Source of the DNA: Halorussus rarus | GTDB taxonomy: Archaea; Halobacteriota; Halobacteria; Halobacteriales; Haladaptataceae | Length of the DNA: 64,000 bases | Direction of reading: 5' to 3' | NCBI RefSeq assembly: GCF_003369835.1 | Contig: NZ_QPMJ01000002.1 | Coordinates: 1,240,001-1,304,000, forward strand | Translations under genes and position numbers: made by a program | Part shown: one piece after another, positions 1 to 64,000 of the stretch | Position numbering within the stretch: position 1 is the first letter of the stretch | How the letters are laid out: each line of letters starts with the position of its first letter | Notes under the pieces: model-generated | Told to the model about the DNA's origin: nothing | Databases searched by the model: none | Seen by the model: only the letters and a program-made list of their open reading frames with translations

Positions 1-358
1 CGGCGAGGGAAAGATGTCCTCCAGTCAGGGCGTCACCATCTCGATGGAGGACTCGACGGAGGACATCGAGGAGAAGGTCAACTCGGCGTTCTGCCCGCCG
101 ACCCGCGACCCGGAGGACGATCTGGAGAATCCCGTTCTGGAGATCTTCCAGTACCACGTCTTCCCGCGGTTCGAGGAGGTCGTGGTCGAGCGCCCCGACG
201 AGTACGGCGGCGACCTGGAGTACGACGACTACGAGGCCCTCGCTTCGGACCTGGAGAGCGGCGAGCTCCACCCCGCGGACGCCAAGTCCGCGCTGGCGAC
301 GTACCTCGACGAACTGGTCGCACCGGGGCGGGAGAAGCTGCGGGAGCTTGAGGGGTAG
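1..358 (+). CDS. tyrS: Tyrosyl-tRNA synthetase, C-terminal part
   Basis: The gene enters from the left edge; only about 119 codons are inside the window. The visible part opens with the class I signature GKMSSSQGVTISMEDS, the KMSKS loop that stabilises the ATP transition state, followed by a helical C-terminal region (VNSAFCPP, then LEIFQYHVFPRFEEVVVERP) typical of archaeal TyrRS. The enzyme charges tRNA-Tyr in the cytoplasm. An internal ATG at position 14 is the Met of KMSSS and is not a start. The catalytic N-terminal half, including the HIGH motif, lies outside the window, so completeness cannot be judged. Confidence 0.93.
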   Translation, partial: GEGKMSSSQGVTISMEDSTEDIEEKVNSAFCPPTRDPEDDLENPVLEIFQYHVFPRFEEVVVERPDEYGGDLEYDDYEALASDLESGELHPADAKSALATYLDELVAPGREKLRELEG

Positions 359-395
359 GCCGGACGACCGGCGCGCACCGTTTCCGGGACGGCAC

Positions 396-453
396 TGTAC
401 GCTCGTACACCCGGTCGCCCGCGAATCCGGCGTCGTCGGTGTACGTCCGTACA
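396..453. promoter_or_regulatory. Twin 14-bp palindromes upstream of the CPBP gene
   Basis: Two perfect palindromes of the form TGTACG-N2-CGTACA lie at 396-409 and 440-453, with centres 44 bp apart, about four helical turns. They sit just upstream of two TATA-like elements (GCTAAAAC near 458-465 and TTATAT at 487-492) and of the start codon at 520. The arrangement looks like a pair of operators for a dimeric regulator. The regulator is not identifiable from the sequence. Confidence 0.6.
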
Positions 454-519
454 CGGGCTAAAACTGGCGCGAACCGTCGCACCGTCTTATATCGGACGTT
501 GCCCACTGTCCGGTCGGAC

Positions 520-1275
520 ATGACGGCGATACGTCGACGCGTTTCGCTCGAATCGAAATCGGAAACGACCCTCGTCGCACTCGCGGTCACGCTCCTCGGG
601 TCGTTCGCGGGGCTGTTGGGTGCCGCCGTCCCCGGGATGGTCGGGTTGGTAGCGACGACGACTCCCGATGCGGTCTACATCGTGACCAGTCGCGGCGTCC
701 AACTCGGGTTCGGCGCGTTCGCGCTCGGGTACCTGTTCTACACGGGGGAGTGGGACCGGTACGTTCGCTTTCGACGACCGGGGCTCCGAGACGTCGGTGC
801 GATCTTCGGCGCGTTCGTCGCGCTCGTCGCGGTCGGGTACGCGATAAACGCGGTCGTCGGGGTGCTCGGCCTGCCACACGAGATCACCACGGGGACCGTC
901 GAACACGACCTGGCGCTTCACGCCCAGCCGCGACTGTGGCCCGTCGCGTTCCTGGCGTGGTTCGCGTTCGCGGCGCCCGCCGAAGAGCTGTTCTACCGCG
1001 GCCTCGTCCAGACGCGGCTGCGCGACGCGTTCCCCGCCGCGGCCGTCGTCGTCCTGGCCGCGGCCTGTTTCTCGCTGTCGCACGCGACCTTCGCCGCGCT
1101 CAGCGGGGCGAGCGGTGCCGCGCTCGCGACGACCTTCATCGAGCTGCTCGGCGCCGGGCTCGTGTTCAGTGGACTCTACGAGGCGACTGACAACCTCGCG
1201 ACCGTCGCGGTCTTCCACGGACTGACGTGGCTCGAACCCCTCCACGCCGTCGAACACCTAATCGGCGTGTTGTGA
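520..1275 (+). CDS. CPBP (CAAX-type) intramembrane metalloprotease family protein
   Basis: This 251-residue multi-pass membrane protein carries the CPBP/ABI signature: EELFYR (E155, E156, R160) and FSLSHA (H188), with a further His in AVFHGLTW, which together form the intramembrane active site of the family. Substrates of haloarchaeal members are mostly unknown; relatives process prenylated proteins or protect against bacteriocins. The start at 520 is preferred over an upstream in-frame GTG (439) because TTATAT at 487-492 sits about 30 bases before it, as expected for a leaderless transcript. The gene stands alone behind tyrS, and its upstream palindromes suggest dedicated regulation. Confidence 0.85.
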   Translation: MTAIRRRVSLESKSETTLVALAVTLLGSFAGLLGAAVPGMVGLVATTTPDAVYIVTSRGVQLGFGAFALGYLFYTGEWDRYVRFRRPGLRDVGAIFGAFVALVAVGYAINAVVGVLGLPHEITTGTVEHDLALHAQPRLWPVAFLAWFAFAAPAEELFYRGLVQTRLRDAFPAAAVVVLAAACFSLSHATFAALSGASGAALATTFIELLGAGLVFSGLYEATDNLATVAVFHGLTWLEPLHAVEHLIGVL

Positions 1276-1305
1276 ATCGCGCCGAACGCCGTCGCAGAGC
1301 GGGAA

Positions 1306-2058
1306 CTACAGCTCCTCCCACGCACGGCGGATGCGCTCGCCGGGACGGCGCAGCCGGTCGAGGACGCTCCCGAGCGCGCCGGCGGGGTCCCGACGCAGCG
1401 CCCGGAGCCCCGGGAGGACGTCGTGCTTCAGCGCCTGCGCGGCCTTGATCAGGAAGACCCCCGCGAGGGCCGCGACGACCACGAGCGAACACAGGTAGAC
1501 CAGCACGGCGGCGGCCGCACTCGTGCCGAGGAGGTCGCCCGACGTCGTCGAGTCGACGAGCAGGGTCACGAACAGCGGGACGGTGGCGCTCGCCGTCAGC
1601 TTCAGGAGCCCGTCCGCTCGCTCGTCCCACCGGTTCCCCTCGAACTGCTCGCTGACCGACGCCCTCGTCTCGCGGCGTATCTCGGACTCCGTCCGCAGTT
1701 CGACGTCGTCGAGACTCCGCAGGTCGCTCGACTCGGCGGTCAGGTCGTCGGCCCGGTCGCGCGCCCGCAATCGAACGCTCTCGCGGTCCAGGTCCTCCAG
1801 TTCCCGTACTCGCTCGAGAACCAGCGTCGCGTCCGCGAGCGCCGCCCGGAGTTCGTCCTCCGGGAGCTCCTCCACGGCGAGTTCGTACTGGGCGTCCGGA
1901 TACGCGGCGAGCACCCGGAAGTCGAGCAGTCCGGCCGCGAGACGCTCGCGTATCTGTCGCTCGTCCCGACGGCGCTTCTGCTCGTCCAGGTCGGCGAACT
2001 CGTTCCGAACGCGTCGCCGCTGGGTCTTCGTGAGAAGTGATGCTGGCCTGTCATCCAT
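1306..2058 (-). CDS. Hypothetical coiled-coil membrane protein
   Basis: I do not recognise the family of this 250-residue protein. The N-terminal 150 residues are highly charged and probably helical or coiled-coil (rich in RRxR and ELEDLDRESV-type stretches). Two hydrophobic segments follow around residues 150-205 (TASATVPLFVTLLV and AAAVLVYLCSLVVVAALAGVFLI), then a basic tail. This suggests a membrane-anchored protein with a large cytoplasmic coiled-coil head. A TATA-like element (GTTATTAAGG in minus-strand sense, about 2083-2092) lies about 29 bases upstream of the ATG. Its function is unknown. Confidence 0.7.
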   Translation of the reverse strand: MDDRPASLLTKTQRRRVRNEFADLDEQKRRRDERQIRERLAAGLLDFRVLAAYPDAQYELAVEELPEDELRAALADATLVLERVRELEDLDRESVRLRARDRADDLTAESSDLRSLDDVELRTESEIRRETRASVSEQFEGNRWDERADGLLKLTASATVPLFVTLLVDSTTSGDLLGTSAAAAVLVYLCSLVVVAALAGVFLIKAAQALKHDVLPGLRALRRDPAGALGSVLDRLRRPGERIRRAWEEL

Positions 2059-2189
2059 GCGTGCGATGTGTCCGCACGCGGCCTTAATAACCCAGTATCG
2101 TCGAGGTGGACAGAATCAGATGTATTCTGAGACGCGTCGGTGCGTGCGGGTTCGGGCCGTCGGTCGGAGCGCTCCGGCAGGCGCGAGGC

Positions 2190-2396
2190 TCACTCGAAGC
2201 CGCCGCCGCCCATCATCCCGCCGAGGCCGAAGCTCGACATGAGGCCCGAGACGAGCCCCCACGCCGTCAGCACGAAGCCGACGACGACCAGGCCGATGCC
2301 GGCCGCGATGATGAGGTTCTGCAGCGCGATGACCGCGACGCCCGCAAGCAGGAGCAGCACCCCGACGATGCCTTTCGCTCCGAGTTTGTCGATCAT
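2190..2396 (-). CDS. Small two-helix membrane protein with Gly-rich tail
   Basis: This 68-residue protein starts MIDKLGAKGIVGVLLLLAG and has two transmembrane helices, with a short Gly/Met-rich tail (GGMMGGGGFE). An upstream in-frame start at 2465 would add 23 poorly hydrophobic residues and run into the aIF1A promoter, so the ATG at 2396 is preferred. Small proteins of this kind are widespread in haloarchaea without assigned function. It is divergent from aIF1A. Confidence 0.75.
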   Translation of the reverse strand: MIDKLGAKGIVGVLLLLAGVAVIALQNLIIAAGIGLVVVGFVLTAWGLVSGLMSSFGLGGMMGGGGFE

Positions 2397-2496
2397 ACGA
2401 CGCGGTGTGTTCGGGGGCGACTTAAACACCCTTGCTCCGGCGACGTGACGGGAGAACGACGGCATGTTTAAACATCCGCATCACCAAACTGGAAAT

Positions 2497-2787
2497 ATGA
2501 GCGACAACGACGGCGGACGGCGGAAGAACCTCCGCATGCCCGACGACGACGAGGTCTTCGCCACCGTCACCAACATGCTCGGGGCGAATCGGGTCAAAGT
2601 ACGTTGCGCCGACGGGAAGGAGCGCACCGCGCGGATTCCGGGCAAGATGCAGAAGCGCATCTGGATCCGCGAGGACGACGTCGTGCTGGTCGAACCGTGG
2701 GACTGGCAGGACGAGAAGGCCGACATCAAGTGGCGCTACGACAAGCAGGAGGCCGACCAGCTCCGCGACGAGGGCCACATCCAATAA
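2497..2787 (+). CDS. eif1A: Translation initiation factor aIF1A
   Basis: This 96-residue S1-like OB-fold protein has the family features: basic N-terminus (RRKNLRMP), [39 protein letters not shown] and [17 protein letters not shown]. It binds the 30S A site and promotes scanning or start selection with aIF2 and aIF1. The in-frame ATG at 2464 is rejected because TTTAAA (2467-2472) lies within that extension, about 28 bases before 2497, which fits leaderless initiation at 2497. In archaea the gene commonly neighbours rio1 and the Dim2-like KH gene, as seen downstream here. Confidence 0.95.
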
Positions 2788-3241
2788 GACGACCTTTTGC
2801 TGCGTCCGCGTGAGCACAGCGAACGAGGGCTCGGGACGGCGAAGCCGTCCCGGCGGACGGCGCAAAAACGCGCCGTCCTTGCAACAGCTCGACCAAAAAC
2901 ACCGGAAGACAAACCACGTCTTCCGAGTCCTCGGGAACGGAGTGACCGAGGACACTTCGTCACCCCTCACTCGGTCCTCACTTCGTTCGGGCCTTCGTTC
3001 GAGGGTTCCTTGGTCCGCTCGCTCACTGCGTTCGCTCGCGGTTGAGCCGCTGGTGCTCCATCCTGATCTGCACTCTCGAAACCTCGGACAGACGGAGTAG
3101 CCCAGCGACAACAGTTTACATTCCATCACGGGGCAAATCCCAATTCAGCTCGCTCTCCCCCGACGCCTGCTATCGAATCCCAACCGGCGCGAACGGTCGC
3201 GGCCCCGCCGCTGTTACGTGTCCGGCGACTACGACCGGGTG
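2788..3241. other. Intergenic region with hairpins, no gene
   Basis: About 450 bases without a credible gene. It holds two perfect hairpins just after aIF1A: 2833-2840 pairing with 2844-2851 (loop GAA) and 2855-2863 pairing with 2870-2878 (A-rich loop). A run of short imperfect inverted repeats follows at about 2930-3030 (GGAACGGAGTGACCGAGG and TCCTCACTTCGTTCGGG types), a composition typical of haloarchaeal intergenic repeats. The hairpins could help end or stabilise the aIF1A transcript. A TATA-like GCTGTTACG near 3211-3219 serves the nitroreductase. Confidence 0.5.
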
Positions 3242-3910
3242 ATGACTCCCGAACAACTATCGGTCGACGAGACGGACGTAGCGCACGACGAGGAGCATCC
3301 GGCGGCGATCGAGGCCATCCGGACCCGGCGGTCGGGGCACAACTTCGACCCCGACGAGAAACTGGACGAGAAGACGCTCGAGGAGCTGATTCGGGACGCC
3401 GCGCTCGCGCCCTCGTCGTACAACCTCCAGCCGTGGGAGTTCGTCGCCGTGCGAGACGACGACCGGCTCGGCGAGGTCGTGGAACTCGCGTACGGGCAGG
3501 AACACGTCAAAGAAGCCGGGACCGCCATCTTCGTCGTCGGCCACACGGAACCCGAGACGGCCGATCGGGTCTTCGAGGAGTGGGTCGAGGCGGGTCGCTT
3601 CGACGAGGAGACCGGCCGGCAGGTCAAAGAGCAGACGGTCGCCGGGTACGAGGGCGAGCGGGCGGGACGGGATTACGGCATCCGGAATGCGAGCCTCGCG
3701 GCCCAGAACCTGCTGCTGTCCGCGCACGCCCGCGGGCTGAAGGCGACGCCCATGAGCGGCTTCGACTTCGAGGGCGCCGCCGAGTTCCTCGGACTGCCCG
3801 ACGACAAGATTCCCGTGATGCTCGTCGCCGTCGGGCCGAGCGGCGGCGAGGAGCCCGAGCGACTCCCCCGGCGCGACGTCGACGAGATTCTCCACCGCGA
3901 GAGCTACTGA
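3242..3910 (+). CDS. Nitroreductase family flavoprotein
   Basis: This 222-residue protein belongs to the FMN-dependent nitroreductase superfamily. The N-terminal AIEAIRTRRSGHNFDPDEKL contains the FMN-phosphate-binding Arg pair, and LEELIRDAALAPSSYNLQPWEFVAV is the hallmark SxxNxQPW segment. The C-terminal half has the usual SLAAQNLLLSAHARGLKATPMSGFD and a dimer-swapped tail. The substrate cannot be predicted. The ATG at 3242 is chosen over an in-frame start at 3218 because a TATA-like element lies about 26 bases upstream. It separates aIF1A from rio1, so it is probably transcribed alone. Confidence 0.9.
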   Translation: MTPEQLSVDETDVAHDEEHPAAIEAIRTRRSGHNFDPDEKLDEKTLEELIRDAALAPSSYNLQPWEFVAVRDDDRLGEVVELAYGQEHVKEAGTAIFVVGHTEPETADRVFEEWVEAGRFDEETGRQVKEQTVAGYEGERAGRDYGIRNASLAAQNLLLSAHARGLKATPMSGFDFEGAAEFLGLPDDKIPVMLVAVGPSGGEEPERLPRRDVDEILHRESY

Positions 3911-4032
3911 GGACCGTGGGTTCCGTCGCCGCTTTCGACCACTACCGCGTTCGCCGTGATCTCTTTCGGCTCCGCCGAATGCGGTCCCCCGAAGCCCACC
4001 CTTTTACCCCTGGGACCGCTACGTCCGGGTAG

Positions 4033-4896
4033 ATGACCGAGGAGTACAGCCTGCTCGAACCCGACAACGTCGAGGGCGTCGGCGACGAGTGGGAGGAGAT
4101 AGACGTCTCCGACACGGAGGCCGACAAGATCGCCCGCCAGCGCGACCGGGAGTTCAACGAGTTCCGGGAGCGGCTCAAGAACACCGAGCAGTTCAAGGTC
4201 GAGCAGTCGGTGTTCGACGACGCCACGCTGGCGGCGCTCTACAAGCTGGTCCAGGACGGCTACGTCCAGGCGTTCGGCGGCCCCGTCTCCTCGGGCAAGG
4301 AAGCGACCGTCTACGGCGCGCTCGGCGGCGAGCAGTACGGCGAGGTGGCGGTCAAGGTCTACCGCATCAACGCTTCGGACTTCCGGGACATGCGGGAGTA
4401 CCTGGTGGGCGACCCCCGGTTCGAGGAGCTGTCGGGCGACAAGAAGCGGGTCGTGCTCGCGTGGACCCGCAAGGAGTTCGCCAACCTCAAGCGCGCCCAG
4501 AAGGCCGGCGTACGCGTTCCGAACCCCATCGCGGTCCAGCGCAACGTGCTCGTCATGGAGTTCCTCGGCTCCGACGGCGAGCGCGCGCCTACGCTCGACG
4601 ACGCCCACCTCGAGAACCCCGAGACCGCCTTCGAGGTGGTCCGGGAGTACATGCGACGGCTCTACGACGTGGGGCTGGTCCACGGCGACCTGAGCGAGTA
4701 CAACATCATCGTCCACGACGGCGAGCTCTGCATCATCGACCTCGGCCAGGCCGTGACCGTCCACCACCCCAACAGCGGCGAGTTCCTGACGCGGGACTGC
4801 GCGAACGTCGCCTCCTTCTTCCAGCGCCAGGGGATGGACGTCCACGGCGACGAGCTCGAGGCGTGGGTTCGGGAGCACGCCGACCCCGACAAGTGA
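4033..4896 (+). CDS. rio1: RIO1-family serine protein kinase
   Basis: This 287-residue protein is an atypical kinase of the Rio1 type, acting in late 30S maturation. Visible motifs are the glycine-loop substitute GGPVSSGKEATVYGA, VAVKVYRINASDF with the ATP-binding Lys, the catalytic loop LVHGDLSEYNI and the metal-binding IIDLGQAV in place of DFG. The N-terminal helix (RQRDREFNEFRERLK) is the Rio1 extension. CCTTTTACCC around 3999-4009 is a good TATA element for leaderless initiation at 4033. Nearby aIF1A and the Dim2-like protein are its usual archaeal neighbours; in eukaryotes Dim2/Pno1 and Rio1 act on the same pre-40S particle. Confidence 0.95.
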   Translation: MTEEYSLLEPDNVEGVGDEWEEIDVSDTEADKIARQRDREFNEFRERLKNTEQFKVEQSVFDDATLAALYKLVQDGYVQAFGGPVSSGKEATVYGALGGEQYGEVAVKVYRINASDFRDMREYLVGDPRFEELSGDKKRVVLAWTRKEFANLKRAQKAGVRVPNPIAVQRNVLVMEFLGSDGERAPTLDDAHLENPETAFEVVREYMRRLYDVGLVHGDLSEYNIIVHDGELCIIDLGQAVTVHHPNSGEFLTRDCANVASFFQRQGMDVHGDELEAWVREHADPDK

Positions 4897-4943
4897 GCAC
4901 CGAAGCGGTCTGGGGGAGCGTTCGCGACCTCGCCGGCGAAACG

Positions 4944-4949
4944 TTCAAA
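4944..4949 (+). promoter_or_regulatory. TATA-like element of the trpS leader
   Basis: TTCAAA at 4944-4949 is centred about 28 bases before the ATG of the small Trp-codon frame at 4975. No AT-rich element occurs nearer to the trpS ATG at 5137, so trpS is probably transcribed from here with a leader of about 160 nucleotides. That is unusual in a genome where most starts look leaderless. Confidence 0.4.
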
Positions 4950-4974
4950 CGACGAGAGTGACTACCGTGAATCG

Positions 4975-5034
4975 ATGAGGTCCGCTCTCCGCACTTGGCG
5001 CTGGCGGTCGCCCGGAGAGCGGACAGTGTCGTAG
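4975..5034 (+). promoter_or_regulatory. Putative Trp-codon leader peptide and attenuator hairpin for trpS
   Basis: An ATG at 4975 opens a 19-codon frame, MRSALRTWRWRSPGERTVS, ending at TAG 5032-5034. Its two Trp codons (4996-4998 and 5002-5004) lie in the loop of a perfect 12-bp hairpin (4980-4991 with 5013-5024). The 3' arm can instead pair, by GCGGAC 5019-5024, with GTCCGC at 5062-5067, and a third stem (5043-5048 with 5073-5078) is followed by a pyrimidine-rich run. Mutually exclusive stems around Trp codons just before a tryptophanyl-tRNA synthetase gene resemble transcription attenuation. TGG is common in GC-rich DNA, so chance remains possible. Confidence 0.4.
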
Positions 5035-5136
5035 CTCGCGGCGCGCCGGCCTTCACCGGGCGTCCGCGGTGGCGGCGCTCCCTCGCTTTCTCGCGCATCG
5101 ACTTCCGAGCGACAGCCACCAGTATCCACCAACACG

Positions 5137-6318
5137 ATGACAGACGACGCAGACGACTTCACCGTCACCCCCTACGCGGTCGAGGGCGAGATCGACTACC
5201 GGGAACTGCTCGACCGCTTCGGCGCGGACGAACTGACCGACGACCAGATAGCGCGCTTCCCCGACCCGCACCCGATGGTGCGCCGGAAGGTGTTCTACGC
5301 CGGCCGGGACGTCGACCGGTTCCTCGGGGCGGCGACCGCCGGCGAGACCGTCTCGCTCGTGACCGGCGTCGGTCCCTCGGGGCCGATGCACATCGGTCAC
5401 GCGATGCACTTCTACCACGCGAAGCACCTCCAGCAGCGGACGGGCGCACACGTCTACATCCCCATGTCGGACGACGAGAAGTACTTCGGCAAGGACCTCT
5501 CGATGGCCGACATCTCCGAGCACGCCCGGGACAACCTCCGGGACCTGCTCGCTGTCGGGTTCGACCCTGAGCGCACCCGCATCGTGGTCGACACCGCGGA
5601 CGCGGACGTAGTCTACCCCCTCGCGGTCCAGTTCGCGAAGCACCTCACCCAGTCGACGATGGAGGCGACCTACGGCCGACCCGACAACGTCGGCCTGGGG
5701 TTCTACCCCGCGGTCCAGATAGCGCACCTGCTGCTGCCCCAGCTCGTCCACGGCCCGCACGCGAGCGTGGTCCCCATCGCGGTCGACCAGGACCCCCACG
5801 TCCGACTCGCTCGCGACGTGGCCGCCAAGGAGGCGTTCGACGTGACCAAGCCGGCGGCCCTGCTGAGCAAGTTCCTGCCGACCCTCGACGGACCGGGCAA
5901 GATGAGCAGTTCGGACAGCGCACCGGCCATCCACCTGACCGACGACCGCGAGACGGTGCAAGACAAGATCCAGACGTACGCCTACTCCGGCGGGCGGTCC
6001 AGTCTGGACGCCCACCGCGAGCACGGCGGCGACCCAACGGTCGACGTGGCCTACCAGCTGCTGGCGTTCTTCTTCGAGCACGACGACGCGACCCTCGACC
6101 GGCTCGCCGACGAGTACCGGTCGGGAGACCTGCTCAGCGGGGAGCTCAAGAACTACGCCGCCGAGCGCATCGCCGACTTCCTCGAAGCGCACCAGGAGCG
6201 CCGGGCCGCAATCGACGACCTCGAAGCCGAGTTCGAGCGCTACCGACTGACCGGCGACGAGCGCGCGCGAGCGCGACCGGAGGGCGTCGGCCTGTTCGAC
6301 CGAGCGAGACGTTCGTAA
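5137..6318 (+). CDS. trpS: Tryptophanyl-tRNA synthetase
   Basis: This 393-residue class I synthetase charges tRNA-Trp. The HIGH-type motif is in GVGPSGPMHIGHAMHFYHAK, the family segment YIPMSDDEKYFGKDLS follows, and the KMSKS loop is LDGPGKMSSSDSAPAIHL. Its length suits archaeal TrpRS and no domain is missing. The ATG at 5137 has no Shine-Dalgarno sequence and no close TATA box; the nearest promoter-like element lies before the Trp-codon leader at 4975. An intergenic repeat follows the gene. Confidence 0.95.
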   Translation: MTDDADDFTVTPYAVEGEIDYRELLDRFGADELTDDQIARFPDPHPMVRRKVFYAGRDVDRFLGAATAGETVSLVTGVGPSGPMHIGHAMHFYHAKHLQQRTGAHVYIPMSDDEKYFGKDLSMADISEHARDNLRDLLAVGFDPERTRIVVDTADADVVYPLAVQFAKHLTQSTMEATYGRPDNVGLGFYPAVQIAHLLLPQLVHGPHASVVPIAVDQDPHVRLARDVAAKEAFDVTKPAALLSKFLPTLDGPGKMSSSDSAPAIHLTDDRETVQDKIQTYAYSGGRSSLDAHREHGGDPTVDVAYQLLAFFFEHDDATLDRLADEYRSGDLLSGELKNYAAERIADFLEAHQERRAAIDDLEAEFERYRLTGDERARARPEGVGLFDRARRS

Positions 6319-6327
6319 TCCTGACGG

Positions 6328-6441
6328 ACTGAAAGGGCGAGCGCGTCTCGGGGGAGGCGGACGACGTGAGCACTGGAGGGCGGGTCGGAGGCCCGCCCGA
6401 AGTACGCAGCGAGTTCTCGACCCGAGCGGGCGGGGGCTTCC
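6328..6441 (-). repeat. Dispersed intergenic repeat, family 2, copy 1
   Basis: On the minus strand this block opens with GGAAGCCCCCGCCCGCTCGGG, contains CGCTGCGT, and ends with CGCTCGCCCTTTCAGTCC. The same order of landmarks (GAAAGCCCCCGGYCGCTCG, then CGCTGCGTC, then CCCTTTCAGTCC) occurs at 25304-25427, and a shortened form at 30682-30750. It lies between trpS and the Dim2 gene. It has no credible ORF. Confidence 0.5.
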
Positions 6442-6566
6442 AGGAACGTCCTTCCGGTCGTCAGATTGGCGAAAGGTAGCGGCACGGGGCACGAGGACCC
6501 ACCGCGATAGGGAGTAGTTCACGCGCGGACAAAGAGTTAAAACACCCGGGGCGACTACGATTAGCC

Positions 6567-7115
6567 ATGCAACACGTGAAGATTCCGCAGGACCGAATCG
6601 GCGTTCTCATCGGCGAGGGAGGTGAGACGATGCGCGAGATCGAGAGTCGCGCGGAGGTGCGACTCGACATCGACTCCGAGAACGGCAAGGTCGAGGTCGA
6701 GAAGACCGGCGACCCCGTCCGCGGGCTCAAGGGACCGGAGATCGTGAAGGCCATCGGCCGCGGCTTCGCGCCCGACGAGGCCCTCACGCTGCTCGACGAC
6801 GACATGATGATGTTCGACGTCATCGACATCGACGCCGCCGCCCGGAACAAGAACGACCTCGAGCGCCAGAAGGGCCGACTCATCGGCGAGAACGGCCGGA
6901 CCCGCGAGCTCATGGAGGAGCTGACCGGCGCGAGCGTCGTCATCTACGGCACCACCCTCGGCGTCATCGGCACCCCCAAGCAGGTCGACGTGGTCCGGAG
7001 CGCCGCCGAGATGATCCTCGACGGCGCGCCCCACGGGTCGGTGTACTCGTTCCTCGAACGCAAGCGCAACGAGATGAAGCGCCAGGGGATGGAGTTCCAC
7101 CAGTTCCCGGGGTAG
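6567..7115 (+). CDS. KH-domain ribosome biogenesis protein (Dim2/Pno1-like)
   Basis: This 182-residue protein has two KH modules. The first has the GXXG loop in IPQDRIGVLIGEGGETMREIE, the second in RQKGRLIGENGRTRELMEELTGASVVIYG; the C-terminal IPAxxVY-like segment (GAPHGSVYSFLERKRNEMKR) matches archaeal Dim2. Known relatives bind the 3' end of small-subunit rRNA during maturation and contact aIF2-alpha. GTTAAAAC at about 6535-6542 gives a leaderless promoter for the ATG at 6567. Its neighbourhood with rio1 and aIF1A supports the assignment. Confidence 0.93.
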   Translation: MQHVKIPQDRIGVLIGEGGETMREIESRAEVRLDIDSENGKVEVEKTGDPVRGLKGPEIVKAIGRGFAPDEALTLLDDDMMMFDVIDIDAAARNKNDLERQKGRLIGENGRTRELMEELTGASVVIYGTTLGVIGTPKQVDVVRSAAEMILDGAPHGSVYSFLERKRNEMKRQGMEFHQFPG

Positions 7116-7652
7116 ACCGGGTACCTTCTTCTACAGCAGTTCCTCGGGGGAAGCCTGACAGAGTACGTCGTGGCTTCGTTTCCGAAGGCCTCGCCCGCGG
7201 TGAACACCGAGAGGCGAACTGCGTCTCCCGAGGTGTTACGGGTCGGAGATTCGCTACAGCCCGAAAACCGTCGGTTTTCGAGGATCACACTCGCGTCGCT
7301 CGCGTGACCGCGACCGGGCGGCCTCTTTCAGTTCACCCGAACGGCGGTTCGTTCCACCAGCCCGATTCCGATTGACTGTCACACCCGGCGTTAGCATTTC
7401 AAACGCGCTCGGGTGGTGTCAGTGGCCCGTCTCCGGGAGCCTCCGACTGGCGGACGTGTCATCGAGCAATCGGGGTGAAAACCCGGTTCCCGCCATCGGA
7501 ATCGGACGTCTCTCCCGCCGAACCGGCGGCTTACATCATGCACTATAAAACCCCATGTGCGAATAGTTCACACAAGATGTGTCGGCTCTTGTGCATGGCG
7601 TTCTGTCGGAGGTTAGGGAAACCTTTATGTAGAATGGCAATCAATCATTGCG
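7116..7652. other. Long intergenic region before the thermosome gene
   Basis: No convincing gene is visible in these 537 bases. There is a perfect hairpin CGAAAACC-GT-CGGTTTTCG-type around 7262-7280 and a CTCTTTCAGTTCACCC tail near 7325-7340 that recalls the end of the family 2 repeats. Two TATA-like elements lie at 7543-7549 (CTATAAAA) and 7624-7630 (TTTATGT). The first could start a longer alternative thermosome transcript. Confidence 0.5.
7571..7651 (+). promoter_or_regulatory. Thermosome promoter region with two inverted repeats
   Basis: CCTTTATGT (7622-7630) is the likely TATA element, about 26 bases before the ATG at 7653. Two inverted repeats flank it: CACAAGA (7571-7577) with TCTTGTG (7587-7593), and GCAAT (7637-7641) with ATTGC (7647-7651), the latter lying between the TATA box and the start codon. 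Haloarchaeal thermosome genes are heat inducible, so these could be operator sites. The responsible factor is unknown. Confidence 0.5.
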
Positions 7653-9356
7653 ATGAACATGGCACAACGAATGGGCAACCAGCCGATGATCGTACTTTCC
7701 GAGGACAGCCAGCGCACCCAGGGGAAGGATGCGCAGTCGATGAACATCACCGCCGGGACGGCAGTCGCCGAGGCCGTCCGGACCACGCTCGGCCCGAAAG
7801 GGATGGACAAGATGCTCGTCGACTCGACGGGCGAGGTCGTCGTCACGAACGACGGCGTCACCATCCTGAAGGAGATGGACATCGAGCACCCCGCGGCCAA
7901 CATGGTCGTCGAGGTCTCCGAGACCCAGGAGGACGAGGTCGGCGACGGGACGACCACCGCGGTCGTCGTCGCCGGTGAGCTCCTCGAGAAGGCCGAGGAC
8001 CTCCTCGAACAGGACATCCACGCCACCACCCTCGCGCAGGGGTACCGCCAGGCCTCCGAGAAGGCCAAGGAGCTCCTCGAGGAGAAGGCCATCGACGTCG
8101 ACGCCGACGACACCGAGACCCTCGAGAAGATCGCGTCGACGGCGATGACCGGCAAGGGCGCGGAGAACGCCAAGGAGATGCTCTCCGAGCTCGTCGTGCG
8201 CGCGGTCCAGAGCGTCGCCGACGAGGAGGGCATCGACACGGACAACGTCAAGGTCGAGACGGTCGTCGGCGGCTCCATCGACCAGTCCGAGCTCGTCGAG
8301 GGCGTCATCGTGGACAAGGAGCGCGTCCACGAGAACATGCCCTACTTCGTCGAGGACGCCAACGTCGCGCTGCTCGACGACGCCCTCGAGATCCAGGAGA
8401 CCGAGATCGACGCCGAGGTCAACGTCACCGACCCCGACCAGCTCCAGCAGTTCCTCGACCAGGAGGAGGAGCAGCTCCGCGAGATGGTCGACAAGCTCGA
8501 GGAAGTCGGCACCGACGTCGTCTTCGTCGACGGCGGCATCGACGACATGGCCCAGCACTTCCTCGCGGAAGCGGGCATCATCGCGGTCCGCCGCGCCAAG
8601 TCCGACGACCTGAGCAAGCTCGCCCGCTCGACCGGTGCGAACATCGTCAGCAACGTCGACGACATCGAGGCCGACGACCTCGGCTTCGCGGGCTCGGTCG
8701 CCCAGAAGGACGTCGGCGGCGACCAGCGCATCTTCGTCGAGGACGTCGAGGAGGCCAAGTCCGTCAGCCTCATCCTGCGCGGCGGCACCGAGCACGTCGT
8801 CGACGAGGTCGAGCGCGCCATCGAGGACAGCCTCGGCGTCGTGCGCGTCACCCTCGAGGACGGCAAGGTCGTCCCCGGCGGCGGCGCGCCCGAGACCGAG
8901 CTCGCGCTCGAACTCCGCGACTACGCCGACTCCGTGGGCGGCCGCGAGCAGCTCGCCGTCGAGGCGTTCGCCGACACCCTCGAGGTCATCCCGCGCACCC
9001 TCGCCGAGAACGCGGGCCTCGACCCCATCGACAGCCTGGTCGACCTCCGCAGCAGGCACGACGGCGGCGAGTTCAACTCGGGTCTCGACGCCTACACCGG
9101 CGAGGTCGTCGACATGGAGGAGGACGGCGTCGTCGAGCCCCTCCGCGTGAAGACCCAGGCCATCGAGTCCGCCACCGAGGCGGCCGTCATGCTGCTGCGC
9201 ATCGACGACGTCATCGCCGCGGGCGACCTGAAGGGCGGTCAGGTCGACGGCGACGACGGCGGCGACGGCGGTCCCGGTGCCGGCGGCCCCGGCGGCGGCA
9301 TGGGCGGCGGCATGGGCGGCATGGGCGGTATGGGCGGCATGGGCGGTGCGATGTGA
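7653..9356 (+). CDS. Thermosome subunit (group II chaperonin)
   Basis: This 567-residue group II chaperonin folds proteins in an ATP-driven double ring. The N-terminal [16 protein letters not shown] leads into the ATP-binding [25 protein letters not shown] and the catalytic GDGTTTAVV. The C-terminal ATP motif is VPGGGAPE, and the protein ends in a Gly-Gly-Met repeat tail that projects into the cavity. The start may be 7653 or the ATG two codons later (MAQRMGNQP); the promoter spacing allows either. It is monocistronic. Confidence 0.96.
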
Positions 9357-9602
9357 AGTAGGCCGAACGCCCGCTCGCTGCGCCACCCGACCCGCACCGA
9401 CCGACCAACCGTCGAACCGCGCGGCGTCGACCGACGCCGCATCTCGGACCCATTCGAATCGCTTTTTTCGCGTCCCCCTCGCCGAACAGCACCCGCCGCG
9501 CGTCACCCCCTGATCCGAACCCGCCGACGACAGTCGGAGTCGAGCGCACGGAGGACCTTCCGACGAGCCCGCGACCGCCGACCGCGGCGACCCGCCGACC
9601 GA

Positions 9603-11162
9603 TCAGTCGTCCGGTTTCTGGTCCACCTCGAACGCGTCGTCGTCGAAGCCGACCAGGCTCCGGAGCAAGACGAGGACCGGGAACACCTCGAGGCGGCCGG
9701 CCCACATCACGGCCACCAGCGTGAGTTTGGCCGCGGTCGGCATCCCCGCGCCCGTGATGCCGGTCGTGAGCCCGACCGCGCTGACCGCGCTGGCGACGTC
9801 GAAGATGACGTGCGCGAGTGGAGTCGAGTCGGGCATGACCACGGTGAGCGCGAGGACGCCGAAGACGAACGTCCCGAACCACAGGAACGCCACGAACGAC
9901 GCGTCGTCGTAGTTGGACGCGGCGTGGCGGGTGCTGATGGAACCGATGTACGACGACTCGCTGGCCGCCGCGTCCCGGTACGCCGTGTCGCCGCCGGGGA
10001 AGAACACGTTCGTCACCCTGTGCCACGTCCCATTGACGAGGCTGATTCCCCGGATCACCTTGATCCCCGCCGCGGTCGAGCCCATGGCACCGCCGACGAA
10101 CATCCCGAGGGTCACGACGACGAGCGAAGCGGTCGGCCACGAGCCCACCGACGCGGTGGCGAACCCGGCGCACGTCATCGCCGACACGAACTGGAACGTC
10201 CCGTGCAGGACGGCCGTCCCGACCGACGGGTACGTCACGTCGAGCGCGAGCAGTCCGACGACCGCGACCGACCCGACCCAGAGCGACACCCACAACCACC
10301 GCGACTGGAGGTCGACGTAGAACTCCCGGAGGTTCCCTCGGAGCGCCAGGTAGTACACCGGAACCGGGATAGCTCCGACCGCCATGATGGGTATCAGCGC
10401 GGCCTGCACGGGGACGCCGTAGCCTGCGACGCTCGCGTCGGTGACCGTGAATCCGCCGGTCGAGATGGCGGTCATGCCGTGGTTGAGCGCCGCCCACGCC
10501 GACATCCCGACCGCCCGAAGGACCGCGACCGACGCGACCGTGGCGATCGAGAACGCGAGCAGCATCGCGCGCGGGTCGGCCGGTCGAAGCTCCATCTCAC
10601 CGACGGGAATCTCGATCTCGTAGTAGTGCGCGAGCGGGCCGGTCGACTCGAACACCAACACGACCAGGACGACGATGCCGACACCGCCGATCCACTGGAG
10701 GAGCGACCGCCAGAACTGGAGCGTCGCCGGCAGCCGGTTCTCGTGGGGCGTCACCGTGAGCCCCGTGCCGGTGAGCCCGCTCACCGCCTCGAACAGCGCG
10801 TTGGCCGGCGACCGGAACGCGGCGATGGTCGACGAGAGCGGCGGCGCCGACGCCAGCGTCGGCCGGAGCACGACCGTCCACGCGACCGAGAGGAACGGGA
10901 GCGCGGCGAACGCGCCGACGACGAGCCAGACGGCCGCGGCCGACGCGTAGCTCAGCGCCTTGTCGCGGGACTCCGGAGCGGTGCCCGCCCGTTTGAACCC
11001 GACGCCCGCGAGGAACGTCGCGAGCGCCGAACCCAGAACGCCGGGCGCGGCGTAGTACTCGCCGCTGAGGAGCGAGACGACGACCAGCGACGCGACGACG
11101 CCACTGAAGTACTCGAGCGCCCGGCCGGCGTTCCACAACGTGGTGCGGCGGTCCCACCCCAT
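9603..11162 (-). CDS. trkH: TrkH-family potassium uptake protein
   Basis: This 519-residue integral membrane protein has the four pore-loop repeats of the Trk/Ktr superfamily, each with a Gly-rich selectivity segment: SGLTGTGLTV, MTAISTGGFTV, MTCAGFATAS and VSAVGLTTGI. It imports potassium, the main osmolyte of salt-in haloarchaea, normally gated by a cytosolic TrkA (RCK) subunit. No trkA gene lies beside it here. The ORF spans the expected ten or so helices. The next gene on this strand, a bat-type regulator, lies 51 bases upstream and may be unrelated. Confidence 0.93.
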   Translation of the reverse strand: MGWDRRTTLWNAGRALEYFSGVVASLVVVSLLSGEYYAAPGVLGSALATFLAGVGFKRAGTAPESRDKALSYASAAAVWLVVGAFAALPFLSVAWTVVLRPTLASAPPLSSTIAAFRSPANALFEAVSGLTGTGLTVTPHENRLPATLQFWRSLLQWIGGVGIVVLVVLVFESTGPLAHYYEIEIPVGEMELRPADPRAMLLAFSIATVASVAVLRAVGMSAWAALNHGMTAISTGGFTVTDASVAGYGVPVQAALIPIMAVGAIPVPVYYLALRGNLREFYVDLQSRWLWVSLWVGSVAVVGLLALDVTYPSVGTAVLHGTFQFVSAMTCAGFATASVGSWPTASLVVVTLGMFVGGAMGSTAAGIKVIRGISLVNGTWHRVTNVFFPGGDTAYRDAAASESSYIGSISTRHAASNYDDASFVAFLWFGTFVFGVLALTVVMPDSTPLAHVIFDVASAVSAVGLTTGITGAGMPTAAKLTLVAVMWAGRLEVFPVLVLLRSLVGFDDDAFEVDQKPDD

Positions 11163-11213
11163 CCTCCACCCGGGATTGGAGCTAGACGCTTGTAAGCTGC
11201 GTGTCCGCGGGCC

Positions 11214-11867
11214 TCAGAACTCGCTCAGCACCGTGTTCGAGACCAGTTCCGAGACGCCGCGGCGGACGCGCTCGGAGGCCGACTGGCCGCTGATGTCGAG
11301 CTCCTCGCCCAGGTCGTCCAGCCCCACGTCCCGGGGCACCTCGAAGTAGCCCACGCGCTCGGCGGTCACCAGCGCCCGCCGCTGCTCGGGGCTCAGGCCG
11401 TACTCGTCCTCGAGCGGCCCCTCCCCGGGCGTGTAGAGCCGGTGGAGCCGGAACTCGACGTCCCTGTCGAGGCAGGCCCGGCGCATCTCGACCACCGAGT
11501 CCCGGTCGGGGAACCGGACCCGTCGATTCCAGCCGTCGGTCGACCCCGTGGCGGCCATCGGCGACGCGCCGAGCCGCTGGTAGATGGGGTAGATGGGCCG
11601 GATGCGCTCGGCGTCGAGTCGCGCGCGGTAGAGCCTCCGGCCGCCGAGCTCCTCGACGACGTCGTGGTCCCGGACCGTCTCGTCGCCGACGAGTCCCGCC
11701 TCCAGCCGCTCGAAGTCGCCGCCGGCCGCCCAGAACGTCATCTGGGGCGCGTCGGAACCGGCCGCCAGCTGGTGTTCGAGTTCGACGGTCGCCTCCGGGG
11801 CGGCGTCGAGCGCCGACGCCAGCGCGAGTTCCGGGGACCGGAGGGAGAACTCGGCGATGAGACTCAT
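11214..11867 (-). CDS. Bat-type helix-turn-helix transcription regulator (HTH-10)
   Basis: This 217-residue protein has the architecture of bacterio-opsin-activator-like regulators: an N-terminal ligand or sensing region of about 150 residues (MSLIAEFSLRSPELALASAL) and a C-terminal HTH-10 domain with LSPEQRRALVTAERVGYFEVPRDVGLDDLGEELDISGQSASERVRRG. It probably controls a local or metabolic regulon. A TATA-like stretch (AGTATTTCAAGTAACC in minus sense, about 11886-11901) precedes the ATG. The target genes are not evident. Confidence 0.88.
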   Translation of the reverse strand: MSLIAEFSLRSPELALASALDAAPEATVELEHQLAAGSDAPQMTFWAAGGDFERLEAGLVGDETVRDHDVVEELGGRRLYRARLDAERIRPIYPIYQRLGASPMAATGSTDGWNRRVRFPDRDSVVEMRRACLDRDVEFRLHRLYTPGEGPLEDEYGLSPEQRRALVTAERVGYFEVPRDVGLDDLGEELDISGQSASERVRRGVSELVSNTVLSEF

Positions 11868-11945
11868 TGGGAGCTAGCTACGGTCGGTTACTTGAAATAC
11901 TATCGGTCGGAAATCTATCGCGGGCGAGTCGTCGCCGAGCGGGCG

Positions 11946-12401
11946 CTACTCGACGTCGAGTTCGAACTGCTCGTGTTCGCTGGCGGCGTTGAGCACGACG
12001 CTCGTGTTGCTCTCCTTGATGTCGGGGTCGGTGAGCAGGCTCTTGATGCCGCGGTTCATCCCGTCGGTGTCGGTGAACTTCCCGACCGCGATGATGTCGT
12101 AGTCGCCGGTGACCTCGTAGACGCTGATCATCTGGTCGTGGTTCCGGAGCGTCTCGGTCACGTCGGGCAGGGCGTTGCCCTCGACCTTGAGCTGGATGAT
12201 GGCGGTCACGTCGTAGCCAAGCGCGTCGTAGTCGAGCTTGGGCGTGTACCCCTCGATGATGCCCTCCGACTCGAGGTCCTTGAGGTGGTTCGAGACGGTC
12301 GTCACCGACACGTCGAGGTCCTCCGCGAGGCTCCGGAGACTGGCGCGTCCGTCGCCCAGGAGTTCATTCACCAACTTCGCGTCGAGGTTTTCGTACGTCA
12401 T
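11946..12401 (-). CDS. lrp: Lrp/AsnC-family transcription regulator
   Basis: This 151-residue regulator has an N-terminal winged helix ([44 protein letters not shown]) and a C-terminal RAM/AsnC effector domain ([37 protein letters not shown]). It diverges from glnA across a 126-bp shared control region. In Halobacterium an Lrp protein next to glnA regulates glutamine synthetase, so the same role is inferred here. Its own TATA element (TTCTAAAG in minus sense, 12426-12433) overlaps an inverted repeat, which suggests autoregulation. Confidence 0.93.
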
Positions 12402-12428
12402 TACGCTTACCGACGTAGCCCACCCTTT

Positions 12429-12452
12429 AGAATTTTACGAATATCCAATTCT
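12429..12452. promoter_or_regulatory. Inverted repeat in the lrp-glnA control region
   Basis: AGAATT (12429-12434) and AATTCT (12447-12452) form a perfect inverted repeat with a 12-base spacer. The left half overlaps the TATA-like element of lrp. A second GAATT occurs at about 12478. This is a reasonable Lrp operator, but that is inference from position and symmetry only. Confidence 0.5.
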
Positions 12453-12527
12453 CGGCCGACAGACGCAGAATTGCGCAGACCAATAACGTTTTAGTCATTC
12501 ACGTAGTCCTGAAAGACGACGACAAAA

Positions 12528-13898
12528 ATGACGGATGGACAAATCGCAGCCAGCAAAGAATCGGAGTTGACCGACGCCGAGCAGGACGTTCTCGACCAGA
12601 TCGAGGAGGAGAACGTCGACTTCGTCCGCCTCCAGTTCACCGACATCACCGGGACCGTGAAGAACGTTAGCGTTCCGGCATCCCAGGTCGAGAAGGCGTT
12701 CGAGGAGGGCATCTGGTTCGACGGCTCCTCCATCGAGGGGTTCGTCCGGATCCAGGAGAGCGACATGCGGCTCGAACCGGACCCCGAGACGTTCGCGATC
12801 CTGCCGTGGCGCTCGAACGGCGACAGCGCGAGCGCCCGGCTGATCTGCGACGTGGTCAACACCGACGGCACGCCGTTCGAGGGCGGCCCCCGCCAGGTCC
12901 TCAAGAGCGTGCTCGCGGAGGCCGAGGAGATGGGCTACGAGGTCAGCATCGGTCCGGAGCCCGAGTTCTTCCTGTTCGAGAAGGACGAGGAGGGGAAGGC
13001 GACCACCACGCCCCACGACTCGGGCGGCTACTTCGACCTCGCGCCCAAGGACCTCGCGTCCGACGTGCGCCGCGAGATCATCTTCACGCTCGAGCAGATG
13101 GGCTTCGAGATCGAGGCCAGCCACCACGAGGTCGCCGAGGGCCAGCACGAGATCAACTTCAAGTACGACGACGCGCTCGGCACCGCCGACAACATCGCCA
13201 CGTTCCGCGCGGTCGTCCGGGCGGTCGCCGAACAGCACGACCTCCACGCCACGTTCATGCCCAAGCCCATCAGCGCCATCAACGGCTCGGGCATGCACAG
13301 CCACATCAGCCTGTTCGAGGACGGCGAGAACGCCTTCGCCGACGAGGACGACGAGTTCAACCTGAGCGAGACCGCCTACAAGTTCATGGGCGGCGTCCTC
13401 GAACACGCCCAGGCGTTCACCGCGGTCACGAACCCGACGGTCAACTCCTACAAGCGGCTGGTCCCGGGCTACGAGGCCCCGGTGTACGTCGCGTGGAGCG
13501 ACGTGAACCGCTCGGCGCTCATCCGCGTGCCCGACGCCGCGGGCGCGAGCTCCCGGTTCGAGATCCGGAGCCCCGACCCGTCGTGCAACCCCTACCTCGC
13601 GCTGGCCGCGGTCATCAAGGCCGGCCTGGACGGCATCGAGAACGACGCCGACCCCGGCGAGCCGGTCCGCGAGGACATCTACGAGTTCGACGACGAGAAG
13701 CGCGAGGAGTACGGCATCACGACGCTGCCCGGCAGCCTCGACAGCGCCATCGACGCCCTCGAGGCCGACGAGGTCGTCACGGAGGCGCTGGGCGACCACG
13801 TCACCGAGAAGTTCGTGCAGGCCAAGCGCGCCGACTACGCCGACTACAAGACCCACGTCTCCCCGTGGGAGAAGGAGAAGTACCTCGAGAAGTTCTGA
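12528..13898 (+). CDS. glnA: Glutamine synthetase, type I
   Basis: This 456-residue enzyme makes glutamine from glutamate, ammonia and ATP. Typical segments are [26 protein letters not shown], the metal-binding [19 protein letters not shown], the ATP-binding [16 protein letters not shown], and NRSALIRVP with [20 protein letters not shown]. The 397-type adenylylation tyrosine loop of proteobacterial enzymes is not evident, as expected for the archaeal GSI-alpha type. It lies divergent to lrp and is probably controlled by it. Confidence 0.97.
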
Positions 13899-13923
13899 GT
13901 CGCTTCGGCCGTTCTCTCCGTTT

Positions 13924-14751
13924 TCAGGTCGGCGACGCCGACCGTCTTCTTCTCGCGCGCTCGACCAGACTCGGCAGCAGCAGGATGCCGACCGGTACCA
14001 GCAGGTTCAGCACGAACACCGCCGCCAGCGGCAGGTCGGGCCGGTTGCCGGCGTAGCCGACCAGTCCGAGCGCGCCGAGACCGACGACGGCCGCGGGGAG
14101 CGTCACGGCCCCGCGCGGTCGGGCGCCGAGCGCGGCCCACGTCGCCCCCGCGCCGACGACGCCGGCGAGCGTCGCGACCGAGTCCGGGGTGAGTCCGTGG
14201 GTGGCGAGCGCCGCCGCCGCCAACCCGGCCGCGACCGCGAACGCCCGGGTCGGGTCCCAGTCGGCGATTCGCAGGAGCGCGGCGAGGTACGCCAGCGCGA
14301 CGCCGACGCCGACCGCCACGTCGACCGCGTAGTGGACCCCGATGACCAGCCGGGACGTCGCGACGACCGCCACGACCGCGGCGGCCGCGACCGCGCGCCG
14401 GTCGCGGGTGCCGCGGTCGAGGACGAGCGCGAGCAGCCCCCACAGCGTCGTCGCGCCGACGGCGTGGCCGCTGGGGAAGCCGTAGCCGCCGGCGCGGGCG
14501 ACGCGGAGGTCGGCCGGCGGTCGCGGGAGCGCGAACAGTCCCTTCAGGGCGAGCGTCAGCGCGAGCGCGCCGAGCACCGCGGCCAGCGAGAAGGCGCCTT
14601 TTCGCCGGTCGCCGAACCAGTACAGGAGCGCGACCGCCGCGAGGAGAAGCCCCGCGTCGCCCAGGTGGGTGAGCGCAGCGAACAGCTCGCGGGCGAACTC
14701 GGGCAGGAAGCGCGCGAAGGCGTCGGTGACGCCGAGGCCTCGTCCGGGCAT
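13924..14751 (-). CDS. PAP2-family membrane phosphatase
   Basis: This 275-residue multi-pass membrane protein has the three PAP2 motifs: KGLFALPRPP (KxxxxxxRP), GFPSGHAVGAT (PSGH) and SRLVIGVHYAVDV (SRxxxxxHxxxD). Relatives dephosphorylate lipid phosphates such as phosphatidate or isoprenyl pyrophosphates. The catalytic residues are present, so an active enzyme is likely, with unknown substrate. The C-terminal third adds extra hydrophobic helices beyond the core. It is convergent with glnA, whose stop lies 25 bases away. Confidence 0.9.
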   Translation of the reverse strand: MPGRGLGVTDAFARFLPEFARELFAALTHLGDAGLLLAAVALLYWFGDRRKGAFSLAAVLGALALTLALKGLFALPRPPADLRVARAGGYGFPSGHAVGATTLWGLLALVLDRGTRDRRAVAAAAVVAVVATSRLVIGVHYAVDVAVGVGVALAYLAALLRIADWDPTRAFAVAAGLAAAALATHGLTPDSVATLAGVVGAGATWAALGARPRGAVTLPAAVVGLGALGLVGYAGNRPDLPLAAVFVLNLLVPVGILLLPSLVERARRRRSASPT

Positions 14752-14860
14752 CGGCCGGGAGTTTCCCGGCGAGCGGGATATAGCCTACGAACGGGATCGC
14801 GACGGAGCGTGCGAGACCGACCGGTGCGCGAGTGCCGCCGACCGGAAGCCGGGTCGGCGC

Positions 14861-16099
14861 CTACGACCGGAAGTTGCCGATGCGGTCGCTGATGCGGCTC
14901 GGGAGGGTCATCACGCCGACGCCGAAGCCGAGCATCACCATCAGGGCGTAGAGCCCGAGCGTCGAGAGCCAGACGACCGCCATCGCGAAGATGGCCCAGA
15001 AATCGCGGAGCCAGTAGAACGCCCCGAGGGTCATCGCGGTGCCGTACAGCAGCACGAGGTACGGACCCCAGCCGCGGGCGTGGCCCCGGCGCATCCGCTT
15101 GCGGACGTACTGCTTGAGCTCGGACTCGACCTCCGGTTTCTCGACGGTCCGCGATTCGATGTCGTCTTCGAACGATTCCACGTCGGCTCGCAGCTCCCGC
15201 AGTTCGTCGCGGAGTTCCACGATGTCGGGAGCGGATTCGTCGTCACTCATGTATTGGGCGAGTAGCTCCTGTTTGCGTTCGAGGCGCGCGTCCTCCGGCT
15301 CGGTGGTGCGCTCGGCGTAGCTGCCGCGCTCTGCGAGGACGATGTTGACCACGCCGCCGAGCAGCACCAGGATGCTGGCGAAGTACAGCCACGTCACCAG
15401 CAGCAGCGCGGTGCCGAGGAACTGCGAGGGGCTGGTCGAAGAGACGCCGGCGTAGATTCGAAAGAGGATCTGGAGCACCGTCCACCCGACCGTCGCCAGG
15501 ACGGCACCGGGAAGCGCCTCCCGGATCGAGACGTCCGCGTCGGGGAAGACGACGTACACCGGGAGGAAGACCGGGACCAGCGCGGCCAGCTGGATTATCG
15601 TCGCGATGACGCCCACGAACGGGAACTCCGGGAACAGCGCGGTCGCGGCGCCCGCCAGCACGACGACGATCACGCCGACGCCGATGGCGGCCAACACCAG
15701 CAGCGCGTCCTTCACCTGGTCGGCGATCCCCGTCTTGGCGTCGGTGGCGTAGATGGCCGAGAACGCCTCGTCGAACCCCCGGAACACCTTGATCGCGCTC
15801 CACACGAGCACCACCAGCCCGATGACGGTCGTCCCGCCGCTGCCCGTCGGGTTGGTGATGAACTGCCGGAGTTGCTGCTGGCCGGTCGCCGTCAGCAGTC
15901 CCGAGGCCCGGTCGACGACCTGCGTCGCGAACTGCTCGCCGGCCACGAACGAGACGACGACGAACGCGAGCAGGAGCAGCGGGATGAGCGAGACGAACGA
16001 GTAGTAGGCCGTACTCGCCGCCAGGAAGGTTATCTCCTGCTCGCGGGCCTCCTCGAAGACCGAGCGACCGACGTCCGCGGCGTTTCCGAGACTGGGCAC
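14861..16099 (-). CDS. YihY/BrkB-family membrane protein
   Basis: This 412-residue membrane protein of the YihY/BrkB (former RNase BN) family begins near FEEAREQEITFLAASTAYYSFVSLIPLLLLA and shows the family segment LGLVVLVWSAIKVFRGFDEAFSAIY. About six helices are followed by a cytosolic coiled-coil (ELRDELRELRADVESFEDDIESR) and two more hydrophobic segments. A GTG start at 16099 is preferred over TTG 16126 because GAATATTTGTATC (minus sense, about 16121-16133) is a TATA element about 28 bases upstream. A paralogue lies at 41942-43171. The function of the family is unsettled. Confidence 0.85.
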   Translation of the reverse strand: MPSLGNAADVGRSVFEEAREQEITFLAASTAYYSFVSLIPLLLLAFVVVSFVAGEQFATQVVDRASGLLTATGQQQLRQFITNPTGSGGTTVIGLVVLVWSAIKVFRGFDEAFSAIYATDAKTGIADQVKDALLVLAAIGVGVIVVVLAGAATALFPEFPFVGVIATIIQLAALVPVFLPVYVVFPDADVSIREALPGAVLATVGWTVLQILFRIYAGVSSTSPSQFLGTALLLVTWLYFASILVLLGGVVNIVLAERGSYAERTTEPEDARLERKQELLAQYMSDDESAPDIVELRDELRELRADVESFEDDIESRTVEKPEVESELKQYVRKRMRRGHARGWGPYLVLLYGTAMTLGAFYWLRDFWAIFAMAVVWLSTLGLYALMVMLGFGVGVMTLPSRISDRIGNFRS

Positions 16100-16171
16100 G
16101 CGACTCGTTTCGCCAACGAGATACAAATATTCACTGGCATGAGCCCGGGTATCCGGTTCCGAGCCCCGCTG

Positions 16172-17281
16172 TTAGGAGTCTCGTGTCGCCCGGCGTACCT
16201 GTCCGACGGTCGCGGGCGTCTTGAACGTGGTGCCGCCGTAGTGGGTCCGCGAGGCCGCGAACCCGGCGTTCCGGAGGTCGCCGAGGAACTCGTCCATGCC
16301 CGGCGCCGCCCGACCCCACTCCTTGCAGAGCCGGTGCTGGTCGTAGTGGGTCGGCTCGTGGAGTTCGCCTTCGAGCCGGTCCAGCAGGCGCTCGGCCCGG
16401 GTGACGGTGCCCATCGACTCGTCGAGTTCGTCGCGGACCGCGGCCGCGAAGTCGGCGTCGTGGGCCGGGCCGAGCCACAGCGGGCCGGCGGTCAACAGCC
16501 GGTCGCTCCCGCACTCGGGGCAGGCGTCGAGCGGGTCGGCGATGAGCCCGTCGTCGTGCTCGCGGTAGAGGCAGTCCTCGCAGTGGTAGACGTGGCCCAG
16601 TTCGTCGATCGCGGCGTTGGCGTCGCTCGCGCTGTGGTCGAGTTCCAGGTAGGTCCGGACGTAGTGGTTGGTCGCGTGGGTCAGGACGGGCGTCACCCCG
16701 GCGTCGTAGCGCGCGGCGGTCCGGGCCAGCGCCGACAGCAGAACGCGGACGCCCATCTCGGCGTGGTAGTCGGTGTTCCGAGGGACCGCGCTGTACTTCC
16801 GGACGCCGCTGTGGAAGTGGGCGCCGCACAGCGGCGCGGTGTCGGTCGCGGTGACGCAGACGAGGTCGCGGGTGTTGGCGAACGCGGCGTCGGCGAACGG
16901 GATGGGCGAGCCGAACGGGTCGACGTCCACCACGTCGAAGACCTCCTCGTGCATGAGCGCGTTGGCGTCGCGTTCGACCGCCTCGCCGTCGAGGTCGTTG
17001 CGCGCGAGGTTGCGGCGACAGAGGTCGACCGCGTCCGGGTCGACGTCGGCCATCGTGACGTTCCAGCCCTCGGCGGCCGCGCGGACGCCCCGGACGCCGC
17101 TGGCGGCCATCGCGTCGAGGTAGTACTCCGCGCGGGGTTCGCGGTCGCGGTAGGCCCGGAGCACCGCCACGGTCAGGTCGCGGTTGAGCTCCTGGACCGG
17201 GTTGAAGAACACCTCGTCGCCGACGCCCTCGCCCTCCTGCTCGGGGACCTCGACCTCGACCCCGCCTTCGGTGACGCGCAT
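16172..17281 (-). CDS. trm1: tRNA (guanine-26,N2-N2) dimethyltransferase
   Basis: This 369-residue SAM-dependent enzyme dimethylates G26 of tRNA. The substrate loop [14 protein letters not shown], the SAM-binding [14 protein letters not shown], and the catalytic DVDPFGSP are all present. A zinc-binding region follows (HCEDCLYR and [16 protein letters not shown]), as in archaeal Trm1. The ATG at 17281 ([15 protein letters not shown]) is preferred to a start at 17398, whose extra 39 residues look non-coding, and GGCTTTTCG lies about 30 bases upstream. Confidence 0.95.
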
Positions 17282-17518
17282 ACCGCCACTCGTCGCTCCC
17301 CGGCGAAAAGCCAACCGATAGCCCGCCGCCACGTCGGTCGTCGCCGGCGGCCCTGTCGGTCGGTGTCGGCCCGCCACCCCAGGTCGCCATTGGCGCAACT
17401 ACCGGGCGTTTCTGGCACAGCCGTCTCCGGTTAGTCGGACTGGCGGTCACACAGCGCGCGCCCGCTGCTGTCGGCGGTGACCGCACGAATCGTCCGGTCG
17501 GGGGTCGTCCCGCCTTCC

Positions 17519-17552
17519 GATTTAAACCCTCGCGACCGGAGCGACCGCGAGG
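17519..17552 (+). promoter_or_regulatory. Orphan TATA element with adjoining hairpin
   Basis: ATTTAAAC at 17520-17527 is one of the best TATA-like elements in the window, yet no start codon follows at leaderless distance. It runs straight into a hairpin, CCTCGCG (17527-17533) with CGCGAGG (17546-17552). It could drive a small RNA or a long leader. The rest of 17282-17640 shows no gene. Confidence 0.35.
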
Positions 17553-17676
17553 GGCCCGAAATACGCGGACGCGGGCCGCCGTCGGCCGGCACGACGGCGA
17601 GGGCGGGCCGGTCGAGCGCCGGTGTCAGACCGCCACACCGGAACCTGTTTAGGCCCGCCGTCCGAACGCCTCTGGC

Positions 17677-17745
17677 GTGTCCCCGGCAGACGCCCCGGAA
17701 CCCCCGCCGTCGCCCGTCACCAGGGAGAGGCGGTGGTCGCCGTGA
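17677..17745 (+). CDS. Possible 22-codon leaderless upstream ORF
   Basis: A GTG at 17677 lies about 27 bases after the TATA-like GTTTAG (17647-17652) and opens a frame MSPADAPEPPPSPVTRERRW plus SP that ends at TGA 17743-17745. This stop overlaps the GTG (17742) of the SWIM-like gene as GTGA, the geometry of translational coupling. The peptide is proline-rich (PEPPPSP), a type of sequence that slows ribosomes. It may be a control peptide for the next gene, or chance. Confidence 0.3.
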   Translation: MSPADAPEPPPSPVTRERRWSP

Positions 17746-18089
17746 ACCCGGTCGAGGAGTGGCAGTCCGACCTCGCGGACGCGGGCGAGCTCACCCCGAC
17801 CGTGACCGACCGCATCCTGTCGGTCCACGACGACCGGGGCGCCCAGGCCATCGAGGCGGTCTCGGAGAGCCGGGTCAAGGAGTACCGCGATTTCACCGTG
17901 GTCGTGGGGTACGACGACGAGTACGTCGTGGAGGGACGGGGCTGCGGCTGCCGGGACAGCGAGTACAACCTCGACCCCGAGGACCCGACCGACCTCTGCT
18001 GGCACGTCATCGCGGTCGCCATCGCCCGTCGGGTCGGTGCGGTCGACGACCACGACATGTGGTACTCGGACGTCCGCGACTTCCTGTAG
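17742..18089 (+). CDS. SWIM-like zinc finger protein
   Basis: This 115-residue protein has a helical N-terminus (NPVEEWQSDLADAGELTPTVTDRIL) and a C-terminal pattern, GCGCRDSEYN then LCWHVIAVAIA, that fits a CxCxnCxH SWIM zinc finger. SWIM domains bind DNA or proteins. The true start is probably the GTG at 17742 (VNPVEEW); the longer frame from 17622 has an unlike, Arg-rich N-terminus. Close relatives occur as stand-alone proteins in many haloarchaea, but no function is known to me. Confidence 0.75.
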   Translation: MNPVEEWQSDLADAGELTPTVTDRILSVHDDRGAQAIEAVSESRVKEYRDFTVVVGYDDEYVVEGRGCGCRDSEYNLDPEDPTDLCWHVIAVAIARRVGAVDDHDMWYSDVRDFL

Positions 18090-18117
18090 AAGCGAAAGAG
18101 GCGCCGGATTCGCGCAG

Positions 18118-18783
18118 CTACTCCCGGCAGATGTCCACGAAGTTCCGCAGGATGGTCAGCCCGGTCTCGCCGCTCTTCTCCGGGTGGAACTGGGTGCCGA
18201 AGACCGTGCCCGACTCGTCGGCGACGATGGCTGGGAACTCCCGCTCGTAGTCGCTCGTAGCGACGACCGCGCCTTCGTCGTCGGGGACGGCGTAGTACGA
18301 GTGGACGAAGTAGGCGTACTCCCCGTCGACACCCTCGACGAGCGGGTGGTCGCGCGTCACCGAGAGCTGGTTCCACCCCATGTGGGGCACCTTCTGGCCC
18401 TCGGCGAACCGGACGTTGGTCCCCGGAATCAGGTCGAGACCACGAACATCCCCTTGGCCCGCGCGCTCGGCCTCCTCGCTCGACGTGAGCAGCATCTGCA
18501 TCCCCAGGCAGATGCCGAACACCGGCGTCCCGCTCTCGGCGACGTCGAGCAGCGGCTCGCGGTACGGCCCGGCGTTCTCGACGCCCTCGCGGAACGCGCC
18601 CACGCCCGGGAGCACGACGCCGTCGGCCGACTCGAACGCCGCGGGGTCGTCGCTGATCTCGACGCTCGCGCCCGCGCGTTCGAGCCCGCGGGTGACGCTC
18701 CGGAGGTTGCCCAGCCCGTAGTCGACCACGACGACCGACGCCGCATCCCCGCGCTCGTCGGTGCGCGCACGCTGGCTACTCAT
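18118..18783 (-). CDS. hisH: Imidazole glycerol phosphate synthase, glutaminase subunit HisH
   Basis: This 221-residue class I glutamine amidotransferase supplies ammonia to HisF in histidine synthesis. VVVVDYGLGNLRSVTRGLERAG is the N-terminal signature, GICLGMQMLLTSSEE carries the nucleophilic Cys, and FGTQFHPEKSG the catalytic His and Glu. The ATG at 18783 (MSSQRARTDERG) is the best start; a longer frame to 18888 looks non-coding. No other his genes are in the window, consistent with the scattered his genes of haloarchaea. Confidence 0.95.
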   Translation of the reverse strand: MSSQRARTDERGDAASVVVVDYGLGNLRSVTRGLERAGASVEISDDPAAFESADGVVLPGVGAFREGVENAGPYREPLLDVAESGTPVFGICLGMQMLLTSSEEAERAGQGDVRGLDLIPGTNVRFAEGQKVPHMGWNQLSVTRDHPLVEGVDGEYAYFVHSYYAVPDDEGAVVATSDYEREFPAIVADESGTVFGTQFHPEKSGETGLTILRNFVDICRE

Positions 18784-19072
18784 ACGTAGTGGTCGGTTCG
18801 GCGCGGGCAAGACGCTTTCCCTTCCCGCCACTACGGCCGCCTCGGCGCGGTGGTCGGCGGCGCGTGCTCGGCGACAACCGGTTCGCACCGACTGCTCCGA
18901 CCGGGCTGGCTCGCACTGACCGCGCTCGACCCGTGACGACCTGCCGCCGCGTGCGGACGATTCCCGCGTTCTGGCGGCTTACTGCGGTTCTTCCAGTCGA
19001 ACGGCCGTTAGATATATACTGAAAATAGGAAGACTTAACCGGCGCCTGTCTGAGGGATTAGACGATTCGGTC
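18784..19072. other. Divergent intergenic region hisH-phnD
   Basis: I see no gene in these 289 bases. The AT-rich segment 19008-19040 (GTTAGATATATACTG, then GACTTAACC) is the likely promoter and control region of the phn operon. The remainder is GC-rich and featureless. Confidence 0.5.
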
Positions 19073-20047
19073 ATGGCAAACCGACGGAAATTCCTCAAAT
19101 CCACGGCTGCGGTCGGTGCGGTCGGTCTCACCGGAACGGCCGGTTGTATCGGAAACCTCGGCGGTAGCGGGAGCGGGGACGAAACCACGGTCAACTTCAT
19201 CCTCTCGCCCGCCGAGTCCGACGTCGACGTACAGAAACAGTACGAACCGCTGTTCAGCTACCTCGAAGACGAGACGGGCGTGACAATCGAGTCGAACGTG
19301 GCGAAAGACTACGCAGCGGTCCTGCAGGCGCTCAAGAGCGGCCAGGCCGACATCGCCGACGCGGCGCCCGCCGTCGCTATCGCGGGGAAGAAGGCGGAGT
19401 CGACCGACATCATGGGCATCCGGGTCGCGTACGGCGCCGCCAAGTACTTCTCGTTGATGACGACGAAGGCGTCGTACGACGGCATCAACGAACTCAGCGA
19501 CCTCGAGGGCAAGACGATCGCCTTCGCCGACCCGCTCTCGACGAGCGGTTCGCTGTTCCCGCTGTACATGCTCAGCAAGGCCGGACTCGACGTCGGCGGT
19601 GCGCCCCAGGGCGACCCGGTGGACTTCAAGGGACAGTGGTCGGACCACTCCACCGCCCGCGAGACGCTCGTCAACCGCGACCCCGTCAAGGCCGCCGGCA
19701 CCGGCGCGTTCTCGACGATCGCGCACGTCCCCAAGGACCAGCTCCCCAAGCGGGTCAAAGATATCAACCCCAGCATCGAGGACGCCGGCAGCGCGGACCC
19801 CCAGCTGGACCTGCTCCAGGCCTCCGACCCGATCCCGCGGGCACCGATACTCGCGCGCCGCGACTGGGAGGCCGACGCGCGCGACGACGTGCGGAAGGCG
19901 CTGCTGAACGCCGAGGAGAGCGACCTCATCGACGAGAACGCCGACGAGGAACTGTGGTTCACCGGCGTCACCGAGGGCGAGATAAGCGACTACGACCCCG
20001 TCGAGGCGGTTCTCAACGAGCTGGGGCTCGAGCTCGGTGACATCTAG
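19073..20047 (+). CDS. phnD: Phosphonate/phosphate ABC transporter substrate-binding lipoprotein
   Basis: This 324-residue protein is a PhnD-type periplasmic-binding protein. It starts MANRRKFLKSTAAVGAVGLT, a twin-arginine signal, and reaches a lipobox (TAGC, Cys about residue 24) that would anchor it to the outer face of the membrane. The mature part has PhnD segments such as ADIADAAPAVAIAG, YFSLMTTKASYDGINELSDLEGKTIAFADPLSTSGS and RAPILARRDW. Ligands of the family include phosphonates, phosphite and phosphate. It is the first gene of phnD-phnC-phnE. Confidence 0.93.
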   Translation: MANRRKFLKSTAAVGAVGLTGTAGCIGNLGGSGSGDETTVNFILSPAESDVDVQKQYEPLFSYLEDETGVTIESNVAKDYAAVLQALKSGQADIADAAPAVAIAGKKAESTDIMGIRVAYGAAKYFSLMTTKASYDGINELSDLEGKTIAFADPLSTSGSLFPLYMLSKAGLDVGGAPQGDPVDFKGQWSDHSTARETLVNRDPVKAAGTGAFSTIAHVPKDQLPKRVKDINPSIEDAGSADPQLDLLQASDPIPRAPILARRDWEADARDDVRKALLNAEESDLIDENADEELWFTGVTEGEISDYDPVEAVLNELGLELGDI

Positions 20048-20140
20048 GCTCTAACTCGCAATCTCATTGTTTTAAAGCCCGTAATCGCGCACTAATGATA
20101 GGAACCCGGCAGTACAGGTCACAGCCGACACAGAACAAGT

Positions 20141-20896
20141 ATGAGTACGATCAAAGTTAATAACCTGACAAAGACGTACGGTGACGTTCGTGCGCTCGTG
20201 GACGTCTCCTTTGAGATTCCCGACGGCGAATTCGTCGTCCTGCTCGGGGAGTCGGGTGCGGGGAAATCGACGCTACTGCGCTGTCTCAACGGACTGACCT
20301 CCCCTACGGAAGGCAGTATCACCATCGGCGAGGAGGCGATAACCGGACCGCGCGACGACGTGGCGATGATTTTCCAGCAGCACTACATCATCGGCCAGAT
20401 GAGCGCGTACTCGAACGCGCTCACCGGCTCGCTCAACCGAACGTCGTTCCTCAATAGCCTGCTGCAGCGCAACGGCCACGACGACAAGGTCGAGGCGCTC
20501 CGAGCGCTCGAGACCGTCGGTCTCCTCGATGAGGCCGGACAGCGGGCCGAGCGGATGAGCGGCGGCCAGCAACAACGGGTCGGCATCGCGCGGGCGCTCG
20601 TCCAGCAGCCCAACCTACTGCTGGCCGACGAACCGGTCGCCAGCCTCGACCCAGCCAGCGCCGAGACGGTGATGGGGTACATCCGGGACGCGGCCAAGGA
20701 CCGCAACCTCACCACGATCGCCAGCCTCCACCAGGTGAATCTCGCCCGGGAGTTCGGCGAGCGATTCATCGGTCTGAAGGACGGCGAGCTCGTCTTCGAC
20801 GGCTACCGCGAGGACCTCACCGTCGACGTCATCGACCGCATCTACGGGAACATCCAGACGAACGCCATCCGCGACGAGCGGGAGGCCAACGCATGA
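20141..20896 (+). CDS. phnC: Phosphonate ABC transporter ATP-binding protein
   Basis: This 251-residue ATPase has Walker A GESGAGKST, Q-loop MIFQQHYIIG, signature MSGGQQQRVGIARAL, Walker B LLLADEP with SLDP, and switch His in SLHQV. The segment after the Q-loop (NALTGSLNRTSFLNSLL) is typical of PhnC. A TTTTAAA at 20070-20076, about 70 bases upstream, could be an internal promoter that lets phnC-phnE be expressed apart from phnD. Its stop overlaps the phnE start as ATGA. Confidence 0.95.
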   Translation: MSTIKVNNLTKTYGDVRALVDVSFEIPDGEFVVLLGESGAGKSTLLRCLNGLTSPTEGSITIGEEAITGPRDDVAMIFQQHYIIGQMSAYSNALTGSLNRTSFLNSLLQRNGHDDKVEALRALETVGLLDEAGQRAERMSGGQQQRVGIARALVQQPNLLLADEPVASLDPASAETVMGYIRDAAKDRNLTTIASLHQVNLAREFGERFIGLKDGELVFDGYREDLTVDVIDRIYGNIQTNAIRDEREANA

Positions 20897-21843
20897 GCGC
20901 GGAGACCGACGGCGTCACCGACCGCGTCGAGGAGCGACTCGGCGACCTCAAGCGAATGAAGCGCATCCGGCGCGTCGGCATGCTGCTCATCGTCGGCGTC
21001 ATCGCCGCCCTGTTCAACTTCGCGCTCGATCAGGTCGGGTTCACCATCGCCGAGATAATCCGGTACTGGCCGGAGTTCAACGACGCACTCGGCGAGTTCT
21101 TCCCGCCGGGAGAGGTGTTCGGCATCCCGTTCGTGGACCTCGGCGCGTACCTGACGTTCATCCAGGAGCGGAACCTGCTGGAGAAGGCCGTCGTCACCCT
21201 GGCGATGGGGTTCGCGGGCACCCTGCTCGGGCTTCCCGGCGCGCTCCTGCTGGGCGTGCTCGGGAGCGAGCGGGTCACGCCGTTCCCGTTCAACTTCATC
21301 TTCCGCGGCATGATGAGCACCATCCGCGCCATCCCGGCGCTGGTGTGGGCGCTCATCTACATTCCGCTGGGCGGGGTCACGCCGTTCACGGCGACGCTGG
21401 CCATCGGTACCGACACGATGGGGAACCTCGGCCGCCTGTTCACCGACGCGCTCGAGGAGGTCGAGACCGGTCCCATCGAGGCCATCGAGTCGACCGGCGC
21501 CGACCGCCGCCAGACCATCGTGTTCGGGATGCTCAGTCAGGTCGTGACGCCGTTCATCGCGTGGACGATGTACATCCTCGAGATCAACGTCCGGATCGCG
21601 GTCACGATGGGACTCATCGGCGGCGGCGGACTGGGGTACGTGCTCTCGACCGAGCGCGGCCTGTTCCACTACACGAACATGATGGCGACCATCCTCGTCA
21701 TCCTGCTGCTCGTCATCAGCGTCGAGATGATAAGCCAGCGCACCCGGTCGTACATCCGCGCCGACGACGACGCCGACCAGAAGGGGCTCATCCAGCTGCT
21801 CGCGGAGTTCCCCCAGCGGATGGCCGAGTCGATGTGGCGGTGA
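20893..21843 (+). CDS. phnE: Phosphonate ABC transporter permease
   Basis: This 316-residue permease has about six helices and the EAA-type cytoplasmic loop (EEVETGPIEAIESTGADRRQTIVFGML) that contacts PhnC. The segments GMMSTIRAIPALVWALIY and ATLAIGTDTMGNLGRLF match PhnE. The ATG overlaps the phnC stop by four bases, so the two are translationally coupled. A single permease presumably forms a homodimer. A phosphonate-degrading C-P lyase is not seen nearby, so the transported compound stays open. Confidence 0.94.
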   Translation: MSAETDGVTDRVEERLGDLKRMKRIRRVGMLLIVGVIAALFNFALDQVGFTIAEIIRYWPEFNDALGEFFPPGEVFGIPFVDLGAYLTFIQERNLLEKAVVTLAMGFAGTLLGLPGALLLGVLGSERVTPFPFNFIFRGMMSTIRAIPALVWALIYIPLGGVTPFTATLAIGTDTMGNLGRLFTDALEEVETGPIEAIESTGADRRQTIVFGMLSQVVTPFIAWTMYILEINVRIAVTMGLIGGGGLGYVLSTERGLFHYTNMMATILVILLLVISVEMISQRTRSYIRADDDADQKGLIQLLAEFPQRMAESMWR

Positions 21844-22023
21844 GCGGTCGCCGCCTGCCACGCGTTCGATAGCCAGAACCGGGACTGGGACCATCGCTGT
21901 CCTCCGACGTCCCGTCCGCATCGGCGGACGACAGTTCGTATTCTCGCCTCACACAGCCGTTCGACCGGGGAGACGGCTGTAGGGACCCAAACCCTGAAGA
22001 GCGCCGAGCGTCCTCCTGCCGAT

Positions 22024-24270
22024 ATGGGTTCCCGAGAGCCGAGCAGGCGCGCGTTCCTCCGTCGGGCGGGCGCGGTCGGCGGATCTGCGGTCGGCGCGAC
22101 CGGAGCCGCCGGAGCGACGGCGACGGGCTCCGGCGAGTCTGCAGCGACCGGGTCCGCCGTCGGCGTCCCCGGGCTCGACACCGACCACCGGGTCCGCTGG
22201 ACCTTCGAGACCGACGAGCGCGCGACGATCTACCCTGCGGTCCGCTCGCGCGGGGCGGTCGTCGCGCTCGTCCGGACCGACGCCGACGACGGGCTGGGGT
22301 TCGAGCTGTACGCCTTCGAGACCGACTCGGGCGAGACCCGCTGGCGGCGCGGCCTCGACGACCGGTCGACCTTCCCGACGGCCGCCGGCGGGACGATCTA
22401 CGCCGTGGAGGGCAACCGACTGCTCGCGCTCGACGCCGCCGACGGCAGCGAGCGCTGGCGGTTCGCGACCGCGGGCCTCGACTACCGGAGCTTCGCGGTC
22501 GGCGACGAGGCGGCGTTCGTCGCGGACAGCTCGGGGGTGACCGCCGTCGACGTCGCCGACGGCAGCGAGCGCTGGTCGACCGCGGTCGACGCCGACGGCC
22601 CGCTAGGACAGCCGACCGTGGGCGAGGAGCGCGTCTACCTCGGCGGCGAGCGCGGGTTCCGCGCGCTCGACAGGGCGACCGGCCGCGAGCGGTGGACGAC
22701 GCGGACGGCCGCCGGCGAGCGGACGCTGGCCGCCGGCGTCTGGGAGGACCAGCTGGTCGGGTGGTCGAGCGACGCGGTGTACGGGCTGCGGGTCGCCGAC
22801 GGGACCGAGCGCTGGCGGACCGACCACGAGGGGGTCCGACCGTACCCCGCGGCGGGTGCGCTCGCCGGCGACGCGGCCTACCTCTGGGGCGGGTCGCTGG
22901 CCGCCATCGACCTCCGGACCGGCGCGAAGCGCTGGACCTTCGAGTCCGAGTACGGCGAGGGCCACAGCCCGGTGGTCCGGGACGGCGGCGTCTACTTCCC
23001 GCTCTCCGACGACTTCGTCGCGCTCGACGCCGCCGACGGCAGCGAGCGCTGGCGCACCGGCGCCGGGACGCCCCACCGGTTCTGGGGGACCGCGACCGAC
23101 GGGCTCGTCTACGTGGTCGGCGAGCGCGAGGTCGCCGCCGTCGACGCGGCGTCGGGCCGCGAGCGCTGGACGCTCGACTTCGGCGACGAGCGGGGGCTCT
23201 GGGCCGACGCTTCGGGCGATCTCGCGCTGGCGGCCACCCGGAGCGGGACGCTGTACGCGGTCGACCGGCCCTCGCCGCTGGCCACCGCGCCGGTCGCCAC
23301 GGCCGAGCGGTTCGCCACCTCGCCGGCGGGGCTGGGGCTGCTCGGGCTGCTGGGCGCCGGCCTGCTCGGCGTCGGCTACCGCCGGGCGACGGTCCGGGGC
23401 GACGACCCCGACGCCGACGTCGCGTTCGGCCGCCTCGACCGACTCGCCGCCGGCCCGGTCACCGAGACGTACCGCAAGCGGATTCGGACGCCCGACGGCC
23501 CGGCGCTGGTCGCCGAGACGCGGCTTCGCGAAGGCGCCGACGCCGAGACCCGGCGGATCGTCGCCGAGGCCGTCGAGCGGTGGGCCGAGCTTTCGGACGC
23601 GGTCGACGCCGTCCTCCCGATTCTGGACCGCGGGACCGGCCCGGACGGCGAGTACGACGCGGGCGACCGCCGCGACGCAGACGACCCGGTTCCGTGGTTC
23701 GAGACCCCCTTCGCGGCGGGCGGGTCGCTGGCCGACGCCTGGCCGGTCGCCGCCCGCGAGCGCGTCGAGGTCGCCTCGGCGGTCGCCCGGACGCTCCACG
23801 CGGCCCACCGCGAGGGCGTCGCGCACGGCCGGCTCGCGCCCCGACACGTCTTCCGCGGCACCAGCGACCTCGCGGGAGGCGCCGCCGGTGCGGGGACCGA
23901 CGTCCTCGTCGGCGGCTGGTTCCTCGCGGACGCGCTGGCGGGGGTCGGCGAGGAGCGCGACCCCTACGCGCCGCCGGAGGGACCGCGGGGGACGGACGTA
24001 GAACGCGCAGACGGCGACGCGTCGGCGAGCACCGACGACGAATCGGCGGGCGTCGCCGGCGACGTCTACCGCGTCGGCGCGCTGGCCTACCACCTGCTCG
24101 CGGGCGCGGTACCGGACCCGGACCCCGAGCCCGCGAGCGCGCTGAATCCGGGTCTCTCGGCCGACCTCGACGGCGTGCTCGCACGGGCGCTCGCGAACGA
24201 CCCGGTCGACCGCCACGAGTCGGCGCTGGCGTTCGACGACGCGTTCCGGTGGGCCGCGTTCGACCGCTAG
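22024..24270 (+). CDS. Tat-exported PQQ beta-propeller receptor with cytoplasmic pseudokinase domain
   Basis: This 748-residue protein has four parts. Residues 1-35 are a Tat signal (SRRAFLRRAG). Residues about 50-420 hold repeated DGSERWR and GRERWT motifs of a PQQ-type beta-propeller facing outside. A transmembrane helix lies at about 436-456 (LGLLGLLGAGLLGVGYRR). A kinase-like domain fills 470-748, with recognisable AAHREGVAHGRLAPRHVF, YAPPEG and DVYRVGALAYHLLAG. The kinase site is degenerate: the VAIK-type Lys is absent (VAET), the catalytic-loop Asp is Arg (HGRLAPRH), and DFG is GGW. It probably signals by binding. It meets the next gene tail to tail, sharing CTAG. Confidence 0.85.
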   Translation: MGSREPSRRAFLRRAGAVGGSAVGATGAAGATATGSGESAATGSAVGVPGLDTDHRVRWTFETDERATIYPAVRSRGAVVALVRTDADDGLGFELYAFETDSGETRWRRGLDDRSTFPTAAGGTIYAVEGNRLLALDAADGSERWRFATAGLDYRSFAVGDEAAFVADSSGVTAVDVADGSERWSTAVDADGPLGQPTVGEERVYLGGERGFRALDRATGRERWTTRTAAGERTLAAGVWEDQLVGWSSDAVYGLRVADGTERWRTDHEGVRPYPAAGALAGDAAYLWGGSLAAIDLRTGAKRWTFESEYGEGHSPVVRDGGVYFPLSDDFVALDAADGSERWRTGAGTPHRFWGTATDGLVYVVGEREVAAVDAASGRERWTLDFGDERGLWADASGDLALAATRSGTLYAVDRPSPLATAPVATAERFATSPAGLGLLGLLGAGLLGVGYRRATVRGDDPDADVAFGRLDRLAAGPVTETYRKRIRTPDGPALVAETRLREGADAETRRIVAEAVERWAELSDAVDAVLPILDRGTGPDGEYDAGDRRDADDPVPWFETPFAAGGSLADAWPVAARERVEVASAVARTLHAAHREGVAHGRLAPRHVFRGTSDLAGGAAGAGTDVLVGGWFLADALAGVGEERDPYAPPEGPRGTDVERADGDASASTDDESAGVAGDVYRVGALAYHLLAGAVPDPDPEPASALNPGLSADLDGVLARALANDPVDRHESALAFDDAFRWAAFDR

Positions 24271-24503
24271 CGGACCCGGACCGCGACGTAGCACGCCGCG
24301 ACGACCAGGCAGCCGACGCCCGAGAAGAAGGTGGTCGCGCCCCACGCGAGCGGCGCGAGCGACCGGCCGCCCGAGCGCCGGGGGCTGCGGCGCCGGGCGT
24401 CGGCGTACACCAGCACGGCGAACACCAGCGGGACCACCACGGCCGCGGCGCCGAGCGCGAGCGAGTCGACCGTCGGGACGAGCGCGGGAACGGGCAGGGG
24501 CAT
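24267..24503 (-). CDS. Small membrane protein
   Basis: This 78-residue protein has two hydrophobic helices (SLALGAAAVVVPLVFAVLVYADARRR and WGATTFFSGVGCLVVAACYVAVRVR) separated by a basic loop. The ATG at 24503 is preferred to the GTG at 24521 because ATAACTAT (minus sense, about 24530-24537) lies about 28-30 bases upstream. Its stop overlaps the receptor gene by four bases on the opposite strand. Function is unknown. Confidence 0.65.
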   Translation of the reverse strand: MPLPVPALVPTVDSLALGAAAVVVPLVFAVLVYADARRRSPRRSGGRSLAPLAWGATTFFSGVGCLVVAACYVAVRVR

Positions 24504-24599
24504 GGGAGCGGGTCTTCCCACGCGCGTCCCATAGTTATGCGCCGATTACCGGCGGAATCCAACCCCCTATGTAGTTCAGCTGACCGGTAGTCGACGCCG

Positions 24600-25190
24600 T
24601 CAGTAGTCGCCCAGCTGGGACTGGCCGCCCGCGTCGCCGCCGGCCATCGCCGCGGCCTTGTCGAGGGCGGCGTCGAGGGTGTCCTCCTGGCTGCTGTCGT
24701 AGAGGGTCGCCGCGGGATGGACGCAGATAAGGAGGTCCCGGACCCCGCCGCCGAGGTCGACCTGCTCGACGCTCCCGGCCTCGTTGGTGACCGCCACGTC
24801 GCGGTCGAGCAGGTGCTCGCTCGGGACCTTCCCGAGGGTGATTATCACCTCGGGGTCGACCTGCTCGATCTCGCTCTCGAGGTACGGCCAGCAGTTCTCC
24901 AGCTCCTCGGCGGTCGGGTCGCGGTTCTCGGGCGGGCGGCACCGCACGCAGTTGGTGATGCGCACGTCCTCGCGGGCCAGGCCCCGGTCGCGGAGCTTGT
25001 CGTCGAGGATGGTGCCGCTCCGGCCGACGAACGGCTCGCCCTGCTGGTCCTCTCGCTCGCCGGGGCCCTCGCCGACGAACAGCAGGTCGGCGTCGGCGGG
25101 ACCGGTGCCGTTGACGATCCGGCTCCGGCTGTCGACCAGTTCGGGACAGCGCGTGCACTCGGTGACCTCGAGACCGTCCATTTCTCCCAT
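24600..25190 (-). CDS. udg: Type 4 uracil-DNA glycosylase
   Basis: This 196-residue enzyme removes uracil from DNA. It shows the family 4 active-site motif GEGPGEREDQQGEPFVGRSG, the four Cys of the iron-sulphur cluster (CTRCPEL and NCVRCRPPENRDP), and the C-terminal VHPAATLYDS motif. ATG 25190 (MGEMDGLEV) fits the TATA-like CTTAATAC (minus sense, about 25213-25220) at leaderless distance. Family 4 enzymes are the usual UDG of haloarchaea and resist heat and salt. Confidence 0.94.
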   Translation of the reverse strand: MGEMDGLEVTECTRCPELVDSRSRIVNGTGPADADLLFVGEGPGEREDQQGEPFVGRSGTILDDKLRDRGLAREDVRITNCVRCRPPENRDPTAEELENCWPYLESEIEQVDPEVIITLGKVPSEHLLDRDVAVTNEAGSVEQVDLGGGVRDLLICVHPAATLYDSSQEDTLDAALDKAAAMAGGDAGGQSQLGDY

Positions 25191-25303
25191 GCGTGGGGCC
25201 ACGGGTCGGTGGTATTAAGACTCGGCGGCCTCGGGTCGGCGGAGGAGTGAGAACCGATACGTACTGCTCACGGACGGCAGTAAGGGAGGCGATTACGACC
25301 GCC

Positions 25304-25427
25304 TCGAAAGCCCCCGGTCGCTCGCGGTCGCTCGGCGACATAGCCTCCACACGCTGCGTCCGCTCCGGATAGAGGTCGCCGAGACGACCGAGTAAACGCG
25401 AGCGACCGGCCCCTTTCAGTCCCGCCC
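25304..25427 (+). repeat. Dispersed intergenic repeat, family 2, copy 2
   Basis: This block begins CGAAAGCCCCCGGTCGCTCG, continues with CACACGCTGCGTCCGCTCCGG and ends ACCGGCCCCTTTCAGTCCCG. At least the first 26 bases are identical to those at 30682. It lies between the udg start region and the DUF99 stop. Read on the minus strand it encodes the spurious peptide [11 protein letters not shown], which reappears at 30.7 kb. Confidence 0.65.
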
Positions 25428-25443
25428 GACGGAGAACGGTCGG

Positions 25444-26022
25444 TCAGCGCTCGCCGGCGGTGTCTGCACTCTCGCGCCGCAGATCGTCGCCGGCCCGCGC
25501 CGCTAGCCGGGCCACCCGGAGCGGTTCGGGCCGGCCGCCCTCCGGAGTGAACGCCCGGACCGCGTCGCGGGCTTCGCTCGCGTCGACGCCGACCGAGCGC
25601 ACGAACACGGTCTGGTCGTTGACCGCGAGTCGCTCCCTGGCCGGCTGGCGCTCGAAGACGTCCCTGCGCCGTTCCAGCGCCTCCCCCTCGAACTCGGCCT
25701 CGAACGCCTCGACCAGCCCCGGGCTCTCCTCGAAGGTGACCGAGACGACGGGCCGGTCGGTCGCCTCGCTCACGCGGCGGAGGTCGACCACGTTGTACCA
25801 CGCCAGAGCGATACCGGCGACGAAGACGTATCGCACGTCCTCGCGGTCGAGGTCGGCGAAAAGATCGATTATCGCGTCGGTGGCGTCGAGACCGCCGACG
25901 GTGCAGGTCTCGAAGGCGAAGCCGTCGGTGACGCGGCTCGCCCGGGCGACGGCGCCCGCGAGCGTGCTACGACGTTCCCGGTAGGACTCGGCGACGCCGA
26001 GCGCGCGGACGCCCGGCTTCAC
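25444..26022 (-). CDS. DUF99 family protein (endonuclease V-related fold)
   Basis: This 192-residue protein matches the archaeal DUF99 family: KPGVRALGVAESY at the N-terminus, DGFAFETCTVGGLDATDAIIDL, and RYVFVAGIALAWYNVVDLRRVSEATDRPVVSVTFEES. The family shares an RNase H-like fold with endonuclease V, and members have been proposed to act on deoxyuridine-containing DNA. Its place near a uracil-DNA glycosylase fits a repair role, but that is inference. Confidence 0.85.
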   Translation of the reverse strand: MKPGVRALGVAESYRERRSTLAGAVARASRVTDGFAFETCTVGGLDATDAIIDLFADLDREDVRYVFVAGIALAWYNVVDLRRVSEATDRPVVSVTFEESPGLVEAFEAEFEGEALERRRDVFERQPARERLAVNDQTVFVRSVGVDASEARDAVRAFTPEGGRPEPLRVARLAARAGDDLRRESADTAGER

Positions 26023-26025
26023 GGC

Positions 26026-26217
26026 TTACGTCTCGTCCTGTTCGTCGTCCTTGATGTCCTTGAGGCGGTCGATGAGCTCGTCGTTCGAGGCCCCGATCTC
26101 GAAGTCGACGCTGCCCTCGTGGGAGTTTTCCTCGGTGTCGACGCCGCTGTCGTCGTCGAAGTCCGAATCGTACTCCTGGTTGTCCTGTTCGGACTCGTCG
26201 TAGCTCCCAAATCCCAT
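26026..26217 (-). CDS. DUF5786 family small acidic protein
   Basis: This 63-residue, very acidic protein begins MGFGSYDESEQDNQEYD and ends with a short helix-forming NDELIDRLKDIKDDE. It matches the haloarchaeal DUF5786 family, which has no known function. The ATG at 26217 is supported by ACTTTAGTGG (minus sense, about 26243-26252). The stop lies three bases from the DUF99 start, so the two genes may form an operon. Confidence 0.85.
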   Translation of the reverse strand: MGFGSYDESEQDNQEYDSDFDDDSGVDTEENSHEGSVDFEIGASNDELIDRLKDIKDDEQDET

Positions 26218-26300
26218 GTGCACGAGTATGTAGGACCTTCGACCACTAAAGTCCCCCGCCGCCCGTCAGCGTTTTGAGGGGTGGCGCCGAACAGCCCGGC

Positions 26301-26912
26301 ATGTCAGTCCACAACGTCACCGCGGAGGCGGAGACGTTCACCTGCAACGCTTACCTGGTGGAGGGCGACCGGACGGTGCTGGTCGACGCCGGCAGCATGC
26401 CCGGCGTCGTCGACGCCGTCGCAAATTACGTCGACGACGTGGACGCGGTGGCGCTGACCCACCAGCACGGCGACCACGTCGCCGAGCTCGACGCGGTGCT
26501 CGACGCCTACGACGCGGACCTGCTCTGCTACGGCGACCACCCGCGCCGGACCCGGAAACTCGACGACGGCGACACCCTCCGAATCGGCGACGAGGAGTTC
26601 GAGGCGGTCTACTCGCCGGGCCACGCCGACGACCACCTCGCGTTCGTCTCGGAGTCGACCGTCTTTAGCGGCGACGTCGTGGTGTACAGCGACGGCGCCT
26701 TCGACGACGGGAGCTTCGGCCGGACCGACATGGAGGGCCAGTCCCGCGAGCGCGAGATCGAGAGCATCCGGGAGATTCTGGACCGCCTCCCGGAGGGCGT
26801 CGAGCACATGTACGCCGGTCACGGCGACGAGTTCCACGGCGACGTCCGCGAGGTCGTCGAGCGTGCGCTCGAACGCGCCGAGCGCCGCGAGCCCAAGTAC
26901 CCCGAGGAGTAG
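26301..26912 (+). CDS. MBL-fold metallohydrolase
   Basis: This 203-residue protein has the zinc-binding THQHGDHVAE (HxHxDH) motif, a second His in SPGHADDH, FSGDVVV with the bridging Asp, and AGHGDEFHG at the C-terminus. These are the metal ligands of the glyoxalase II-like metallo-beta-lactamase fold. The substrate is unknown. The ATG at 26301 is chosen over a start at 26274 because homologous sequence begins at MSVHNVTAEAETF. Confidence 0.9.
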   Translation: MSVHNVTAEAETFTCNAYLVEGDRTVLVDAGSMPGVVDAVANYVDDVDAVALTHQHGDHVAELDAVLDAYDADLLCYGDHPRRTRKLDDGDTLRIGDEEFEAVYSPGHADDHLAFVSESTVFSGDVVVYSDGAFDDGSFGRTDMEGQSREREIESIREILDRLPEGVEHMYAGHGDEFHGDVREVVERALERAERREPKYPEE

Positions 26913-27008
26913 TCGCCCGACGGGGATTCTCGCGACCGACGGGCGAGCACGCCGACGAGCAATCGACAGTCGTTTTACGCTTCGACGCGCCCGTCCGAAT
27001 CCCGACAG

Positions 27009-27314
27009 ATGAAGGCCCAGGAGAAAGTCGCGGCGTTCTTCGCCGAGCACGACATCGAGGGCGAACCGGCCTACCAGATACTCGACCTCGCCTCGGAGGT
27101 CGGCGAGATCGCCAAGGACGCGGCCGACTCGACCGACTACGGCGCGGCGCCGGAGGACCTCGAGGTGAAGACCGACGAGCTCGGCGACGTGCTGTTCTCG
27201 CTGCTGGCGGTCGCCGAGTCGCTGGACGTCGACGCCGACGACGCGCTGGACGAGGCGCTGGCGAAGTACGAGGCCCGCATCGAGGAGACGGGCGACCCCG
27301 GGTCGGGCGAGTAG
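27009..27314 (+). CDS. MazG-like nucleotide pyrophosphohydrolase
   Basis: This 101-residue protein has the all-alpha NTP pyrophosphatase signature: ILDLASEVGEIAKDA (ExxE) and KTDELGDVLFSLLAVAESL (ExxD). Relatives remove pyrophosphate from non-canonical nucleotides. It follows the MBL gene by 96 bases and has its own TATA-like CGTTTTACG near 26969-26977. Confidence 0.9.
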   Translation: MKAQEKVAAFFAEHDIEGEPAYQILDLASEVGEIAKDAADSTDYGAAPEDLEVKTDELGDVLFSLLAVAESLDVDADDALDEALAKYEARIEETGDPGSGE

Positions 27315-27341
27315 GTCGGGGGTCGGCCTCCGGTTCGCGTC

Positions 27342-27524
27342 TCACTTCTTTACGTAGTCGAGCCACGGGACCAGCAGCGCCAGCCACACCACGATGGCGA
27401 CGCCCGACTGGAGCGTCCGATGCAGGGGGAGGAGCCACGCCACCGCCACGGCGACCGCCGCGGGGACGCTCGCGACGACCAAGATCGAAGCGTCGGCGTC
27501 GCCGACGGACTTCGGAATCGACAT
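27342..27524 (-). CDS. Small two-helix membrane protein
   Basis: This 60-residue protein starts MSIPKSVGDADASILVVASV and consists of two hydrophobic helices with a short basic end (WLDYVKK). A GGAGGA sequence six bases before the ATG (27524) is a rare clear Shine-Dalgarno site in this window, suggesting a leadered mRNA. No function is known. Confidence 0.7.
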   Translation of the reverse strand: MSIPKSVGDADASILVVASVPAAVAVAVAWLLPLHRTLQSGVAIVVWLALLVPWLDYVKK

Positions 27525-27638
27525 CCTCCCGGATTCTCGAGAGACCGGAAAAACGGTTGGGTTGGGGTGACAGCTTTCGGTGACTGGCACTGCGGGAGAA
27601 CAGAACTGCTCCGGGACAGGGCCGACGGACTGCGAGAT

Positions 27639-27757
27639 GCTAGCTACTGCCGTCATCGATGTCCAGCACAGCACCGCACCGCGACAGCCTCACGCCTCCC
27701 CAGCCTCCTCGCGCAGTGAGGGCGCGGCCACGAGGGCCGCGCCAGTGCGCGCCGGGG
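27639..27757 (-). repeat. Dispersed intergenic repeat, family 1, shortest copy
   Basis: On the minus strand this 119-base block begins CCCCGGCGCGCACTGGCGCG, contains a GGCGCGGCC...GGCCGCGCC hairpin and GGGGAGGCGTGAGGC, then GCGGTGCTGTG, and ends TGACGGCAGTAGCTAGC. The same landmarks in the same order bound longer copies at 31925-32231 and 54428-54629. It sits downstream of the cupin gene and before the small membrane protein. Confidence 0.7.
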
Positions 27758-27800
27758 ATCAAGTACGAGTCTCGCACCGAGGAAAACTTAGTTCGCGCCT

Positions 27801-28361
27801 TCACTCCCCGTCGTCGCTCACCTCGTCGTCCCAGTAGTCCACCGCCGCGTCCGCCGGGAAGTAGCCGGAGATATCGCGCTCCGCGGAGTCGCCGCCCGGC
27901 GGCGCCCCGGCGAAGACCCCCACCTTGTCGGAGTCGGGGTACCGGGTCACGTCCGGGTCGCGCATGGTCGAGACCACCAGGTAGCGCACCGGCTCCTCGC
28001 CGTCGTTCCGGAGCGCGTGACCGCCGTCCTCGCCCGCCGGGAACGCGGCGTAGTCGCCGGCAGAGACGGTCGTCTCGCCGTCGGGCATCCGGAGCGTGGC
28101 CTCGCCCGCCAGGACGTACAGCGCCTCCTCGTTGCCGGCGTGCCAGTGGTAGGGCCACGCCTCCTTGCCGGGCGGGACCTCGTAGAGGCTACAGCCCAGC
28201 CGCTCGCTCCCGGCGGCGTCGCCGAGCTGTTTCCGCCGGAACGCGTGTTCGCCGCGCTCGGTGGTCGACCACTCGCGGTCCGCGGCGGTGACGATTCCGT
28301 CCCTGGCGGCCTCCGTGCCGCCACTCTCGGTAGCGTCCGCGTCGTCGTCGGTGCTCGCCAT
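27801..28361 (-). CDS. Cupin-domain protein
   Basis: This 186-residue protein has one cupin barrel. Motif 1 is PPGKEAWPYHWHAGNEEALYVLAGEATLRMPDG, with the metal-binding HWH and E, and motif 2 is FPAGEDGGHALRNDGEEPVRYL. An acidic tail follows (DSDKVGVFAGAPPGGDSAERD), a layout common in haloarchaeal cupins of unknown activity. The first 25 residues are low-complexity. The stop lies next to a family 1 repeat. Confidence 0.87.
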   Translation of the reverse strand: MASTDDDADATESGGTEAARDGIVTAADREWSTTERGEHAFRRKQLGDAAGSERLGCSLYEVPPGKEAWPYHWHAGNEEALYVLAGEATLRMPDGETTVSAGDYAAFPAGEDGGHALRNDGEEPVRYLVVSTMRDPDVTRYPDSDKVGVFAGAPPGGDSAERDISGYFPADAAVDYWDDEVSDDGE

Positions 28362-28442
28362 ACCGGGCGTTCCCGCCCGAGGGAGAAGTAACTAGTCGGC
28401 GCGGCGATACTGGAGAAGACCGCCGGGACCGGCGAGCCGCGA

Positions 28443-28592
28443 TCAGGCGTTGCGCGGTTCCTTGCTCTTGGGCCGGAGCTTGCTGTAGCCGCACTTCCGG
28501 CAGTTGTCGGCTTCCTTGGGGTTGCGAGCGTTGCACCGCATGCAGATCATCTTGTCGAGCGTCCGCGCCTCCGCTTTCTCGAAGCTGGCCAT
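28443..28592 (-). CDS. rpl40e: Ribosomal protein eL40
   Basis: This 49-residue protein is the archaeal eL40: a zinc ribbon with [20 protein letters not shown] and a basic tail [12 protein letters not shown]. It binds the large subunit near the factor-binding region. The start [10 protein letters not shown] at 28592 is supported by GTTTAAATG (minus sense, about 28616-28624). The divergent gene at 28685 begins 93 bases away. Confidence 0.95.
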
Positions 28593-28684
28593 ACCGACCG
28601 GTTGGCCGCGGGCGCATTTAAACCTTGCAGAATGGGCCGGTCGCGGCGACAAACCCTAACTGTGCCTCCGTCGACCACTGGGCC

Positions 28685-30070
28685 ATGTCGGACGGACGCG
28701 CCGCCGCGTTGGTCGCGCTCGCGGTCGCCCTCGCCGTCGTCGCGCCCGCGGGAGCGGTCGGTCCCCCGGAAGCCCTCGCCCCTGCAGAACCGGCCGGGCC
28801 GGTGGGAGCGCAGGTCACCGCCACCGACGCCACCGAGATTTCGGGCTGTACCGCCATCACGTCGCCCGGCGAGTACGTCCTCGCGGGGAACGTGACCGAC
28901 GCCTCGCCGGCGCGTCCCCGGACCGGCCTCGGCGCCTGCATCGCGATACGCGCCGACGACGTGACGCTCCGGGGCGGCGGTCACGTCGTCGCGGCCAACG
29001 AGACCGGCGCGCCCGGGGTCGTCGGCGTACTGGTCGGCGGCCGCGAGCGACGCGCGAACGTCACGGTCCGGAACCTCGCCGCGACCCGGTGGGGCGCGGG
29101 CGTCGCCGTGCGCGGGGCGACCGGCGCGACGCTGTGGAACGTCTCGGCGCGGAACAACCTCGGCGACGGCATCTTCGTGGAGGGCGCCCCCGAGATCGAA
29201 ATCCGGGGCGGGACAGTCGCCGGGAGCAACACCGGCGTGTTCGTCCGGGACGCCCCCGACGCCAGCCTCGCGGGACTCGACGTCACGGACAACCTCGTCG
29301 GGGTCTCGGTCCGGAACGCCGACGGCGCCGCGGTCGAGCGCGTCCGGATCGACGAGAGCTCGCAGTACGGCCTCGGCGTCTTCGCGTCGGCGAACGCCAC
29401 CGTGGCCGACGCGACGCTCCGGGACGACGGCTTCGCCCACGTGGTCGTCTCGCGCGCCGACGGGGTCGACCTCCGAAATCTCACGATAGGCTCGGAGTCG
29501 GAAACGCAACCGAGGTCGGGAGGCGCGTCGGCCGCGCAGTCGGCCGGGACGGTCGGCGTCTACCTGAACGACTCGACCGGCGTCCGGCTCGCGGACGTCT
29601 CGGTCGCCGACGCGCCGGGGACGGCACTCTACGCGGTCGGGAACTCGTCCGCGGTCGGCGAGCGCGTCAGCCTCGGCGGCACCCGCCTGGCCTTCGAGGT
29701 GCGGGACGTCGCGCTCGACGCGGCGGCCGACGCGCCGCCGCTTCCCCTCACCGAGCGCCGGGTCGTCGGCGCACCGCTCCGCGCGGTCCCGACCGGCGAG
29801 GGCGCCCGCCTGTCGCTGTCGGTCGGCTACGACGAGGCCGCAATCGAGCGGGCGAGCACGACCGAGGACGCCCTCTCGCTCTGGCGATTCGACCCCGGTG
29901 AGGGGTGGCGGCGAGTAGGGTCGGCGGTCGGCGCCGAGGCGAACGCGGCGAGCGCGACCTTCGGGAATCTGAGCGAGAACGGGACGGTCGTCGCGCTCGT
30001 CGGCGAGGGACTCGCGGAAGCGGAGGATGCGAGCGCACGGGACCGGCGCGGCGGAAGCGCGGCCGCCTAG
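28685..30070 (+). CDS. Secreted right-handed parallel beta-helix protein (NosD-like)
   Basis: This 461-residue protein has a Sec-type signal peptide (residues 1-25, [20 protein letters not shown]), followed by [18 protein letters not shown] and about ten repeats of the type [22 protein letters not shown], typical of NosD/CASH parallel beta-helices. A separate C-terminal region ([17 protein letters not shown]) resembles the surface PGF-type domains of haloarchaeal exported proteins, but no clear PGF-CTERM anchor is seen. It probably binds polysaccharide or other surface ligands. It shares CTAG with the tsr3 stop. Confidence 0.82.
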
Positions 30071-30591
30071 TCGCCGTCGGCCTGCGCCTGCCGCTCGCCC
30101 GCGTCGAGGTACTCCTGCTGGACCGCGACCACCTCGGTCGAGTCCCCGCAGTCGGCGTACCGCCGGAGGGGTTCGGCGTTGAGGTCGAGGAACGTCTCGC
30201 CCCACGTGAACTTCGAGAGGATGCGCTCGGCCTGCTCGCGCTCGTCAAGGATGGTCAGCGCGGCGGCGAACGCCTCGACGGTGTTGAGTCGGAAGGGCCT
30301 GCCGTAGTTGACGGGGTTAGCCGCCACGAGGAACGGGAGCGCGCGGTGGACGCCCGGCATCTCGAAGAGCGCGCGCTCGGAGGTCTCCCACGAGCAGTCG
30401 AGCGCGACCAGCCTGTCGGTCTCGGCGCGGTCGGCCGGCGAGAGCGCCCGCTCGGCGTGGGGGTTGAGCACGATGCCGTAGGGCGTCGCCCCGGCGCTCC
30501 GGTGGAGCTCCGCGAGGTCGAACCGGGCGAGCTTCCGGGCGGTGCACTTGTCGGGGTCGTCGTCGCCCTCGTAGCGGACGTGGAGGTTCAC
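30067..30591 (-). CDS. tsr3: Tsr3-like rRNA aminocarboxypropyltransferase (DUF367)
   Basis: This 174-residue protein matches DUF367/Tsr3, which adds the 3-amino-3-carboxypropyl group of SAM to a hypermodified pseudouridine in small-subunit rRNA. Family landmarks are [53 protein letters not shown], and [14 protein letters not shown]. It adds to the ribosome-maturation genes of the window (rio1, Dim2). Its stop overlaps the beta-helix gene by four bases on the other strand. Confidence 0.92.
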
Positions 30592-30681
30592 CGGATAGAC
30601 GTAGGTGTGAGGTGTTGAAAAGTCGCTCGGAGGAGTGGAGCTCTCGTTGTCAGTGCCGACAGAATTGAGGAGATGACTGCT

Positions 30682-30750
30682 TCGAAAGCCCCCGGTCGCT
30701 CGCGGTCGCGGTGCTGTGGGGTGGATGAAAGGGGCCGGGCGGTCGCGAGT
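30682..30750 (+). repeat. Dispersed intergenic repeat, family 2, shortened copy
   Basis: This block starts with the same 26 bases as the copy at 25304 (CGAAAGCCCCCGGTCGCTCG and six more), then has GCGGTGCTGTG, which also occurs in family 1, and ends GGGGCCGGGCGGTCGCGAG. It lies in the 168-base gap between tsr3 and the DUF7344 gene. The middle part with CGCTGCGTC is missing. Confidence 0.6.
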
Positions 30751-30759
30751 CGCCGGAAC

Positions 30760-31176
30760 TCAGAGGTCGACGTTCTCGTCGCGGCTCGCGGCGATGTCGA
30801 GGTACGCATCGGCCTGCTCCGCGTAGGGGCCGCGCGCGACCACGCCGTCGCCCTCGTCGTACTCGACCAGCCCCATCGTCGCCAGCTTCGGCAGCTGGGA
30901 GTGGCGCAGCGAGGTGAACACCCGCTTGCAGTGCTCCTCGGACACGAGGTCGATGGGCTTGCCGGTCTCCCACGCCGCGACCGTGTCGACCAGTTCGCGG
31001 AGGTCGAGGTGACCCTCGGCCTCCCGGAGCGCGACCAGGACGTACCGGCTCCGCTTGGAGGCCAGCGCGTCGAAGACGTTGTCCTGTGACAGCGGCGGTA
31101 CGTCGAAGTCGGGCTGGCGCGGGGACGGCCGGGGCGCCGCCGTACGTCCGTTGCTGTCGGCTACGTCGTCGTTCAT
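30760..31176 (-). CDS. DUF7344 (winged-helix-like) protein
   Basis: This 138-residue protein has the haloarchaeal DUF7344 pattern: LSQDNVFDALASKRSRYVLVALREAEGHLDLRELVDTVAAWE, then SEEHCKRVFTSLRHSQLPKLATMGLVEYDE. This looks like a winged helix used for DNA binding. CACTTAAAGG (minus sense, about 31232-31241) may be its TATA element, giving a leader of about 35 bases. Target genes are unknown. Confidence 0.82.
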   Translation of the reverse strand: MNDDVADSNGRTAAPRPSPRQPDFDVPPLSQDNVFDALASKRSRYVLVALREAEGHLDLRELVDTVAAWETGKPIDLVSEEHCKRVFTSLRHSQLPKLATMGLVEYDEGDGVVARGPYAEQADAYLDIAASRDENVDL

Positions 31177-31352
31177 TGACGTATGATAGTCCGCGAGGAG
31201 GGGTGTTTCTGCTGGCTCACTAGTAATGGCCTTTAAGTGTACGTTCGGGGAAAATAGCCGGACGGCGACGACCCGCCCGCGGTGCGGTCGTTCGGCGGGG
31301 TACCCCGACTCGACCGACAGGACTTTTCCGACTCGACCGCCGAGGGGGAGGC

Positions 31353-31862
31353 ATGCGAGAGGCGCTGCGCGAGAGCGCGACCGCGGGGTCGCTGCTGGCC
31401 GTCGTCGGCGCGCTGGCGGTCGCGACGGGGCGGCCGTTCCTGTTCCCGAGCCTCGGCCCCTCGGCGTTCCTGCTGGCGACCCGGCCGTCCGCCCCGACGA
31501 GCGCCCCGCGGCGGGTCGCCGGCGGGCACGCGGTGGGCGTGGCGGCCGGGCTGGTCGCCTACCACGCGCTCGCGTCGGGGATGGTCCTCACCGCCCCGCC
31601 GACCCGGCTCACGGCCGCGAGCGCCGCGCTCGCGGTCAGCGGCGTCGCCTCGGTCGCACTGACGACCGCCGGGATGGCCGCCGCGGACCTCCGGCACGCG
31701 CCGGCCTGCGCGACGACGCTCATCGTCTCGCTGGGGCTGCTCTCGTCGCTCGCCGACGCCCTGCTGGTCGTCGCCGCCGTCGCGGTCCTGCTGGCGACCC
31801 ACCGCGCGCTGCTCGCGGCCGACGTGGCGCCGGTGGGGCCGGTCGCCGAGCGGGCGAAGTAG
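31353..31862 (+). CDS. HPP-family membrane protein
   Basis: This 169-residue protein has about four helices and the family segments FLFPSLGPSAFLLATRP and DLRHAPACATTLIVSLGLL. HPP proteins are linked to nitrite transport in some phototrophs, but their role in archaea is unclear. The ATG is about 29 bases after GACTTTTCC (31320-31328). The gene end is followed by a long family 1 repeat. Confidence 0.85.
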   Translation: MREALRESATAGSLLAVVGALAVATGRPFLFPSLGPSAFLLATRPSAPTSAPRRVAGGHAVGVAAGLVAYHALASGMVLTAPPTRLTAASAALAVSGVASVALTTAGMAAADLRHAPACATTLIVSLGLLSSLADALLVVAAVAVLLATHRALLAADVAPVGPVAERAK

Positions 31863-31924
31863 GGCGGACGGACGCTACTCGGGCGATCGGGACGTATCAT
31901 CGGCTCTCACTCGACACGATTTTT

Positions 31925-32231
31925 CCCCGGCGCGCGCTGGCGTCTGCGGGAGCGAAAGCGACCGCAGGCTCGTGGGAGCTTCGCTCCCACGGCGCGACCG
32001 CCGTGTCGCGCCGAGCGTGCGAGGTCTTCGGGAACGAAGCGACCGAAGGCTCGTCGGAGCATGCCTCCGACGGTGGACGAGCAACGCAGCGGAGTCTCGC
32101 TGAGCGTAGCGAAGCGAGGCTCGGAAGACGAGCGAAGCGAGTCTTCCGGTGCGAGTAGCGCAGTCGGTTGGGGAGGTGTGAGGCGGTTGCGGTGCTGTGC
32201 GGTAACTCATTTGTGACGGCAGCAGCTAGCT
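31925..32231 (+). repeat. Dispersed intergenic repeat, family 1, longest copy
   Basis: This 307-base block begins CCCCGGCGCGCGCTGGCG and ends TGACGGCAGCAGCTAGC, and it holds GGTTGGGGAGGTGTGAGGCG and GCGGTTGCGGTGCTGTG near the end. Between these landmarks are at least four short hairpins, for example GTGGGAGC-TTC-GCTCCCAC at about 31973-31991. It separates the convergent HPP and amidotransferase genes. Compared with the copies at 27639 and 54428, hairpin segments have been added. Confidence 0.7.
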
Positions 32232-32314
32232 CGCATCGGAACTACCGATTCACGCTCCGGAGACGAGGTCGTCAATCCATCATCGAGAGAACAGCAGAAT
32301 CGAATCGAGAACAG

Positions 32315-33031
32315 CTACGCCGAGACCGCGCCGCCCTCGCCGCCAGATTCCATCTCCCGCACCTCGCGGGCGAACTCGCAGAAGTTCTCGAAGACCAGCT
32401 TGGCCTCGCAGGCCGCCCGGTAGTTCTCCTCGGTGATGCCCGCCAGCACCGCCTCCTTGCGCTCGTCGTCGAGCTCCTTGCCCTTCGTGACCGTCTCGGC
32501 GGTCTCGGCGTCGTACTCGGGGTGGAACTGGACGCCGAACGCCCGGTCCTTCCGGAAGCCGTGGTTCCCGTAGTCGTTGGTCGCGGTCTCCTCGGCGCCC
32601 GGCGGGAGCTCGACCACGGCGTCCGAGTGGGTCGTGAAGGCGGTGAACCGCTCGTCGACGCCGTCGAACAGCCGCGAGTCGCCGGTGTGGTCGACCTCGC
32701 GGTAGCCGATCTCGTACTCGCCCATGTCGGCGACCTCGCCGCCGAGCACGTCCGCGAGCAGCTGGTGGCCCCAGCAGACGCCGAGGCAGGGCAGCCCCGC
32801 GTCGATGGCCTCGCGCACCCACGCCTTGGTGGGCGGAATCCACTCCTCGTCCCAGTAGACCGACGACCGTGAGCCAGAGACCACGACGCCGTCGAAGTCG
32901 AGGGTCTCGGGCAGTTCGCCGCCCGTCGCGTCGAACTCCACCAGGTCGGCGTCGAGCTCCCGCCGGAAGTTCCGCCGGGTGTCGGTGGGGTCGTGGGCGG
33001 CGTTCACGAACGCGATTCGCAGTCGACTCAT
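32315..33031 (-). CDS. Class I glutamine amidotransferase-like protein
   Basis: This 238-residue protein resembles the glutaminase domain of GMP synthase. GLPCLGVCWGHQLLADVLGG carries the nucleophile Cys, and FGVQFHPEYDAET the catalytic His and Glu. No synthetase domain is attached, so it may act alone or with an unknown partner; stand-alone relatives are often peptidases or gamma-glutamyl hydrolases. The ORF is complete and the start MSRLRIAFVNAA is natural. Confidence 0.88.
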   Translation of the reverse strand: MSRLRIAFVNAAHDPTDTRRNFRRELDADLVEFDATGGELPETLDFDGVVVSGSRSSVYWDEEWIPPTKAWVREAIDAGLPCLGVCWGHQLLADVLGGEVADMGEYEIGYREVDHTGDSRLFDGVDERFTAFTTHSDAVVELPPGAEETATNDYGNHGFRKDRAFGVQFHPEYDAETAETVTKGKELDDERKEAVLAGITEENYRAACEAKLVFENFCEFAREVREMESGGEGGAVSA

Positions 33032-33144
33032 CGACTACGCGTAGCACGCCCCGTTCAAAAGGGGTTTCGCTACCGGGAGTCCTGCCGGTACCCGTGACGG
33101 CTCGCCGCGAGTCGGGCGCGACCGGCCGCGTCACGAGGGTGGAA

Positions 33145-34122
33145 TCACTCCACGCTGGTGCGGAGGATCGCGCCCTCCGCGGGGTTCTCGTTGGCGAAGT
33201 TGCAGATGAACAGGTCGCCCTCCTGGCTGTCGGCCGTCCCGAAGACGACGTCCGACGGGAACACCAGGCCGTCGTCGGCCGACGCGACCGTCGTCGTCTG
33301 CTGGTCCGGACCGACGCGGACGACCTCGTCGATCGAGTTCGCGGCGACGTACACCGCCCCGTCGCGGGTCTCGATGCCGTCGGCCCCGAAGATGGCCGGA
33401 CTCTCCAGGTAGGGGACGGCGTCGGTCGCGCTGCCGTCGTCCGCGACCGGGGCCCGAACCAGGCGACCCACGTCCTCGCCGGCGTCGTTCGTCGCCCGGG
33501 TGACCGCGACGAACACCGCGCCGTCCGGGCCGAACGCCAGGCCGTTCGCGCCGAAGCTCTCCGTGTCGAGCGAGTCGGCGTCGAGCCAGCCCGACGCCGC
33601 CGTCTCCGGGTCGGTCGCGTCGAGGGGCACCTCGTACACCCGGCCGGCGAACGACTCGGTGACCAACAGGCGTTCGCGGTCGCCGTCGTAGAGGACGTCG
33701 TTGGGGAAGACCTGCTCCTGGTCCGGCGGCGAGACGGCGGCGAAGAACGCGGGGTCGCCCCCGTCCGGCGGCACCTCCCAGACGCCGGTGCCCGCGTCGG
33801 CCTGCGACGCCACGTACAGCGTGCCGTCGGCGCCGACTTCGACGCCGGCCGCGCTGCCCGGCATCGTCGCGACTCGGGCGGCGTCGTCGAGCGTCAGCCC
33901 GGTCTGCTGGGTCTGCTCGGCGGAGAGTCGCCAGACCTCGCCCGCGGTGATGCCGAAGTAGAGGCTGCCGTCGCCGTCGATGGCGAGGTTCTCGGGCACC
34001 GTCTGCTCGCCCGGGATCTCGACGACGGTCTCCACGCTCGACTGGGCCGCGGCCGTCCCGGCGACCGAGGGAACGAGGCTCGCACCGGCGATTTTCACGG
34101 CTGTTCGGCGAGTGAGTTGCAT
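33145..34122 (-). CDS. Exported SMP-30/gluconolactonase-like beta-propeller protein
   Basis: This 325-residue protein opens with a twin-arginine-type signal (LTRRTAVKIAGASLVPSVAGTAAAQ). The rest is a six-bladed propeller with repeats such as NLAIDGDGSLYFGITAGEVW, GVEVGADGTLYVAS, FPNDVLYDGDRERLLVTE and NGLAFGPDGAVFVAV, typical of the SMP-30/gluconolactonase/LRE group. Acidic residues at blade tops could bind calcium. GCTTAAGC (minus sense, about 34150-34157) serves as a TATA element. Confidence 0.85.
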   Translation of the reverse strand: MQLTRRTAVKIAGASLVPSVAGTAAAQSSVETVVEIPGEQTVPENLAIDGDGSLYFGITAGEVWRLSAEQTQQTGLTLDDAARVATMPGSAAGVEVGADGTLYVASQADAGTGVWEVPPDGGDPAFFAAVSPPDQEQVFPNDVLYDGDRERLLVTESFAGRVYEVPLDATDPETAASGWLDADSLDTESFGANGLAFGPDGAVFVAVTRATNDAGEDVGRLVRAPVADDGSATDAVPYLESPAIFGADGIETRDGAVYVAANSIDEVVRVGPDQQTTTVASADDGLVFPSDVVFGTADSQEGDLFICNFANENPAEGAILRTSVE

Positions 34123-34381
34123 AGCAGCGATTAGTCATCCGACATTTGCTTAAGCGCGTCGCAAGCGGCAAGCACGGTAATCGGGGTGGCGAAAATTAAG
34201 GCCGGAGCTCGGTTGGTATTCGCGTCAGGAGCCGCTCCGCAGGAGGAACATCCCGGCCGGAAATAGTAATGCACGCAGACACGACTCGCGGTCGCAGGCC
34301 GGGAGCCGAATCCCCCGTCGTCTCGGACCGCGACCGGCCCCGTGCACAACCTCTTGGCACTGTACCGAGTAGAGCGGGGTG
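34123..34381. other. Divergent intergenic region
   Basis: No gene is apparent in these 259 bases. Two AT-rich elements, AAAATTAAG (34191-34199) and GGAAATAGTAATG (34259-34271), could start the DHH gene transcript, which would then have a leader of 90 bases or more. There is no recognisable repeat. Confidence 0.45.
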
Positions 34382-35431
34382 ATGAGCAAAGCCGAGTCCC
34401 TCTTCGACCTCCTGGCCGGCGGCGAGGAACTCACCATCGTCTGCCACAACAACCCCGACCCCGACTGCCTGGCGAGCGCGCTCGCGCTCGGCCGCATCGC
34501 CGCCCACGCCGGCATCGACGAGCGGCGCATCCTCTACAGCGGCGACATCTCCCACCAGCAGAGTCGGGCGTTCGTCAATCTGCTCGACCTCGACCTCACC
34601 CAGTTCGACCCCGCGAGCGTGCGCGACCGGGCCGAGGACAGCCTCGTCGCGTTCGTCGACCACTCGGTGCCGGGGGTGAACAACGAGGTGCCCGAGGACG
34701 TGGAGATAGACGTCGTGGTCGACCACCACCCCGCGGAGAATATCGCGGCCCGGTTCGTCGACCACCGGGAGGCCGCGGGCGCGACCGCGACCATCATGAC
34801 CGAGTACGTCGACGCCCTCGACGTCGAGTTCGACGAGACGCTGGCGACCGGACTCCTGTTCGCCATCCGCCGGGAGACGCTGGGGTTCCTCCGGGGCGTG
34901 ACCCGAGAGGAGTACGGCGCTGCCCAGTTACTCCACGACCACGCCGACATGGAGATGCTCCGGCGGCTCTCGACGCCCGCGGTCAGCGGCGCGACGGTCG
35001 ACGCCATCGCCGACGCGGTGGACAATCGGACCGTCCGCGGGTCGGTGCTCATCTCCCACGTCGGCCGGACGAGCGAGCGCGACGCGCTCCCGCAGGCCGC
35101 CGACTACCTCGCCACGCTGGAGGGCGTCGAGACCGCCATCGTCTTCGGCCTCGTCGACGACGAGATCGAGCTCAGCGCGCGCTCGACCGACACCCGAGTC
35201 CACATCGGCAACGCCCTCCACGACATCTTCGACGACGTCGGCAGCGCCGGCGGCCACCGCGAGATGGCCGGCGGCCAGGTCCCGCTCGGGGTGTTCGCCG
35301 ACCTGACCGCCGACGGGACAGACGCGGAGCTGGTCGACATCGTGGTGAAGGTGATCACGAACCGGCTCATCGCGGGGCTCAAGCTCGGCGACGACGGGGG
35401 CGAGTCCGGAAGCGGGAGCGATGGGGCGTAG
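34382..35431 (+). CDS. DHH-family phosphoesterase (NrnA/RecJ-like)
   Basis: This 349-residue protein has the DHH domain: TIVCHNNPDPDCLASALALG, FVDHSVPG, and the DHH triplet within VVVDHHPAENIAARFVDHR. The C-terminal DHHA1 domain ends SAGGHREMAGGQVPLG, with the substrate-binding GGH. Relatives are oligoribonucleases, pAp phosphatases or cyclic-dinucleotide phosphodiesterases. A GTG one codon earlier is an alternative start. It is a single gene without clear partners. Confidence 0.9.
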   Translation: MSKAESLFDLLAGGEELTIVCHNNPDPDCLASALALGRIAAHAGIDERRILYSGDISHQQSRAFVNLLDLDLTQFDPASVRDRAEDSLVAFVDHSVPGVNNEVPEDVEIDVVVDHHPAENIAARFVDHREAAGATATIMTEYVDALDVEFDETLATGLLFAIRRETLGFLRGVTREEYGAAQLLHDHADMEMLRRLSTPAVSGATVDAIADAVDNRTVRGSVLISHVGRTSERDALPQAADYLATLEGVETAIVFGLVDDEIELSARSTDTRVHIGNALHDIFDDVGSAGGHREMAGGQVPLGVFADLTADGTDAELVDIVVKVITNRLIAGLKLGDDGGESGSGSDGA

Positions 35432-35482
35432 GGCGCGGTCGCCGAATCGAGGGGGACGCGAGTCCCGCGCCGGCGACTCGCC

Positions 35483-37051
35483 TCACTCCTCGTCGATTCG
35501 CTCCTCGCCCGAGAGGTCCCGCCGGAGCGCCGCCCGGTCGAGTTCGCCGGTCGAGCGGCGCGGGAGCGACTCGACCCGGTTCAGCTCCCGGACCGCCACG
35601 TCGTCGGGCAGTTCCGCGGCGAGGGCGTCCCGGAGGTCGCCCGGGTCGGCGTCGCCGACGAACGCCGCGAGCGCGCCCTCGGCGTCGGGGACCACGCCGA
35701 CCGCAGTCACGCCCTCGCACGACTCCAGCGCGCGCTCGGCCCGCCGGGGGTGGACCCGGGCCGACGCCGACTCGAACCCCTCGCGCGCCGGCCCGAGGAG
35801 GTAGTAGTCCCCGCCCTCGCGGACGGCGAGGTCGCCGGTCGGCACCCACTCCGGGAAGGGCTCGCCGCCGGCGTCTGCGTTGTCGCCGCTGTCACTGCCC
35901 TCGCCGTCCGCGTCCCCCTGCACGTACCCCCGGGGCGTCACCGGTCCGCGGAACCGGAGCTCGCCGACCTCGCCGTCGTCGACCGGGTCGCCGCCCTCGT
36001 CGGCGAGGCGGACCTCGCAGTCCGGGAACGGCCGGCCGACGCGGTCCGGGTCGCTCGTACGGTCACCACTGTTCCCGCCCGCCGGCGGACAGTAGAGGTT
36101 GTTCGGGCCGGTCTCGACCCGGCCGTAGGTCCGGACCACTGGCGCCTTCCGGGCCAGCGCCTCGCGGACGTCGGCGGGCAGCGCCGACCGCGTGCCGACC
36201 CAGTCGACGCTCCCGAAGTCGGTCGCGCCGAACGCCTCGCTCTCGACCAGCTCGCGGTACTCGGTCCCCCCGGCGAAGAGGGCGGTCGCGCCCTCCTCGG
36301 CCACCGCGTCGAGCGCGCCCTCCGGGTCGAACGCCCGGAGGACGACGACCCGGCCGCCGACGTAGAGCAGCGGGAGGGCGAGCCGGAGGAGCCCGTCGGC
36401 GTCCGAGAGCGGCAGCGTCGCGGGCGCGCAGTCGGTCCGGCCGAGCCCCCACGCCGCAGCCGCCGTGACGCAGTTCCACTCGACCGTCCGCGCCGGGAGG
36501 TCGACCACGCGCGGCGCGGTCGTCGGGTCCTCGTTCAGCGACTCGCCGCGCCGGTTCGCGCCCGGCTCCTCGCCGACCGCCGGCCGGTCGGCCTCGCTCT
36601 TCGCGTGGAGGTACGCCAGCGAGTCCTCGGGGCCGGGGTCGACGCGGTCGTACGACTCGCCGTCGTGCCGGCCCAGCTCCTCGAAGGTGTGGGTCAGGTC
36701 GTCGGGCAGTTCCCGGACCAGGTCGCGCTGGGCCGCCTCGTGGACGACCGCGGCGGGGTCGACGATCGCCAGCGGCTCCTCGACGGTCGCCGGCGTGAGC
36801 CGGTACGACACCGGGGCGAACACCGCCCCGAGCCGCCGCGCCGCGAAGAACAGCGCCAGCGTCTCGACCCGGTTGCGCGAGAGCACGGCCACCGGGTCGC
36901 CCGGCCCGACGCCGAGCGCGGCGAGCCGGCGGGCCATCGCGTCGGCCTCGGACTCGAGGTCGGCGTAACTGACCCGCCGGTCGGCGCTCGCGTCGACGAT
37001 CGCGGTTCGGTCCCCCCAGAGCGCGGCCCGGCGTTCGAGCGAGAGCGTCAT
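35483..37051 (-). CDS. Degenerate AMP-forming ligase (acyl-CoA synthetase-like)
   Basis: This 522-residue protein has the ANL-superfamily layout: VSYADLESEADAMARRLAALGVGPGDPVAVLSRN, LALFFAARRLGAVFAPVSYRL, and late TGDLAVREGGDYYLLGPAREGFESASARVHPRRAERAL. Two key elements are lost. The P-loop (TSGTTGxPK) is replaced by LAYLHAKSEADRPAVGEEPG, and the A10 catalytic Lys is Glu (RRSTGELDRAALR). It may have lost adenylation or act only in binding. Start at 37051 (MTLSLERRAAL) suits the family. A degenerate hydrolase gene lies nearby. Confidence 0.8.
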   Translation of the reverse strand: MTLSLERRAALWGDRTAIVDASADRRVSYADLESEADAMARRLAALGVGPGDPVAVLSRNRVETLALFFAARRLGAVFAPVSYRLTPATVEEPLAIVDPAAVVHEAAQRDLVRELPDDLTHTFEELGRHDGESYDRVDPGPEDSLAYLHAKSEADRPAVGEEPGANRRGESLNEDPTTAPRVVDLPARTVEWNCVTAAAAWGLGRTDCAPATLPLSDADGLLRLALPLLYVGGRVVVLRAFDPEGALDAVAEEGATALFAGGTEYRELVESEAFGATDFGSVDWVGTRSALPADVREALARKAPVVRTYGRVETGPNNLYCPPAGGNSGDRTSDPDRVGRPFPDCEVRLADEGGDPVDDGEVGELRFRGPVTPRGYVQGDADGEGSDSGDNADAGGEPFPEWVPTGDLAVREGGDYYLLGPAREGFESASARVHPRRAERALESCEGVTAVGVVPDAEGALAAFVGDADPGDLRDALAAELPDDVAVRELNRVESLPRRSTGELDRAALRRDLSGEERIDEE

Positions 37052-37250
37052 GGCGGGAGGTTCGGCGTCAGCGGACGTAGGCGTTGTTGCGGCGGAGGCG
37101 ACCGGAGCGTCGCGACGCGCCGCGAGGGAAGCCACCTCGTTCGTCCGGGCGTGGCGGCGGTTCTAGACACCTAGAGCTGTCGTTTCGGCGTCCAGTTTCC
37201 GTACTAAGCGTCCACCTCCATCGCGCTACCGCGCCGAGAAGTAAACCGTG

Positions 37251-37583
37251 ATGAAAGAGAACGACCGCATCGCAGATCGCATCGCCATCGCAGTGGTCCT
37301 GCTCGGACTCGCACTCGCGAGTGCCGGGGCCGGGACGTTCGGTCCGACCGCGGCACAGCCACAGACCGGCGTCGGCCAGCCGGGCGGGAGCCTCGTCGAC
37401 GGGACGCGGTTCGACTTCCCGATTAACAACGTCACCGCGGGCGTCGGCGCCACGCTGTCGGCGTTCGCCTTCCCAATCGACAACGCGACCCTCGTCGCGG
37501 GGGCCGGCGGAAGCGCGTCCGACCTGTCGTCGGCACGAGGCGCAGTTCCGCTCGCGCCCGGCCAGGACATGGACCCGTACTGA
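37251..37583 (+). CDS. Hypothetical small exported protein
   Basis: This 110-residue protein begins MKENDRIADRIAIAVVLLGLALASAGAG, an apparent signal peptide or membrane anchor, followed by a Gly/Ala-rich region with two similar segments, TRFDFPINNVTAGVGATL and SAFAFPIDNATLVAGAG. That internal repeat suggests a small beta-structured unit. No family is recognised. The next ORF begins six bases after the stop. Confidence 0.5.
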   Translation: MKENDRIADRIAIAVVLLGLALASAGAGTFGPTAAQPQTGVGQPGGSLVDGTRFDFPINNVTAGVGATLSAFAFPIDNATLVAGAGGSASDLSSARGAVPLAPGQDMDPY

Positions 37584-37589
37584 CGAACC

Positions 37590-37781
37590 ATGACGGGAGA
37601 CCGAACAACCAGGGAGTCACTGCACGCGCGGAACCGAGCACCGGCTGTCGGGGTACCGTTTCCGACGGGAGCCGGCGGGTCGAGCGCGACGAGAGAGCGG
37701 GTGAAACTCGGGGGCGTAGTGATCGTCCTCGTCGGGGAACTTCTCGCCGCACTCGTCGTCCTCGCGGTCGTACTGGGATAG
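37590..37781 (+). CDS. Hypothetical small protein with C-terminal membrane helix
   Basis: This 63-residue ORF has a basic N-terminal half and one hydrophobic helix near the end (LGGVVIVLVGELLAALVVLAVVLG), so it would be tail-anchored. It follows the previous small ORF by six bases and may be co-transcribed. Coding potential is weak. Confidence 0.35.
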   Translation: MTGDRTTRESLHARNRAPAVGVPFPTGAGGSSATRERVKLGGVVIVLVGELLAALVVLAVVLG

Positions 37782-37824
37782 CTCCCGGGACGGCGCGTTC
37801 GACCGCAGAAGCGCCGGCGCCGGG

Positions 37825-38628
37825 TCAGTCGTCGGCGTGGTCGGTCAGGAACCCGACGACAGCGTCGTTGACCGCCTTCGAGCGCTCGACGTAGAAGAGG
37901 TGTTCGCCGGGGAATCGCCGGAATTCGCCCTTCGGGAGGCCGTCGGCCAGCAGGCGGCCGTTCTCGACCGGGACCACCCGGTCGTCCTCGCCGTGGCACA
38001 CGAGCGCCGGGACCGTGATCTCGTAGAGGCTGTCGCCGACGTCGAAGTCGGCCATCGCGTCGAGGTGGCCGCGCTGGGCCGCCGGGTCGGCGTCCTCCTC
38101 GCGCCGCCACGCCACTATCCGGTCGACCAAATCGTCGGTCTCCAGCAGTTCCTCGCCGGCGACCGGGTCGAGCGAGCGCCGGAGCGAGTCGGGGTCGTCG
38201 GGGCTCGCCAGCAGGCGGTCCCGGACGTCGTCGGGAACCGCCGTCGCCCGCGGACCGCCCGGCGACGTCCCGAGCAGCGTCAGCGTCCGGGCGCGCGAGA
38301 AGTCGAGCGCGTACCGCAGCGCGACCATCCCGCCCAGTCCCGCGCCGACCAGGTGGGCCTTGCGCGCGCCGCGGTCGGCCAGAACGGCGTCGACGTCGGC
38401 CGCCATCTCGGCGACGGCGTAGGAGCCCGGGGCGTCGGAGTCGCCGGTGCCCCGGGTGCTCGGAATCAGCACCTCGAAGGGGCCCGCCAGCGCGGGGAAC
38501 TGCCAGCTCCACTGCCAGGCGCCGTAGCCAGCGTCGGCCAGCAGCACGACCGGCGCGTCGGCGGTCGACCCGCCGTCGCCGCCGACCTCGTAGTGGATGG
38601 CGACGCCGTCAGAGTCCGCGAGAGGCAT
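37825..38628 (-). CDS. Alpha/beta-hydrolase fold protein lacking the nucleophile
   Basis: This 267-residue protein has the alpha/beta hydrolase fold: DAPVVLLADAGYGAWQWSWQFPAL, then KAHLVGAGLGGMVALRYALD at the nucleophile elbow, CHGEDDRVVP with the acid, and GEHLFYVER with the His. The elbow reads GAGLGG, where GHSLGG is usual, so the nucleophilic Ser is Gly. Hydrolase activity by the normal mechanism is unlikely. Two small ORFs on the other strand separate it from the degenerate AMP-ligase. Confidence 0.83.
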   Translation of the reverse strand: MPLADSDGVAIHYEVGGDGGSTADAPVVLLADAGYGAWQWSWQFPALAGPFEVLIPSTRGTGDSDAPGSYAVAEMAADVDAVLADRGARKAHLVGAGLGGMVALRYALDFSRARTLTLLGTSPGGPRATAVPDDVRDRLLASPDDPDSLRRSLDPVAGEELLETDDLVDRIVAWRREEDADPAAQRGHLDAMADFDVGDSLYEITVPALVCHGEDDRVVPVENGRLLADGLPKGEFRRFPGEHLFYVERSKAVNDAVVGFLTDHADD

Positions 38629-38713
38629 GGTCGGGGGTTCGCGGTCGGGGCGTTTCAGTGGTTCGTTCCCGCCGCGGTGCGCGAGTCAAAGTCGGGGCGG
38701 TCCCAATCCGGCG

Positions 38714-39631
38714 TCACAGTTCCTCGACGTCGACTGCGTCGAACGACTCGTCGACGACGACGCGGAGTCGGTCGCCCCCGGCCTCGACGGTCACGGCGAC
38801 CCGCCAGGGGTCCGCGCCGAGGAGTTCGGTGTTGTTGTCCGACGAGACGAACTCCAGGTCCCAGACGTACTCGGCCGAGAGGTCGAGGCCGCGCTCGTAG
38901 CAGAACGACACCACCGCGGGGTGGTCGAGCAGGTGCTCGCCGACCCGGGTGTAGTGGAACGATCCGCAGCGGTCGCACTCCCGGCGGACCAGCACCTCGT
39001 TGGCGGCGTCGTCGGCGTACCGGTGGTCCTCGTCGGGGTCGAGCAGTCGGATGTCCATCCGGCCCGAGCAGAACTGGCAGATGGCGTTCGACAGCGACGA
39101 GAGGTAGTCCCGCACGCGCCGGTCGACGACCCGGAGGGTCGCGGCCCGCGAGTCGGGGTCGATGCTGCTCGGCGGCAGGTGGCAGTGGTAGTAGCTGCTC
39201 TCGCAGTCGGGACACTCGATTCGGAACACCAGGTCGCGGTACTCGGCCTCGAGCCGGGCGTCGCAGGCGTGGCAGTCGGAGTCGAGTTCGAAGGGCTCGA
39301 CCCGGAGGCTCTCGGTGAACGTCCCGGCCCGGAGCGTCCGGTACACCCGGACCCCGGGGAACCGGAGGCGGTAGCCCGCCGGCCCGTCGGGCCGTTCGAC
39401 CTTCTCGACGAAGTGGCCGACCAGCTCGCCGAGGTGGTAGTTGAACCGGCCGCTCCCCGCCACGTCGGCCCGCTCGCGCAGCTCCGAGAACGAGAGCGGC
39501 GTCACCTCCCCGGGCTCGGCGGCGTCACCGAGCGCGCGGAGTATCGCGAGCCGGGTCTCGTCGCCGAGCAGGGTGAACGCGTCGTCGGCGTCGAGTTCTG
39601 AGTCGGTCCTGACGTCCAGTTCCTCGGACAT
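38714..39631 (-). CDS. Winged-helix regulator with zinc-ribbon C-terminal region
   Basis: This 305-residue protein has an ArsR-like winged helix at residues 10-85 (DDAFTLLGDETRLAILRALGDAAEPG, then GRFNYHLGELVGHFVEK). The rest has Cys pairs that suggest zinc ribbons: CHACDARL with CPDCESSYYHCH, and CQFCSG with CDRCGSFHY. Similar haloarchaeal proteins are annotated as helix-turn-helix with unknown C-terminal domains. The start at 39631 (MSEELDVRTD) is preferred to 39694. Confidence 0.82.
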   Translation of the reverse strand: MSEELDVRTDSELDADDAFTLLGDETRLAILRALGDAAEPGEVTPLSFSELRERADVAGSGRFNYHLGELVGHFVEKVERPDGPAGYRLRFPGVRVYRTLRAGTFTESLRVEPFELDSDCHACDARLEAEYRDLVFRIECPDCESSYYHCHLPPSSIDPDSRAATLRVVDRRVRDYLSSLSNAICQFCSGRMDIRLLDPDEDHRYADDAANEVLVRRECDRCGSFHYTRVGEHLLDHPAVVSFCYERGLDLSAEYVWDLEFVSSDNNTELLGADPWRVAVTVEAGGDRLRVVVDESFDAVDVEEL

Positions 39632-39774
39632 GGTCGCTGTCCCGACCCACGCAGTCGTCCGCCAAACCTCTTCGGGAACCGCGGAGCGGAGCACCGCGAG
39701 ACGGGTCTTCGACTGACCGCGCGGGAACTCGCGGAGACGGACACTTTTTATCGGCCCTGCGACAATCCGACCGC

Positions 39775-40938
39775 ATGAAGGCCATCAAGGACAGCGTCCA
39801 CGACCACGTCCCCGTCTGTGACCTCGCGGCGGACCTGCTCGACACCCCCGAGCTTCAGCGGCTCCGCCACATCAAGCAGCTCAGCACGGTCCGGCTGGTC
39901 TACCCCTCCGCGAACCACACCCGGTTCGAGCACAGCCTCGGGGTCTACCACCTCGCCCGCGAGGCGTGCTCGCAGTTCGACGTCGACGCCGACCGCGCGA
40001 AGGCGGTCAGGGCCGCCGCGCTGCTCCACGACGCGGGCCACGGCCCCTACGGCCACCAGACCGAGGGCATCATCGAGCGCCGGCTCGGCCGGCACCACGA
40101 CGAGGTCGGCGACCTGCTCGGGGCGGGCCGGCTCGCCGAGGTGCTGGAATCACACGACCTCGACCCGGCCGAGGTCGCCGACCTGGTGGCGGGCGAGGGC
40201 CGGCTCGGCCAGCTGGTCGCGGGCGAGCTCGACGTCGACCGGATGGACTACCTGGTCCGGGACGCCCACCACACCGGCGTCCCCTACGGCACCATCGACC
40301 ACTCCCGGCTGCTGGCGGCGCTCCGGTTCCGCGACGACCGCCTCGTCCTCTCGGAGGGCAACGTCCAGACAGCCGAGGGGACGCTGGTCGCCCGGGCGCT
40401 GATGAACGCGACCGTCTACCGCCACCACGTCTCGCGCATCGCGGGCGCCATGCTCGAGCGCGCGGGCGAGCGCCTGCTCGACTCGACCGACCTCACCGCC
40501 GAGGCGTTCGCCCGGATGACCGATGACCGGCTGCTCGGCGCGCTCCGTGACTGTCCGGCCACCGCCGACGCCGCCCGCCGGCTCGAACAGCGCGACCTCT
40601 ACAAGCGGGCGGTCTGGGCCAAGCTCGACGCGGTGCCCGACGACGCGGTCAGCGCCGACCGCGAGGCGGTCCGGGAGTTCGAGCGCGAGATCGCAGACGC
40701 GGCCGACGTGGCGCCCGAGTCGGTGCTGGTCGACACCCCCGGCGAGCCGAGCATGCCCGAGACCTCGACTCGCGTGGTGGTGGACGGCGAGGTCCGGCGG
40801 CTCGCCGACGAGTCGCCGCTGGTCGAGGGGCTGCGGGCGGCGGGCCGCGCCCAGTGGCGGCTCGGGGTGTACGCGCCCGAGCAGAAGGTCCCCGAGGTCG
40901 GCGCGGCGGCCGAGCGGGTGCTGGGTATCGAGGGCTGA
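39775..40938 (+). CDS. HD-domain phosphohydrolase (dGTPase/SAMHD1-like)
   Basis: This 387-residue protein has the HD superfamily metal site: HTRFEHSLGVYHLAREA, RAAALLHDAGHGPYGHQTE, and ELDVDRMDYLVRDAHHTGVPYG. The layout (IKDSVHDHVPVCDLAADLLDTPELQRLRHIKQL at the start) matches SAMHD1/YdhJ-type proteins that hydrolyse dNTPs or nucleic acid ends. CTTTTTATC at 39746-39754 is a strong TATA element. It diverges from the wHTH regulator, leaving a 143-base shared region. Confidence 0.9.
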   Translation: MKAIKDSVHDHVPVCDLAADLLDTPELQRLRHIKQLSTVRLVYPSANHTRFEHSLGVYHLAREACSQFDVDADRAKAVRAAALLHDAGHGPYGHQTEGIIERRLGRHHDEVGDLLGAGRLAEVLESHDLDPAEVADLVAGEGRLGQLVAGELDVDRMDYLVRDAHHTGVPYGTIDHSRLLAALRFRDDRLVLSEGNVQTAEGTLVARALMNATVYRHHVSRIAGAMLERAGERLLDSTDLTAEAFARMTDDRLLGALRDCPATADAARRLEQRDLYKRAVWAKLDAVPDDAVSADREAVREFEREIADAADVAPESVLVDTPGEPSMPETSTRVVVDGEVRRLADESPLVEGLRAAGRAQWRLGVYAPEQKVPEVGAAAERVLGIEG

Positions 40939-40940
40939 CC

Positions 40941-41795
40941 CTACCGCCGCGGCGGTCCGTACCGCCGCTGCTGGGACTGCTGGCCTGTCTGCGCCTGCTG
41001 GTTCTGGGATTGTTGGCCCCGGGGCTGCTGGTGGTATTGCTCCTGTCCGGCCTGCGCCCGTCGGTTCTGCGGCTGCTGGCCCTGCGCCTGCTGCCCCTGT
41101 GACTGCGGGCGGTACTGCGACGGAGCCCCGCCCTGGGACTGCTGGCCTCGAATCGACGCGCCGGGGCTCTCGGGAATCCGCTCGGGCTCGACGGTCTGGA
41201 GGTGCGACTGCAGGAAGTACAGCTGCTTGTCCACCTCCCGCGAGAGCTCGGTGTACAGGTCGGCGGTGTCCTCGTCGCCCTCCTCGACCGCGCGCTCGAT
41301 CTCGCGCCGGAGGTTGTTGGCGTGGACGCCGACGCGCTCGACCAGCGCGGCGACGTACTCCGGCCCGGTGACCGCGTCCGCCGGAATCTCGGGGATGCGG
41401 CTGTTCGCGGCGGCCATCCGGACGGTGCCGGACGCCTCGCCGCCCAGCGCGGTCGTGCGCTCGGCGATGATGTCGGCGTGCTCCTCGAGGGTCTCGGCGA
41501 CCTCGTCGAACAGCAGGTGGAGCTGGTAGAAGTTCATCCCCTTGACGTTCCAGTGGGCGAACTTGGCCTGGGTCATCAGGTCCGTGGTGTCGGCGAGGCT
41601 CTGGTCGAGCATCCCGACGACGGCCCGACGGGTCTCGTCCGGGAGGCCCACCGCGGTCCGGTACGTCCGCGGCGGTCGCCGGGCGTTGCCCCGCGACGCG
41701 CCGCTCTGCCGGGCGGACTGGCCCTGCTGGCTCCCCTGCTGGGACTGTCCACGTTCCTGTCGCTGTCCGGTCGGCGGTCGTCGTTGCGTGCTCAC
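40941..41795 (-). CDS. dps: Dps-family ferritin with glutamine-rich tails
   Basis: This 284-residue protein has a Dps core at about residues 46-205: LDQSLADTTDLMTQAKFAHWNVKGMNFYQLHLLFDEVAETLEEHADIIAERTTALGG with the ferroxidase His, Asp and Glu. Unusually, it is flanked by low-complexity tails rich in Gln, Arg, Gly and Ser (QSQQGSQQGQSARQSG at the front, QSQGQQAQGQQPQNRR and similar repeats at the back). Normal haloarchaeal Dps is about 180 residues. The GTG start has a GGGGGAG Shine-Dalgarno sequence. It protects DNA from oxidative damage by sequestering iron. Confidence 0.9.
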   Translation of the reverse strand: MSTQRRPPTGQRQERGQSQQGSQQGQSARQSGASRGNARRPPRTYRTAVGLPDETRRAVVGMLDQSLADTTDLMTQAKFAHWNVKGMNFYQLHLLFDEVAETLEEHADIIAERTTALGGEASGTVRMAAANSRIPEIPADAVTGPEYVAALVERVGVHANNLRREIERAVEEGDEDTADLYTELSREVDKQLYFLQSHLQTVEPERIPESPGASIRGQQSQGGAPSQYRPQSQGQQAQGQQPQNRRAQAGQEQYHQQPRGQQSQNQQAQTGQQSQQRRYGPPRR

Positions 41796-41941
41796 GTGTT
41801 CTCCCCCGTTCCGGGGACGACGACGCGCCGGAAGAAGGTTCGGGCGACCTGCAAGGGCGCCGAGAGGAACGTCCGCGAAGGTCGTAGACGAGCGGCCGCT
41901 CGGGCGACGAGGTTTTGGCGCACCCGACCCTGAAGGAGTGC

Positions 41942-43171
41942 ATGGGGGGCCGGGCGAGCGCCTACGCGAGCGAGCTCCGGCGGGTCGTCCGGGAGACGCT
42001 CCGCGAAGTTCACGACGAGAACATCACGTTCATGGCGGGCAGCATCGCCTACCACGCGTTCGTCTCGCTGCTGCCGCTGTTGCTGCTCGCGCTCGTCGTC
42101 CTGTCGATCGTCGACAGCGCGGCGTTCACGGCAGCGCTGGCCGGGGTCACCGAACCGTTCCTCACGCCGTACGCCCGCGAACTGGTGGTCGGCTCGCTCG
42201 ACGTCGCCACCGCCCAGACCGGCGTGTCGGTGGTCGGCGCGGCGACGCTCCTCTGGGGGATGTCGAAGATATTCCGCGGGCTCGACGTGGCGTTCTCCGA
42301 GATATACGGCACGAAGTCGAACAAGCCCCTGCTCGCCCAGTTCGAGAACGCCGTCGTCGTCTTCACCGCGCTCGGCGTCGCCACCGTCGTCTTCCTCGCC
42401 GCCGCCGCGGTGGTCGCGCTGGTCCCGACCCTGCCGTACCGGGACGTGCTCAACCCGCTGTTCCTCGTCGTCGGCCTCACGGTCGCGTTCTTCCCGGTCT
42501 ACTACGTCTTCCCCGACGCGGACGTGACCCCGGCGGAGGTGCTCCCCGGCGCGGTCTTCGCGGCGGTCGGGTGGGGCGTGCTGGAGGCGGCGTTCCAGGC
42601 GTACGTGACCCTCGCCGGGCGCTACGAGGCCGTCTACGGCGCCCTCGGGAGCGCGTTCATCCTGCTCATCTGGCTCTACTTCGGCGGTCTGGTCCTGCTG
42701 GTCGGCGCGGTGCTCAACGCGGTCCTCGCGGGGCGGACCGGCGACGAGCACGCGCTCGGCGTCACCGACGACGTCAGCGCCGACCCGCCGCGGTCTGACC
42801 CGCCGAGCGCCGACGTCCCGCCTGCTGGCGCGTCGAACGCCGACGCGCGACCGACGGCCGAGGACCGGCGCCCGCCGTCGGTTGGACGCCTTCGGACCGC
42901 CCGGGGTCGGGACGAGTCCTGTGGCGCCGGGGCCAGCGTCGGCCGCGTCGGCGACGCCGGCGCGGACCTCCGGCGGGCCGACCGGCAACTCGACGCCGAC
43001 ACCGAGTCCCTCCGGGAGACGGTCGCGCAACTCGAAGCCGAGAACGACCGGCTCGTGGAGGAGAACGACCGACTGCGGCGGCGGAACGACGCGCTGGCGC
43101 TGCGGCTCCGACGTCAGCGCCGGTCGGTCTGGGCGCGGACGAAGCGGTGGCTGTTCCGAGACCGGGAGTAG
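41942..43171 (+). CDS. YihY/BrkB-family membrane protein with C-terminal coiled coil
   Basis: This 409-residue protein resembles the BrkB paralogue at 14.9-16.1 kb: EVHDENITFMAGSIAYHAFVSLLPLLLLAL, LLWGMSKIFRGLDVAFSEIYGTK, and VFPDADVTPAEVLPGAVFAAVGW. After six helices a Pro/Asp-rich linker leads to a leucine-zipper-like coiled coil (LRETVAQLEAENDRLVEENDRLRRRNDALALRLRRQ) and a basic end. The ATG at 41942 follows GGTTTTGG by about 29 bases. It diverges from dps. Confidence 0.85.
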   Translation: MGGRASAYASELRRVVRETLREVHDENITFMAGSIAYHAFVSLLPLLLLALVVLSIVDSAAFTAALAGVTEPFLTPYARELVVGSLDVATAQTGVSVVGAATLLWGMSKIFRGLDVAFSEIYGTKSNKPLLAQFENAVVVFTALGVATVVFLAAAAVVALVPTLPYRDVLNPLFLVVGLTVAFFPVYYVFPDADVTPAEVLPGAVFAAVGWGVLEAAFQAYVTLAGRYEAVYGALGSAFILLIWLYFGGLVLLVGAVLNAVLAGRTGDEHALGVTDDVSADPPRSDPPSADVPPAGASNADARPTAEDRRPPSVGRLRTARGRDESCGAGASVGRVGDAGADLRRADRQLDADTESLRETVAQLEAENDRLVEENDRLRRRNDALALRLRRQRRSVWARTKRWLFRDRE

Positions 43172-43278
43172 TCGCGAGGAGCGGCGGAGAACTGCGAGGA
43201 TTCACGGCCCGAAACGAGGTTGGCGTGGCTCGATTCGACCGGGAGGGTCGACGCGACGACGTGCGAGGATACTCGCTC

Positions 43279-44277
43279 TCAGTCCGAGACCAGTTCGTCG
43301 ACCGCGCCGTTGATGTCCTCGATCTGGTCGGTCTGGTCGTCGATCTCGCCGGCGATGTCGCGGGTCTGGTCCGCGATGTCGTCGGCGTTCGCCGCGGTCT
43401 GGTCGACCATGCTGGCGACCTCCTCGGTGCTGGCGGCCTGCTGGTCGGTCGCGGTCGCGACCTCCTCGACGCCCTGGGTGACCTCCTGGACCGCGTCGGC
43501 GATGTCGTCGAAGTGGTCGAGCGTGCCGTCGACCGTGTCGATGCCCTCGTCGATGCGGGCGTTGCTCTCGGTCAGGCTCTCGACCGCGTTCTCGGTGTCG
43601 GTCTGTATCCGGTCGATCTCCGACTCGATCTCGCCGGCCCGGGACCGCGACTCCTCGGCGAGCGACTTTATCTCCTCGGCGACCACGGCGAACCCGTCGC
43701 CAGCGTCGCCGGCGCGGGCGGCCTCGATGTTGGCGTTGAGCGCCAGCAGGTTGGTCTGCTCGGCGATGTCGTCGATGACCTCGACCACCTCGTCTATCTG
43801 CTCGACGCTCTCGCGGATAGTCCGGACGTCCGTCGCGACGCTCTCGGCCGCCTCGCGGATGCCCTCCATCGTCTCGACCGCGTCGGCGGCCGACTCCTGG
43901 CCGTCCTCGGCCCGCTTGCGGGCCTGCTTGGCGCCGGACGCGACCTCCTCGGTCGAGGAGGCGATCTCCTCGACCGCGGCGCTGAGGCTCGACACCTCCT
44001 CGGAGACCTGCGACATCCCCTGGGACTGCTCGAGCGCGAGGTCCGTGATCTCGTGGGTCCGGGACGCGATCTCCTCCGAAGACTCCTGGAGTTCGGACAG
44101 CGACGTCTGGATCTCGCTGGCGGCTGTGTCGTCGTACCCCGCGTTCTCGTCGATGTCCTGTTCCACGTCGGCGTCGAGGTCCGCTTCGCCGTCTACCTCG
44201 GCGATCGGTTCCTCGCTCCTGCGCGTTGCATTCGCGTCGTCGCCGTCGCCCGGTCGAATCTGTTCGGATTTTCTCAT
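43279..44277 (-). CDS. htr: Soluble methyl-accepting chemotaxis-type transducer
   Basis: This 332-residue protein is almost all signalling coiled coil. It has the conserved hairpin tip EQTNLLALNANIEAARAGDAGDGFAVVAEEIKSLAEES that binds CheA and CheW, and methylation-type heptads on both sides. There is no transmembrane segment, HAMP or recognised sensor domain; residues 1-50 are short and acidic. It is a cytosolic transducer, and no che genes are nearby. TGTTTTTGTT (minus sense, about 44301-44310) is its TATA element. Confidence 0.9.
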   Translation of the reverse strand: MRKSEQIRPGDGDDANATRRSEEPIAEVDGEADLDADVEQDIDENAGYDDTAASEIQTSLSELQESSEEIASRTHEITDLALEQSQGMSQVSEEVSSLSAAVEEIASSTEEVASGAKQARKRAEDGQESAADAVETMEGIREAAESVATDVRTIRESVEQIDEVVEVIDDIAEQTNLLALNANIEAARAGDAGDGFAVVAEEIKSLAEESRSRAGEIESEIDRIQTDTENAVESLTESNARIDEGIDTVDGTLDHFDDIADAVQEVTQGVEEVATATDQQAASTEEVASMVDQTAANADDIADQTRDIAGEIDDQTDQIEDINGAVDELVSD

Positions 44278-44351
44278 GCGAAACCGGATTCACCCCGGAA
44301 CAAAAACATCGGTACCAAACTGGTAAGGTAACCGGCCGCGCGTTCGACCGA

Positions 44352-44854
44352 TTACTCGGTCAGTCGGAGTTCGAAGGCCCACTCGGCGATCGCATCCCAC
44401 TCGACGACGTGGGTGCGGTCCGCGAACTCGTAGCACCCGGGCGGGAGACAGCCCTCGGCGCGATGGTCGGTCCAGATTTCTGCCTCGCAGGCGAAGCTGT
44501 CGCCGCGCTCGACTTCGTTCACCCACAGGCCCAGGCCGCGCCCGAATCCCTCGTCGGGGTCCCTGTCCGCGCGCCAGCACTCCGGTCGCGTCCCGTCACG
44601 GTCGAAGCTCCCGGGCCGGACGAGCGCGACGGTCGGGTCCGAGGCGTCGTCGACGGCGGGGAGTTGGAGCGGCGGCGGGCCGCCTTCAGCGTCACCGCCT
44701 CGTCGCCGGTCCACCGGAGTTCGACCCGAATCGACGCGGGGGTCCCGGCCGTCACCTCCCCCTCCAGCGTCTCGACCGACAGCGTCGCCGGAATCACGGT
44801 CGGCCGCGAGACGTCGGCCACCGAGACGCGGCGGAAGGGGGACTCGTCGCTCAT
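44352..44854 (-). pseudogene. Frameshifted hypothetical gene
   Basis: Two overlapping minus-strand frames complete each other. The first (from ATG 44854) reads MSDESPFRRVSVADVSRPTV through RVELRWTGDEAVTLKA and then turns into Arg/Ser-rich nonsense. The second continues with GGPPPLQLPAVDDASDPTVAL to CLPPGCYEFADRTHVVEWD and ends WAFELRLTE at 44352. One missing base near 44676-44686, in a GC-rich run, explains the break, and the full span is one base short of 168 codons. The intact protein would be a small exported-type beta-sandwich protein of unknown function. Confidence 0.7.
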
Positions 44855-44903
44855 CGTCCGAGTCGAAATCGAGGGTCGCAGTAAGAATCCTATCGGGGGT
44901 TCG

Positions 44904-47696
44904 TCAGGCGTTCTGGACCTGCTTCAGCACCTCGGGCGCCTCGTCGAGCGCCTCGTCGAGTTTGTCGGCGTCGGGGCCGCCGCCCTGCGCGAAGTCCGGC
45001 GGGCCGCCGCCGCCACCGCCGACCTTCCCGGCGAGTTCGCCGACGACCTCGCCGGCGTTGACGCCGACGCCGTCGGGGACCGCGACCACGAACGTCGCGC
45101 CGTCGGCCCCGCTGCCGAGCACCGCTATCTTGCCCTCATCGACCAGGGCGTTGGCGGTCGCCCGGAGCTCGTCCATGTCGGCGTCGATGCGCTGGACGAC
45201 CGCGGTGGCGTCGCCGACCGCGACCTCCTCGCCGCCGTCGCCGCCGGCGGCGCGGGCCTCGGCGAGCTGTTCCTTGAGCTCCTCGATCTGCTTGCCGCGG
45301 TCCTTCCACTCGTCGAAGAACCGGCGGGCGGTCTCGGGCACCTCGTCGGGGGCGACGTCCAGAACGTCGGCGGCCTCGGCCAGCGCGGCCTCGGTGCGCT
45401 GGGTCGCCTCGATGGCGGCGTCGCCGGCGGCGAACGTGATGCGCTCGACGCCGTCCTGGACGCGCTCGGTGTTCAGGAGCTTGATGGTGCCGACGTCGCC
45501 CGTGCGCCGGACGTGGGTGCCACCGCAGGCCTGGACGTCCTCCGCGACGTGGATGAGCCGGATGTTCTGGCCCGCCGGGATGCCGCCCTGGTAGAGGTCG
45601 AAACCGTACTCCTCCTCGGCCTCGTGGCGGTTGGGCCACTCCTGCTGGACCGAGGTGTTCTCCATCACCAGCTCGTTGGCGACCCGCTCTATCTCCTCGC
45701 GGGTCTCGGGGTCGATGCGCTCGTAGTGGCGGACGTCGATGCGCGAGCTGTCGACGCCCTTCTGGGCGCCGGCCTGCCGGACGTGGTCGCCCAGCACCTC
45801 GCGGGCGGCGTGGACGACGATGTGGGTCGCGGTGTGGTGGCGCATCAGCCGGCGGCGGCGCTCGCGGTCGATCTTCCCGCGGACGATGTCGCCCTTCCCG
45901 ACCGGCTCGTCGGTCCGGTGGAGGATGACGCCGTCGACGATCTGGACGTCGCTGACCTGCACCGTCTTCTCGTCGGTGGTCAGGGTGCCGCGGTCCGAGG
46001 GCTGGCCGCCGCCCTCGGGGTAGAACATCGTCTGGTCGAGCACCACGTCGTAGGCGGCCTCGCCCTCGTCGTCCTCGCGCTCGAGCACGTCGAGGACCAC
46101 GGCCTCGAAGTCGGTGCCGTACTGGTCCTCGTAGAAGTGGCGCTCGGTCTTGGGCAGGTCGGCCAGCCGGTCGTCCTCCTCGACCTCCTCCTCGAAGGCC
46201 TGGCCGGAGTCGTGGCGGGAGGCGACGACGCTGTAGAAGTCGTCGGGCACGTCGACGTCGGTGCCGAACTCGGCGGCGATCTCCTCGACCATGTCGGGTT
46301 GGATGCCGTGGGAGTCGTACAGCTCGACCAGCTCGTCGGTCGGGATGGGTTGGCCCTTCTCGGCGTACTCCTTGGCGAGGCGCTCGACCCGGCGGCCGCC
46401 CTGTTCGAGGGTCTCGCGGTACTTCTCGACCTCGGTCCGGACGATGTCCCGGACCGTGTCGCGGTTCTCGTAGCCCAGCCGCTCGGCCTGCATGTCGACG
46501 AGCTCGTCGAGCGGGGCGTCGACGCCCGCGTTGTCGCAGAGCCGCTTGGTCCGGCGGAGCACCATCCGGGCGAGGTAGCCCGTGGCGACGTTGCTCGGCA
46601 CGATACCGTCGCCGAGCATGTACGCGAGGGTCCGGCAGTGGTCGGCGATGGCGTAGATATCCTCGAGGGGTTCGAGCAGGTCCTCGAGCCGCGAGGTCGA
46701 GACGTCGAGCTCTCGGGCGATGTTGTCGCGGGCGGCCTCCATGTCCTCGGCCTCGTCGATGTCCATGTGGCCCGCGAGCTTCGAGGCGCGGTGGACCAGC
46801 TCCTCCTCCTCGTCGGAGTGGTCGATGCCGGCGTTCTCCTTGAGGAACGAGATCATCTCGGGGTAGACCGCCTCGTAGACGGTCGGAGTGCCCTGGCTCA
46901 CCCAGGTCCACCGCTCCAGCCCGTAGCCGGTGTCGACGACGTAGGTGTCCATCTTGGAGTACCGGTTGCCGTCCTTCATCTCGTACTCGCCGTCGGGGTC
47001 CTGCTCCATCGACATGAAGACCAGCGTGGCGAGCTCGGCCCCCTTGTAGATGACCTCGATGGCGGGGCCGGCGTTACCCCCACCGACCCACGGGTCCTCG
47101 ATGTAGGTGATCTCCTCGACGTTCGCCCCCATCGACTCGAAGAACTGGTCGCAGTACCGGACCGTCTGGTCCTTCCAGTACACCTCCCCCTGGTAGGCGT
47201 ACTTGTCGGGGTCCTCGATGTCCTCGCGGGCGTTGAACGCGTGGTGGGCCATCATCTCGAACGCCATGGTGTGACGGCCGGTCTTGCCCACGTTGTCGAT
47301 GTCCTGCATCCGGATGCAGGGCTGGCTGATGGTCAGCGGGTTGGCCGGCGGCGGGGTCTGGCCCGACGTGACGAGGGGCTGGAAGTCGGCGATGGAGGCG
47401 ATGGTGAGCAGCATGTCGTCGCGCCACCGGTTGGCCGCGACCGGATACGGCTCGATGCGCTCGTGGTCGTGGTCCTCGAAGAACGAGAGGAACGCCTCGC
47501 GCATCTCCTCCAAGGTGTGCTCCTCGTCGAAGCCGGGGTCGTCGATGAACTGGTACGTCTCGCACGGCGGTTCGCCGCAGGTCGTTCGGTCGGGGTCGCG
47601 CGTCCAGAAGAAGTCACCGCACTCGGTGCACTCCTTCCTGACGAACCCCTCCTCCTCGAAATACTCGAGGCGGTACTCCTCTTCGAGTTCGCTCAT
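44904..47696 (-). CDS. alaS: Alanyl-tRNA synthetase
   Basis: This 930-residue class II enzyme charges tRNA-Ala. It shows archaeal features: an N-terminal zinc-binding [26 protein letters not shown], motif regions in [37 protein letters not shown] and the [11 protein letters not shown] region, an editing domain with [22 protein letters not shown] and [13 protein letters not shown], and a C-terminal Gly-rich DHHA1-type end ([18 protein letters not shown]). The ORF is complete. CTGTTTTACG (minus sense, near 47730) is its TATA element. Confidence 0.97.
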
Positions 47697-47850
47697 TATT
47701 GTGCGTATTTCGCCAACGAGCGCGTAAAACAGTTCCGCAAGTTCGTCACTCGTTCGGGCGCCGTGCCCGGTTCGGACCCCGCGCCGGCCCGAGTCGCACC
47801 CGCGACGATGACGGCGAACTTATGCCGGGTCGGGTCGCACGTCCGATTGC

Positions 47851-48180
47851 ATGGCTGACATCACCATCACCACCACCGACAGTTTAGAGAGCCGCGAGAT
47901 CACCGAGTACCTCGGCGTCGTCTCGGGCGAGGCGGTCATCGGCGCGAACGTCGTCAGCGACATCGCCGCGGGCATCCGCGACGTGGTCGGCGGGCGAAGC
48001 GGGTCGTACGAGAAGAAGATCGAGACGGGCCGCGAGGAAGCCGTCGCCGACATCCGGGCGGAGGCCGAGGAACTGGGGGCAGACGCCGTCGTCGGCGCGT
48101 CGTTCGACTACGAGGAGATGGCCGAGGGGATGCTCTGGGTCAACCTCTCGGGTACTGCGGTCCGGACGCGCAGCGAGTAG
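47851..48180 (+). CDS. UPF0145/YbjQ family protein
   Basis: This 109-residue protein matches the YbjQ family, with SREITEYLGVVSGEAVIGANVVSDIAAGIRDVVGGRSGSYEKKI and AEELGADAVVGASFDYEEM. Members are small pentameric proteins of unknown function, sometimes called heavy-metal-binding. AACTTATGCC (47817-47825) is a suitable TATA element. It is divergent to alaS. Confidence 0.9.
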   Translation: MADITITTTDSLESREITEYLGVVSGEAVIGANVVSDIAAGIRDVVGGRSGSYEKKIETGREEAVADIRAEAEELGADAVVGASFDYEEMAEGMLWVNLSGTAVRTRSE

Positions 48181-48302
48181 CGTCGGCGGGCGCAGAACGC
48201 TCACTCTCCGGTAGAGAGCGGTGGGATTCCCCGACGCAGGTTCCCTCGTGAAATTCGCGGTGAGTACAGAGCGTGTATTGAGCAGTTCAATGTGGAGATG
48301 TC

Positions 48303-48689
48303 TTAGTGCCTTTCAGAATTGAGGAGGCGGTCTTCTGGGTAGTCAATTTGCCAGTAGAGGTAGCGATGGGCAAAATCTTCGAAATTATCGTAGCCGCACT
48401 GTGGACATTCAAACCCGGTCGCTTGGTCACCACCGACCGGGAACTCATACTCACAGTCGTTTTGACACTGTTTGCCACGGCTTTTACCGGCAAAAATCTC
48501 GAAAAGTGTGGGTTTGTGCGCTTCAAGATGGGTGGTACCCCAGTGTTTCATCGCCTTGATAGTCTGGGTCTGTAGAATCACTTCGCAGTACTCACAGTCA
48601 AATGTAACCGGGTCATCACCGGTAGTTCCGTCCCCTTTCCCCCAGTCTTGCTCTTGGCCCCCGAACTCCAGCCCGTTATAGTTGGTCAT
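48303..48689 (-). CDS. Zinc-finger protein of unknown function in lower-GC DNA
   Basis: This 128-residue protein has a C2H2-like finger (FDCEYCEVILQTQTIKAMKHWGTTHLEAH) and later Cys pairs (CQNDCEYE, CPQCGYDN), so it probably binds zinc. No family is recognised. The start MTNYNGLEFGGQ at 48689 is supported by GATAGAAATT (minus sense, about 48722-48731). Codon use and base composition (roughly half GC) differ from the neighbours, pointing to recent acquisition. Confidence 0.65.
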   Translation of the reverse strand: MTNYNGLEFGGQEQDWGKGDGTTGDDPVTFDCEYCEVILQTQTIKAMKHWGTTHLEAHKPTLFEIFAGKSRGKQCQNDCEYEFPVGGDQATGFECPQCGYDNFEDFAHRYLYWQIDYPEDRLLNSERH

Positions 48690-48878
48690 GGTTGTACGTG
48701 GTCGCCGGTACTCCTTCCCCAATTTCTATCCAGTGCTGGTACAGACTTAAGAAGACGGGCCAATCCCAGTGTGGTAAATCCGCACCACGTACTAGACGAA
48801 TCCGCGCTTTCAGGTTCGGGACTCGGGCTGAGTGAAGAAGTCGGGCGACCGACTACCGAGTGAGAAACGCGGACTTCC

Positions 48879-50579
48879 TCAGTCCACCACGTACGTCTCG
48901 AACTGCCGGCTCGCCCATCGGAAGGCGAGCGCGGGGCCGACCGCGCCGACGAGCACCGCCAGCGCGCCGCCGCCGACCCGGACCGCGGCCTGCGGGACGC
49001 CGGCCAGCGCGGCGACGAACCCCGCGAGCGGCGGGAGCAGCGCGACCACCGCGCCGACCGTTCCGACCAGCAGCGCGACCGAGTAGGCCGCGAACGCGCC
49101 CTTGCTCGGCATCGTGACCTCGCGGCTCCGGAACACCTCGACCGTGCCGAACCGCGGGAGGAGGGTGCCGACGCCAACCGCCAGCACGGTGCCCGTGACC
49201 ACTAGCACCGCACTGAGACCGGTCAGCGCGAGCCACCGGGCCGGGGAGAGCGGACTCAGCGCGCCCGCGACGCCGGTCGCCAGCGCCACGACCGGCGCAC
49301 CGACCAGCGCGGCCGAGACGACGTGGCCGACCACGAACTGGCGGCCGTCGAGCCCCGACAGCAGCGTCGCCGGCAGCACCGACCCCTCGTCGCCGAGGGG
49401 GTTCAGCGCCGTCGCGCCGACCGCCCACGTCCCGTAGAGCGCGACCAGCACCGGTAACGAGGTCGGCACGCCGCTCTCGAACGCCGTTCGGAGCGGCGCG
49501 TACAGGAAGAACAGGGGGTAGGCGACGTAGAGCAGCCGGATGGGCGAGCGCTTCGTCCGGCGCCAGACCGCCAGCGTCACGGTCCGGGTCGGCCGGGCGA
49601 GCACGCCGCCGAGCGGCCCGGTCAGCACGCGCTCGCCGAGGCCCGGGGTCGACTCGCGGGGTCGGGTCGCGGGTGCGTCGCCGGCAGGCGCACCCGTCGG
49701 CCGAGCCGGGCGGTCCTCGCCCTCCTCGTCCTCGTCGTCGACCTGCGCCGAGTCGGCGTACCAGACCGTCGCGGCGGCGCGGACGGTGACCGCCGCGAAC
49801 CCGAGGACGAGCGCCGAAGCGAGCGCCGCCGCGCCCAGCGCGCGGGCCGGCACCGCGTCGATGCCCGGCAGCCCCAGCAGGAGGGCGTCGCCGAACCACG
49901 CCAGCGGCGTGTCCCGGAGGACGCGCTGGAGCGTCGCGACCGCGTCGTTGAGCGCCTCGGAGGTGACCGCGAGGAAGTAGAGGCCGAACGCGACCACCAG
50001 CAGCGCGGTCTTGTGGCGGGCCAGCCACGGCGACCGGAGCGTGACCCACTTGACGCCCAGGCCGACCGGGAAGCCGATGGAGAGCGCGACCGCGAGCAGC
50101 GTCGCGGCGGTCGCCGGCACGACGACGACGGGTGCGACGGCGCCGGCGCCGACTGCGAGCGCCGCCGCGATGGTGACGACGGGAACCGCCGCCACCGCGA
50201 GCATCCGGCCGTACTCCGCGAGCAGCAGGCCGAGCGCGGCGTCCCGCGCGGGCACGGTCGTCAGGAGGCCCGTGGGCGAGTCGAGTTCGCCCTTCCCGCC
50301 GGCCGACCGGGCGGCCGCCAGCGCCGCGAGGCCGACCCACCCGACCGCGGTCCCGCCCCGGACGATGTCGAGAATCGAGAACGGGAGGCCGAGGTCGGGC
50401 AGCGCCCGCCCGAACTCGTAGGCCAGGTAGCCGCCGCCGACCGTCGGCAGGAGGACCCAGACGAGCAGTCCGATACCGGTGGCGGCGGTCCGGGTCGTGC
50501 TGGAGCGGATCGACCGGACGGTCCGGACGAACTCGACGCGGGCGATCCGGGTCGCGTGCGAGAGGTCGGGAGCCCTCAT
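48879..50579 (-). CDS. ABC-2 type transporter permease
   Basis: This 566-residue membrane protein starts MRAPDLSHATRIARVEFVRTVRSIRSSTTRTA and has about twelve hydrophobic segments, with a large charged loop (DDEDEEGEDRPARPTGAPAGDAPATRPRE). It is the permease partner of the ATPase directly upstream, whose stop overlaps its start as ATGA. The start is set by that overlap; a longer frame to 51176 is antisense noise. The exporter substrate is unknown. Confidence 0.85.
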   Translation of the reverse strand: MRAPDLSHATRIARVEFVRTVRSIRSSTTRTAATGIGLLVWVLLPTVGGGYLAYEFGRALPDLGLPFSILDIVRGGTAVGWVGLAALAAARSAGGKGELDSPTGLLTTVPARDAALGLLLAEYGRMLAVAAVPVVTIAAALAVGAGAVAPVVVVPATAATLLAVALSIGFPVGLGVKWVTLRSPWLARHKTALLVVAFGLYFLAVTSEALNDAVATLQRVLRDTPLAWFGDALLLGLPGIDAVPARALGAAALASALVLGFAAVTVRAAATVWYADSAQVDDEDEEGEDRPARPTGAPAGDAPATRPRESTPGLGERVLTGPLGGVLARPTRTVTLAVWRRTKRSPIRLLYVAYPLFFLYAPLRTAFESGVPTSLPVLVALYGTWAVGATALNPLGDEGSVLPATLLSGLDGRQFVVGHVVSAALVGAPVVALATGVAGALSPLSPARWLALTGLSAVLVVTGTVLAVGVGTLLPRFGTVEVFRSREVTMPSKGAFAAYSVALLVGTVGAVVALLPPLAGFVAALAGVPQAAVRVGGGALAVLVGAVGPALAFRWASRQFETYVVD

Positions 50580-51364
50580 CGGGCGAACTCCGACTCCCCG
50601 GCGTCGGCGCGCTCGGCCTCCTCGGGGCGCTCGCTGGTGACTTCGAGGAACACCTCCTCGAGGGTGGACTCCTCGCCCGACTCCGCCCGGTGGGTCAGCG
50701 ACTCGGGCGACCCCTCGGCGACGAGCCGGCCCTCGTGGAGCACGCCGACCCGGTCGGCCAGCTCCTCGACCACGGGCAGGATGTGGGTCGAGAGGAAGAC
50801 GGTCATCCCCTCGTCGCGGAGCTCGGTGATCAGGTTCCGGACGGTCCGGGCCGCCCGGGGGTCGAGCCCGGAGGTCGGCTCGTCGAGGAACAGGACCGCG
50901 GGGTCGTGGAGCACCGCCTGGATGAGCGCGGTCTTCTGCTTCATCCCCTTCGAGTAGGTCGAGATGCGGTCGTCGGCGTCGTCCGCGAGGTCGAACCGCG
51001 CGAGCAGTTCCCGGACGCGCTCGTCGGCTTCGGCCCCGGGCAGGTCCCGGAGGCCGGCGACGTACTCGAGCTGCTCGCGGCCGGTGAGCTCGTCGTAGAT
51101 GGGCGGCTCCTCGGGCATGTAGCCCAGCTCCTCGACCACCGCGTCGCGGTCGGTGACGGGCTCGCCGGCGACCCACGCCTCGCCCGAGGTGGGCCGGGTC
51201 AGGGTCGTCAACATCTGCATCGTGGTGGTCTTGCCCGCGCCGTTCGGGCCCAGGAAGCCGAACACCTCGCCGCGCTCGACCGCGAAGGTGAGGTCGCTGA
51301 CCGCGACCGCGTCGCCGTACGACTTGGTGAGCGACTCGGTGCGGATTGGGGCGCTCGGGCTCAT
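50576..51364 (-). CDS. ABC exporter ATP-binding protein
   Basis: This 262-residue ATPase has Walker A FLGPNGAGKTTTMQ, signature STYSKGMKQKTALIQAVLHDP, Walker B VLFLDEPTSGLDP and switch His in STHILPVVEELADRV, typical of CcmA/NatA-type exporters. The start MSPSAPIRTESLTKSYG at 51364 is preferred to a GTG at 51457, whose 31 extra residues are unlike the family. ACTTTTGTCA (minus sense, near 51477) would then give a leader of about 85 bases. It is coupled to the permease. Confidence 0.92.
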   Translation of the reverse strand: MSPSAPIRTESLTKSYGDAVAVSDLTFAVERGEVFGFLGPNGAGKTTTMQMLTTLTRPTSGEAWVAGEPVTDRDAVVEELGYMPEEPPIYDELTGREQLEYVAGLRDLPGAEADERVRELLARFDLADDADDRISTYSKGMKQKTALIQAVLHDPAVLFLDEPTSGLDPRAARTVRNLITELRDEGMTVFLSTHILPVVEELADRVGVLHEGRLVAEGSPESLTHRAESGEESTLEEVFLEVTSERPEEAERADAGESEFAR

Positions 51365-51528
51365 GGTCGGGAGAATCGGGCTCGCGTGCGTCGAGCGTCC
51401 AGCGGGCCTCGGACGTCGCCGGTCGTCGGTTCGAGAGGGCAGTGGCTCATGAGCCACAGTTGGTCGACCAGTGACAAAAGTCTAGTTCGTCGCGACTCCG
51501 GCGGCTCGTGCCGGCGGAGACGTTCGCG

Positions 51529-51711
51529 TCAGTCGTCGGCGGGGGACGCCGCGTCCTCCGACGCGGCCGCGGTCGCGTCCGACCGCGAGCTGAGCGGTTC
51601 CGACCCGCAGTTCACGCAGGCGTAGTTGCCCTCGACGGTCTCGACGACGGGCGCGTTGCACTCGATGCACTTCAGCTGGGCGTCCCGTACTGCTCTCGGA
51701 TAGCGTCCCAT
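51529..51711 (-). CDS. Small zinc-ribbon protein
   Basis: This 60-residue protein has one zinc ribbon (KCIECNAPVVETVEGNYACVNCGSEP: CxxC-x15-CxxC) and a low-complexity acidic tail. CTTTTACTCGG (minus sense, about 51736-51746) is its TATA element, near leaderless distance. Such proteins are common in haloarchaea and of unknown role. Confidence 0.72.
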   Translation of the reverse strand: MGRYPRAVRDAQLKCIECNAPVVETVEGNYACVNCGSEPLSSRSDATAAASEDAASPADD

Positions 51712-51861
51712 AGTATCCTCGTCACGTACGACGGAGCCGAGTAAAAGCGAGGCGGCCGTTCGGGACCGTTTTCGTTCGCAACGCGGGGTTTCGTCGGGGG
51801 AGCGGTTTTCTCGGACGGCCCCGCCGACGAAACGGCCGATTGCCGCCGAGTCAGCCCCGCG

Positions 51862-52875
51862 CTAACTCTCCTGCAGCGACAGCGACGCCAGCAGCGCCTC
51901 GAGCTGGACGCGCTCGTTGGCGCCCTCGGTGATGCGGTAGTCGACCTCGCCGACCCGGTCCATCAGCCGGACCGTCGCCTCCTCGTCGAGGTCGAACTCC
52001 CAGACCGACCGGTGGAGCTGGTCGATGATGTCGCCGCCCGCCAGCCCCTTGTTCGTGAGCAGGTCGTCGAGCACCGACCGGGCCCTGCTGAAGTCGCCCT
52101 CGATGGCGTGGGTGACCATCTCCTCGATCTCCTCGGGACGGGCGGTGCTGGTGATGGTGAAGACGGCCTCCTCGTCGACGACCTCGCCCATCACGGCGGC
52201 GGCCTGGAGCGCGTTGATGGCCTTGCGCATGTCGCCGTCGGCGGCGTACACCAGCGCGTCGACGCCGTCCTCGGTGGTCTCGATGCCCTCGGCGTCGGCG
52301 ATCTTCCGGACCTGCTCGGCGACGCCCGCCTCGTCGATGGGGCCGAACCGGAACGTCGCGCACCGCGACTGGATGGGGTCGATGATCTTCGACGAGTAGT
52401 TGCACGACAGGATGAACCGGGTGTTGTTCGAGAACTGCTCCATCGTCCGGCGGAGCGCCGACTGGGCGTCGGAGGTCAGCGAGTCGGCCTCGTCGAGGAA
52501 GATGATGCGGTAGCTGTGGCCCCCGAACGACGACCGGGCGAAGTTCTTGATGCGGTCCCGGACCACGTCGATGCCCCGCTGGTCGGAGGCGTTGAGCTCC
52601 AGGAAGTTGCTCTCCCAGTCGTCGCCGTACAGCTGCTTGGCGATGGCGACCGCGCTGGTGGTCTTGCCCACGCCCGCCGGCCCCGAGAACAGCAGGTTGG
52701 GCAGGTCGTCGCGCTCGACGTACCGCCGGAGACGCTCGGTGATGTCGTCGTGGCCCGCGACCTCCTCGAGGGTCCCGGGGCGGTACTTCTCGATCCAGAT
52801 CTCGTCGCGCCCGGCCGCCGGCTCGCCGGGCTCGCTCTCGGCCGCGTCGTCGCCCTCGCTCTCGACCTCGCTCAT
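51862..52875 (-). CDS. rfcS: Replication factor C small subunit
   Basis: This 337-residue AAA+ clamp-loader subunit loads PCNA at primer ends. It has [20 protein letters not shown], Walker [38 protein letters not shown], Walker [12 protein letters not shown], and the SRC motif ([13 protein letters not shown]) with the Arg finger. An acidic N-terminal extension of about 24 residues is a haloarchaeal feature. No intein is present. AGTTTAAGAC (minus sense, about 52902-52911) lies about 30 bases upstream. Confidence 0.96.
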
Positions 52876-53052
52876 GAGGGAGACGTGGTGCTAGCCGGTC
52901 TTAAACTCCCCGAGGTCGCGGCGGGAAGTCGCGGCCGGCGGCTCGCCCGGACGGTCCGCCGCCGGGATTCGACTCCCGATAGGACGGGCTTAACGCGCGA
53001 AATCCGGCATACCGACGCAAGCCATATCTCCCGGGCCGTCGACAGGTCGAGC

Positions 53053-54108
53053 ATGGACAGACGACTCGCAGCCCTGCTCTGCGTCCTCGTGGTGCTCGCC
53101 GCGGTGCCGGCCCCCGTCGCGGCCCAGGAGGTCCGGTCCGGCGGGACCGTCGTGGTCGCGGACGGCGAGACCGTCGACGGGCCGCTCCAGGCGTTCGGCG
53201 GCACGGTCATCGTCCGCGGGACCGTGAACGGCGACCTGACCGCCGCCGGCGGCAACGTCTACGTGACCGGGCGAGTGAACGGCGACCTCCAGGCGATGGC
53301 GGGCAACGTCCGCATCAACGGCACGGTGACCGGCGACGCCAGCGCGGTCGGCGGCAACGTCGTCCTCGCGTCCGGCGGCCGGATCGGCGGGGAGCTGAAC
53401 GCGGGAGCGGGGAGCGTCGAAATCGACGGCGAGGTCGGCGAGGACGCCTCCGTCGGCGGCGACACCATCACCCTCGGGCCGAGCGCGGTCGTCGGCGGCG
53501 ACTTCGTCTACGACGGGACCCTGAACCGTGCGGAGGGCGCCCGGGTCGCGGGCCAGGTCCGGGAGGACACGAACCTCGGCGAGGGCGTCGGCTTCACCGG
53601 CCCCATCGTTCCGACGTGGGTCGAGGGAGTCTACGGTTTCCTCGCGAACCTCGTCCTCGGGGCGATACTGCTCGTCGTCTTCCCGCGGTTCTCCGCCGGC
53701 GTCGCCGGGCGGGCGAGCGAGACGCCGCTGCGCTCGGGCGGCGTGGGGCTGCTGACGTTCGTCGGGATTCCGGTCCTGTTCGTCCTGCTGCTGCTCTCGC
53801 TGGTCGGGATTCCCCTCGCCCTGCTCGTCATCCTGCTCTATCCCCTCGCGCTGTGGATCGGCTACGTCTACGGCGCGTTCGCGCTCGGGGCGTGGGCGCT
53901 CGGGCTGACCGACGCCGACAGCCGGTGGCTGGCGCTCGCGCTCGGCGTCTTCGTCGTCTCGATAGTCGGCTTTGTCCCGATTCTCGGCGGTCTGATCCAG
54001 TTCCTCGTGCTCCTGCTGGGCCTGGGTGCGTTCGCGCTCGGGGTCTGGGGCGGCCTCCGCGGGCGGCGCCGGCGCGACGACGATTACGACCGGGAGACGG
54101 TGGTGTAG
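53053..54108 (+). CDS. Bactofilin-like repeat protein with membrane domain
   Basis: This 351-residue protein has a Sec signal (AALLCVLVVLAAVPAPVAAQ), then hexapeptide-like turns of a bactofilin/polymer-forming beta-helix at about residues 30-160 (GTVIVRGTVNGDLTAAGGNVYVTGRVNGDL and similar). Four or five transmembrane helices follow (residues about 190-330) and a basic DDDYDRE tail. The beta-helix would face outside and could assemble into filaments at the cell surface. The ATG is about 27 bases after CATATC (53024-53029). Confidence 0.8.
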   Translation: MDRRLAALLCVLVVLAAVPAPVAAQEVRSGGTVVVADGETVDGPLQAFGGTVIVRGTVNGDLTAAGGNVYVTGRVNGDLQAMAGNVRINGTVTGDASAVGGNVVLASGGRIGGELNAGAGSVEIDGEVGEDASVGGDTITLGPSAVVGGDFVYDGTLNRAEGARVAGQVREDTNLGEGVGFTGPIVPTWVEGVYGFLANLVLGAILLVVFPRFSAGVAGRASETPLRSGGVGLLTFVGIPVLFVLLLLSLVGIPLALLVILLYPLALWIGYVYGAFALGAWALGLTDADSRWLALALGVFVVSIVGFVPILGGLIQFLVLLLGLGAFALGVWGGLRGRRRRDDDYDRETVV

Positions 54109-54214
54109 CCGGGACCGGGCAGCACTCGTCCGGATTGCAGTAGCTGGGACGGTTCTTCGTGCAGTATCGGAATCTACGTCTTCAGGTCCGCAATAGCAGT
54201 CGCTCGCGGTTGTT

Positions 54215-54307
54215 AGAGAGACGGGGTAGGTCAGTCGGCGATGACCCACGTGGAAACCACGCGGGCTGAAAGGTAACCGTCTGACCGTGCCGTCTACCCG
54301 ACTCTCT
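54215..54307. ncRNA. Candidate structured RNA with nested stems
   Basis: Nested complementary segments span 93 bases: AGAGAG (54215-54220) with CTCTCT (54302-54307), GGGTAG (54224-54229) with CTACCC (54294-54299), GTCAG (54230-54234) with CTGAC (54281-54285), and an inner hairpin CGTGG-AAA-CCACG (54249-54261) enclosed by CCC and GGG. GATGA (54240-54244) and CTGA (54266-54269) resemble box C and D sequences beside this hairpin. A pyrimidine-rich run follows. No ORF fits. The strand is undetermined and no promoter is clear. Confidence 0.4.
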
Positions 54308-54427
54308 CTTCTATCGCTACAAAACACCTCCGGTACGCGGGTCCGGCAGGTGTCAGTTTTTTGGGATAGAGATCTGCGAGCGACGCGGTTTACATTGATG
54401 AGGAAGCGCCATTGCCGACCACTGGTT

Positions 54428-54629
54428 CCCGGCGCGCGCTGGCGCGGCCCCTGTGGCCGCGCCAAGCGTGCGAGGGATGACTGAGCGACCGACGGGAGCG
54501 AAGGAAGAGGTTGGGGAGGCGTGAGGCCCGCGGTTGCGGTGTCTCGACGAACGGAGTGAGTCGAGGCTCGTCAGAGCGAAGCTCTGACGGTGCCCTGCAG
54601 TAATTCACAGGTGACGGCAGTAGCTAGCT
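54428..54629 (+). repeat. Dispersed intergenic repeat, family 1, middle copy
   Basis: This 202-base block begins CCCGGCGCGCGCTGGCGCGG, has GGCGCGGCC-type and GTCAGAGC-GAA-GCTCTGAC hairpins (the latter about 54573-54591), GGTTGGGGAGGCGTGAGGC and GCGGTTGCGGTGT, and ends TGACGGCAGTAGCTAGC. It shares boundaries and order with the copies at 27639 and 31925. The small ORF running into it (54287-54484) is produced by the repeat. Confidence 0.7.
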
Positions 54630-54748
54630 TCTCTGTAGCCCTCCAGGAAGCGGAGCAACTGTCCTCCCGGAGACTCCCACGTCAGCCACCCTAACCACCC
54701 CCATCGCTCCCGACACGCTTACCCCTCACCGCCCGAAAACTCGGTAGC

Positions 54749-55621
54749 ATGAACGTGACCGTCGAGGTCGTCGGCGAGGGGAGCCGCGACCTCGAAGTCG
54801 AGGACGCGACCTACGCCGACCTGCTGGCCGAGGTCGACCTCAGCCCCCACGAGGTCTCGGTGATGGTCGACGGGCGGCCCGTCCCGGAGGACCAGCCCGT
54901 CGAGGCCGACCACGTGAAGGTCCTGCGGCTCATCAAGGGCGGCAGCGGCGACGACGGGCCGACCAGCGAGGCGGAGGTCGACGCCCTCGCCGCACCCCAG
55001 GACGAGGACGAGGCCGGCCCCGTGACGGCACTCGACCGCGAGCGCCGGAGCCTCGGGGTGTCGGAGCTCGACTTCGAGCTACCTAACGCCGGGGCGGGGC
55101 CCGACCCGCTGTCGCTGTCGTCGTTCGCCGCCACCAGACCCGGCCGGGACGACGCAGACGAGTTCGTCGGACGCGAGTGGGTGACGGGGCGTCCGGACGA
55201 GAACGAGGCCGTGGTCCTGCTGTTCCTGCGCGACTACTGGTCCCGCGGCTGCCGGCAGCAGGTCCAGGACGTGGCCGACCGCTACCGGGAGTTCCGCGAG
55301 CGCGACGCCGCGGCGGTCGCGGTCCTCCCCGAGCCCGAGGGAAAGGCCGGGAAGTGGCAGTGGAAGTACCACCTGCCGTTCCCGCTGGTGGCCGACGCCG
55401 ACAAGACGGTCGGCGAGCAGTACGGCCAGCCCACTCGGTTCGGCCCGCTCGGGCGGCGCGTCGACCTGCTGGGCCGACTGCCCCAGGTCGCGATTCTGGA
55501 CGCGCGACACGGCGAACTGGGGCTCGACGCGGTCCACCGCGGCGACGGGCCGGACGACCGGCCGTCGGTCGACGACGTGCTGGCGATGGTCGACCGACTG
55601 CTCGGCGACGACCGGGAGTGA
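54749..55621 (+). CDS. SAMP2-like ubiquitin fold fused to a redoxin domain
   Basis: Residues 1-65 of this 290-residue protein match haloarchaeal SAMP2, a ubiquitin-like modifier and sulphur carrier: MNVTVEVVGEGSRDLEVED, then LSPHEVSVMVDGRPVPEDQP, and VKVLRLIKGG with its diglycine at 64-65. Normal SAMP2 ends there. Here an acidic linker (66-92) leads to a thioredoxin-like AhpC/TSA domain with VVLLFLRDYWSRGCRQQVQDV (Cys168) and LPFPLVADADKTVGEQYG. A GTG at 55022 (residue 92) could start the redoxin alone. CGCTTACCC (54713-54721) is the likely TATA element. The GNAT gene follows by 12 bases. Confidence 0.82.
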   Translation: MNVTVEVVGEGSRDLEVEDATYADLLAEVDLSPHEVSVMVDGRPVPEDQPVEADHVKVLRLIKGGSGDDGPTSEAEVDALAAPQDEDEAGPVTALDRERRSLGVSELDFELPNAGAGPDPLSLSSFAATRPGRDDADEFVGREWVTGRPDENEAVVLLFLRDYWSRGCRQQVQDVADRYREFRERDAAAVAVLPEPEGKAGKWQWKYHLPFPLVADADKTVGEQYGQPTRFGPLGRRVDLLGRLPQVAILDARHGELGLDAVHRGDGPDDRPSVDDVLAMVDRLLGDDRE

Positions 55622-55633
55622 GGTCGGGCGGCG

Positions 55634-56107
55634 ATGGACGTCAGCGTCCGCGAAGCGACAGACGGCGACCGGCTCGACGTGCGGCGCGTCCTCGACGCGG
55701 CGATGCTCCGGATTCGTGTCGACCTCGCCGAGCGCGTCGGCGCCGGCGACGTGCTGGTGGCGGTGGAGGCCGGGGGCGGCGGTGGCGAAGACGACGGTGG
55801 CGAAGACGGCGACCGTTCCGTCCTCGGCGCGCTCGTCCTCGTCTCGGGCGGGGACGGAACGGACGAACGCACCGGCGCGCACATCGACGCCGTGGCGGTC
55901 CGGCGGGCGCGCCGGGGGCAGGGCATCGGCTCGGCGCTGGTCCGGGCCGCGGCCGAGCGCCGCGGGGTCGTGACCGCCGAGTTCGACCCGGACGTGCGGC
56001 CCTTCTACGAAGCGCTCGACTTCGATATCTCGCGGGTGGACGGGGACGAGAACGAGGACGGGAGTCGGCTGTGGGGTCGGTACGACGGGACTGCGGACCC
56101 TTCCTGA
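55634..56107 (+). CDS. GNAT-family acetyltransferase
   Basis: This 157-residue protein has the acetyl-CoA-binding motif AVRRARRGQGIGSALVRAAAERRG and the usual C-terminal FYEALDFDISRV. An acidic Gly-rich loop (GGGGGEDDGGEDGD) interrupts the early beta strands. The substrate is unknown. It starts 12 bases after the SAMP2-redoxin stop, so the two are probably co-transcribed. Confidence 0.85.
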   Translation: MDVSVREATDGDRLDVRRVLDAAMLRIRVDLAERVGAGDVLVAVEAGGGGGEDDGGEDGDRSVLGALVLVSGGDGTDERTGAHIDAVAVRRARRGQGIGSALVRAAAERRGVVTAEFDPDVRPFYEALDFDISRVDGDENEDGSRLWGRYDGTADPS

Positions 56108-56152
56108 AGTCGTTCCAGTAGAGCCAACTGTCCCGACGCCGCTCTGTCACGC

Positions 56153-56356
56153 ATGGACGAGCAACGACGACGGCGGGTCGCCGTCATCTGGACCGCGTTC
56201 GCGGTCGTGATGGGCTACGTCACGCTCTCGGACGGGTTCGCGGTCGGAGCGAGCGACCTGCTCGGCGTTCTGGCGGTGGCGCTCGGACTCGGACTGGCGT
56301 ACGTCTACTACGCGAACCCCGGCGGGCTGCTGGACTTCGGAGAACGAGAGGCCTAG
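56153..56356 (+). CDS. Small two-helix membrane protein
   Basis: This 67-residue protein has a basic N-terminus (MDEQRRRRVA) and two hydrophobic segments (VIWTAFAVVMGYVTLSDGFAVG and LGVLAVALGLGLAYVYYANPGG). It follows the GNAT gene by 45 bases without a clear promoter and may be the last gene of that operon. It is convergent with the phosphohexomutase gene. Confidence 0.65.
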   Translation: MDEQRRRRVAVIWTAFAVVMGYVTLSDGFAVGASDLLGVLAVALGLGLAYVYYANPGGLLDFGEREA

Positions 56357-56379
56357 ACCGGGATTCGGCCGGGCGACGC

Positions 56380-57789
56380 CTACACCAGCGGTTCGACCAG
56401 GTCGCGGCCGGCGTCGAGCAGGTCGTCGACCCGGGCCTCGCTGGCGGCCTCGGCGTAGACGCGCATCTTCGGCTCGGTCCCGCTCGGTCGGACGAGGAGC
56501 CACGAGCCGTCCTCCAGGAGGATCTTGAACCCGTCGGTGTCGTTGACCTCGTCGACGCGCTCGCCGGCCACCTCGTCCGGGAGGTCGGCTTCCAGGTCCG
56601 ACAGGACGCGCTCTTTGTCCTCGTCGGGGCAGTCGACGCTGACCTTGCTCTGGTGGATCTCGCCGAACTCCTCCAGGAGCGCGTCCACTCGGTCGTCGTA
56701 GGAGCGCTCGCTCTCGACCGCGCCGGCGAGCAGCGCCATCAGCACGCCGTCCTTCTCGCGGACGTGGCCCCGGATCGAGAAGCCGCCCGACTCCTCGCCG
56801 CCGATGAGCGCGTCGTGGTCCTTCATCGCCTCGGCGACCCACTTGTAGCCGACCGCGGTCTCGACGACGTCCTCGCCGTGGGCCTCGGCGACCCGGTCGA
56901 CCAGGAACGTGGTCGAGACGGTCCGGACCGCGGGGCCGGAGTCGTCTTCGAGCAGGTAGTCGTACGTCGCCGCGAAGAAGAGGTTCTCGTCGAGGAAGCC
57001 CCGGTCGGGCGTGACGACCGCGATGCGGTCGGCGTCGCCGTCGTTGGCGACGCCGAGGTCCGCATCCTTCTCGCGGACCTCGTCGACGAGGGGCTGGAGG
57101 TTCTCGGCGCTGGGCTCGGGGTTCGTGCCGCCGAACTCGGGGTCCTGCTCGCACCGCCGCCGGTGGACCGTCGCACCGGCGCGCTCGAGCAGTTCGTCGG
57201 TGAACCCGCGGCCCGACCCGTGCATCGCGTCGTAGACGACCTCCAGGCCGTCGAGGGTCGCCCCGTCGCCCGAGCCCTCGGGGGCGACCCCGACGACGTC
57301 GAACAGGTGGGCGGCGTACGGTTCGAGGAGGTCCTCCTCGCGGACGCTCCCCTGCTCGTCGTCGGAGAGCGCGCGGGGCTCGGCGATGCGGGCCATGATC
57401 TCGTCGGTGACCTCGGGGAGGGCGGGCGCGGCGTCGTGGGGGAAGAACTTCACGCCGTTGTAGTTCGGCGGGTTGTGCGAGGCCGACACAACCAGCGCGC
57501 CCGCGAGGTCGCGGTCGGCGACGGTCCAGACCGCCAGCGGGGTCGGGCAGTCCCGCGGCGGGATCAGCGCGTCGAATCCGTTGGCCGCCAGCACCCGGCA
57601 CAGCTCCTCGGCGAACCCGCGCGAGGTCTCGCGGGCGTCGTAGCCGACGGCGACGGTCCCCGAGTCGCGGTCCTCGACCTCCCGGAGGTAGTCGGCGACC
57701 GCCTGCCCGACCATCCTGACGCGGGGCGCGGTGAACTCGTCCAGCGTCGCTCGCCAGCCGTCGGTCCCGAACGAAATCGGCGTCTCCAT
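56380..57789 (-). CDS. Phosphoglucomutase/phosphomannomutase family protein
   Basis: This 469-residue enzyme isomerises hexose phosphates through a phosphoserine. Domain 1 has the active-site ALVVSASHNPPNYNGVKFF, domain 2 the metal-binding ANDGDADRIAVV, domain 3 the sugar-binding LIGGEESGGFSIRGH, and domain 4 the phosphate-binding LLVRPSGTEPKMRVY. Whether glucose, mannose or glucosamine phosphate is used cannot be read off. The ATG at 57789 (METPISFGTDGWRA) is preferred to a GTG two codons earlier. Confidence 0.94.
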   Translation of the reverse strand: METPISFGTDGWRATLDEFTAPRVRMVGQAVADYLREVEDRDSGTVAVGYDARETSRGFAEELCRVLAANGFDALIPPRDCPTPLAVWTVADRDLAGALVVSASHNPPNYNGVKFFPHDAAPALPEVTDEIMARIAEPRALSDDEQGSVREEDLLEPYAAHLFDVVGVAPEGSGDGATLDGLEVVYDAMHGSGRGFTDELLERAGATVHRRRCEQDPEFGGTNPEPSAENLQPLVDEVREKDADLGVANDGDADRIAVVTPDRGFLDENLFFAATYDYLLEDDSGPAVRTVSTTFLVDRVAEAHGEDVVETAVGYKWVAEAMKDHDALIGGEESGGFSIRGHVREKDGVLMALLAGAVESERSYDDRVDALLEEFGEIHQSKVSVDCPDEDKERVLSDLEADLPDEVAGERVDEVNDTDGFKILLEDGSWLLVRPSGTEPKMRVYAEAASEARVDDLLDAGRDLVEPLV

Positions 57790-57959
57790 ACCCACAACGT
57801 CGCTGCCCCCGCCGAAAAAACCACCGCGTGGCCGGTTCTCACGGCGCCGGTAGTTCCGGCGGGCGAGTCGGTCCGACGGGGCGAATCGGGCGGCCCCTTA
57901 TGAAACGACCGCGGATTCGCGGCAGTGGAGCCAGGCGGGTGGGGCGGATACGTTCGAAC

Positions 57960-59276
57960 ATGACGACGACACGGACTCCGCCCGGACCGCGCGGCCTCCC
58001 GCTGCTGGGCAACACCCACCAGTGGGCCCGGGATCCCTGCTCGTTCCGCGAACGGTGCGCCGAGCAGTACGGCCGCGTGGTCAACTACGAGATCATCGGC
58101 TGGGACGCCTACATGCTGACCGACCCCGCCGACGTGAAGCGCGTGCTGGAGGACCGCGAGACGTTCCCGAAGCACCGCGAGAGCGACGACCAGCTCCGCG
58201 AGGTGCTCGGCGACGGCCTCATCGTCAGCGAGGGCGACCGCTGGGAGCGCCAGCGCGAGGCCATCCAGCCCGCGTTCTACATGAGTCACATCGAGCGGTA
58301 CGCCGACATCATGGTGTCGCGGACCGAGGACACCACCGACCGCTGGCGCGACGGCGGGACGGTCGACCTGCGCTCGGAGATGATGCGGACGACGCTCGAG
58401 ATCCTGGTGGAGGCGATGTTCGGAGAAGATATCGACCTCGAGGCCCGGGGCATCTACGACGCGGTCGAGGCGATGCAGGAGCCGCTGCGTCCCCGGAACC
58501 AGCCGGTCACCTTCCTCGCGCCCGACTGGGCGCCCGTGCCCTTCCTCCGGCGGGCCGACCGGGCGCTCGACCACCTGGAGGCGCAGGTGTACGACATCCT
58601 CGACGAGCGCCGCCGGACCGACACGAATCGCGACGACCTGCTCGCGATGCTGCTCGGCGCCGACGCCGAGATGGACGACGAGCAGATCCGCGACGAGATG
58701 CTGACCTTCCTGTTCGCGGGCCACGAGACCACCGCGCTCGCGCTGACGTTTATCTGGGATCTGCTGTCGCGCAATCCCGAGGTCGAGGCCCGGCTTGGCG
58801 ACGAGATCGCCGCTGTCGTCGACGGCCGGCCCACCATCGAGGACGTGTTCGCCTTCGAGTACGCCGAGGCCGTGGTGAAGGAGGCGCTCCGGCTCTATCC
58901 GCCGGCCCACGAGATCCGGCGCGAGCCCGCCGAGGACGTTCTCATCGGCGACTATCGGATTCCGGCGGGGTCGCTGCTCGTCCTGCCGACGTGGGTGCTC
59001 CACCGCGACGAGCGGTTCTGGGACGACCCCGACGAGTTCCGGCCGGAACGCTTCGTCACTGACGACGCCGACCGGCCCGAGTACGCCTACGTCCCGTTCG
59101 GCGGCGGGCCCCGGCGGTGCATCGGCCAGCAGTTCGCCATGACCGAGGCCCAGCTCGTGCTCGCGACGATGGCCCGTGAATGGACGGTCGACCGGAACTA
59201 CGGCGACCTCGACCTCTCGGCGGCGGTCACGCTCCAGCCGAAGGGCGAGGTACCGGTGACGACGGAGCGCCGTTGA
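57960..59276 (+). CDS. Cytochrome P450
   Basis: This 438-residue haem monooxygenase has the [16 protein letters not shown] start, I-helix oxygen-binding [12 protein letters not shown], ExxR in [14 protein letters not shown], and the haem loop [19 protein letters not shown] (Cys at about residue 387). Its length and motifs match CYP enzymes close to the CYP174/CYP102-like soluble group found in haloarchaea; the exact subfamily is uncertain. The start at 57960 fits the family, since a longer frame to 57828 adds Gly/Arg-rich sequence. A flavin reductase and an SDR gene follow on the same strand. Confidence 0.92.
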
Positions 59277-59356
59277 CGGCCCCGACACCTGTTCGCTGCG
59301 CTACAAAAATCGAGACCCGGAAACTGTTTTCCCGCTCAGCCCCCTACTTCCGGGCA

Positions 59357-59962
59357 ATGAGTTCCACTCCAGTCGTCGTCGCGCTCGCCGGCAGCATGCG
59401 CGACGGCAGCTACACCAGGCAGGCCCTGACGCGCGCCCTGGCCGCTGCCCAGCGACGCGGCGCCGAGACCGAACTCCTCGACGTCCGCGAGTACGACCTC
59501 CCGGTGTTCGACCCCGACGAGCCCGAACCCGAGGCCGCGACGCGGCTCAAGCGTAAGATCCGCAGGGCCGACGCGGTGCTCTGGGGGAGCCCGGTGTACC
59601 ACGGGTCGTACTCGGCCGCCTTCCGGAACGTCCACGACTACTGCGGCTTCGACGAGTACGAGGACACCACGGTCGGGCTGCTGGCGTCGGCCGGCGGCGG
59701 GTCGTTCGCCAGCACGCTCGACCACATGCGGGTGACCGCCCGCGGGGTCCACGCCTGGGTGCTGCCCCACCAGGTCGGCATCCGGAACGCCCGGGACAAG
59801 ATCGAGGACGGCGAGATAATCGACGAGGACATCGCCGACCGGGTCGAGACGCTGGGCCAGCAGGCCGTCGAGTACGCCTTCATCCACCCCGACGTGACCG
59901 CGCCCGACGCCGGCGTCGACGAGGACGAACAATCGGCCGCCGAGGCCGACGCCGACGACTGA
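59357..59962 (+). CDS. NADPH-dependent FMN reductase family protein
   Basis: This 201-residue flavodoxin-like protein has the FMN-binding LAGSMRDGSYTRQAL, ADAVLWGSPVYHGSYSAAFRN, and VGLLASAGGGSFASTLDHMR. It transfers hydride to flavin or quinones. The start MSSTPVVVALAGS is natural. It lies 80 bases after the P450 and only three bases before the SDR gene, so it could supply electrons to the P450, though that is inference. Confidence 0.92.
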   Translation: MSSTPVVVALAGSMRDGSYTRQALTRALAAAQRRGAETELLDVREYDLPVFDPDEPEPEAATRLKRKIRRADAVLWGSPVYHGSYSAAFRNVHDYCGFDEYEDTTVGLLASAGGGSFASTLDHMRVTARGVHAWVLPHQVGIRNARDKIEDGEIIDEDIADRVETLGQQAVEYAFIHPDVTAPDAGVDEDEQSAAEADADD

Positions 59963-59965
59963 GCT

Positions 59966-60868
59966 ATGGACGCGAGCCCGGTCGTCGTCCTCACCGGCGG
60001 GACCAGTGGCATCGGCCGGGAGGCCGCCGAACGGCTGGCCGCCCGGGGCGCGACCGTCCTGTTCACCGGCCGGGACCGCGAGGGCGGCGAGGAGGCGCTG
60101 TCGGCGGTTCGGAGCGCTCACCCCGACAGCGACGGCGCGTTCTACCGGGTCGACTTCGCGGACTTCGACGCGGTGCGCGAACTGGCCCGCGAGGTCCGGT
60201 CCGACTACGACCGCCTCGACGCGCTGGTGAACAACGCCGGCACCTCGCAGAACGAGCGCCGGACGACCGAGGACGGCGTCGAACTCACCTTCGCGGTCAA
60301 CCACCTCGCGCCGTTCCTGCTCACGAACCTGCTCGCGCCCCGCCTCCGCGAGAGCGCGCCGGCGAGGGTCGTCACGACGACCAGCGGCCTCCACGAGAAC
60401 GGGTCGCTGGCGGACCTCGACGCGGTGGTTCGGGGGAGGAACTTCGACGGCCTCGACGCCTACGCCGACTCGAAGCTCGCGAACGTGCTGTTCACCGTCG
60501 AGCTCGCCGAGCGACTCGCCGGGTCGGGCGTGACCGCCAACTGCGTCCACCCGGGGTGGATTCCGCAGACGGACCTCGTCCGGAACGCGCGGGGGTTCTC
60601 GAAGCTGTTCACGACCGCGGCGGCGCTGGTCGCCGGCGTCGTCCCGGTCGGCCCGTTCGAGAGCGTCGCGGGCGCGGCCGAGGCGCTGGTCCACCTGGCG
60701 ACGAGCGACGCGGTCGCCGACGTCTCGGGGGCGTACTTCGACCGGCGCGAGCGGGCGACTCCCGCCCGGGCGGCGACCGACGCGGCGCTCCGCCGGCGGC
60801 TCTGGGAGCGCAGCGCGGAGCTCACCGACCTCCCGGCGTCGGTGCCCGAGGGCGACCCGCTAGGATAG
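59966..60868 (+). CDS. Short-chain dehydrogenase/reductase
   Basis: This 300-residue SDR has the cofactor motif VVLTGGTSGIGREAAERLAARG, LVNNAGTSQ, catalytic Ser in TTTSGLHENG, and YADSKLANVLF as the YxxxK. The layout (WIPQTDLVRNARG after CVHPG) resembles retinol-dehydrogenase-like SDRs. Its start is three bases after the FMN reductase stop, so the two are surely co-transcribed. Along with the P450 this forms an oxidoreductase cluster for an unknown lipid or isoprenoid. Confidence 0.92.
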   Translation: MDASPVVVLTGGTSGIGREAAERLAARGATVLFTGRDREGGEEALSAVRSAHPDSDGAFYRVDFADFDAVRELAREVRSDYDRLDALVNNAGTSQNERRTTEDGVELTFAVNHLAPFLLTNLLAPRLRESAPARVVTTTSGLHENGSLADLDAVVRGRNFDGLDAYADSKLANVLFTVELAERLAGSGVTANCVHPGWIPQTDLVRNARGFSKLFTTAAALVAGVVPVGPFESVAGAAEALVHLATSDAVADVSGAYFDRRERATPARAATDAALRRRLWERSAELTDLPASVPEGDPLG

Positions 60869-60877
60869 GGACTCGCG

Positions 60878-61150
60878 CTACTCCATCGACTCGCCGGTCG
60901 CGCCGTCCGCCTCGACCAGCCGCTCCTTCGCCGCTCGCGACAGCTGCTTGATCTCGTGCTCGCGGGACATCGCCGCCGACTTCGAGTTGAATCCCTCGCG
61001 GTATGCGAGTTCGACCGGCGCGCGGCCGCGGGTGTACTTCGCGCCCTCGCCGCGGTCGTGGTCGCGCACGCGGCGCTCGACGTCGGTGGTGTAGCCCGTG
61101 TAAAAACTGCCGTCGGCGCACTCGACGATGTAAACCCAGTGGTCCGGCAC
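60878..61150 (-). CDS. GIY-YIG nuclease-like protein (UPF0213)
   Basis: This 90-residue protein is a stand-alone GIY-YIG domain: HWVYIVECADGSFYTGYTTDVERRVRDHDRGEGAKYTRGRAPVELAY with the catalytic Tyr pair and Arg, then SREHEIKQLSRAAKERL with the metal-binding Glu. It matches the UPF0213 (YhbQ) type. The role is unclear, perhaps DNA processing or repair. It is convergent with the SDR gene. Confidence 0.9.
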   Translation of the reverse strand: MPDHWVYIVECADGSFYTGYTTDVERRVRDHDRGEGAKYTRGRAPVELAYREGFNSKSAAMSREHEIKQLSRAAKERLVEADGATGESME

Positions 61151-61207
61151 GCCTTACAGGCTTCGCGTGGTGGTTCTTAGGGTTTCGGTTCCCGCCCATT
61201 CAGCGGG

Positions 61208-61363
61208 CTATGCTCTGGCCTCTCTGGCGCGTTGGCGCGCGACTTCGGCGATTCCGGCGTTCGCGGAGCACGAGACGCACGCGCGGACCCGACCGTCCTC
61301 GTCGGCGAATACTCGTGCGAACTGCTCGGAGACGTGCGCGCCGCAGTGGTCACACCTTGGCAT
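61208..61363 (-). CDS. DUF7563 family small zinc-finger protein
   Basis: This 51-residue protein reads MPRCDHCGAHVSEQFARVFA, then DEDGRVRACVSCSANAGIAE, and ends VARQRAREARA. The two Cys pairs (CDHC, CVSC) form one zinc knuckle, and the sequence matches the haloarchaeal DUF7563 family. No function is known. The reading frame is open on the minus strand from ATG 61363 to TAG 61208. A hairpin lies just before the start in its leader. Confidence 0.8.
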   Translation of the reverse strand: MPRCDHCGAHVSEQFARVFADEDGRVRACVSCSANAGIAEVARQRAREARA

Positions 61364-61372
61364 TGGGTTTCA

Positions 61373-61424
61373 ACTGGCAGCCGTGCTGCCAGTGACCAAA
61401 TCTTTGGGCCCGACCGATAAAAAT
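61373..61424 (-). promoter_or_regulatory. Leader hairpin and TATA element of the DUF7563 gene
   Basis: The sequence has a perfect 9-bp hairpin, ACTGGCAGC (61373-61381) with GCTGCCAGT (61385-61393), loop CGT, ending ten bases before the ATG at 61363 on the minus strand. TTTTTATC (minus sense, about 61418-61425) is a good TATA element that would place the transcript start at about 61396, so the hairpin would form the 5' end of the mRNA. It might be an operator or a translational control element. Confidence 0.45.
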
Positions 61425-61587
61425 CCTTCTCAAACGCGACACTGATTTTCAGAAATGCAAAGAAGGTTTTCGATAATTGAACTGGTCCCGCAGATTTCCC
61501 GGCAAGACCCGCCGCTCGAAACGCCGCATTGTCCCCGAGTAAGGGCGGGTGTCGGTCGGGTCGCCGGGAGTCGGAGGCCGGACGAGG

Positions 61588-62370
61588 TTATCGCCCCGAG
61601 CTCTCGTGGTCGGCCGCGCCGTCGACCGCCCGGGCTATCAGGCCCGCCTGGGCGCCCGCAACGAACCCCGCGTCGACGTTCACGACCGACAGCACCGAGC
61701 AGGACTGGAGCATCCCGGACAGGGCGGCCTCGCCCTCGCCGCCGTGGCCGTACCCGGTCGAGACCGGCAGGCCGATGACGGGGGTGTTCACCAGGCCGGC
61801 GACCACGGTGGGCAGCGCGCCCTCCCGGCCCGCGGCGACGATCAGCACGTCGGCGCCCCGGAGGCGGTCGAGCTGGTCGACGATGCGGGTCAGCGCCGCG
61901 ACGCCCACGTCGTCGACCCGGTCGACGCTCGCGCCCATCTCCCGGGCGACGACCGCGGCCTCGCCGGCCGGGACAGCGTCGCTGGTCCCCGCCGTGACCA
62001 CGCCCACCGTCGCGTCGAGGTCGGGCCCCGAGAACTCCGCGGCGTGGGCGACGACGACTCGCGCGCGCTCGTGGACCGACACCTCGGCCTCGGGGTGGGT
62101 GTCGGCCAGTCGCGCGCGGACGGCCTCGCGCTGGGTCTCGTCGGTCCGGGTGACGATGGCCCGGCCGGTGGTCTCGACCGCGGTCTCGGCGAGCGCGGCC
62201 GCCTCCGCCGGCGTCTTGCCGTCGCCGAGAATCGCCTCTGGAACGCCTCTCCGGGACTCTCGGGCCGCGTCGAACCGGCCCGCGTCGCCGGTCGCGTACC
62301 CCGCGAGTCGCGCCTCGGCCTCCGCCGGACTCACCTCGCCGGCGGCGACCGCTTCGAGCAGATCACGCAT
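61588..62370 (-). CDS. larB: LarB-like (AIR carboxylase-related) protein
   Basis: This 260-residue protein has an N-terminal helical region (LLEAVAAGEVSPAEAEARLAG) and a PurE-like domain with VGVVTAGTSDAVPAGEAAVVAREMG, ADVLIVAAGREGALPTVVAGLVNTPVIGLPVSTGYG, and the Gly-rich end NVDAGFVAGAQAGLIAR. This matches LarB, which carboxylates nicotinate adenine dinucleotide for the nickel-pincer cofactor of lactate racemase. LarC and LarE are not in this window. GATAAATAC (minus sense, about 62440-62448) suggests a leader of about 45 bases. Confidence 0.92.
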   Translation of the reverse strand: MRDLLEAVAAGEVSPAEAEARLAGYATGDAGRFDAARESRRGVPEAILGDGKTPAEAAALAETAVETTGRAIVTRTDETQREAVRARLADTHPEAEVSVHERARVVVAHAAEFSGPDLDATVGVVTAGTSDAVPAGEAAVVAREMGASVDRVDDVGVAALTRIVDQLDRLRGADVLIVAAGREGALPTVVAGLVNTPVIGLPVSTGYGHGGEGEAALSGMLQSCSVLSVVNVDAGFVAGAQAGLIARAVDGAADHESSGR

Positions 62371-62551
62371 GTGCGACTCTGGGCGCTCTACGTACTCCTA
62401 TCCTCCGACCGCGTCCGGCCGCGGGCACACAACCGCCTAGTATTTATCCCTTTTGGCACTATAGATAGATGACCGGGAAGTGACCGACACGGAGCCGTTC
62501 GCCCGGGAATTTGGGAAGCTTTATTAGGGGTGGCAGGAAAGAAAGGGTCGT

Positions 62552-62719
62552 ATGGCAGACCTCATCGTCAAAGCCGCTGTCAAGGACGCACTGGACGACA
62601 AGAACGTGGCCTCCGACTTCTACGACGCGCTCGACGAGCGCGTCGAGGAACTCCTCGACGAGGCTGCCCGCCGAGCCGAGGCGAACGACCGGAAGACCGT
62701 CCAGCCCCGCGACCTGTAA
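62552..62719 (+). CDS. DUF1931 family mini histone-fold protein
   Basis: This 55-residue protein reads MADLIVKAAVKDALDDKNVA, then SDFYDALDERVEELLDEAAR, and ends RAEANDRKTVQPRDL. It matches the short haloarchaeal DUF1931 form. The C-terminal AARRAEANDRKTVQPRDL resembles the alpha2-loop-alpha3 end of a histone fold (compare NDRKTV with GRKTV), so it could bind DNA. CTTTATTAGG (62518-62527) is a strong TATA element for leaderless start at 62552. Confidence 0.85.
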   Translation: MADLIVKAAVKDALDDKNVASDFYDALDERVEELLDEAARRAEANDRKTVQPRDL

Positions 62720-62830
62720 ATCGGCACAAACTCCTTCCTTTTATCGAGCGCTACCCGCGTAGCCGGCGGCTCGGTCGTCGGTGAAGAGCTGTATCATGGA
62801 ACAGTAGACGCAGAGTGGCGGACTCGGCGT

Positions 62831-63517
62831 TCAGAACCGGTGGACGTCCACGCCGTCGTCGGTTCCGACGTGGATCTCGTCGGCCATCCCGACGAACAGC
62901 CCGTGCTCGACCGCGCCGGGGAGTCCGGACAGGTCGGCCGCGAGCGACGCGGGCTCGGCGATCTCGCCGAAGTCGCAGTCGAGCACGAGGTTCCCGTTGT
63001 CGGTCACGACCGGCCCGTCCTTGCGCTCGGCGGCCCGGAGGGCGGGCTCGCCGCCGAGCCCGCGGACCTCGTCGGCTACCGTCGTCCGGGCGTCGGGCAG
63101 CACCTCGACCGGGACGGCGCGGTCGAGCAGGTCGGCGGCCTTGCTCGGGTCCGCGACGACGAGTAGCCGGTCGGCGGCCGCGTCGACCACCTTCTCGCGG
63201 GCGTGGGCCGCGCCGCCGCCCTTCACGAGGTGGGGCCCGGAGAACTGGTCGGCGCCGTCGATGGCCAGGTCCACCGCGTCGGCCTCTTCGAGGGTCGTGA
63301 GCGGGACGCCGACCTCCCGGGCGAGCGCCCGGGACTGGAAGGAGGTCGGGATCCCGCGGACGTCGAGGCCGGCGTCGACCGCCCGGCCGACGGCCCGGAT
63401 GGCGTGGGCCGCGGTCGACCCGGTGCCGAGCCCGACGACCGTGCCGTCCTCGACCGCCTCGGCCGCGCTCTCGCCGGCCGCCCGCTTCCCCGCGTCGCTT
63501 CCGCCGGTCGTCTTCAT
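62831..63517 (-). CDS. rpiA: Ribose-5-phosphate isomerase A
   Basis: This 228-residue enzyme interconverts ribose and ribulose 5-phosphates. [20 protein letters not shown] is the N-terminal phosphate loop, [30 protein letters not shown] carries the catalytic Asp, Lys and Glu residues, and [12 protein letters not shown] lies near the C-terminus. The start [11 protein letters not shown] at 63517 is chosen over a longer frame to 63709 that overlaps the next gene's promoter. Confidence 0.95.
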
Positions 63518-63674
63518 GCGCGCACCTGCGCGGGCCGCGGTGAAAAGTCTGGTCGAACGGGCGCGACGGCGCCGGGTCGAGCGAGCCGGCGCCGGGCCGA
63601 ACGACTGCAACGGCTCGTTTCCCGACGGAACGGGCGCTAGTGTTTTGGCAGTTCCGCCCCTGATTCGAAAGACA

Positions 63675-64000
63675 ATGGCTGCCAGCGACTCGGACGCCGA
63701 GTCCGGCACGGGGACCGGGGAGGGCGACGTGTCGACCGAAGAGGACGACGCGACGACCGAGCGGGGCGAGACGACGACCGAACAGGGGGAGGCGACGACG
63801 GAGCCAGCCGAGGAGGCGGTCGCGCTCCGGGACGTGCAGAAGACGTACTACCTGGGCGAGCCCGTCCACGCGCTCGACGGGGTCGACCTCTCGATTCCGC
63901 GAGGGTCGTACACCGCGGTGATGGGGCCCAGCGGCTCGGGCAAGAGCACGCTGCTCAATCTCATCGGCTGTCTCGACACGCCCAGCGAGGGCGAGGTGTG
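63675..64000 (+). CDS. ABC transporter ATP-binding protein (LolD/MacB type), N-terminal part
   Basis: The gene leaves the window on the right after about 108 codons. It begins with an unusual acidic Thr/Glu-rich extension of about 50 residues ([18 protein letters not shown], then [17 protein letters not shown]). The ATPase domain follows: [31 protein letters not shown], Walker [22 protein letters not shown]. The segment after Walker A matches MacB/LolD-type ATPases. Its partner permease would lie further right. GTTTTGG near 63642 may be a TATA element. Confidence 0.88.

Follow-up and report, generated by a model that had tools for sequence, protein, structure and literature searches.

A SAMP2–redoxin fusion as the only SAMP2 gene of Halorussus, a probable ubiquitin-like precursor

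Results

The window (the whole 64,000-nucleotide stretch of Halorussus rarus DNA analysed here) contains a single open reading frame in which the ubiquitin-like modifier SAMP2 runs through its diglycine into a redoxin, the junction reading LIKGG followed directly by SGDD (Table 1). The original prediction described such an in-frame fusion and assigned the first 65 residues to SAMP2 as far as LIKGG, and both statements were borne out. The Pfam SAMP2 profile PF21965 matched residues 1-62 (2.6e-30; 105 bits against a cut-off of 27), and the NCBIfam SAMP2 equivalog NF041919 matched residues 1-65 (114.5 bits against a cut-off of 70). SAMP2 of Haloferax volcanii (HVO_0202; PDB 2l32 and 4hrs) aligned with the fusion protein as far as LIKGG; residues 1-65 are clearly orthologous to it and share its LRLIKGG end. 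However, the Haloferax protein stops at GG, whereas the Halorussus frame goes on for another 225 residues. Since the diglycine is internal in the translated protein, the C-terminal diglycine expected of a SAMP2 would be present only after cleavage. An AlphaFold2 model contained two confident domains, a beta-grasp with pLDDT ~94 and a peroxiredoxin fold mostly >90, and between them a low-confidence segment that starts at Gly64 and spans residues 64-78, with pLDDT ~50 across residues 61-90. The model places the GG/Ser junction in a predicted flexible, accessible segment between the two domains. The linker, originally called acidic, is indeed rich in Asp and Glu (31%), but such a content is unremarkable for a halophile.

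Table 1. Coordinates of the SAMP2–redoxin gene, its parts and its downstream neighbour (positions in the window).
Feature	Position	Strand	Basis and remarks
SAMP2–redoxin fusion gene	54749..55621	+	290 aa; ATG start; stop TGA at 55619-55621; conserved in Halorussus
SAMP2 beta-grasp domain, residues 1-65	54749..54943	+	PF21965, NF041919, PDB 2l32/4hrs, pLDDT, dN/dS
Diglycine codons, Gly64-Gly65	54938..54943	+	invariant in 20 fusions; predicted cut after Gly65, before Ser66
Flexible linker, residues 66-101	54944..55051	+	variable length, low pLDDT, high dN/dS
Peroxiredoxin-fold redoxin domain, residues 102-290	55052..55618	+	PF00578, PF08534, Foldseek
Cys168 at peroxidatic-Cys position (RDYWSRGC)	55250..55252	+	CxxC in most relatives
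GNAT acetyltransferase gene, the conserved next gene after samp2 or samp2-redoxin	55634..56107	+	PF13508, 1e-8; order recurs at many loci

The second domain had been predicted to be peroxiredoxin-like with Cys168. The fold and the cysteine stood, while the canonical peroxidase motif was missing. PF00578 (AhpC-TSA) matched residues 152-228 (1.6e-14; 54.4 bits against a cut-off of 26) and PF08534 also matched the domain (8e-8). The best Foldseek match was Aquifex AhpC2 (5ovq, 2.7e-10), and Bcp structures matched with TMt ~0.8. Compared with the active-site motif Pxxx(T/S)xxC, RDYWSRGC agrees at Ser165 and Cys168, but Arg161 stands in place of the proline, a replacement that is invariant among the fusions. 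No resolving cysteine is present in the window's protein. That Cys168 is its only cysteine excludes an intramolecular 2-Cys mechanism but would be compatible with a 1-Cys one. Across 18 Halorussus the active site reads CxxC in 10, SxxC in 7 (the window's protein included) and CxxS in 1; the first Cys has thus become Ser in 7 of 18, while the unfused relatives nearly all retain CxxC. Against the profile of SelL-related redox proteins (NF040769, cut-off 120 bits) the domain scored 35.3 bits and its stand-alone relatives 51-55 bits, all below the cut-off. Since the canonical peroxidase motif is lacking, the peroxiredoxin-like fold should not be taken to mean a peroxidase, and we refer to the domain as a redoxin of putative activity.

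We searched related Halorussus genomes for the same arrangement. SAMP2 and the redoxin occurred together in all 18 genomes searched, and GG and redoxin lay in one frame in 17 of them (16 complete genes and one fragmentary metagenome-assembled genome, with G012 among these); the in-frame junction of the window therefore recurs in 16 further Halorussus. In the eighteenth, G006, the pair is split, and the SAMP2 frame, reading LIKGGAV-stop, terminates at a run of six G (GGGGGG) directly behind the diglycine. There (L025, bases 1690-1710) the redoxin lies in the other frame and starts at a GTG that overlaps the stop as GTGA. The gene may be naturally split at this point, the run may be a slippery site, or the assembly may be wrong because of a homopolymer indel. 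That the fusion as a whole is a sequencing or assembly error, or a chance read-through frame, is practically excluded. The broken frame in G006 is the one observation in its favour, but a G-homopolymer indel would itself account for that genome, 17 genomes read through, and the 17 other species carrying the same pair rule out a stop codon hidden by a sequencing error after GG. LIKGG was invariant in 20 of 20 aligned fusions from three genera, as was LRLIKGG in the Halorussus set used to compare fused with stand-alone SAMP2.

A separate intact samp2 elsewhere in the genome would have weakened the case for the fusion, but a profile search of the window's genome found none, the only other match scoring 14 bits, below the cut-off. 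Each Halorussus genome has one SAMP2, and it is always the fused copy. The selection pattern along the gene is uneven. Over 16 Halorussus genes the three parts had median dN/dS values of 0.09 (SAMP2), 0.64 (linker) and 0.36 (redoxin), the redoxin likewise being under purifying selection. In a comparison with stand-alone SAMP2 of Haladaptataceae the values for SAMP2 were 0.08 (fused) and 0.09 (stand-alone), so that purifying selection acts on the fused domain as it does on the free protein. The linker directly after GG is nearly unconstrained; its length ranges from 12 to 50 aa across Halorussus, always by in-frame changes. Thirteen of the 16 genes compared (the split G006 included) have Ser directly after the diglycine.

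We considered whether the redoxin might also be made separately from an internal start. In the stretch from GG to the redoxin core, 9 of 16 species had no in-frame ATG, GTG or TTG, and no start codon in the linker was common to all. In those nine species the redoxin is therefore produced only as part of the fusion, and we rejected an internal start as a general explanation.

The machinery expected around a SAMP2 precursor is present. The window's genome encodes a desampylase of HvJAMM1 type (NF041370, 170 bits against a cut-off of 130), which is not linked to the fusion locus, and a second JAMM, together with one copy of UbaA (NF047750, 511 bits against a cut-off of 450). An NcsA-like protein (TIGR00269) occurs in 18 of 18 Halorussus. 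All three SAMP1/MoaD-type ubiquitin-like proteins (Ubls) of this one Halorussus genome likewise extend beyond GG, their tails being 5 to 13 residues long. They end, each at a stop codon, in GGSVTAP (L131, G000:C2:802796; tail SVTAP), GGAGDQATGTVETNR (L132, G000:C2:829806; tail after GG AGDQATGTVETNR) and GGRWRRQKSRSRR (L133, G000:C2:964249; tail after GG RWRRQKSRSRR). Counting the SAMP2 fusion, no GG-type Ubl found in the window's genome is encoded ending in GG. A further MoaD-like protein (L134, G000:C2:828356) has a Cys-Cys C-terminus (PFIFCC-stop) and apparently belongs to the beta-grasp family with CC ends that Makarova and Koonin 2010 pointed out.

Residues past GG were also found beyond Halorussus. 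Among 392 genomes of the order, 141 had (V/I)LRLIKGG directly before a stop, and 55 (17 Halorussus and 38 others) had the same core followed by a codon not starting with T, the pattern being strict enough to leave about half of the 392 unclassified. The 38 others carry mostly short unrelated tails. Since tails after GG are this common, trimming after GG must presumably be ordinary in these archaea. In genus g7 (for example G068, G126, G280 and G134) similar SAMP2 tails recur, ATDGGA-stop and ATDGDA-stop, as do longer repeats of that unit after GG.

The neighbourhood of samp2 in other haloarchaea points to how the fusion may have arisen. In Haladaptatus (9 species) and Halomicrococcus (1 species), the sister genera of Halorussus, samp2 ends LIKGG-stop and is followed directly by the GNAT gene, with no redoxin between. 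Stand-alone redoxins sharing 36-57% identity with the fused domain are common across Halobacteria; they are often located directly 3' of samp2 as separate open reading frames, then followed by the same GNAT gene, and unlike the fused form they mostly keep CxxC intact. In the group of L059 and L070 samp2 and redoxin overlap by ATGA. GNAT has been listed as a neighbour of the Ubl group of SAMP2 in Halobacteria (Makarova and Koonin 2010, PMC2948915). The samp2-redoxin-GNAT order is an old haloarchaeal gene cluster. Outside Halorussus, two genera belonging to a different family also have fusions, reading LIKGGSGRGHAPETVDFEG... in G097, G161 and G221 and LIKGGDGSAASDDHEES... in G265. A further candidate in G150 was discarded because its SAMP2 was truncated or frameshifted and its genome fragmented. 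A tree of 56 redoxins placed the three fused groups separately from one another, amid unfused relatives. A single clade of all fusions was rejected modestly (p-AU 0.027), for a group named after the loci were seen, while joining the two non-Halorussus fused genera was not rejected (p-AU 0.265). At least two origins is the number these two values allow us to claim. As the gene order is widespread, we conclude that the fusion arose at least twice through loss of the samp2 stop codon.

Discussion

The original prediction left three readings side by side, namely a processed precursor, a permanently tethered modifier and a redox enzyme with a built-in sulphur carrier. Of these the precursor is clearly favoured by the invariant GG, by constraint on SAMP2 equal to that on the stand-alone protein, by the presence of tRNA-thiolation genes, which depend on a free SAMP2 C-terminus, and by the desampylase orthologue. 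We consider it probable that the fusion is a ubiquitin-like precursor cut after Gly65 by a JAMM protease, most likely the desampylase of HvJAMM1 type; a protease that cuts SAMP2 free would most likely be needed where the fused copy is the only one. Two features of JAMM-processed Ubl precursors were found here, a GG at the junction, invariant and flexible in the model, and a desampylase encoded by the genome. Adenylation by UbaA requires a free GG end. Both in vivo and in vitro, HvJAMM1 cuts a linear SAMP1-MoaE fusion behind its GG, and that fusion is functional only with jamm1 present; the published linear-fusion tests considered here used SAMP1, not SAMP2 (PMC4443979). JAMM-family enzymes of Caldiarchaeum process ubiquitin and SAMP precursors (PMC6043591).

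In the sequence of events that we propose, the samp2 stop codon would have been lost in an existing samp2-redoxin-GNAT cluster, giving one SAMP2-linker-redoxin polypeptide. The desampylase at G000:C2:787448 would most likely cut it after Gly65, exposing the diglycine end for UbaA and releasing a redoxin that begins at Ser66 and keeps the linker. Once free, SAMP2 could serve in sampylation and, with the NcsA-like enzyme, as sulphur carrier for tRNA thiolation. The fusion would fix modifier and redoxin at 1:1 and would make the supply of active modifier dependent on desampylase activity. The cleavage itself, the identity of the protease and any link to redox state are the parts of this model that we infer.

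If SAMP2, as a tethered modifier or a built-in sulphur carrier, were instead a permanent N-terminal domain serving only the redoxin, in targeting, solubility or binding, then the other Ubls would have to carry out conjugation and thiolation. The genome does hold three SAMP1/MoaD-type Ubls, and the missing redoxin start codon in 9 of 16 species makes the fusion an obligatory product there. A tether needs no GG, however, and because the diglycine and the entire SAMP2 sequence are as conserved as in the stand-alone protein, this arrangement is improbable. The other Ubls carry tails past GG too, so that processing would still be needed with them, UbaA and the NcsA-like enzyme are retained, and tRNA thiolation in Haloferax specifically requires SAMP2, along with UbaA (PMC3980101). 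A variant of the precursor reading, not mutually exclusive with it, is that the fusion is neutral, a stop codon having been lost in a tightly packed cluster and tolerated since the desampylase trims whatever follows GG, with co-translation as the only consequence. The frequent short unrelated tails after GG fit this view, as do the nearly unconstrained linker and the loss of a CxxC cysteine (7 Halorussus lack the first, one lacks the second). Against it, the fused state has been held through the radiation of the genus with only in-frame linker changes, fused genes have arisen more than once, and the redoxin remains under purifying selection. We regard neutrality as possible but rather doubtful.

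Returning to the precursor, comparable arrangements are known. MoaD-MoaE (Ubl-MoaE) fusions likewise join a Ubl through GG to an enzyme, and JAMM is able to free both (PMC4443979); in Halorussus the Ubl is of ThiS/SAMP2 type, the partner redoxin is unrelated to MoaE and processing is predicted. Eukaryotic ubiquitin-ribosomal protein fusions and the Caldiarchaeum ubiquitin/SAMP precursors (PMC6043591) likewise have a C-terminal extension whose removal exposes GG, whereas in Halorussus a redox protein forms the extension and the genome has no other gene for that modifier. Ubl precursors and Ubl-enzyme fusions are thus already known as kinds. In human cells ubiquitin is cut from precursors. Our literature search returned no account of a SAMP2 made as an enzyme-fused precursor, and we know of none; nor did it return a description of the samp2-redoxin cluster of haloarchaea or of the fusions within it. 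As the fused gene is the only SAMP2 throughout the genus, whether archaeal sampylation depends on proteolytic maturation becomes testable in a culturable organism.

The choice of partner also has parallels. In yeast, Urm1 becomes attached to the peroxiredoxin Ahp1, for which the peroxidatic Cys of Ahp1 is required (PMC7016264), Saccharolobus Urm1 modifies two peroxiredoxins (PMC12625751), and in Thermococcales Ubl genes adjoin peroxiredoxin genes, printed as OcmC family (PMC2948915). All three tie a modifier of Urm1/SAMP type to a peroxiredoxin-type protein, but through a post-translational lysine isopeptide bond or through gene proximity, whereas Halorussus uses a genetically encoded peptide bond and another redoxin subfamily. 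The haloarchaeal cluster, whether fused or not, fits this pattern. One reading, which we hold to be unlikely, is that the fusion is a pre-formed counterpart of the Urm1-peroxiredoxin conjugate, in which attached SAMP2 keeps both parts inactive until a desampylase tuned by redox state or zinc releases both; if true, sampylation and tRNA thiolation would be coupled to oxidative stress. The Urm1/SAMP-peroxiredoxin link has so far been known from yeast and Sulfolobales, and an old samp2-redoxin cluster with repeated fusions provides independent genomic evidence that it may be ancient and not incidental.
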